DNA from: Gammaproteobacteria bacterium
GTDB taxonomy: Bacteria > Pseudomonadota > Gammaproteobacteria > Steroidobacterales > Rariloculaceae
DNA: 37,257 nucleotides
NCBI GenBank assembly: GCA_029243585.1
Contig: JAQWRR010000108.1
Location: 1-37,257, forward strand
Direction: 5' to 3'
Below the pieces are notes generated by a model. The model searched no databases and was not told where the DNA came from. It saw nothing but the letters and a program-made list of their open reading frames with translations. This document shows positions 1-37,257 of the stretch, piece after piece; within the stretch, counting starts at the first letter, position 1, and each line of letters opens with the position of its first letter. The position numbers were made by a program, and so were the translations under genes.

Positions 1-2771
1 AAGCTCCTATTGGTGGAGCTCAGTTTAATAACGAATTTGGTCGGCCCAATTTGGCCGGTTACTTTCGGACGTGTCTCTTAGATATGAATGGAGAGTGGCG
101 TGGGTACCATAAGCCCATCATGATCGCTGGTGGACTTGGAAATATCCGAGGGCAGCACGTAGAAAAGTGTGAGGCGCCCGTTGGGGCAAAGCTTATAGTG
201 CTTGGTGGTCCAGCTATGTTGATTGGCCTTGGTGGTGGTGCTGCATCCTCGCAAGGTAGCGGTAGCAGTGAGGAGGAACTTGATTTTGCATCTGTCCAAA
301 GAGGCAACCCAGAGATGCAAAGACGAGCTCAAGAAGTGATTGATACATGCTGTGGTCTTGGGAATGAAAACCCTATCTTATCAATCCATGATATTGGAGC
401 AGGTGGGCTTTCTAATGCTGTACCGGAAATCGTTGACCAGAGTCATCGTGGGGCAATTATTGAATTACGTGAGGTGCCTAATGATGAATTTGGGATGAGC
501 CCAATGGAGTTGTGGTGCAATGAGTCTCAGGAGCGCTACATGTTAGCTGTGGGCGCTGAAGAGCTGGAAAAATTTACTTATATATGTGAGAGGGAACGTT
601 GTCCCTATGCCGTTATAGGTGAACTAACCGAACAAGCAGAACTGCGAGTGCTGGATGCTGAGTTTAAAAATGAACCTGTTTCTATGCCTATGCAGGTTTT
701 GTTTGGTAATCCACCAAAAATGGTCCGTGAAGCAACAACTATTGAGATGCCTCTAGAGCCATGGAATCATGATGAAATAAATCTTGATGATGCTATTCAG
801 CGAGTTCTTTCTTTTCCTGCAGTAGCTGATAAGTCTTTTCTCATTCATATAGGTGACCGTAGTGTTGGTGGTTTATCTGCTCGGGATCAATTAGTTGGTC
901 CATGGCAGGTTCCGGTAAGTGATGTGGCAGTAACTTCGTCTAGCTATACAGGCTATACAGGTGAAGCTATGTCTATGGGCGAGCGTACTCCAGTAGCAAT
1001 AATGGCAGGGGCTGCATCGGCACGGTTGGCCGTTGGTGAAGCAGTAACCAATCTTGCGGCTGCCGACATTTCTAAGCTCTCAGATATCCGATTATCAGCA
1101 AATTGGATGGCCGCTGCCGGGCATGGTAGTGATGATTATGCGTTATTTGAAATGGTCAAAACCATTGGTGAGGAAATATGTCCGGCATTAGGAATTGCGA
1201 TTCCTGTTGGTAAGGATTCATTATCAATGCAAACGTCATGGCATTCTAACGGAGAAGAGCGTGCAGTTACTGCGCCGGTCTCACTTATTGTCTCAGCTTT
1301 TGCACCTGTTCTTGATGTGCGAGAAACGCTTACACCTCAATTAAACCTGTCTGAGGGTGATACCGTTTTGATGCTGTTTGATCTGTCTAAGGGCAAACAG
1401 CGTCTTGGTGGGTCTGTATTAGCGCAGTGTTTCAATCAGTTTGGCGGGGAACCACCTGATCTAGATGATCCCGATTTAATGGTCAGATTTTTTGATGCAC
1501 AGAGAGTGCTTCGAGAAAAGAACTTGCTGCTTGCTTATCACGATCGATCTGATGGTGGTTTGTTTGCAACTCTTGTGGAGATGGCCTTTGCTAGTCGTGG
1601 TGGCTTGAATATTCAGATTCCTAAAAGCATCTCAGATGTGCTGGCGTATTTATTTAATGAAGAGCTTGGTGTGGTTATGCAGGTTAGATGTAGTGATCTT
1701 CCTGCTGTCCGGGCTGTTTGTAGTGAATATGGTCTGGGTGAGTGCACTATTGTGGCTCATCCGGATAGACATGGCGAGATAGTTATCGAGCATGAAGGTC
1801 TTAATCTCTTTAAGGCATCCCGTACACTTCTGCACCGCTGGTGGTCAGAACTTACTTATAGAATGCAAAGTCTTAGGGATGATCCAGATTGTGCTACTGA
1901 GGCTTATGATGAATTGTTAGATGAAAAAGACCCAGGCCTTAATTCTGATCTAACCTTTAAACTTGTTGATAATAAAAGCACACGGACAGATAACCGTCCT
2001 AAAGTTGCAATCCTCCGTGAGCAGGGTGTCAACAGCCAGCGGGAAATGGCTGCGGCATTTGATCGTGCAGGCTTTGATGCTTATGACGTCCACATGACAG
2101 ACCTTTTTTCAGGTCGACTTGGTCTAGATGATTTTAGTGGTGTTATTGCATGTGGAGGATTTTCTTATGGAGATGTGCTTGGTGCCGGAGAGGGTTGGGC
2201 AAAATCGATACTTTATAACGATGCTGTTCGGGATAAATTTCAGGAATATTTTCAACGGGAAGATAGCTTTGTTCTTGGGGTGTGCAACGGATGTCAGATG
2301 CTTGCTTCATTAAAGAATTTAATTCCTGGCACTGACCATTGGCCGCGTTTTGTACGTAATCGATCTGACCAGTTTGAAGCACGCTTGTCTTTAGTTTATG
2401 TAGAGCCAAGTCCATCAATCTTATTAAGAGAAATGAGTGGTTCACGCATGCCTATAGTAACCTCTCATGGTGAAGGAAAAGCCGAGTTTAGATCTAATGA
2501 GGCTCTTGATGCTTGCGACACCAATTTTACTTGTGTGCGCTATGTCGATAACTACGGTAAAACCGCAGATATCTATCCTTCTAATCCCAATGGGTCCCCT
2601 CGCGGTATTGCTGGTCTGACTAGTGAGAATGGTCGAGTCACAATTATGATGCCTCATCCAGAGCGTGTTTTTCGAACCATACAAAATTCCTGGCATCCAC
2701 CGGAATGGGGAGAGAATTCACCTTGGTATAAACTTTTTTTAAACGCTCGTGATTGGGTTGATACAAAGTAA
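1..2771 (+). CDS. purL: Phosphoribosylformylglycinamidine synthase, C-terminal ~3/4 (5' truncated by window edge)
   Basis: Frame open from base 3 (APIGGAQFNNEFGRPNLAGYFRT...), upstream of the ORF-track start; PurL motifs GEAMSMGERTP and C-terminal glutamine amidotransferase GVCNGCQM and HGEGK. Confidence 0.97.
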   Translation, partial: APIGGAQFNNEFGRPNLAGYFRTCLLDMNGEWRGYHKPIMIAGGLGNIRGQHVEKCEAPVGAKLIVLGGPAMLIGLGGGAASSQGSGSSEEELDFASVQRGNPEMQRRAQEVIDTCCGLGNENPILSIHDIGAGGLSNAVPEIVDQSHRGAIIELREVPNDEFGMSPMELWCNESQERYMLAVGAEELEKFTYICERERCPYAVIGELTEQAELRVLDAEFKNEPVSMPMQVLFGNPPKMVREATTIEMPLEPWNHDEINLDDAIQRVLSFPAVADKSFLIHIGDRSVGGLSARDQLVGPWQVPVSDVAVTSSSYTGYTGEAMSMGERTPVAIMAGAASARLAVGEAVTNLAAADISKLSDIRLSANWMAAAGHGSDDYALFEMVKTIGEEICPALGIAIPVGKDSLSMQTSWHSNGEERAVTAPVSLIVSAFAPVLDVRETLTPQLNLSEGDTVLMLFDLSKGKQRLGGSVLAQCFNQFGGEPPDLDDPDLMVRFFDAQRVLREKNLLLAYHDRSDGGLFATLVEMAFASRGGLNIQIPKSISDVLAYLFNEELGVVMQVRCSDLPAVRAVCSEYGLGECTIVAHPDRHGEIVIEHEGLNLFKASRTLLHRWWSELTYRMQSLRDDPDCATEAYDELLDEKDPGLNSDLTFKLVDNKSTRTDNRPKVAILREQGVNSQREMAAAFDRAGFDAYDVHMTDLFSGRLGLDDFSGVIACGGFSYGDVLGAGEGWAKSILYNDAVRDKFQEYFQREDSFVLGVCNGCQMLASLKNLIPGTDHWPRFVRNRSDQFEARLSLVYVEPSPSILLREMSGSRMPIVTSHGEGKAEFRSNEALDACDTNFTCVRYVDNYGKTADIYPSNPNGSPRGIAGLTSENGRVTIMMPHPERVFRTIQNSWHPPEWGENSPWYKLFLNARDWVDTK

Positions 2772-2824
2772 TAACATCATAAAAGCTTAAGATAAGTTCC
2801 TAGTTGAATTAGGTTAAAAATGTT

Positions 2825-4498
2825 TTATTCAGTTAGACGTTTGTATCGTATCCTTTTAGGTTGATCGGCATCTTCTCCCTTTCGTCGTCTTAGATCCGCT
2901 GAGTAGTCTGCATAATTTCCTTCATAGAAAACGACCTCGCTGTTGCCCTCAAAAGCTAGTATGTGGGTTGCAATGCGATCAAGAAACCAACGATCGTGTG
3001 AAATTACGACTACACAGCCCGGAAAGTTCAATAATGCTTCTTCTAGTGCTCTTAAGGTTTCAATATCGAGGTCATTGGTAGGCTCATCTAATAACAAAAG
3101 GTTGCCCCCAGAACGTAAAAGTTTTGCTAGATGAACTCGGTTTCGCTCTCCTCCTGAAAGTAGATGCATTTTTTTCTGTTGATCGGATCCGCGAAAATTA
3201 AAGCGACCGACATAGGCTCTCGAGGGAGTTTCATATTGACCAATTTTGATTGTGTCTTGATTATTAGATATCTCTTCCCAGACCGTTTTCTCAGAATCTA
3301 GGGTATCTCGGGACTGGTCAACATAAGCGATTTCTACTGAATCCCCTATACGAATTTTTCCTGCATCCGGCTGCTCATCGCCCATAAGCATTCGAAAGAG
3401 TGTTGTTTTGCCTGCACCATTCGGTCCTATGACTCCTACGATGCCGCCTGGTGGGAGATTGAAAGAGATGTTCTCAAAAAGAACTCTGTTGGTAAATGAC
3501 TTGCTAAGTCCGTTGGCTTCAACAACTAGATCACCTAATCTTGGTCCAGGAGCAATATAAATTTCATTTGTTTCATTGCGTTCTTGGAAATCTTTAGAGC
3601 TTAGCTCTTCAAAACGTTGCATGCGTGCTTTTGACTTGGCATGTCTTGCTTTAGGATTGCTCTTAACCCAATCCAGTTCGGCTTTTATGGTTTTTTGATG
3701 CGCTGCTTGCCGACTTTCTTCAATTTTTAAACGCTGATCTTTCTGTTCAAGCCATGAGGAATAGTTTCCCTCCCAGGGAATCCCATAACCACGGTCAAGT
3801 TCTAGTATCCAACCGGCGACATTGTCAAGAAAATATCGATCATGAGTAACAGCAATGACTGTTCCAGAGTATTCAGACAAAAAACGTTCGATCCAAGCAA
3901 CAGATTCAGCATCAAGATGGTTAGTTGGCTCATCTAGCAGAAGCATGTCAGGGCTTGCTAAGAGCAGTCTGCATAGCGCAACCCGACGACGCTCACCTCC
4001 AGATAGTGTTGATACATCTGCATCCCAAGGTGGTAAGCGTAGTGCATCAGCTGCGACTTCTAGTTTTCGTTCTAGCTCCCAACCCCCTGCAGCATCAATC
4101 GCATCCTGAAGTTTGCCTTGTTCAGAAAGAAGTTCATTCATTTCTTCGTCAGTCATGGGTTCGGCAAATCGTTCACTTATAATATCAAAACGGTTAAGTA
4201 GTGCGCTCAACTCTTCAACACCTTCTTCTACGTTTTCACGGACATTTTTTTTGGGGTTTAGTTGTGGTTCTTGTGGAAGAAAACCAATATTGATTCCAGA
4301 TTGTGAGCGGGCTTCTCCATCAAACTCTTTGTCTTCACCAGCCATGATCCTTAGGAGCGTTGACTTTCCGGCGCCATTTAACCCAAGAACACCAATTTTT
4401 GCTCCTGGAAAAAAACTTAAGCTGATATCACGGAGGATATACTGTTTTGGGGGAACCACCTTAGATAGCTGATTCGTGGTATAGATGTATTGTGCCAT
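2825..4498 (-). CDS. ettA: ABC-F type energy-dependent translational throttle protein
   Basis: Two ABC domains ([24 protein letters not shown]), two [18 protein letters not shown] signatures, linker between domains; start [19 protein letters not shown] is EttA-like. Confidence 0.95.
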
Positions 4499-4599
4499 GA
4501 GGTACCTAGTCTCCGTTTAGATGCGGGATAATACTTTAAGGTTTAGTAAAAGTAGCAGTTATTTTCCCATTTGAAGATTAATCTAAGTAGGATATTTAA

Positions 4600-5562
4600 A
4601 TGTCAGACCAAGTTATCGTTATATATGGAGAGGAGTTAGCTAAATACGGTTTTCCGAATAGGCATCCTTTTGGAACGGATCGCTACGATGTCTTCATGAA
4701 TGAGTTAAATGAGTCGCCAAACGAGGCGTCTTTTATTCGGCATCTCTCCAGGCTCGCAGAACGGGATGAGATTGAGCGCTTTCACACTTCGGATTATATC
4801 GATCGTGTTATTGAGCTTTCTGCTATTGGTTCTGGATATCTTGATGCGGGTGATACCCCTGCTTATCCAGGTGTCTATGAAGCTGCTTCTCATGCTGTTG
4901 GCGGAACCCTTAACGCATTAACAGCAATTATGGAGGGGGAGATTCCCAGAGCTTTCATTCCAATTGGAGGTCTCCATCATGCTGCTCGCAATAGTGCTGC
5001 TGGTTTTTGTGTGTTTAATGATTGTGGAGTAGCCATTGAAGTTGCAATGAGCGTTTATGGTTTGGAGCGAGTTGCTTATGTTGATATCGATGCCCATCAC
5101 GGGGATGGGGTCTTTTATGGTTTTGAAGAAGACCCTCGAGCATTATTTGCCGATATACATGAGGATGGACGTTTTTTATACCCAGGCACAGGAGCAAGGA
5201 GCGAAACAGGCCGTGGACCAGCCGAGGGCACAAAGTTGAATATTCCAATGCAACCCGGTTCCGATGATCAGGCATTCCTTGAAGCATGGGGTGAAGTTGA
5301 GGCGTACATAGAGGCATCAGAGCCGCAGCTTATACTTTTGAATGCGGGCGCTGATTCTTTGGCGGGCGATCCAATCACTCATCTTGAGTACAGTGAGAAC
5401 GCACATGGCCATGCTGCTGCCCGGCTTCGACAATTTGCGGATCGTTTCTGTGAAGGACGCATTCTCGGAATGGGCGGTGGTGGTTATAATCGTGTCAATC
5501 TTGCAAGGGCATGGACTCGGGTAGTGGAAAGTTTTGCTGATCCTACGATTAGTGGCTTTTAA
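4600..5562 (+). CDS. Histone deacetylase family (AcuC/acetylpolyamine amidohydrolase-like) zinc hydrolase
   Basis: GGLHHAARNSAAGFCVFND, DIDAHHGDGV, NAGADSLAGDP, GGGGYN: full deacetylase catalytic set. Confidence 0.9.
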   Translation: MSDQVIVIYGEELAKYGFPNRHPFGTDRYDVFMNELNESPNEASFIRHLSRLAERDEIERFHTSDYIDRVIELSAIGSGYLDAGDTPAYPGVYEAASHAVGGTLNALTAIMEGEIPRAFIPIGGLHHAARNSAAGFCVFNDCGVAIEVAMSVYGLERVAYVDIDAHHGDGVFYGFEEDPRALFADIHEDGRFLYPGTGARSETGRGPAEGTKLNIPMQPGSDDQAFLEAWGEVEAYIEASEPQLILLNAGADSLAGDPITHLEYSENAHGHAAARLRQFADRFCEGRILGMGGGGYNRVNLARAWTRVVESFADPTISGF

Positions 5563-5639
5563 GCACACAAACGATCCTGTCTTAGCGGTACAATCCTAAA
5601 CAGTTTGATTAAGGACCATTACTACGGCATAGGAAGCTG

Positions 5640-6914
5640 ATGATGCACAAGGATGATTTCCAGATTAAAGGGTTTGACCATGCTTTATTTGAGGCGATGG
5701 AGGCAGAACGATGTCGCCAGGAAGAGCATATAGAACTTATCGCCTCGGAGAATTTTGCAAGCCCTCGTGTGCTTGAAGCTCAGGGCTCGGTCTTAACAAA
5801 CAAATATGCTGAGGGTTATCCGGGTCGACGTTACTACGCTGGATGTGAACATGTTGATGTTGCAGAACAGTTGGCGATTGATAGAGCAATGCAACTTTTT
5901 AATGCTGATTACGCTAATGTCCAGCCACATTCAGGTTCTCAAGCTAATGCCGCTGCCTATCTTGCGATGATGAAGCCAGGTGACAGACTATTAGGTATGA
6001 GTCTGTCTCATGGAGGGCATTTAACGCATGGATCAAAGGTCAACTTTTCAGGAAAGATATTTGAGGTTTTTCAGTACGGTATTGATGAAGAGAGTGGGAA
6101 AATCAATTATGACACAGTCCGAGAATTGGCAATTAAGCATAAACCTAAAGTTATAGTAGCTGGGTTTTCTGCCTATTCCAGAATTATTGATTGGCAACGT
6201 TTTCGAGATGTTGCTGATGAGGTTAATGCTTATTTATTGGTTGATATGGCTCATGTTGCTGGTCTTGTTGCAGCAGGTCTTTATCCGAACCCGGTCTCAA
6301 TTGCGGATGTGACTACTACTACCACACACAAGACTCTTCGTGGACCCCGGGGTGGATTAATACTTGCACGCGAGAATGCTGAATTAACAAAACGGTTTAA
6401 TTCTTTAGTATTTCCAGGTGTTCAGGGTGGTCCTTTGATGCATGTGATCGCTGCAAAGGCGGTTGCGTTATTGGAGGCGCTTGAACCGGAATTTAAGGTC
6501 TATCAGAAACAGGTAGTGGAAAACGCACGCTGTATGGCTCTGACGCTTATTGAACGAGGTTATAAAATTGTTTCGGGAGGGACTGATAATCATTTGATGT
6601 TAGTTGATCTCATCAAGCAGGACATTACGGGACAAGCAGCTGAGGATGCTCTTAGTCAGTCCAATATCACAGTTAATAAAAATGCAGTGCCAAATGACCC
6701 TCGGCCTCCTCGCGTAACAAGTGGCCTTAGAATTGGAACTCCTGCTATTACAACGAGGGGATTCCAAGTATCAGAAACGGCACAGATAACCCATTGGATT
6801 GCAGATGTATTAGATGTATTACATGACGAAAAGAAAACAGAGGTTGTAACGAAAAAAGTACGTTCTGATGTTATTGAGTTATGCAGCCGCTTTCCCGTTT
6901 ATGAGGAAGGCTAA
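5640..6914 (+). CDS. glyA: Serine hydroxymethyltransferase (start at 5640 or 5643)
   Basis: [43 protein letters not shown]-lysine motif [15 protein letters not shown]. Confidence 0.98.
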
Positions 6915-6936
6915 AGCCCGCTAATCGGGGGAACTT

Positions 6937-7440
6937 TTGCATTGTCCATTTTGTAATAACGATGAAACAAAGGTAATTGATTCACGTTTAGCTGGTGAAG
7001 GATGGCAGGTGCGTAGACGACGTGAGTGCCAACAATGCAGTGAGCGTTATACGACCTTCGAGACAGCTGAACTTGTTATGCCTCACGTTATTAAGCGTGA
7101 TGATAGTCGGGAACCTTTTGATCAGGTCAAGTTACGAAGTGGCATATTGAGATCTTTAGAAAAAAGACCTGTAAAAAGCGAGGATATTGAAAAAAGCATA
7201 GAGCGTGTGACGCACCTTCTTCAAACAATGGGGGAACGTGAGGTCCCCGGACGATTAATTGGTGACATGGTCATGGAGGAGCTGCGCAAACTAGATCAGG
7301 TAGCATACGTACGCTACGCATCGGTATATCGAAGTTTTCAGGATATTACGGAGTTTCAGAGAGAGATTGAGAAACTTCAATCACTTCCTGGCCCAGTTGA
7401 TCGTGAGCAGATGTCTCTCCTGTCTGATGATGAAAGTTAA
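6937..7440 (+). CDS. nrdR: Transcriptional repressor NrdR (TTG start)
   Basis: [17 protein letters not shown]...[17 protein letters not shown] zinc ribbon plus ATP-cone. Confidence 0.97.
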
Positions 7441-8549
7441 TGACGAGTGAAGATGATAAGGCTTATATGACCCGAGCAGTGCAGTTAGCACGCAAGGGGC
7501 TTTATACAACCGATCCAAATCCCAGAGTTGGGTGTGTTTTAGTTAAAGCTGGTGAAATTATTGGTGAAGGTTGGCATGAGCGAGCTGGTAACCCGCATGC
7601 AGAAATAATAGCTTTGGAGCAGGCTGGCAGAGAAGCCCTTAATGCAACCGCCTTCGTTACTTTGGAGCCCTGTTGTCATACCGGACGAACTGGGCCTTGT
7701 GTTGAGGCCCTGATTGATGCGGGAGTTTCACGTGTAGTGTGTTCAACCATTGATCCAAACCCATTAGTTTCTGGAGAAGGATTGAGGAGACTTAAAGAGG
7801 CTGGAATTATTGTTGAGAAAGGGTTGCTTGAGGATTTAGCGACGAGTTTAAATCCAGGCTATCTAATGAGAATGAAGCATGGACGACCCTTTGTAAGAAG
7901 CAAGCTTGCGGTTAGTTTAGATGGACGTACTGCCCTTGCAAGTGGCGAAAGTCAGTGGATTACTGGCGAGGATTCTCGAGCTGATGTTCATAATTGGCGA
8001 GCTCGATCTAGTGCCGTAGTTACAGGGATTGGTACTGTGATTAAAGATGATCCCTCGCTAAATGCAAGATTGATAGATTTAAGCAAAAATGTTTTGCAAC
8101 CTCTTCGAATAATCATTGATTCTCACCTGCAAACGCCGGACTCGGCAAAGTTAATAGATTTGCCCGGAGACACTATTGTTTTTACAAAACAGTCTACTTT
8201 GTCGAATGCACAGTCCGAAGCTAAAGCGCTAAGAGATAAAGGGGTTATGATTGAGGGAGTTTCTGGAATTGAGCAATGTGACCTAAAGCAGGTTATTGCG
8301 CGTATGGGGGAGTTAGATATCAATGAGGTTTGGGTTGAAGCTGGCGCTCAGTTAAACGGAGCTCTTCTAGAGGCAGGATTGGTTGATGAGTTGGTCATAT
8401 ATATTGCCCCTCATATTCTTGGCGCTGACTCTTATGGGATGTTTTCTATAGAGCCTTTAGCAAGCCTTCAACAACGTATTCAAGTTACATATCAAGATAT
8501 AAGTAGGATTGGCGAAGATATTAGGATCATTGCGTGTTTAGCGGAATAG
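7440..8549 (+). CDS. ribD: Bifunctional diaminohydroxyphosphoribosylaminopyrimidine deaminase / 5-amino-6-(5-phosphoribosylamino)uracil reductase
   Basis: Deaminase motifs PHAEIIAL, LEPCCHTGRTGPC and reductase domain SLDGRTAL; overlaps nrdR stop by 1 nt. Confidence 0.97.
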   Translation: MTSEDDKAYMTRAVQLARKGLYTTDPNPRVGCVLVKAGEIIGEGWHERAGNPHAEIIALEQAGREALNATAFVTLEPCCHTGRTGPCVEALIDAGVSRVVCSTIDPNPLVSGEGLRRLKEAGIIVEKGLLEDLATSLNPGYLMRMKHGRPFVRSKLAVSLDGRTALASGESQWITGEDSRADVHNWRARSSAVVTGIGTVIKDDPSLNARLIDLSKNVLQPLRIIIDSHLQTPDSAKLIDLPGDTIVFTKQSTLSNAQSEAKALRDKGVMIEGVSGIEQCDLKQVIARMGELDINEVWVEAGAQLNGALLEAGLVDELVIYIAPHILGADSYGMFSIEPLASLQQRIQVTYQDISRIGEDIRIIACLAE

Positions 8550-9181
8550 TAAAAGGCACTGGCCAAGTTTTAGAGCATATAGATGTCGATGGTGATCGAC
8601 GTTTAGCTATTGGATTTGAGGGTGTTGATTTATCAAAGCTTAGATTGGGAGCTAGTGTTGCTGTCAATGGTGCATGTTTGACCGTAGTCGATACTAAAGA
8701 TGAAGTTTTTATGGCAGACGTTTCTTATGAGACATTATCTAAGACAACTCTTGGTAACTGGAAGAAAGGGGATAAAGTTAATCTTGAGAGTTCACTGCTA
8801 TTAGGTGATTCACTCGATGGACATTTTGTGACAGGACATGTGGACGGTATCGGGTATGTAGAGAGTTTAGTGAAGTCTGGTCGATCGATTGTGTTTGGAA
8901 TTCGAACAGGGGCCGAACTTAGTTCTTTCTTAGCTCAAAAGGGTTCTATCGCGGTTGATGGGGTCAGCTTGACGGTTAATGATGTTGAAAACTCAATATT
9001 TCATGTGAATATTATTCCACATACATGCGATATTACAGTCATCGCTGGGTATCGTATTGGTACCGCTGTTAATATTGAGATTGATATCATTGCGCGATAT
9101 CTAGAGAAGTTTGCTGAATGTGAGAAAAGCCCACAGAGCATAAATATAGATTTACTTAAAAATCATGGTTACACAAGCTAA
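8534..9181 (+). CDS. ribE: Riboflavin synthase alpha subunit (GTG start)
   Basis: MFSGIVKGTGQV; duplicated lumazine-binding domains (GACLTVVD, GVSLTVNDV, LDGHFVTGHVDG). Confidence 0.96.
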   Translation: MFSGIVKGTGQVLEHIDVDGDRRLAIGFEGVDLSKLRLGASVAVNGACLTVVDTKDEVFMADVSYETLSKTTLGNWKKGDKVNLESSLLLGDSLDGHFVTGHVDGIGYVESLVKSGRSIVFGIRTGAELSSFLAQKGSIAVDGVSLTVNDVENSIFHVNIIPHTCDITVIAGYRIGTAVNIEIDIIARYLEKFAECEKSPQSINIDLLKNHGYTS

Positions 9182-10334
9182 GAATGAGTCTGCCTGGTCC
9201 GGGCTGAACAGCACGGAAGAAATCATTGCTGATCTTCGGGACGGCAAGATGGTTATCATCATGGATGATGAGGACCGTGAGAACGAAGGTGACTTAATTA
9301 TGGCCGCCAGTAAAGTAAATTCTGAAGATATTAACTTTATGGCGAGATATGGTCGCGGGTTGATTTGCCTTACGTTGACTGGCGATCGTTGTGAACAGTT
9401 ACGATTGCCATTGATGGTTAGTGATACGGAGCGAAACCGGGACACTAATTTTACAGTTTCTATTGAGGCAGCTGAGGGGATTACCACAGGGATTTCAGCA
9501 CATGATCGAGCTTGTACTATAAGAGCCGCTGTAGCTCGGGAAGCAAGGCCAGATGATCTTCGGCAACCTGGACATGTATTTCCTCTTAAAGCCCAGTCTG
9601 GAGGTGTATTAAGTCGTGCAGGTCATACAGAGGCAGGTTGTGATTTAACCAGATTGGCAGGATTTGAGCCAGCGGCAGCAATTGTAGAGATCCTTAATGA
9701 GGATGGAACGATGGCCCGTAGAGATGATCTGTTGAGATTCGCAAGTCAACATGATTTGAAGATCGGTAGCATCGCCGAATTAATCAGCTATAGACTTTCT
9801 AAGGAAGAGTCTGTCGAAGCTATTGCAGAGCAAACAGTTGATACTGATTTCGGTCCGTTTCGACTAGTGTGCATGGAAGACCATATTAATCGTACTGTAC
9901 ATTTAGCCTTGGTTCGAGGTGAACCCAATGCTGATACACCCACTTTAGTTCGAGTGCACATACAAGATACCCTTAGTGATGTTATTGGCATTAAGGATTC
10001 GAAGTTAGGGTGGCCGTTACGAGATGCAATGCAGTTAATAGCAGAGGAAGGTTGCGGCGTTGTGGTAATTCTTCGTCAGGAAGAGCTTCCCAAAAATCTT
10101 ATGCAGGCATTCAGAGGACTTCAGGAAAAACAGGATGAGTTTTTGATCGGGCGCGATCATACAGCTGAGCTCAAGACATATGGTACTGGTGCTCAAATTC
10201 TTAGGTCGCTAGGAGTACAGAAAATGAGAGTTTTGAGTGCCCCTAAAAATATGTATGCTATTTCCGGTTTTGGGTTGGAAATAGTTGAATACATATCTTC
10301 TGAAGGCAGTTCTGTGAAGGATGACGTAAAGTAG
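9165..10334 (+). CDS. ribBX: RibBX: 3,4-dihydroxy-2-butanone-4-phosphate synthase fused to a degenerate GTP cyclohydrolase II-like domain
   Basis: RibB motif MDDEDRENEGDLIMAA intact; C-terminal RibA-like domain lacks the Zn cysteines (VRVHIQDTLSDVIGI... instead of VRVHSECLTGD...RCDCG). Confidence 0.9.
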   Translation: MVTQAKNESAWSGLNSTEEIIADLRDGKMVIIMDDEDRENEGDLIMAASKVNSEDINFMARYGRGLICLTLTGDRCEQLRLPLMVSDTERNRDTNFTVSIEAAEGITTGISAHDRACTIRAAVAREARPDDLRQPGHVFPLKAQSGGVLSRAGHTEAGCDLTRLAGFEPAAAIVEILNEDGTMARRDDLLRFASQHDLKIGSIAELISYRLSKEESVEAIAEQTVDTDFGPFRLVCMEDHINRTVHLALVRGEPNADTPTLVRVHIQDTLSDVIGIKDSKLGWPLRDAMQLIAEEGCGVVVILRQEELPKNLMQAFRGLQEKQDEFLIGRDHTAELKTYGTGAQILRSLGVQKMRVLSAPKNMYAISGFGLEIVEYISSEGSSVKDDVK

Positions 10335-10339
10335 TAGTT

Positions 10340-10819
10340 ATGGATGAACGAATAATTAATACTGAAGGTAATTTAAACGGACATGGCCTGCGTTTTGCAA
10401 TCGTAGCCTCGAGGTTTAATGACTTTATCGTTGACCGTCTTGTCAGTGCGGCAGTAGATACTTTAACTAAGCATGGTACTAATAAAGCAGACATAGAGCT
10501 TGTTAGAGTTCCAGGCGCTTTTGAGATTTCGTTAGCGCTACAAAAGCTGGCAGAATCTAAGCGCCACGATGCTTTAATCGCACTTGGTTGTGTTATACGT
10601 GGGGATACTCCTCATTTTGAGCATGTTGCTACTCAGGCAGCTAATGGTATTAATCAGGTGATGTTGACTCATAGTTTGCCAATAGGGTTTGGAGTACTTG
10701 CAGTTGATACTATCGAGCAGGCAATTGAGCGTGCAGGAGCTAAGGCAGGAAATAAAGGGGTAGATGCTGCCTTAACTACTATTGAAATGGCTTCATTGCT
10801 CAGACAGCTTGAGCGCTGA
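10340..10819 (+). CDS. ribH: 6,7-dimethyl-8-ribityllumazine synthase
   Basis: ASRFND, RVPGAFEISLAL, ALGCVIRGDTPHFEHVA. Confidence 0.97.
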   Translation: MDERIINTEGNLNGHGLRFAIVASRFNDFIVDRLVSAAVDTLTKHGTNKADIELVRVPGAFEISLALQKLAESKRHDALIALGCVIRGDTPHFEHVATQAANGINQVMLTHSLPIGFGVLAVDTIEQAIERAGAKAGNKGVDAALTTIEMASLLRQLER

Positions 10820-10840
10820 GTAATAGTCCAAAAAATACTC

Positions 10841-11266
10841 GTGACGAATGAAAGCTCATTGCGATCAAGGCGTGGTGCACGCGAACTTATTGTAAAAGCT
10901 CTATATCAGTGGCAGCTCGCTGATCATAGCGAAAATGAAATTAGAAGTCAGTTTGCAGACAAACCAGAGTATGACCGCATAGATCAAGACTATTTCAAAG
11001 ATCTTCTCGGTATTATCTTGAATAAAATAAAGTTTCTTGATGCTGTTATTGGAAAGCATGCAGATCGCGAAGTAGAGCAACTGGACGCAATTAGTCGAGC
11101 AGTGCTTTTATTGTCTATTGCGGAACTAAGTGAGCGGCGCGATATTCCAAAAAAGGTTTCAATTAATGAAGCGGTGGAGCTTGCAAAGCGCTATGGGCCT
11201 AAAGACTGCTTTAGGTTTATAAATGCCGTTCTTGATAGGTATTCAAAAGAAGATCATAAACCGTAG
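10841..11266 (+). CDS. nusB: Transcription antitermination factor NusB (GTG start)
   Basis: RRGARELIVKALYQWQ, SINEAVELAKRYG...FINAVLD. Confidence 0.96.
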   Translation: MTNESSLRSRRGARELIVKALYQWQLADHSENEIRSQFADKPEYDRIDQDYFKDLLGIILNKIKFLDAVIGKHADREVEQLDAISRAVLLLSIAELSERRDIPKKVSINEAVELAKRYGPKDCFRFINAVLDRYSKEDHKP

Positions 11267-11279
11267 TTAAATAAAACCT

Positions 11280-12236
11280 ATGGGACAAGATGAGTTTCAA
11301 GTCATTTCGAAGTATTTTCAGCGATCAACTGAGGATTCTGCTGTTTTATTGGGAATAGGGGATGATGCAGCAGTTGTGGAAGTGGCCGGTCCGATGGTTG
11401 TTACAACCGACACCATGGTATCAGGCGTACATTTTCCTAGTGAAACATCTGGTGACGTTGTTGGTTATCGGGTGCTTGCAGCTAATCTAAGTGATTTGGC
11501 TGCAATGGGAGCAGAGCCACGTTGGTGTACTCTCGCCTTGACTATGGAAAATGCTCAGGATGAGTGGTTAGCTAAATTCTCGAATGGTTTTTTTGATTTA
11601 GCATATGAATACGGCGTTAGCCTAATAGGGGGAGATTTAACGCGTGGACCACTGGTAGTGACCGCTCAGCTTTTTGGTGTTGGCAAAAAGGATCATCTTT
11701 TGACTCGCAGTGGCGGTAATGTAGATGATCAGATTTATGTGACTGGTTCTCTAGGTGATAGTGTTGCAGGGCTCTCATTAATTAATAAGGGCATAGCAGA
11801 TGCAAGCGATAGACATCAGGTTCTGAAAAATCGATTTCTACGACCAACTCCTCGAGTATCTGAAGGTATTGCAATGCGTGGTATTGCTAATGCCGCCATC
11901 GATATTTCAGATGGTCTACTAGCAGATCTTGGGCATATTTGTCAGGCGAGCGGCTGCGGAGCGGTAATTGATGTTGAGCGATTACCTTTATCAGAGGAAT
12001 TACGGACACTTTTTTCATTGGAAGAAGCCCAAAACTTTGCGATATGCGGGGGAGAAGACTATGAGTTATGTTTTACAGCATCCCCAGACGATGAGCCGGC
12101 TATTAAGAAGTGCTTAGAGCCCTCAGGAACTAAGGCCTATCCTATAGGCCAGCTTGTAAAACAGCCTGGTGTAGTATGTCATCGGTCCGGTAAGCCCTTT
12201 ATGCCAGCTTCAACCGGGTATTTGCATTTTACTTGA
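11280..12236 (+). CDS. thiL: Thiamine-monophosphate kinase
   Basis: GIGDDAAVVEV, TTDTMVSGVHF, DLAAMGAEPRW, DISDGLLADLGHI, GGEDYELCFT. Confidence 0.97.
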   Translation: MGQDEFQVISKYFQRSTEDSAVLLGIGDDAAVVEVAGPMVVTTDTMVSGVHFPSETSGDVVGYRVLAANLSDLAAMGAEPRWCTLALTMENAQDEWLAKFSNGFFDLAYEYGVSLIGGDLTRGPLVVTAQLFGVGKKDHLLTRSGGNVDDQIYVTGSLGDSVAGLSLINKGIADASDRHQVLKNRFLRPTPRVSEGIAMRGIANAAIDISDGLLADLGHICQASGCGAVIDVERLPLSEELRTLFSLEEAQNFAICGGEDYELCFTASPDDEPAIKKCLEPSGTKAYPIGQLVKQPGVVCHRSGKPFMPASTGYLHFT

Positions 12237-12277
12237 AGATAAGTAACTGAGCTTGGCGTTCAGATCCTATAACTGGT

Positions 12278-12526
12278 TTACTGTAATTCAGTATTCTCAA
12301 AAGATGCTGGTTCGGCATCAGCGGTCTTTTTTAATAGAATCTCTACCTTTTGTTCTGCTGCTTTTAGGGTGGCTTGGCACTCTCGAGTAAGCTTTACTCC
12401 CTGCTCAAAATGTTTAAGAGATTCTTCCAAAGATAGATCCCCGCTTTCGAGCTGTTCTACCAACTTTTCCAGTTTTTCTAGTGAGCTTTCAAGCACCCCG
12501 ACGCTTTTCTCTTTTGTGCTAGCCAT
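12278..12526 (-). CDS. xseB: Exodeoxyribonuclease VII small subunit
   Basis: LEKLEKLVEQLESGDLSLEESLKHFEQGVKLTRECQATLKAAEQKVEIL. Confidence 0.94.
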   Translation of the reverse strand: MASTKEKSVGVLESSLEKLEKLVEQLESGDLSLEESLKHFEQGVKLTRECQATLKAAEQKVEILLKKTADAEPASFENTELQ

Positions 12527-12609
12527 ATTAGTTTAGTTCTTAGTCTATGGAATGGCGTCACGGTACACAGAGCTGTTTTAGCCGTCAAACTAAAATAGTA
12601 AAATCCCGG

Positions 12610-12638
12610 TTGACAGATCTTGGATGGAGTATTACATT
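12610..12638 (+). promoter_or_regulatory. Putative sigma70 promoter of the rubrerythrin operon
   Basis: TTGACA (12610-12615), 17-bp spacer, TACATT (12633-12638). Confidence 0.6.
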
Positions 12639-12648
12639 ACCGATTCAA

Positions 12649-12675
12649 TTAGACTCAGTCTAAACTGATAGTTTA
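12649..12675. promoter_or_regulatory. Putative tandem operator: two overlapping inverted repeats
   Basis: Perfect 7-1-7 palindrome TTAGACT-C-AGTCTAA (12649-12663), overlapped by TAAACT-GAT-AGTTTA (12661-12675), just downstream of the predicted -10. Confidence 0.6.
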
Positions 12676-12731
12676 ATAGTTGATGTACTGATCCAGCCAA
12701 CCTAATAGAGCCCATTCATGAGGAGAACATG

Positions 12732-13151
12732 ATGAATCTGAAGGATAGCCAGACTGAACAGAATCTTAAGGATGCCTTTGCCGGAGAATCTCAGGCAAAT
12801 AGACGCTACCTATATTTTGCTTCAAAGGCTGATGTAGAAGGATATAACGATGTAGCTACGGTTTTCCGTTCTACTGCTGAGGGAGAAACAGGACATGCCC
12901 ATGGTCACCTAGAGTATCTTGAAGAAGTTGGTGATCCCGCCACCGGGCTTCCAATTGGAGCAACTGGGGATAATTTAAAGGCGGCGGTAGCAGGAGAGAC
13001 CCACGAGTACACCGATATGTATCCTGGTATGGCTAAAACCGCTCGAGATGAGGGTTTTGAAGAGATTGCTGATTGGTTTGAAACGTTAGCAAAAGCTGAA
13101 CGTTCTCATGCTAATCGCTTTCAGAAGGCTCTCGATAACCTCGACGACTGA
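12732..13151 (+). CDS. Rubrerythrin without rubredoxin domain (start 12729 or 12732)
   Basis: Diiron ligand motifs [33 protein letters not shown]; protein ends at LDNLDD with no CxxC rubredoxin module; AGGAG upstream at 12721-12725. Confidence 0.94.
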
Positions 13152-13157
13152 GTTATG

Positions 13158-13180
13158 GTGCCGCCTCTTTTAGGCGGCAC
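13158..13180 (+). other. Intercistronic stem-loop (attenuator or mRNA-processing/stability candidate)
   Basis: GTGCCGCC-TCTTTTA-GGCGGCAC: perfect 8-bp GC-rich stem, 7-nt loop, followed by TTACTTCT (imperfect U-tract). Confidence 0.7.
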
Positions 13181-13189
13181 TTACTTCTA

Positions 13190-14527
13190 GTGACTAATAA
13201 AAAAATAACCCATCGCGAGGGGAGTCTCGAGGCTCCTACTCGACATCCTATCTCTTGGAAAGACCCAGATTATTATGATGAGGGTTCCCTGGAAGGGGAA
13301 CTTGAGCGGGTGTTCGATATCTGTCATGGGTGTAGACGCTGCTTTAACCTATGCCATTCTTTTCCTACCCTATTTGATATGGTGGACGAGTCCGAAACTG
13401 GAGAGCTTGATTCAGTACGAAAGGAAGCTTACTGGGATGTGGTAGAGCATTGTTACCTATGTGATATGTGTTTTATGACCAAGTGTCCCTACGTTCCTCC
13501 GCATGAATGGGCCGTAGATTTTCCGCATCTGATGTTAAGGGCAAAGGCTAAAACATTTCATGATGGCAAGGCTAAACGCCGTGATAAGTTTTTGAGTTCA
13601 ACAGATAAAGTAGGCCGATTAGCCGGGATACCGGTAGTTGCCCAGACCATTAATGCGGTTAATAAATCTAAAGTTGGCCGGCAACTTTTAGAGCAAGTGG
13701 TTGGTATTGATTCAGAGGCTTGTGTTCCTGAGTATCACTCAAATTCAGCCCGTCGTCGCTTAAAGAAGATAGTAGGGCAGGAAAACCTATCAGAGAATAA
13801 AACCAATGCTAAGGCTCTAATATTTACCACTTGTTATGGTAATTGGAACCAACCTGGTTTGGTTGAGGACTTGAATGTGGTTTTTAAACATAACAATGTT
13901 ACAACCACTCTTATGAGGCAAGAGAGTTGTTGTGGTATGCCAAAACTTGAGCTTGGAGATTTAGAGGAGGTAGAACGTTTAAAGAATGAAAATATAGAAG
14001 AACTGTTTTCATGGGTTGAGAAGGGATGGGACTTGATAGCCCCAATTCCATCCTGTGTGTTGATGTTCAAAAAAGAGTTGCCGTTGCTTTTTCCTCAGGA
14101 TAAAAAAGTGGAGATCGTTGCTAAAGCTTTTTACGATCCTTTCGAGTACCTGATGCTCCAACACAAGGTAGGACGGCTCATGACCAGTTTTCCTAATAGC
14201 TTGGGAAAAATTAGTTATCAAGTTCCTTGCCATCTAAGAGTTCAAAATATTGGTTTGAAAACGCGCGATGTTCTTGAGTTAGTTCCAGGTGCTCAGGTAG
14301 AAGTTATTGAGCGATGTTCTGGCCATGATGGAACATATGCGGTGAAGAAAGAGTATGGAGAAATTGCCAGGAAACTAGCACGACCCGCCGTACGCCAAGT
14401 AAATAAAGAGGAAGCTGATCATTTCACAAGTGACTGTCCAATGGCGGCTGAGCATATTGCATCAGTATCGGATGAGGCAGTTGCAACAACCCCTATGCAG
14501 CTTTTACGCCAAGCATATGGGATTTAG
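13190..14527 (+). CDS. GlpC/HdrD-like (Fe-S)-binding oxidoreductase
   Basis: Two ferredoxin-type clusters (CHGCRRCFNLCHSFP; CYLCDMCFMTKCPYVPP) and two cysteine-rich domains (CCGMPKLELGD; CSGHDGTYAVKKE). Confidence 0.92.
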   Translation: MTNKKITHREGSLEAPTRHPISWKDPDYYDEGSLEGELERVFDICHGCRRCFNLCHSFPTLFDMVDESETGELDSVRKEAYWDVVEHCYLCDMCFMTKCPYVPPHEWAVDFPHLMLRAKAKTFHDGKAKRRDKFLSSTDKVGRLAGIPVVAQTINAVNKSKVGRQLLEQVVGIDSEACVPEYHSNSARRRLKKIVGQENLSENKTNAKALIFTTCYGNWNQPGLVEDLNVVFKHNNVTTTLMRQESCCGMPKLELGDLEEVERLKNENIEELFSWVEKGWDLIAPIPSCVLMFKKELPLLFPQDKKVEIVAKAFYDPFEYLMLQHKVGRLMTSFPNSLGKISYQVPCHLRVQNIGLKTRDVLELVPGAQVEVIERCSGHDGTYAVKKEYGEIARKLARPAVRQVNKEEADHFTSDCPMAAEHIASVSDEAVATTPMQLLRQAYGI

Positions 14528-14557
14528 CATAGACGGTATAAAACGGAGAAATTTATT

Positions 14558-15142
14558 GTGAGCAGTTTGCAGAGTTCAGATCTTATGGGGTTGGAGGAAT
14601 ACCACAAAGTTCGTGATGAGTTTCGAGCAAAAATTCTTGCGCACAAACGAAATAGGCATTTAGCTATTGGTCCTAATGCTACCTTATATTTTGAAGATTT
14701 ATTGACTATTCAGTATCAGGTCCAGGAAATGCTCAGAATAGAGCGGATATTTGAATCTGCGGCCATCGAAGAGGAGTTAGAAGCATATGTTCCTCTTATT
14801 CCTGATGGTTCTAATTTTAAAGCAACATTTATGGTTGAGTTTCCAGATCCGGAAGAGCGACATCGCGAGCTCGCGCGTCTGATTGGTATAGAGGATAAGG
14901 TTTATATTCAAGTCTCCGGTTATGATCGTGTGTATGCGATTGCTGATGAGGATCTTGAACGAGCTAATGACGAGAAAACATCAGCAGTTCATTTTCTCCG
15001 TTTTGAGATGAATTCTTCCATGGTTAAATCATTGAAAGACTCTGCCGAAATATCTATCGGTATTGATCATCCAAATTACTGTCATTCAGTTGAAACGCTT
15101 TCCATTGCAGTGCGTTCTGCCCTTTTAGCTGATCTCGATTAG
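14558..15142 (+). CDS. DUF3501 family protein (function unknown; GTG start)
   Basis: Start region YHKVRDEFRAKILAHKRNRHLAIGPNATLYFEDLLTIQYQVQEMLRIERIFE as recalled for DUF3501; position directly after the rubrerythrin/Fe-S gene pair. Confidence 0.82.
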   Translation: MSSLQSSDLMGLEEYHKVRDEFRAKILAHKRNRHLAIGPNATLYFEDLLTIQYQVQEMLRIERIFESAAIEEELEAYVPLIPDGSNFKATFMVEFPDPEERHRELARLIGIEDKVYIQVSGYDRVYAIADEDLERANDEKTSAVHFLRFEMNSSMVKSLKDSAEISIGIDHPNYCHSVETLSIAVRSALLADLD

Positions 15143-15223
15143 TCCAGCCAAAAGTTATTACTGTCGGTATGCTCTTGCCTATCAATACGCTTGTGGTTGT
15201 CTTGCAGGTTAGAATAGGATTTG

Positions 15224-17110
15224 ATGAGTAAGAATTATAGTGCTGCCGATATAGAAGTCTTAAGCGGACTGGATCCCGTGCGCCGTCGACCTGGTATGTA
15301 CACTGACACCGCTCGACCTAATCATCTAGTACATGAAGTTGTTGATAACAGCGTCGATGAGGCTATCGAAGGCTATGCAAAGCGAATTGACGTTAAGCTT
15401 TATCATGATGGTTCAATAGAGGTTGCTGACGATGGTCGTGGTATGCCTGTTGATATCCATCCAAAAGAGAAAATCCCAGGTGTAGAGTTAATCCTGACCA
15501 AGCTTCATGCGGGCGGTAAGTTTTCAAATAAGAGCTATCGCTTTTCTGGGGGCTTACATGGCGTAGGTGTTTCTGTTGTCAATGCCCTATCTAAGAACCT
15601 AGAAATATGGATTCGGCGTGAAAGCAAAGAATTCAATATGAGTTTCGTCAATGGAAAAAGAAGTGGAAAGCTCAATGTTATAGGTAAGGTAGGCAGAGGA
15701 AATACTGGTACAAGGTTGCGATTTTGGCCAGATACTCAGTACTTTGATAGCCCCAAAATCTCTGTTTCTAATCTTAAGCATGCGTTAAGGGCTAAGGCAG
15801 TTCTTTGTCCTGGACTGGACGTTCGGTTGGAGATTGAAAAACCTCAAGAAAAAATTCAATGGCAATATGGCGGTGGATTGGAAGAGTATCTGCAAGAAAC
15901 TCTTGAAGATGGTGTATGGCTTCCTGAAAAACCTTTTACTAATAGTCTTGAAACAAAGAGAGAGACCGTTGACTGGGGGCTTGTTTGGAGAACTGATCAA
16001 GTCACACCAATTAATGAAAGTTATGTAAATCTTATACCTACTCCACAGGGCGGTACGCATGTCAACGGGTTACGGTCTGGATTAACTGAAGCGCTGCGAG
16101 AGTTTTGTGACTTCAGGAATTTATTGCCTCGTGGAGTCAAGTTGGCGCCCGAGGATATCTGGGAGGGGGTAGCTTTTATTCTTTCAGTGAAGATGGAGGA
16201 TCCACAGTTTTCCGGTCAAACCAAGGAAAGATTGGGTTCGCGTGAGTGTGCAGGACTCGTTAGTAATATCGTAAAGGATTCGTTTTCTGTTTGGCTTAAT
16301 GAACATCCAGAAACTGGAGATGAGATAGCACAGCTTGCAATCAATAATGCCCAAGCGCGTCTAAAGGCATCAAAAAAAATCATTCGTAAGCGTGTGGTTT
16401 CTGGTCCTGCTTTACCGGGGAAGCTAGCTGATTGCACAAGTCAGGAGCCCGGTTTAACAGAATTATTTCTTGTGGAAGGAGATTCTGCTGGTGGATCGGC
16501 TAAGCAAGCAAGAGATAGAGAAACTCAGGCAGTTATGCCATTACGCGGCAAGATTTTGAATACGTGGGAGGTTGATTCTAGCGAGATACTTGCTTCACAG
16601 GAGGTTCATAGTATTAGCGTTGCCCTTGGTGTTGATCCGGGAGCGGAAAACCTTGAAGAGTTGCGTTATCACAAAGTCTGTATTTTAGCTGATGCAGATT
16701 CTGATGGACTTCATATTGCAGCACTTCTATGTGCGCTTTTCCTACGGCATTTTCGTAATCTTGTGATAGCAGGCTATGTTTTTGTCGCTATGCCACCTTT
16801 ATACCGTGTGGATGTCGGTAAAGAGGTTTTTTATGCATTGGATGATGCTGAGCGGGATATGATTCTTGCTCGAATTCAAGCTGAAAAAAAGACAGGTAAG
16901 GTAACTGTGACTCGGTTTAAAGGTCTTGGAGAAATGAACCCTGCCCAACTTCGGGAAACAACGATGGCTCGGGAAACTCGAAGGCTTGTGCAACTTACGC
17001 TCAATACTGATGATAAAGCAGATCAAATGTTGGATATGCTACTTGCTAAAAAACGAGCAACTGATCGTAAAGCATGGCTTCAGGAGAAGGGTAACCTGGC
17101 CGATATATAA
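15224..17110 (+). CDS. parE: DNA topoisomerase IV subunit B
   Basis: LSGLDPVRRRPGMYTDTARPNHLVHEVVDNSVDEAIEG, FSGGLHGVGVSVVNALS, LFLVEGDSAGGSAKQARDRETQAVMPLRGKILN; ParE-like length and paired with parC. Confidence 0.96.
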   Translation: MSKNYSAADIEVLSGLDPVRRRPGMYTDTARPNHLVHEVVDNSVDEAIEGYAKRIDVKLYHDGSIEVADDGRGMPVDIHPKEKIPGVELILTKLHAGGKFSNKSYRFSGGLHGVGVSVVNALSKNLEIWIRRESKEFNMSFVNGKRSGKLNVIGKVGRGNTGTRLRFWPDTQYFDSPKISVSNLKHALRAKAVLCPGLDVRLEIEKPQEKIQWQYGGGLEEYLQETLEDGVWLPEKPFTNSLETKRETVDWGLVWRTDQVTPINESYVNLIPTPQGGTHVNGLRSGLTEALREFCDFRNLLPRGVKLAPEDIWEGVAFILSVKMEDPQFSGQTKERLGSRECAGLVSNIVKDSFSVWLNEHPETGDEIAQLAINNAQARLKASKKIIRKRVVSGPALPGKLADCTSQEPGLTELFLVEGDSAGGSAKQARDRETQAVMPLRGKILNTWEVDSSEILASQEVHSISVALGVDPGAENLEELRYHKVCILADADSDGLHIAALLCALFLRHFRNLVIAGYVFVAMPPLYRVDVGKEVFYALDDAERDMILARIQAEKKTGKVTVTRFKGLGEMNPAQLRETTMARETRRLVQLTLNTDDKADQMLDMLLAKKRATDRKAWLQEKGNLADI

Positions 17111-17152
17111 AATTCCAAGTCACACTGTGTTTACTAATTTCAGGGTGTATTA

Positions 17153-19384
17153 ATGAAAGAGCAAGAATTGAATTTTGAGGGTATAGAACAGGTACCACTT
17201 GTTACCTTCACTGAGAAAGCCTACCTCGATTATTCGATGTACGTAATTCTCGACAGAGCTCTACCGCATATAGGAGATGGGTTAAAACCGGTACAGAGAC
17301 GAATAATTTATTCGATGAGCGATTTAGGAATGTCTGCGGCCTCGAAACCGAAAAAAGCGGCAAGAGCTGTCGGAGATGTAATTGGTAAGTTTCATCCCCA
17401 TGGTGATAGCGCATGTTATGAGGCAATGGTGCATATGGCACAACCATTTTCTTTCCGTTATCCAGTTATTGATGGTCATGGAAACTGGGGATCTCAGGAT
17501 GACCCAAAGTCTTTTGCTGCGATGCGTTATACAGAGGCAAGACTCACACGCTATGCGCAGGTACTTCTTTCGGAAGTTGGTCACGGTACAGTTGATTGGT
17601 TACCTAATTTTGATGGTACGTTGAAGGAGCCAATACTTCTGCCAGCCCGGCTTCCAAATCTCTTACTCAATGGAACAAGCGGTATTGCAGTAGGCATGTC
17701 TACAGACGTTCCTCCCCACAATATGCATGAGATTACTAGCGCCTTGATCAGACTGCTTGACCAGCCTAAGACTACCCTTGAGACGCTTTTGAAACATATC
17801 AAGGGCCCAGATTTTCCAACAGGTGGAGAGCTGGTCTCCCCATTCGAAGATATCCTGGCGATTTACAAGACCGGAGTGGGAACTCTCAAGCTGCGGGCGT
17901 GTTATGAGATTCAGAAAGGTGACATTGTTATTACGGAATTACCATTTCAGGTGTCTGGTGCAAAAATTCTAGAGCAGATCGCTGCTCAGATGCGCACTAA
18001 AAAACTACCTATGGTCGAGGATCTGCGAGATGAATCAGATCATGAGAGCCCAATCCGTCTGGTGATATCCCCTCGCTCAAGTAGAGTTGATAAAGAGGCG
18101 TTAATGGGGCATCTCTTTGCTACCACAGAGCTAGAGCGAACGATTCGAGTGAATTTGAATGTAATAGCTCTAGATGGTCGTCCGATGGTGTTTGGATTGA
18201 AACCGATGCTAGAGGAATGGTTAGCGTTCCGCATTAATACAGTAAAGCGTCGTCTTTCATACCGTCTTGAGCGAGTTATGGACAGAATTCACACACTGGA
18301 GGGTCTGCTTATTGCTTATCTGAATATAGATGAGGTTATTAAGATTATCCGTGAGACGGATGACCCAGAGCACGAACTTATGATGAGTTTTAAGCTCAGT
18401 GATATTCAGGCTCAAGCTATTATGGATCTTCGACTAAAAAACTTAGCAAAGCTTGAGGAAATAAAAATTCGGGGTGAACAAGAAGCCCTTTCTGAGGAGA
18501 AGGTAAATTTAGAAAAAATACTTAAGTCGAAAAAACGCTTAACAAATATGATAAAAGAAGAATTGTTAGCTCTTTCAGAAGAACAAGGTGATGAGCGTCG
18601 TACACTTATAGTAGAGCGTAGTGTTGCACGTGCTATTGATGAGTCTGAACTTGTAACCAGTGAGCTTGTAACCGTTGTGTTGTCGGAGAGAGGGTGGGCT
18701 CGTGCTGCAAAGGGTCATGAGGTAGACCCGGAAACATTAAGTTATCGCTCCGGCGATAAATTTTTAGCTGCTGTAACCGGACGTAGTAACCAGTTCTCAG
18801 TTTTTATTGATAGCACCGGACGTGCCTATAGCGTATCAACCCATACTTTACCCTCGGCCCGTGGACAGGGTGAACCGTTGTCGGGCCGTCTTAAGCCACC
18901 CGATGGGTCGAATTTCAGATCAGTATTAATAGGCGAGAATGATTCCAAATGGGTGTTAGCTTCATCAGCAGGTTATGGATTCGTTGTAAAATTTAAGGAT
19001 TTACACTCAAGAAATAAGGCTGGCAAGTTCGTATTGACTGTGCCAAAAAAATCAGGGGTATTACAAGCCGCGGAAATTCAAGAAGAAAATGAGTATCTTG
19101 CCGCAGTTTCTAGTGATGGTCGGCTACTAGTTTTTTCATTAGAGGATCTACCAGAGCTTGCTCGAGGGAAAGGGAATAAAATTTTAGCTCTACCAAAAAA
19201 CTCAGATGTCAATATGATTGCAATGGTCACATTCACTGAGGGGCAGTCTATTAGAGTAATATCTGGGCAAAGACACATGACTCTCAAACCATCGGATCTA
19301 GATGAATATTTTGGTAACCGTGGTAGGCGGGGTTTGGCTCTTCCTCGCGGTTATCGGAAGGTCGAGCGTCTTATCGTAGAGTGA
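17153..19384 (+). CDS. parC: DNA topoisomerase IV subunit A
   Basis: [51 protein letters not shown]. Confidence 0.97.
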
Positions 19385-19462
19385 ATGGACGTCGGGTAGA
19401 ATAACCCTAGGAATTAAACCTAGCATTCAAAAGAAAAAATGTTGCTAATAGAACTTATTATT

Positions 19463-19474
19463 TGCCAATTGGCA
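19463..19474. promoter_or_regulatory. 12-bp perfect palindrome adjoining the ribosome-binding site
   Basis: TGCCAATTGGCA immediately before TGGAGG, upstream of ATG 19489. Confidence 0.35.
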
Positions 19475-19488
19475 TGGAGGTATAACGC

Positions 19489-20199
19489 ATGAAATTAAGA
19501 CGTTTAATCCGTAAATTACTTTGCCTATCAGTGGCATCTTTAATGTATACAAACGCTGCAATGTCAGAAACGATCGCTATGATAGGTACTGGTAATCTCG
19601 GCAGCGCTCTTGGACCAGCATTTGCTAGTTTAGGACATGAAATTATTTATGGGTCACGTGATCCAGATCGGGCAGAAATTAGGGATCTAGTGGCTCGCAC
19701 AGGTAATGGTGCATCAGCAACTGGGCAGCCGGAGGCAGCGGCTAGAGCTGACATAGTAGTGTTAGCGGTACCATGGAACGCCATAGAAAGCTTGATGAGC
19801 AACCTGGGGAACTTATCCGGAAAAATTATTCTTGACCCAACAAACCCTAGAATGGTTGGTGAAGATGGTTTAAGGGATTTTGCTGTAGACCCTTCTAATG
19901 CTGAGTGGGTACAGAGGTGGGCGCCTGGGGCAAGGGTGGTTAAGGCGTTCAATACAATGAATTGGGCTACGATGATCAACCCTGAATCTGCTGGTGGTTC
20001 TGTGAGCATTCCAATTGTTGGAGATGATGCTGAGGCTAAGGTTTTGGTAGCTAGTTTAGTTGAAGGAATTGGTCTTCACCCTATGGATTTTGGACCACTA
20101 CGTTATGCTAGTGTTCTTGAGGGTATGTATATAGTTTGGGGTAATGCAAGAACAGTAGGTACGCCCTTCAATTATTACTTCCAACCACAAGGGAACTAA
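19489..20199 (+). CDS. NADPH-dependent F420 reductase-like NAD(P)-binding protein with predicted N-terminal signal peptide
   Basis: Basic plus hydrophobic N-terminus MKLRRLIRKLLCLSVASLMYTNAAMSET, then Rossmann IAMIGTGNLGSALGPAFASLGHEIIYGSRDP; GGAGG ribosome-binding site before the long start. Confidence 0.85.
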   Translation: MKLRRLIRKLLCLSVASLMYTNAAMSETIAMIGTGNLGSALGPAFASLGHEIIYGSRDPDRAEIRDLVARTGNGASATGQPEAAARADIVVLAVPWNAIESLMSNLGNLSGKIILDPTNPRMVGEDGLRDFAVDPSNAEWVQRWAPGARVVKAFNTMNWATMINPESAGGSVSIPIVGDDAEAKVLVASLVEGIGLHPMDFGPLRYASVLEGMYIVWGNARTVGTPFNYYFQPQGN

Positions 20200-20278
20200 A
20201 TATTTTCTCAAGAGACCTTTATCCTCCCTTATGAGTTATTCATGGATTTTCGCTCTATATAGAAAATTATTTACAAGG

Positions 20279-21277
20279 TTAGGCGATAATTTTTTTACTT
20301 AACTCGCCTGGTACTTCACGTACTAATCGTGGAACCAGATAACCAGGAAGTCGATGCCTAAGTTCTGCTATTAATTGCTCAGCACGTTTTGCATCAACAT
20401 TAAAATGTGCTGAGCCCTCTACGGGGTCAAGAAGATTTAGGTAGTAGGGCAGCACTCCGCATCTAAATAAGCTTCTACTTAGCTCTTCAAGTTGGTGAGC
20501 ATTATCATTTACGCCCTTCAGAATGACTGATTGATTTAGCAAATGAGTGCCACTTGAGGCAAGTTTTTGCATAGAGTTAGAAACAGCTTCGTTTATCTCA
20601 TTGGCATGATTAGAATGCACAACAAGTACGGTTTTTAGACTAGTCCGAGATAGAAGTTCAAGCAGTACGTTATCTATACGTTCGGGGAGGATGATTGGGA
20701 ACCGAGTATGTATTCTCAGTGTTGTTACGGCTGCTAGCGATTCTATCTGTGAAATTAGTTTTGCCAGACGACGGTTTGAAAGGCTGAGAGGATCCCCACC
20801 TGAGAGGATTACTTCTGTAATATCATCCTTGTCTTTAAGTGCAGTTATCGCCTTCGACCAGTTTTGCTTGCTTGCAAGTTGGTTTGAATATGGGAAATGG
20901 CGTCGAAAACAATAACGGCAATGAATTGGGCATGCTTCCGTAGTTATAAGCAGGGCTCGACCAGCATATTTTTGCACCACACCATGTTTTGTAAAGTCAG
21001 TTTCTAAAAGTGGATTTCGGTTAAACCCTGGAACGTATGACTTTTCTTTGATCTGCGGAAGGATTTGCAAAAATAGTGGGTCTTTAGGGTCTCCTTTGCG
21101 CATCCTTGCAATGAATGAGTGGGGTACAAGGAGAGGAAACTCATTAGTATTTGGGTCAAACGCCTGAATACTGTCTGGGCTTAATTCTAATATTTTTAAT
21201 AATTCAGGAAGTCTGCGTACCGCCATACTAAGGGCATGTTGCCAATCTTCTGTATGGTTTTTATCAGAAATTTTCAT
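20279..21277 (-). CDS. epmB: EF-P (R)-beta-lysylation protein EpmB (lysine 2,3-aminomutase family radical SAM)
   Basis: Radical SAM CPIHCRYCFRRHFPY, EVILSGGDPLSL; adjacent to efp. Confidence 0.95.
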   Translation of the reverse strand: MKISDKNHTEDWQHALSMAVRRLPELLKILELSPDSIQAFDPNTNEFPLLVPHSFIARMRKGDPKDPLFLQILPQIKEKSYVPGFNRNPLLETDFTKHGVVQKYAGRALLITTEACPIHCRYCFRRHFPYSNQLASKQNWSKAITALKDKDDITEVILSGGDPLSLSNRRLAKLISQIESLAAVTTLRIHTRFPIILPERIDNVLLELLSRTSLKTVLVVHSNHANEINEAVSNSMQKLASSGTHLLNQSVILKGVNDNAHQLEELSRSLFRCGVLPYYLNLLDPVEGSAHFNVDAKRAEQLIAELRHRLPGYLVPRLVREVPGELSKKIIA

Positions 21278-21398
21278 ATCAAAGCTTTTGGGCTGCCATA
21301 TATTAGGCGTTTAGTTAATCTCGACTAGAGTTCGTTTCCTTTATGCTTACAGCTATTATTATCTGATTCTTTTGTAAAACATAAATTCAAAGAGACAA

Positions 21399-21968
21399 AT
21401 GGCCAGCTATAACACCAGCGAGTTCCGTGGCGGACTTAAAATTATTATCGATGGAGACCCATGTTCAATCATGGAAAATGAGTTTGTAAAACCTGGGAAG
21501 GGTCAGGCATTCAGTCGGGTAAAAATTCGTAATTTAAAAACAGGTCGAGTTGTTGATCGTACCTTTAAATCAGGCGACTCTGTTGAGGCTGCTGATGTCC
21601 ACGAACAGAGCATGCAATATCTCTATGCAGATGGAGAATTTTGGCATTTTATGGTTCCAGACACGTATGAACAAATTGCTGCTGATGAAAAAGCTATAGC
21701 TGATGCTCAGCAGTGGCTAAAAGAAGAGGATATATGCCTTGTAACTCTATGGAATGGCGCACCACTTCTTGTTGCACCGCCTAATTTTGTCGAACTTGCC
21801 GTTGTTGAAACGGATCCAGGTTTGCGTGGAGATACAGCCCAAGGTGGGATTAAGCCTGCAAAGCTTGAAACCGGTGCTGTAGTTCGAGTTCCTCTTTTTG
21901 TGGAACAGGGGGAAGTTATTCGTGTGGACACTAGAAATGGTGAATATGTTTCACGCGTAAAGGAATGA
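21399..21968 (+). CDS. efp: Translation elongation factor P
   Basis: [19 protein letters not shown] (modified-lysine loop), [35 protein letters not shown]. Confidence 0.98.
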
Positions 21969-21997
21969 CCAACGGTTTCCTTAGCTAATTTTATAGG

Positions 21998-22963
21998 TTA
22001 GTGATCCACTGGGTGAGCAAAGCTCATCGTCTGGGAAAGATCATTAAGTCCAGCAATAATCGCTAATAACCTATCTAATCCCACAGCGACGCCTGAACAT
22101 CTAGGCAGGCCATAAGACAGTGCTGATATAAAATCTTTATCTATTGGTGGAACATGATATCCAGCCGTATGTCGACGTTGCTGCTCGGCTTCAAACCGTT
22201 TTTTTTGCTCTATAGCATCTGTTAGTTCATCAAAACCATTCGCTAGCTCAATGCCTCCCAGTAACATCTCAAATCGTGCTGCAACTGGAGGTGTTCCTGG
22301 TTTGATGCGAGCAAGAGCGGCTTGATCTTGTGGAAAATCATAAACGAAAGTGATTGTTTCTTTATTGAGTTGCGGAGTAATTGCTGAACTGAATGCTAGG
22401 TTAAGCAGTTCATCGCTTGCTAAGTTTTTTGGAACATCAAAACCTTTTTTTATAAGCTTCTGCTGAAGGGCGGTTAAGTCAGATTTAATATCAAAATCAA
22501 GAAACTCTAGAAATGCTTCACGGTAGGTTATCCGTAAAGTTTCTGGTGAAGACTTAATAGGTTGTAGGACTATTTTCACTAAATCTTCAACTTCATTCAT
22601 GAGGTCTAGGTCGTTCCAACCTACCCTATACCATTCCAGTAAAGAAAATTCCGGTTGATGCCAACGACCAAGTTCTTTATCTCGAAAGGCTCTAGAAATT
22701 TGATATATATCTCCATAACCAGCTGCTAATAGCCGTTTCATAGGGAGCTCAGGTGAGCTTGAAAGGTACAACGATTCTTTGCCAAGAGCTTGAGATGATG
22801 CAGTAATTGATTCTATTTGAAAATCTGTTGCTCCAGCTTTTGAGAGAGTTGGAGTTTCAACTTCTAGTACATCGCGGGTTGCAAAAAAGGATCTAATTTT
22901 AGCTAACATTTCAGCTCGTGCGCACAAAGTATCCCTTGTAGCTGTTGGTTTCCACTTAGCCAA
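21998..22963 (-). CDS. epmA: EF-P-lysine ligase EpmA (GenX/PoxA, class II LysRS-like)
   Basis: VETPTLSKAGATDFQIES, LYLSSSPELPMKRLLAAGYGDIYQISRAFRDKELGRWHQPEFSLLEWYR, no anticodon-binding domain. Confidence 0.96.
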   Translation of the reverse strand: MAKWKPTATRDTLCARAEMLAKIRSFFATRDVLEVETPTLSKAGATDFQIESITASSQALGKESLYLSSSPELPMKRLLAAGYGDIYQISRAFRDKELGRWHQPEFSLLEWYRVGWNDLDLMNEVEDLVKIVLQPIKSSPETLRITYREAFLEFLDFDIKSDLTALQQKLIKKGFDVPKNLASDELLNLAFSSAITPQLNKETITFVYDFPQDQAALARIKPGTPPVAARFEMLLGGIELANGFDELTDAIEQKKRFEAEQQRRHTAGYHVPPIDKDFISALSYGLPRCSGVAVGLDRLLAIIAGLNDLSQTMSFAHPVDH

Positions 22964-22978
22964 GCGACTTATTCCTGT

Positions 22979-23830
22979 TTAGGTAGCTAATGTGACTGTA
23001 CCAATCATCTCTGCCATCTTCACTTGTTGCCCTTGCTCTAGAACGGAATTCCAGGCGAACCTATCAGAAGGCATGATTAGGATAACAGTAGACCCTAGGT
23101 TGAATTTCCCGATCTCTTCACCGCGCTTATATTGTTTGGCATGATTTTTATTTTCAGCCCAAACTTTGGGTTTACCGCTAATAATTTCACCAAGCCAATG
23201 AATGCTGATGCTTGATACGTTTAGTGCGCCGACAAGTACTAATGCCATTTCTCCGACATTAGTTTTAAACCATGTAATGACCCGTTCATTGTGACAGTAA
23301 AGCCCCCGTATAGAGGATGCAGTGGCTTCATTCACGCTAAAGCGTTTTCCAGGAATATAGCGCGTTCTAGTGACTGTGCCGGATATAGGGAGGTGAACAC
23401 GATGATATTGGCTTGGAGAAAGGTATAGCGTTGCATAGCTGAACTGATTTGATAGGTTAAAATCTGTTGTTTCCCCGAGAAGTTCCTCAATTCTGTAGTT
23501 GATACCTTTTGCTTGAATTAATGTCCCATTTTTAGCAACACCAAACTGTGTTAGATAACCATCAACTGGAGAAATCACAGCGCTTTCATCTCCGACTATT
23601 GGTCGGCAGCTACTTTTTAAGCGACGAGTAAAAAACGCATTAAAACTCTCGTAATTAGAGAGGTTCTGTTCCTCTGCCTCATCTAGGTTGATTTGATAAT
23701 GTTTATGAAACCACTTGATTAGGATATTTTTGAAAGCGGGCCAAGTAGATCGAGTGGCGTGATAGACAACTACTGACATAAGCCGCTGGGGCAGTATGTA
23801 TTGTGCCCATACCATAAGCGAACGTTTCAT
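22979..23830 (-). CDS. psd: Phosphatidylserine decarboxylase proenzyme
   Basis: FNAFFTRRLK, SPVDGYLTQFG, YHRVHLPISG, FNLGSTVILIM (LGST self-cleavage motif). Confidence 0.96.
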   Translation of the reverse strand: MKRSLMVWAQYILPQRLMSVVVYHATRSTWPAFKNILIKWFHKHYQINLDEAEEQNLSNYESFNAFFTRRLKSSCRPIVGDESAVISPVDGYLTQFGVAKNGTLIQAKGINYRIEELLGETTDFNLSNQFSYATLYLSPSQYHRVHLPISGTVTRTRYIPGKRFSVNEATASSIRGLYCHNERVITWFKTNVGEMALVLVGALNVSSISIHWLGEIISGKPKVWAENKNHAKQYKRGEEIGKFNLGSTVILIMPSDRFAWNSVLEQGQQVKMAEMIGTVTLAT

Positions 23831-24489
23831 GGAGTAGATTGTTCTAAATAGTCCACTTTAGAATTTAAATAGTGTCGACGGATGGTTACAAAATCGTTAG
23901 CAATTATCTCAGCTTCATGAGGTGGGCTAAAAACAGCAATCAATTTTTTTTCCGGGCTAATCACATAAATAGTAGGGTTATGAGTCACCGAATAAAATTG
24001 TTCACCAGGTTGATGTTGAGTATGCACAATCACACCAAGGGATTTTAATAATGGATCTAAGGCCTCTGGTGATCCGCTTAAACCTTGAAAATTAGTATTA
24101 AAGTTTTCAAGATAATTAGTGATTTGAGAAGGATCGTCTCTGGCACCATCAACGCTCACAAATATAACTTCAGGAGGTGTAATTGTTGGTGTTTTCCAGT
24201 CATTCACCATATTAGCGAGAACGTTTAGTGTCAAAGGGCAAATATCTGGGCAGTGGGTGAAGCCAAAAAATAGTAGGCTAAAACTGTCGCTTAGATCAGA
24301 GGTATTAAAATTCTGACCCATTTTGTCAATCAATTGAACCTCTGGTAACTGCGCGCCGCCTTCTAGTAATGTGGCAACTACTGGAGGCGGTACCTCACGT
24401 TCAGAGGTTAAAAGCATGATAATTCCTCCTGCTAGCAGCGTGAGGCTAATTATCAGAATGTTTTTACTTGTATTGCTCATGTTCTTCAT
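23827..24489 (-). CDS. SCO1/SenC family copper chaperone (start MKNMSNTSK preferred over ORF-track start 24528)
   Basis: N-terminal TM segment, FGFTHCPDICPLTLNVL copper motif, VTHNPTIYVI; overlaps psd by ATGA. Confidence 0.9.
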   Translation of the reverse strand: MKNMSNTSKNILIISLTLLAGGIIMLLTSEREVPPPVVATLLEGGAQLPEVQLIDKMGQNFNTSDLSDSFSLLFFGFTHCPDICPLTLNVLANMVNDWKTPTITPPEVIFVSVDGARDDPSQITNYLENFNTNFQGLSGSPEALDPLLKSLGVIVHTQHQPGEQFYSVTHNPTIYVISPEKKLIAVFSPPHEAEIIANDFVTIRRHYLNSKVDYLEQSTP

Positions 24490-24518
24490 TATCTCACAAG
24501 GAGTATCATCCGCGTTCA

Positions 24519-25412
24519 ATGGACGCATCAGATTTAAATCAAGCCCTTAAAGAAACGGAATCATTGGAAGCATGGGTAGCTTCCGTTAGACAGTTTTTTG
24601 AGTCATATGAGCTGTTTTATGGGCATGGCACAGAAAATCCTTTAGATGAAGCCCATTGGCTTGTTGAAGCGGTCAATCGATACAACCCTGAAAGGCCCAA
24701 TATTTCCATTGCATCAAAACGTGATGCTGTATTCAATATTGCGGTTAAAAGAGTGGGCGAGCGTAGGCCATTAGCCTATTTGTTAAATGAGGCTTGGTTT
24801 GCCGGATTGTCCTTCTACGTTGATGAGCGTGTTTTGATTCCACGATCCCCATTAGCCGAACTTATCGAAAGGCAATTCGCTCCCTGGACTTGTCTTGAGC
24901 CAGGTCACCGTGTGCTAGAAATTGGGACTGGGAGTGGCTGTGTCGCTGTGGCAATTGCTCATCACTGTCCAGGCGTGCTTGTTGATGCTACAGATATTTC
25001 CACCCAGGCACTGGACGTAGCTGCTATAAACGCTAAAGGGTGGGAGCAACAGGTTAAGATTATTGAATCCGATCTTTTTTCTGCTATAAATGGTCAGTAT
25101 CAAATAATAGTTTCTAATCCCCCGTATGTTGCACATGATAGATTGGTGGAATTGCCGATGGAATACCAACATGAGCCGTCTTTAGCTCTCGAAGGAGGTA
25201 CGGATGGACTCAATATTGTCAATCGTTTGTTGCCTCTTGCTGCGGAATATCTAACACCTGATGGACTACTTTTCTTGGAAGTTGGTGAAACTCAGCAGGT
25301 TTTTGACTCATCTCATATAAGGCTGCCCGCAACCTGGTTAGAATTTGACAGAGGGGGAGAGGGGGTTGCTGTATTGACGCGTGAAGAATTGACTGGATAC
25401 TTAGCGGATTAG
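24519..25412 (+). CDS. prmB: Ribosomal protein uL3 glutamine N5-methyltransferase (ATG 24519 preferred over ORF-track start 24468)
   Basis: Class I MTase VLEIGTGSGCVAVAIAHHCP, glutamine-MTase motif VSNPPYVAHDRL, followed by aroC. Confidence 0.92.
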   Translation: MDASDLNQALKETESLEAWVASVRQFFESYELFYGHGTENPLDEAHWLVEAVNRYNPERPNISIASKRDAVFNIAVKRVGERRPLAYLLNEAWFAGLSFYVDERVLIPRSPLAELIERQFAPWTCLEPGHRVLEIGTGSGCVAVAIAHHCPGVLVDATDISTQALDVAAINAKGWEQQVKIIESDLFSAINGQYQIIVSNPPYVAHDRLVELPMEYQHEPSLALEGGTDGLNIVNRLLPLAAEYLTPDGLLFLEVGETQQVFDSSHIRLPATWLEFDRGGEGVAVLTREELTGYLAD

Positions 25413-25517
25413 TTTGCTTGCTAGCATAGGGTGTAGGGTTATCTAGGGGCAATACAGGTAGCCTTTCGAGTTGACGATTTAGCTATGGATGCCTGTTGAC
25501 CCAAAGGATGGAAATAT

Positions 25518-26621
25518 ATGGCCGGTGATACATTCGGAAAGCTTTTTTCGGTTACTACTTATGGTGAGAGCCATGGACCAAGTATGGGTGGGGTTGTGGA
25601 CGGGTGTCCACCAGGGCTAGAGATATCAGAGGATGATATTCAGGTGGATCTAGACAGAAGACGACCCGGACGTTCTCGCTATGTTACCCAGCGTAAAGAA
25701 CCTGACCAGATTAAAATTCTTTCCGGTGTTTTTGAGGGTATTACGACTGGCACGGCCATTGGTCTAGCAGTAGAAAATGTAGATCAACGTTCCCGAGATT
25801 ACAGCAAGATAAAAGATACCTTTAGACCCGGTCATGCTGATTATACCTATCAGCAAAAGTACGGTATTCGTGATTATCGAGGTGGCGGGCGCGCTTCTGC
25901 TAGGGAGACAGTTATGCGGGTTGCAGCCGGTGCTATTGCCCGTAAATATCTTAAAGATCGATTAGATATTCGTATCCAAGGTTACGTAGCTCAGCTGGGA
26001 CCGCTTGAGCTTGGTGCGAATGATTTAGATGTTGTTAATGACAATCCTTTTTTCTGCGCAGATCCTGCTCGTTTGAGTGAGTTGGAAAGTTTTATGGATG
26101 AGCTTCGTAAGTCAGGAGATTCAATTGGAGCAAGGATTAATATTATTGCCTCCAATGTTCCAGCTGGTTTAGGAGAGCCCGTCTTCGATAAATTAGAAGC
26201 AGCCATGGCCCATGGCATGATGAGTATCAATGCCGTTAAAGGTGTGGAGTTTGGAGATGGGTTTAAGTGTGTTTCACAAAGGGGTAGTGAGCATCGCGAT
26301 GAGATTACACCTGATGGCTTTGCTAAGAATTCTTCTGGAGGTACGTTAGGGGGCATTTCATCAGGGCAGGATATTTTAGTCAGTATTGCTTTGAAGCCTA
26401 CCTCAAGCATCCAGGTAGCCGGTAGCACCGTTGATAAGTCGGGTAGCGCCACGGAGATTGTTACAACAGGACGCCATGACCCCTGCGTGGGGCTACGTGC
26501 AACACCAATTGCAGAGGCAATGTTGGCTTTGACTCTCATGGACCATTATCTTCGTCACCGCGCTCAGAACGCTGATGTAAATTCTGCTACGCCAAAAATT
26601 GGCTCAGAGCAGAAAAACTAA
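25518..26621 (+). CDS. aroC: Chorismate synthase
   Basis: [56 protein letters not shown]. Confidence 0.98.
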
Positions 26622-26652
26622 TTGATTTTTCTTGGATTAAGTTGGGGCGGTT

Positions 26653-27684
26653 GTGACTAGAACATATGATATTGCGATTGCAGGCGCTACTGGCGCTGTA
26701 GGTGAAGAGCTACTTAAAATTTTGGAAGAACGAAGTTTTCCAGTGAGGAATCTTTTTCCATTAGCCAGTGAGCGTTCTGTGGGGAAAGTAGTTAATTTTC
26801 GAGGTGAAGAATTACCGATTCAGTCACTATACGACTTCGATTTTAGAAAAGTTCAGATAGGGCTGTTTTCTGCCGGTGGCGCAGTTTCAAAAGATATTGC
26901 CCCACGAGCGGCAAAAGCTGGAGCTGTAGTCATCGATAATACCTCGCAGTATCGCTATGATGAGGATATACCTCTAGTGGTTCCGGAGTGTAATGCCTCT
27001 CGTATAGCTGATCACACAAATCGCGGAATTATTGCTAATCCTAATTGCTCTACTATCCAACTAGTTGTTGCTTGTAAACCTATTCAGGACGCAATAGGAA
27101 TAGAGCGTATTAACGTTTCGACTTATCAGTCCGTATCAGGTGCTGGTCGTCTTTCAATGGAGGCACTAACACAGCAAAGCCAGGCCTTACTTACGAAAGG
27201 TAATGCAACAAATAATGTACAAGTAGGTCAGGAAAAACCCATCGCTTTTAATGCGGTACCAAAAATTGGACCACTGCTGGATTCTGGTTATACCCAAGAG
27301 GAGATGAAAATGGTTTGGGAAACTCAAAAGATTTTTGAGGACCCTGACATTAGAGTAAACCCGACTTGTGTTCGGATACCAGTCTATCTTGGACATTCTG
27401 AGGCTGTTCATATTGAGACGCGAACTAAGTTGACGGTTAAAGAAGCCCATGAACTATTAAGCTCAGCACCAGGCGTGACTGTTTTAGATGGTCATGGTCC
27501 TGGAGAATACCCAACTGCCACCACAGAAGCCGCTAATAGTGACGATGTTTTTGTTGGAAGGATTAGAGAGGACATTTCCCATCCAAGAGGACTTAATCTA
27601 TGGGTGGTATCAGACAACCTTCGTAAGGGTGCAGCCCTTAATAGCGTTCAGATTGCAGAGATCCTAGTTAAGGACTATTTATAG
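26653..27684 (+). CDS. asd: Aspartate-semialdehyde dehydrogenase (GTG start)
   Basis: AGATGAVGEELL, GLFSAGGAVS, ANPNCSTIQLVVACKPI, QSVSGAG. Confidence 0.97.
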   Translation: MTRTYDIAIAGATGAVGEELLKILEERSFPVRNLFPLASERSVGKVVNFRGEELPIQSLYDFDFRKVQIGLFSAGGAVSKDIAPRAAKAGAVVIDNTSQYRYDEDIPLVVPECNASRIADHTNRGIIANPNCSTIQLVVACKPIQDAIGIERINVSTYQSVSGAGRLSMEALTQQSQALLTKGNATNNVQVGQEKPIAFNAVPKIGPLLDSGYTQEEMKMVWETQKIFEDPDIRVNPTCVRIPVYLGHSEAVHIETRTKLTVKEAHELLSSAPGVTVLDGHGPGEYPTATTEAANSDDVFVGRIREDISHPRGLNLWVVSDNLRKGAALNSVQIAEILVKDYL

Positions 27685-27761
27685 GCTGGTTTTTATTCAG
27701 CGAACCACGGGTATTATGATTTATGCTATTAGCCTACTGGTATACAGGAGCATAGTCTTAA

Positions 27762-29063
27762 ATGACTAATAGTCCCTTTCTTCTGTTAAGAATGATGGCG
27801 AGTGCCGCCGCATTATCGCTGTTGCCATTTTTAGGATGGACTCTTGATCTTGGAAATATTGAATTAAGGTCTAATCTAAATCAGCCTCTAGAAGCTGATA
27901 TTTTTATTCTTGAGGCAACGCCTGAAGAGATAAGTAATCTTCAGGTGGAGCTTGCACCGCCTGAAACATTTGAACTGTACGGGGTAGATCGACCAGCATT
28001 TCTATCTGAACTCCAATTCCAAATAATTACAGATAATCTTGGTCAGGAGGTCATTCGCATCCTGTCTGAAAGTGATGTTACCTCTCCTTCCACGACTATT
28101 CTGTTAGATGTCACTTGGACAGATGGACAACTGCTTGGCGAGTACATAATTGAATGGCAGACCACGCAATCCCTCGATTTCTATGGTCCCATTAGACAGG
28201 GAGATACTCTTTGGAGTCTGGCTGATTTTCATTTGCCTACAGGCGTCATTGTCAACCAAATGATGATAGCTATGTTCAGGGCTAATCCTGATGCATTCAA
28301 CGGTAATATTAATCTTTTACTGGAAGGGGCTTTATTACGAATCCCAGAGTTGGATGAAGCGAGTCAAATAGATCCAAATGAGGCAACTCAAGAGGCAATT
28401 CAACAGACCCAGGACTGGGAAGAAAATCTAATACAAACAGGATTACGTCTCATACCAGTGGGTGATGAGATGAGCTCTGATGCGGCTGTGATAATTGAGC
28501 TAGAAACGGAAAATACTGTTTTACAGACCGAGTTAGAGGAGACTCAGCGATTACTGAGATTACGGAGTAGTGAACTTGCTGAGCTACAATCACGTATCTC
28601 AGCTATGGAGGATGTTTCTTCAATAGCTGCTAGTCCGGACGGTTCTGATCTAGCTGAGTTAGCGAACGGAACTGATTCTTCTTCTGTATCAAATGTGGTC
28701 AACCCTAACCCAGAGCAATCTACTTTTTTCTCCTGGTTTAATCGTTTTTTGACCTCACCTTTTCTATTGATAGGGATAGGCCTACTTGTATTAGTGGGTT
28801 CAGCGGTTTGGTATCTAAGGCATAGGCAGCGTATCGAGCCGCCTGCAGTAGGAAGTTGGGAGACGCTTGAGGGTCAGTTACAAGATAGTACTTCAGAGGC
28901 TGAAGTGATAGATGTAGCTATGAAGCTTGATCTTGGTAGAGCCTATATTGATATGGGAGATTCGGAGTCGGCGCGTAAGGTTTTAGAAGAGGTTATTGAG
29001 GAAGGCAATCCCATTCAACAGGAGGAAGCTAAGACGCTCCTTGTGGGACTTCTACTTAAATAG
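27762..29063 (+). CDS. fimV: Short FimV-family protein
   Basis: FimV N-domain LGNIELRSNLNQPLEADI, LysM-like GPIRQGDTLWSLADFHLPTGVIVNQMMIAMFRANPDAF, coiled coil, TM, C-terminal KLDLGRAYIDMGDSESARKVLEEVIEEG; between asd and truA. Confidence 0.88.
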   Translation: MTNSPFLLLRMMASAAALSLLPFLGWTLDLGNIELRSNLNQPLEADIFILEATPEEISNLQVELAPPETFELYGVDRPAFLSELQFQIITDNLGQEVIRILSESDVTSPSTTILLDVTWTDGQLLGEYIIEWQTTQSLDFYGPIRQGDTLWSLADFHLPTGVIVNQMMIAMFRANPDAFNGNINLLLEGALLRIPELDEASQIDPNEATQEAIQQTQDWEENLIQTGLRLIPVGDEMSSDAAVIIELETENTVLQTELEETQRLLRLRSSELAELQSRISAMEDVSSIAASPDGSDLAELANGTDSSSVSNVVNPNPEQSTFFSWFNRFLTSPFLLIGIGLLVLVGSAVWYLRHRQRIEPPAVGSWETLEGQLQDSTSEAEVIDVAMKLDLGRAYIDMGDSESARKVLEEVIEEGNPIQQEEAKTLLVGLLLK

Positions 29064-29084
29064 CCAGATGGTACAAGTTCTGAC

Positions 29085-29852
29085 ATGGCGCGAATAGCCT
29101 TGGGGCTTGAATATGACGGGACTGAGTTTGTGGGTTGGCAGACTCAGCGTTCAGGGCGAAGTATTCAAGATACTATTGCTCAGGCCGTATCTGTTGTAGC
29201 AAACGAAACTGTGCCTATTTTCGGAGCTGGCCGTACAGATGCAGGCGTCCATGCGGCATGCCAAGTTGCACATTTTGATACTAGTGCAGTTCGTACCAAA
29301 CGGGAATGGACGCTAGGCATAAACTCAAGTTTGCCAGATGATATTGTGGTGCATTGGGCAAATGAAGTTGATGATGAATTCGACGCCCGTCGCTCAGCGC
29401 TGTTGAGACGTTATCGTTATCTGATAATGGAGCGAGAAACACGATCAGCCCTTCTCCGCCATCGGACCTGGTGGTTACGGAAGAAGCTGGACAATAATTC
29501 AATGATTTCTGCAGCTTCCAGATTGATGGGTGAGCATGACTTCTCTGCGTTTCGTGCTTCAAGCTGTCAGTCATATTCGCCAATACGCCGACTAGTATCA
29601 GTGGAGATCAATCGAGTTGGGGATTTACTTCATCTTGAATTTACGGCTAATGCGTTTTTACAGCATATGGTTCGCAATCTTGTAGGTGTTTTGGCAGAGA
29701 TTGGTAGTGGTAAAGCTAGTCCTAATTGGGCAGAGGAGGTTCTTAATAGTCGTGATCGAACAAAAGGCGGTGTTACAGCTCCACCCCAAGGTTTATCTCT
29801 TATTGGGGTAACTTATCCGGATAGATACGGTTTTTCTTCTTCGTTTGATTAA
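29085..29852 (+). CDS. truA: tRNA pseudouridine(38-40) synthase
   Basis: LGLEYDGTEFVGWQTQ, GAGRTDAGVHAACQVAHFDT, FLQHMVRNLVGVL. Confidence 0.97.
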   Translation: MARIALGLEYDGTEFVGWQTQRSGRSIQDTIAQAVSVVANETVPIFGAGRTDAGVHAACQVAHFDTSAVRTKREWTLGINSSLPDDIVVHWANEVDDEFDARRSALLRRYRYLIMERETRSALLRHRTWWLRKKLDNNSMISAASRLMGEHDFSAFRASSCQSYSPIRRLVSVEINRVGDLLHLEFTANAFLQHMVRNLVGVLAEIGSGKASPNWAEEVLNSRDRTKGGVTAPPQGLSLIGVTYPDRYGFSSSFD

Positions 29853-29991
29853 AGCATTTAAATTTAATAGCTTAAAATGACTATCCTACTGTATTCCTAC
29901 CTTGTAATATTACTAGGCATCACAAAATTATTGGCTTATCCCTTACTATCTTTTCGTTAGCATTTTCATTCCATAAATTATTAGGTCATCT

Positions 29992-30852
29992 ATGAGTTGG
30001 TTTGATAAATTAATTTTATCTCGGGTTAAAACCGTGAAACCAAAAAGGACCGTGCCGGAGGGTCTATGGGTCAAATGCATGGGTTGCTCAGCGCAGCTTT
30101 ACAGAGCTGAACTTAAACGTAATCTCTTTGTTTGCCCTAAGTGTCAGCACCATATAAGGATTGGTGCGCGTGAACGCCTAGAGATGTTTCTCGATACCGA
30201 TTCTGGGTATGAGATTGCCGGTAAACTAGAGCCTCTGGATCCTCTGAAGTTTAGAGATAGCAAAAGATATAAAGACCGGTTATTAAAGGCGCAAAGTCAT
30301 ACCGGTGAGAAAGATGCCTTAGTAGTAATGGCTGGTAGTCTTAATTCAATCTCTATAGTAGCAGCAGCCTTTGAGTTTGAGTTTATGGCTGGATCTATGG
30401 GCTCTGTGGTGGGTGAGCGGTTTCGCCGGGCTGTGGATTATTGCCTTGAGTACAGGCGTCCTTTCGTTTGTTTTACGGCTAGTGGGGGTGCGCGAATGCA
30501 GGAGGCACTTTTCTCTTTACTCCAGATGGCTAAGACAAGCGCTGCTTTGGCGGAACTAGCCGAGGCAGAGTTGCCCTATATTTCAGTAATGACAGACCCA
30601 ACTACGGGAGGCGTATCAGCTAGTCTGGCACTCCTTGGGGACATTAATATTGCTGAACCCAATGCTCTGATTGGATTTGCAGGGCCTAGGGTTATTCAGC
30701 AAACGGTTGGAGAAACACTTCCGGAGGGTTTTCAGAGGGCTGAGTTTCTTCTTGAAAAAGGCGCTTTGGATATGATTGTTGATCGACGCAATGCCAGAGA
30801 TGAGATCGCTGGGCTGCTTGCAAAACTCATGGATCGGCCAAACCCTATTTGA
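29992..30852 (+). CDS. accD: Acetyl-CoA carboxylase carboxyltransferase subunit beta
   Basis: Zinc ribbon [72 protein letters not shown]. Confidence 0.98.
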
Positions 30853-32141
30853 ACGCTGATACCCCTATACAGTCATTAACCGTTGAGGACTGGCTCCAAT
30901 GGCTGGAAACATTGCACCCGAAAAAAATTGATATGAGCCTTGATCGGGTAACAACAGTTATAAAGAAACTTTCACTGACAACACCCCCTTACAAAATTAT
31001 TACCATCGGAGGAACTAATGGCAAGGGTTCTTGTGTGGCGTTATTGGAGGGTATTTATCGGGAGGCAGGATTTCAGGTGGGTGCATATAGTTCTCCTCAT
31101 CTTTGGCGTTTTAATGAACGAATTCGTTTTAATGCTATTGATATATCTGATGAGAAACTAATAGATTTATTCTTAGCCATAAATAATGCTCGAGGTAATA
31201 TCACTCTGTCTTATTTCGAGTATGCGACCCTTGCGGCGCTATTGTATTTTTCCTGGTCTGAAGCTGACATAGCACTACTAGAAGTAGGACTTGGTGGTCG
31301 TTTGGATGCGGTTAATGCGGTTGATGCAGATGCTAGTCTTTTGGTGAGCATAGCTATTGATCACCAGGAATGGCTGGGTGAGACTCGAGAGGAAATTGGT
31401 TATGAAAAGGCAGGAATAATGCGTCTTAAAAGACCCACGATTGTCGCTGAGCGTGATTGTCCGAAAAGCATCCTGAATTTTGCAGAACAAGTACAAGCAA
31501 AGGTTAAACGGATAGGCTATGAGTTTGACGGTACAGTGGATAAGACAGGCTGGACATACCATGATCTAAGTTGCAAAAAAGTAGGACTGCCCGTCCCGAA
31601 CTTCGGTGGTGATGAACAGCTAAATAATGCTGCGGGATGTGTAGCCATCGTTGAGTCTTTGCAAAATGAGTTACCTGTTAGCAACGATGCCTTGGTCTCA
31701 GGCTTAAAACATACACGACTAGAAGCACGTGCAGAGATATTAGAAATAGATGGAGTAACATGGATTTTTGATGTTGCTCATAACCCAGCAGCAGCAAGCG
31801 CTCTTTCCAAGGTTTTGGGTCGGTATCCAGTTGATGGAAGGACTCTAGCAATTGTAGCGATAATGGACGATAAGGATTTAATCGGTATCCTAGAGCCAAT
31901 GTTGCCAGAAGTTGATGAATGGTTAGTAACCCAGACTGGTGATGAACGTTCTGCATCTGCTGAGTCACTTAAAGAAGCATTAGGAGAGGGAGTCATTGTT
32001 ATCGCACATCCAGATATTGCTACGGCATGTGAACACGCTAAATATAATGTAAGCGAAGGAGATCGAGTCTTGGTTTTTGGGTCCTTTTATCTGGTAGGCC
32101 CCGCTATGTCGGCGCTTGGGCTATACTTCGGCTCGTCGTAG
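30849..32141 (+). CDS. folC: Bifunctional folylpolyglutamate synthase/dihydrofolate synthase (TTG start, 4-nt overlap with accD)
   Basis: [64 protein letters not shown]. Confidence 0.97.
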
Positions 32142-32161
32142 CCGGATAGGCATATTGCCAG

Positions 32162-32764
32162 ATGGAACGGAGTTTAAAGGAACGACTTATTGGTGCTGCG
32201 GTATTAGTAGCATTAGCGGTCTGGTTGATTCCTTGGGTATTAACTGGCCCAGTGTCCACTGTGGGAGTTGATTTTCCAGTAGATTTAGCTTTGCCTGTTG
32301 TTCAGAGCTCTGAAGAGACTCGTACTCAGGTCATAAATATTGATGAGAACCGTGAGCCATCAATATCATCATCCGGAAACAGTGTTGCTAGCGGAATCAA
32401 TCAGCCAGCTGGTTCAACAAGACTTGATGTAACACCGCAACCTGAATTTCAGATAAGCAACGAAAATAGTTCTCAAGAGGAAACGAGTTCTCTTGCTGAA
32501 GAAGAGCAACCCGTCTCTCAAGTTACGGATGAGGACACGTGGGTTGTGCAGGTAGGAAGTTTTGGAGAGTTAGAGAATGCGCAGAGGCAAGTTCAAAGGG
32601 TAGCTACTTATGGTTTTGAAGCTAGTGTTTCCAGTTTTTCAACCAGTGATCGTACTATGTTTAGGGTTAGGATTGGCCCTGCTTCTGCTCGGATTGATGC
32701 CGAAGCCGTTGCTTCCTCCTTAGTGATACATGGGTTTGTTCCTCAGGTTGTAAGCCAGGACTAA
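32162..32764 (+). CDS. dedD: SPOR-domain cell-division protein, DedD-like
   Basis: N-terminal TM, low-complexity linker, C-terminal SPOR domain (WVVQVGSFGELENAQRQVQRVATYGFEASVSS...RVRIGPAS); between folC and cvpA. Confidence 0.85.
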   Translation: MERSLKERLIGAAVLVALAVWLIPWVLTGPVSTVGVDFPVDLALPVVQSSEETRTQVINIDENREPSISSSGNSVASGINQPAGSTRLDVTPQPEFQISNENSSQEETSSLAEEEQPVSQVTDEDTWVVQVGSFGELENAQRQVQRVATYGFEASVSSFSTSDRTMFRVRIGPASARIDAEAVASSLVIHGFVPQVVSQD

Positions 32765-32784
32765 AAAAATGCAATGTGTTGTCA

Positions 32785-33273
32785 ATGTCTTGGGTTGATG
32801 TAGTAATTATATTGGGTTGTTTAGCATCTGCTGGTCTTGGCGTTTGGCGTGGGTTCATGAAAGAGGTGCTATCTTTAATAACCTGGCTAGCGGCTATTTG
32901 GCTTGCTTGGCGATTTGCATGGGTTATAGAACCGGCATTGAGTCAATGGGTAGCTGCACCAGAATTAACATTATGGTTAGCCCGATCAGCCATTTTTGTC
33001 ATGATTTTGGCAGTAGGAGGAATATTGTCTTGGTTTATCCGGAAGCTTCTTCTGCATCCTGTATTGAGTGGGACAGATCGACTATTGGGGGCCATATTTG
33101 GGTTAGGACGTGGTGTAATTGTTGTCGGTTTAGCGGTAATTTTACTCAGGTTTTTAGGATTAGAAGAGGATTCTAGGTGGCAAGAAGCAAGATTGAACCT
33201 CTATGGTGATCGTATTGCGGAAAGTATCCTTTATTATGCAGAGTTTGGCAGTAGGTATGCTCAGCAACAGTAA
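32785..33273 (+). CDS. cvpA: CvpA family membrane protein
   Basis: WVDVVIILGCLASAGLGVWRGFMKEVLSLITWLAAIWLAWRF; immediately before purF. Confidence 0.92.
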   Translation: MSWVDVVIILGCLASAGLGVWRGFMKEVLSLITWLAAIWLAWRFAWVIEPALSQWVAAPELTLWLARSAIFVMILAVGGILSWFIRKLLLHPVLSGTDRLLGAIFGLGRGVIVVGLAVILLRFLGLEEDSRWQEARLNLYGDRIAESILYYAEFGSRYAQQQ

Positions 33274-33291
33274 TTAATATAGACAAGGCTT

Positions 33292-34821
33292 ATGTGTGGA
33301 ATTGTTGGAATAGTCGGACAAGAGGCTGTTAATCAGCCTCTCTATGATGCTTTGAGTAGTCTCCAGCATAGAGGCCAGGATGCCGCTGGAATCATGACTG
33401 AGGATAATGGCAATCTGCATCTACGAAAAACTAATGGTCTGGTTCGTGATGTTTTTCAAGAACAGCATATGATGCGTTTGACTGGTAATGTTGGAATAGG
33501 GCATGTGAGGTACCCAACAGCTGGCAGTTCAAGTATGTCTGAGGCCCAACCGTTCTATGTTAACTCTCCGTATGGAATCGCACTTGCCCATAATGGAAAC
33601 CTAGTAAATACAGACGAGCTTAAGCGACTTGTCACTGAGAGTGATCACCGTCATCTCAATACCGACTCAGATACAGAAGTGTTAATCAATGTGTTTGCTC
33701 ATGAGTTAGGAAAGGGATCTGAAAAGGCATTAACGCCAACCGCAATTCTTAATGCAGTAGGTGAAGTTCATAGAAGATGCTCAGGCGCATATGCTGTTGT
33801 TGCAATGATTATTGGCTATGGGATTGTAGCCTTCCGTGACCCAAACGGTATAAGACCTTTAGTAGTGGGTTCAAGAAAAACGGGTGCTGGATTGGAGAGA
33901 ATAGTTGCTTCTGAGAGTGTAGCGCTTGATGCTCTTGGGTTTGCATTAGATCGTGACATATTGCCAGGAGAGGCAGTTTTTATTGATAAGAGCGGCAAGC
34001 TCCATAGTAGAGAAATTGTTAAGGAGCAATCCTATTCACCTTGTATTTTTGAATTTGTTTATTTTGCGCGCCCCGATTCAATTATTGATAAATTATCCGT
34101 GTATAAAGCCCGGTTACGTATGGGCGAAAAGCTTGCAGAAAAAATTCTTTACTTACGACCTGATCATGATATCGATGTGGTTGTTCCGGTGCCAGATACC
34201 TCTCGCACTGCTGCGGTTCAGGTTGCCCATGAGCTAGGGGTAAAGTATCGAGAGGGTTTCATTAAGAATCGCTATATTGGTAGAACATTTATTATGCCAG
34301 GGCAAGCAGAGCGGCAGGCCTCCGTGCGTCGAAAGCTTAACGCTATCGATCTTGAGTTTCGTGGAAAAAATGTTCTTCTCGTTGATGATTCCATTGTTCG
34401 AGGTACGACATCTAAACAGATTATAAATATGGCTCGTGAGTCGGGAGCTAACAAGGTTTACTTTGCTTCAGCTGCTCCACCGGTCCGCTATCCAAACGTT
34501 TATGGAATCGATATGCCGTCAGCAAGTGAACTTGTGGCTAATGGTCGAACTATAGAGGATATCCAAACAATAATTGGAGCGGATTGGCTTATATACCAGA
34601 ACCTTGAGGATCTTGAACAGGCTGTTTATCACGAAGAGGCAGATATAGATTTTTTTGATACATCCTGTTTCTCAGGAAAGTATGTGGCGGGGGATATAAG
34701 CCCTACATATTTAAATCAATTAGAGGTTGTGCGTTCAGATGCTGCGAAAGCTGAACGAAACGCCATGGTTAGAGACAAAGAGGATAGCGAGGATTTTCCA
34801 CAATCTACAGGCGTTGTTTAG
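33292..34821 (+). CDS. purF: Amidophosphoribosyltransferase
   Basis: [10 protein letters not shown]-terminal nucleophile, [13 protein letters not shown], PRTase motif [17 protein letters not shown]. Confidence 0.98.
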
Positions 34822-34828
34822 TTCAGTG

Positions 34829-35566
34829 TTAATGAATCTGAGTAGTTGCTGACAGAGTTTTAAGCTGATACCCAGTCTTACCCCAACGAACTACGCTTCC
34901 CTCTTCATACCAATCCCCTAATACGATCCGAGTAGCGTCTGTTCCGTTTAACTCAAAATGGTGAATGTTTGGGCGATGTGTGTGACCATGCAGTAGTACC
35001 CTAACATCATATTTGAGCATGATATCTACCACGGTCTTTTGATTTACGTTCATTATCTCTGGTTTTTTTTGTGCGATGGCCTCCTTGCTGTGCTCACGAA
35101 TATTGTTAGCAATCGCTTTACGTTCTTGTAGAGTTTTAGAAAGAAAGTCTTGTTGCCAGTCTGGATCTCGCACCATAGATCTAAGTGCCATATAGGGCTC
35201 ATCATCTGTGCATAACAAGTCACCGTGAGTCAGAAGCACACGTGTTCCCTCAATTTCTAGAACTTCATACTCCTTTAATAATTTGCAGCCTGTGAGGTCA
35301 GCAAACCGTTTGCCAATAAGAAAATCACGATTTCCATGCATAAAAAAACATGGGACACCCCGTAGTTTAAGCTTTGTTAAAGCTTCTATTACAGGAGTAT
35401 TACCGAGCTCTTTATTGTCATCTCCGATCCAAACCTCAAATAGGTCGCCTAGTATGTACAGCGCATCAGCGTTTGATGCCTCTTGATCTATAAACCGAAG
35501 AAATTGCTGTATAGCAGCGGGTCGCTCTGAATCCAGGTGGAGATCAGAGATGAAGAGAATACTCAT
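34829..35566 (-). CDS. lpxH: UDP-2,3-diacylglucosamine diphosphatase
   Basis: FISDLHLDSERP, ILGDLFEVWIGDD, HGNRDFLIG, LTHGDLLCTDD, LHGHTHRPNIH. Confidence 0.96.
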   Translation of the reverse strand: MSILFISDLHLDSERPAAIQQFLRFIDQEASNADALYILGDLFEVWIGDDNKELGNTPVIEALTKLKLRGVPCFFMHGNRDFLIGKRFADLTGCKLLKEYEVLEIEGTRVLLTHGDLLCTDDEPYMALRSMVRDPDWQQDFLSKTLQERKAIANNIREHSKEAIAQKKPEIMNVNQKTVVDIMLKYDVRVLLHGHTHRPNIHHFELNGTDATRIVLGDWYEEGSVVRWGKTGYQLKTLSATTQIH

Positions 35567-35572
35567 TGGTAT

Positions 35573-36172
35573 TTACTCGTTAAGAATTTCAATACTCTCA
35601 ATTATGATGTTTTGTATCGGAACATCTCTTTCAAATATTCCCCTGGCTCCAACGTCTACATGGCCAATTTGATCAACGATTTCCATGCCTTCGACTATTT
35701 TTCCAAATACAGCAAAGCCCCAACGGGTTGGTCGAGGATTTAGATCTGTATTATCAGAGAGGTTGATATAGAATTGTGCCTTGCCTCCGTGTGGCTCGTT
35801 ACCTCGTGCAAGACCAATAGTTCCGCGAATATTACTGAGACCGTTTCCTGACTCATTCATAACGTTACCATCTTCAGGTGTCGGTTTTTCAACAAGGTCG
35901 CTGGTGAATCCACCTGTTTGTGCGACGAACCCTTGAATGACGCGATGAAAAATAGTCCCCTCATAGTGGCCTGCATTTACATAACTCAAAAAGTGTTCAA
36001 CCGTTAGGGGGGCTCTACCTATATCGAGTTCTACAACAAATGCCCCTAAATTCGTGACAAATCTAACTTGTGTGTCAGGTGGCAGCGTATCGTCTTCGGG
36101 CAATATAGGCTCTTGTGCGCTGGCCACACTGATGACCAAACCCATCAAAAGTAATAGTTTATTTAACCTCAT
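35573..36172 (-). CDS. Cyclophilin-type peptidyl-prolyl cis-trans isomerase with signal peptide (PpiA-like)
   Basis: MRLNKLLLLMGLVISVASAQE signal; FHRVIQGFVAQTGGF, KAQFYINLSDN, WGFAVFGKIVEGMEIVDQI. Confidence 0.92.
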   Translation of the reverse strand: MRLNKLLLLMGLVISVASAQEPILPEDDTLPPDTQVRFVTNLGAFVVELDIGRAPLTVEHFLSYVNAGHYEGTIFHRVIQGFVAQTGGFTSDLVEKPTPEDGNVMNESGNGLSNIRGTIGLARGNEPHGGKAQFYINLSDNTDLNPRPTRWGFAVFGKIVEGMEIVDQIGHVDVGARGIFERDVPIQNIIIESIEILNE

Positions 36173-36245
36173 GGTATATCTCTGCTATTTGTTGAGCTAC
36201 CAGATGATAACCGAAGCACGCCTTTCGGGTTGATTAAAATTATTT

Positions 36246-37100
36246 TTAGCCCGAACTAAGTTCTGCTGCATTTAGAGTGTTACTAATCAGTGTGGCTACG
36301 GTTATTGGGCCTACACCGCCTGGTACGGGGGTAATAAGACTAGCGCGTTTTTTTGCTCCTTCAAAATCCACATCACCGATCAGTTTCCCGTTCTCTAGGC
36401 GCGTAATGCCAATATCGATTACCACAGCACCAGATTTAATCCAGTCACCTGGTATTAACTCAGGCTTGCCCACCGCTACACAGAGAATATCAGCAGCGCG
36501 CACATGCTGTTCAAGATTTTTCGTTGAACCATGACAAATGGTTGTTGTAGCCCCCGCTAGTAACATTTCTAAGGCAAGTGGACGACCAACATGATTAGAG
36601 CGTCCAATAATCACCACATGCTGTCCAGTAATTTTGACAGCTGATCGTTGCAGGATAGTCATAACACCATATGGTGTGCACGGCCTTAAAACGGGAATGC
36701 CCTGGCTGAGCCGTCCCAGCGAGAAGGGGTGAAACCCATCGATATCTTTAGTCGGAGATATCCGCTCGCAGGCTAAATTTTCATCGATATGTTTAGGTAG
36801 AGGGGACTGCACAAGAATACCGTCTATATCTTTATTGGCATTAAGTGTATCGATTAGCTCAAGTAGGGTTTGCTGAGAAATGTCCCCAGCAAGTTCATGA
36901 TGAAAGGATTTAATTCCTGTTTCATCACAGGCTCTACGTTTATTGCGCACATAGATATGTGATGCGGGATCTTGTCCCACAAGAATAGTCGCCAGTCCAG
37001 GTGCTCGTAACCCTTCTGAGATTCGTGTCTTAATCTTTTTGGCCACTTCTGCTTGTATTTCTTGAGCAATGGCCTTGCCATCTATGATCTTAGTTAGCAT
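36246..37100 (-). CDS. folD: Bifunctional methylenetetrahydrofolate dehydrogenase/methenyltetrahydrofolate cyclohydrolase
   Basis: [74 protein letters not shown]. Confidence 0.98.
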
Positions 37101-37208
37101 AAAGCTCTTTATTTTTAGAAGGGTACTGATTCTCGCATATCCAGTTATTTAACACTCGTAAATTGCGGCTTAGGGTTTAGGCTATTAAGATGGCATTGTA
37201 ATAAGGTT

Positions 37209-37257
37209 CGGGGCATAGCGCAGTCTGGTAGCGCATCTGCTTTGGGAGCAGAGGGTC
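37209..37257 (+). tRNA. tRNA-Pro, anticodon TGG (3' truncated by window edge)
   Basis: CGGGGCATAGCGCAGTCTGGTAGCGCATCTGCTTTGGGAGCAGAGGGTC: D-arm GCGCAG..TGGTAGCGC, anticodon stem TCTGC/GCAGA, loop TTTGGGA. Confidence 0.95.

Follow-up and report, generated by a model that had tools for sequence, protein, structure and literature searches.

The 15-base palindrome at 12649-12663, just upstream of a rubrerythrin gene (rbr) in the 37,257-nucleotide stretch of gammaproteobacterial DNA that we analyzed (the window), very probably serves as operator for a dedicated repressor, an Irr-lineage member of the Fur superfamily that is encoded on another contig (C10) of the same genome and would control rbr-RFO-DUF3501. 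Sequence comparisons argue for this reading in several ways: i) the palindrome is conserved at orthologous promoters; ii) it lies at a position suited to repression; iii) it co-occurs with Irr homologs; iv) regulator gene and operon are syntenic in some genomes; and v) the regulator gene and katG have sites in common with rbr. Physical binding, repression, and the signal are the parts of this reading that we infer.

A conserved box at rubrerythrin promoters

The window operon has the composition of an aerobic-type rubrerythrin cluster, that is, a rubrerythrin with a ferritin-like domain and no rubredoxin domain, RFO, and a DUF3501 protein (Table 1). An additional in-frame ATG precedes rbr at 12729, GlpC models match the RFO protein below cut-off, and a GyrB/ParE-type gene lies downstream of the operon.

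Table 1. Features of the rubrerythrin promoter, its operon and neighbor, and the candidate regulator gene
Feature	Position	Strand	Remarks
xseB (exonuclease VII small subunit)	12278-12526		divergent, upstream of rbr operon
rbr promoter -35 hexamer TTGACA	12610-12615	+	kept ahead of box in most orthologous promoters
rbr promoter -10 hexamer TACATT	12633-12638	+	17 bp spacer from -35
Putative Irr/ICE-like operator ATTAGACTCAGTCTAAA	12648-12664	+	core palindrome 12649-12663; ortholog conservation and Irr-homolog co-occurrence
Second inverted repeat TAAACTGATAGTTTA	12661-12675	+	not conserved; probably no separate operator
rbr, aerobic-type rubrerythrin without rubredoxin domain	12732-13151	+	PF02915 over residues 11-133 of 139 aa
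RFO gene, GlpC-like Fe-S oxidoreductase	13190-14527	+	PF02754; named RFO in PMC5114695
DUF3501 protein gene	14558-15142	+	PF12007
Irr-like gene	C10:13295-13702		135 aa; PF01475 69 bits, cut-off 23.1

Exactly as the original prediction had it, TTAGACTCAGTCTAA (TTAGACT-C-AGTCTAA) is a perfect palindrome of 7-1-7 geometry, and the promoter proposed along with it, with its 17-bp spacing, is also there. The palindrome starts 11 nt past the -10 hexamer and, given a transcription start 6-8 nt past -10, the predicted operator would span about +3 to +20. Geometry alone is not significant: the count of perfect palindromes in the window is 3 for 7-1-7, compared with 2.6 (sd 1.5) in Markov-1 resampled sequence, and 16 for 6-3-6, compared with 9.7 (sd 3.3); it is because of conservation that we regard the palindrome as real. 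With a position weight matrix (PWM), the score is 27.3 bits for the window box and 7.7 bits for the next-best site in the window.

We compared 58 relatives, from the window's genus up to its order, of which 42 have an rbr ortholog, and counted as a box any match to at least 13 of the 17 positions of a 17-mer consensus within 300 bp upstream of rbr. Loss of the palindrome upstream of orthologs had been named in the original prediction as the result that would speak against it; instead the box is present at 40 of the 42 promoters, mostly at 15/17 to 17/17, and in shuffled upstream regions 15/17 was attained in 0.2% and 16/17 in none. A zero-mismatch search of 58 genomes gave 46 strand-hits, most of them at rbr, and the reversed control pattern gave 0. 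Box positions T3, G5, A6, and T12 are invariant in all 40 promoters, and variation is mostly confined to positions 7 and 11, which are C/G in most promoters and A/T in some (the inner pair is A/T in G046, G057, and G160, and partly so in others). Relative to a TTGACA promoter, the usual start of the box is 8-14 nt past the -10, and in most remaining cases box and -10 overlap; both are repressing positions. The proposal of a Fur-superfamily-type operator placed to repress the rubrerythrin operon is thus supported by the retention of the box upstream of orthologs.

Sites of alphaproteobacterial Irr share the ICE consensus, with a TTAGAA-N3-TTCTAA core. The window box matches the outer TTAGA/TCTAA of this core, and the inner A/T is C/G; it is best read as an ICE (Irr box) variant, TTAGAC-N3-GTCTAA. 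The PerR box TTATAATNATTATAA agrees with the window box at only 5 of 7 letters per half-site, which is too few for a PerR box, so that of the Fur/PerR/Irr-like character originally ascribed to the element the Irr-like part stands and the PerR box does not.

An Irr-like Fur paralog as candidate regulator

The regulator had been predicted to lie outside the window, and a search for PerR/Irr-like Fur paralogs had been suggested; both the prediction and the search bore fruit. The window's own genome, rated 77% complete, has two FUR-domain genes, a canonical Fur on C6 (L016, which scores 175.7 bits against a cut-off of 146 with the E. coli-type Fur model) and the paralog on C10. The best NCBIfam models for the latter are Irr (105.2 bits, cut-off 170) and IrrA (103.9 bits, cut-off 150), and because these scores fall below the curated cut-offs we file the protein in an Irr-like sister clade and not as Irr. 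In the tree, alphaproteobacterial Irr/IrrA has as its sister group, with moderate support (82/78), a clade made up of the C10 paralog and its orthologs from Gammaproteobacteria; Leptospira PerR comes next. Irr-like matches also include entries labelled Betaproteobacteria or Burkholderiales, and two genomes carry a second, more distant Irr-like paralog (G031:C23 and G044:C6, 31-35% identity) beside the main one.

The C10 protein has H34, N58, D82, H88, H90, and D101, with H88-H89-H90 as the HxH motif and N58 and D101 as the PerR/Irr-type Asn and Asp; the CxxC structural zinc site is missing in 30/30 orthologs. This combination is common to Irr and Leptospira PerR, not Fur. The regulatory site of B. 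subtilis PerR (His37, Asp85, His91, His93, Asp104) corresponds to H34, D82, H88, H90, and D101, all invariant in alignment A1, and Asn61 is likewise matched; the structural zinc Cys4 site of PerR is absent, with Cys96/99 of the B. subtilis protein aligning to N93/S96. Nor does the window genome's Irr-like protein contain a CP, as in the Bradyrhizobium-type (Cys-Pro) heme regulatory motif, which is also missing from many accepted Irr proteins (PMC3413700).

Co-occurrence and synteny of candidate regulator and box

Within the order, the Irr-like gene is found in 35 of the 42 genomes with rbr and 4 of the 16 without (p=6e-5); beyond it, among 16 genomes with rbr from other orders or classes, the box is present in 6 of the 8 with an Irr homolog and in none of the 8 without; and over all 58 rbr-bearing genomes box and Irr homolog co-occur with a Fisher p=3e-6, these genomes being related and the rows of such tests therefore not independent. 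Five rbr genomes have the box and no detected Irr-like gene; four of these are 77-88% complete, and the fifth, G037, is rated 100%.

Linkage points the same way. The surroundings of 80 named Irr-like genes, 774,709 bp in all, contain 17 PWM hits scoring 12 bits or more: 15 just upstream of the Irr-like gene, one elsewhere, and one at rbr, in a locus (L222) where the Irr-like gene and a boxed rbr operon stand tail-to-tail. In four genomes of other classes (G065, G073, G089, and G196) rbr-RFO-DUF3501 is directly preceded by a gene whose product exceeds the curated IrrA threshold of 150 bits, scoring 194-216; the top PWM site in each 5-kb stretch is the one at the rbr promoter, a weak one in G065 and G089. 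Autoregulation in the window's own genome was considered and rejected, as no upstream box above background could be found at its Irr-like gene.

Among 30 relatives, 6 (G008, G011, G015, G018, G026, and G033) have the box ahead of katG as well, and in the first three of these a second strong site adjoins it; with 6/30 only, a box at all katG promoters was rejected. Rubrerythrin and catalase-peroxidase as targets suggest a role in peroxide defence. A loose scan of the window's own genome, allowing 3 mismatches, gave 124 strand-hits, fewer than the 272 of the reversed control, and so defines no regulon.

Several further observations concern these sites and genes. Box-like sites lie upstream of DUF6152-protein genes in L002 (G000:C50:8566-8580) and L093 (G006:C104:7810-7825), the G006 protein being fused to an HbpS-like domain, and genes of this kind may be additional targets within the window's genus. 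In two genomes (L123, G008:C71; L125, G018:C21) the 3′ end of alaS holds another box-like site, possibly by coincidence, because a Leu-Asp-stop end (TTA GAC TNA) may account for part of it. No katG-like catalase-peroxidase was found in G000, G002, G003, and G006, smaller genomes of the window's genus, and such a gene is present in G004 and G005, larger congeners that lack rbr; rubrerythrin may stand in for KatG in this genus. In G027 (C49), a FUR-family gene of weak match (48 bits) is the same-strand neighbor of katG, an arrangement like that of furA-katG pairs. Finally, contigs titled as Rhodospirillales/Rhodospirillaceae (L147 and L148, from G013 and G015) group in the window's family beside contigs titled Gammaproteobacteria, and the titles look wrong.

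Proposed mechanism and alternative readings

An Irr-like dimer would bind the box at about +3 to +20 and block RNA polymerase at the strong TTGACA promoter, thereby holding the rubrerythrin-RFO-DUF3501 peroxide-reductase operon low; release of the Irr-like protein from the box would de-repress the operon. Since the PerR/Irr metal site and the HxH (a heme motif in Irr) are kept, release would be expected in response to peroxide acting at the PerR-type site, to heme/iron sufficiency as in Irr, or to both. We also suggest, tentatively and with more doubt than conviction, that the gammaproteobacterial Irr subfamily as a whole could be a narrow peroxide-defence regulator with its own box TTAGAC-N3-GTCTAA, acting on rbr-RFO-DUF3501, sometimes katG, and itself, and combining peroxide sensing and heme binding in one protein so as to join the PerR and Irr modes.

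The regulator might instead work as a PerR, a metal-loaded, heme-independent repressor that peroxide inactivates by oxidizing histidine, with the operator unchanged. This is a serious possibility, to which we give somewhat less than an even chance: the targets are rbr and katG, each of the five ligands of B. subtilis PerR, Asp104 among them, has its match, as does Asn61, and the nearest solved structure is a Leptospira PerR (5nl9) that likewise lacks the structural metal site. The same residues are present in alphaproteobacterial Irr (PMC8638967), however, so that sequence cannot decide the point; moreover, the tree groups the regulator, at moderate support, with Irr, and the box is ICE-like, not TTATAATNATTATAA.

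The original prediction had joined the palindrome to a second repeat, TAAACT-GAT-AGTTTA, with which it has three bases (TAA) in common. Both repeats exist, and a composite operator for two dimers could be imagined in the window and in the near-identical G002, where their centers are 12 bp apart, but we think it improbable: among the aligned rbr promoters the second repeat is present solely in these two genomes, degraded in the congener G003, and missing from G006 (same genus) and everywhere else. A single element made of both is accordingly not supported, a separate second operator is improbable given the same lack of conservation, and, being shared only with G002, the second repeat is probably fortuitous.

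Still less probable is a site for canonical Fur (L016), with rbr simply part of the Fur/iron regulon. The 7-1-7 geometry resembles that of Fur boxes, and the window's genome does have a Fur gene; yet the two rbr genes that lack the box belong to G012 (98% complete) and G032 (94%), both of which have Fur and neither an Irr-like gene. The box follows the Irr homolog instead, strong sites occur at the Irr-like gene itself, and the box sequence is not GATAAT-like. A role of the palindrome as a 5′-leader RNA hairpin, in stability or attenuation, is hardly credible: in most promoters it would fall within the first 20 nt of the transcript, and its arms could form a stem of 6 bp with a 3-nt loop, but its bases are fixed and not merely paired (T3, G5, A6, T12), those boxes that overlap a -10 are transcribed incompletely, the same box stands ahead of Irr-like and katG genes, and Rfam gave no match across 12200-15300.

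Relation to known Irr, PerR, and rubrerythrin systems

With the operator assigned, as we prefer, to an Irr-lineage repressor, parts of the picture are familiar: Fur-family (PerR) control of rubrerythrin is already known (PMC545781), as are rubrerythrin-domain and peroxidase targets of Irr in Alphaproteobacteria. Irr itself, with few exceptions, has been described only from Alphaproteobacteria (PMC7762939). In the literature that we searched (RegPrecise and two primary ICE papers lay outside its scope) we found neither the gammaproteobacterial Irr-like clade nor its box variant nor the link to rbr-RFO-DUF3501, and as far as that search goes all three are new. The lineage is widespread in uncultivated Gammaproteobacteria, with a testable putative operator and target set, and the rbr operon with its box may offer a simple readout for heme versus iron versus peroxide sensing by Irr-like proteins.

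Alphaproteobacterial Irr/IrrA resembles the candidate regulator in its Fur fold without CxxC, its HxH, and its PerR-type Asp and Asn, and in having a peroxidase (ccpA) and a ferritin-like protein among its targets. The Rhodobacter Irr site confirmed by EMSA, TTAGAAATATTCTAGA (PMC6956336), agrees with the ICE consensus, and further Rhodobacter sites are known at ccpA and at mbfA, where the mapped 5′ end falls inside the box; the irr mutant is more peroxide-resistant (PMC3413700). Window box and ICE box are palindromes of equal length with the same outer TTAGA...TCTAA, each at or just past the transcription start (for mbfA, PMC3413700). The differences are that the candidate regulator is a member of a sister clade in Gammaproteobacteria, below the cut-offs of the curated Irr models, that the inner letters of the box are C/G and not A/T, and that there are few sites per genome, mostly at rbr and sometimes at the regulator's own gene and katG.

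The Desulfovibrio perR-rbr system (PMC545781) likewise places a Fur-superfamily repressor over a rubrerythrin operon, but its regulator is PerR and not of the Irr lineage, its sites are of the kind of AATAGGAATCGTTCCTGTT, and its rubrerythrin belongs to another cluster type. Leptospira PerRA (5nl9) is the closest solved relative of the candidate regulator (phmmer 6.6e-18), also lacks the structural metal site, and has a site upstream of its own gene described as Irr-box-like (PMC8638967), but it falls outside the clade of Irr and gammaproteobacterial Irr-like proteins in the tree. Closest to the operon itself is the aerobic-type RBR-RFO-DUF3501 cluster of PMC5114695, which has the identical three genes in one cluster; the words PerR, Irr, and promoter are absent from the main text of that paper, and no regulator of such clusters was found named in the literature searched. 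To the description of that cluster our analysis adds a candidate regulator and a candidate operator.
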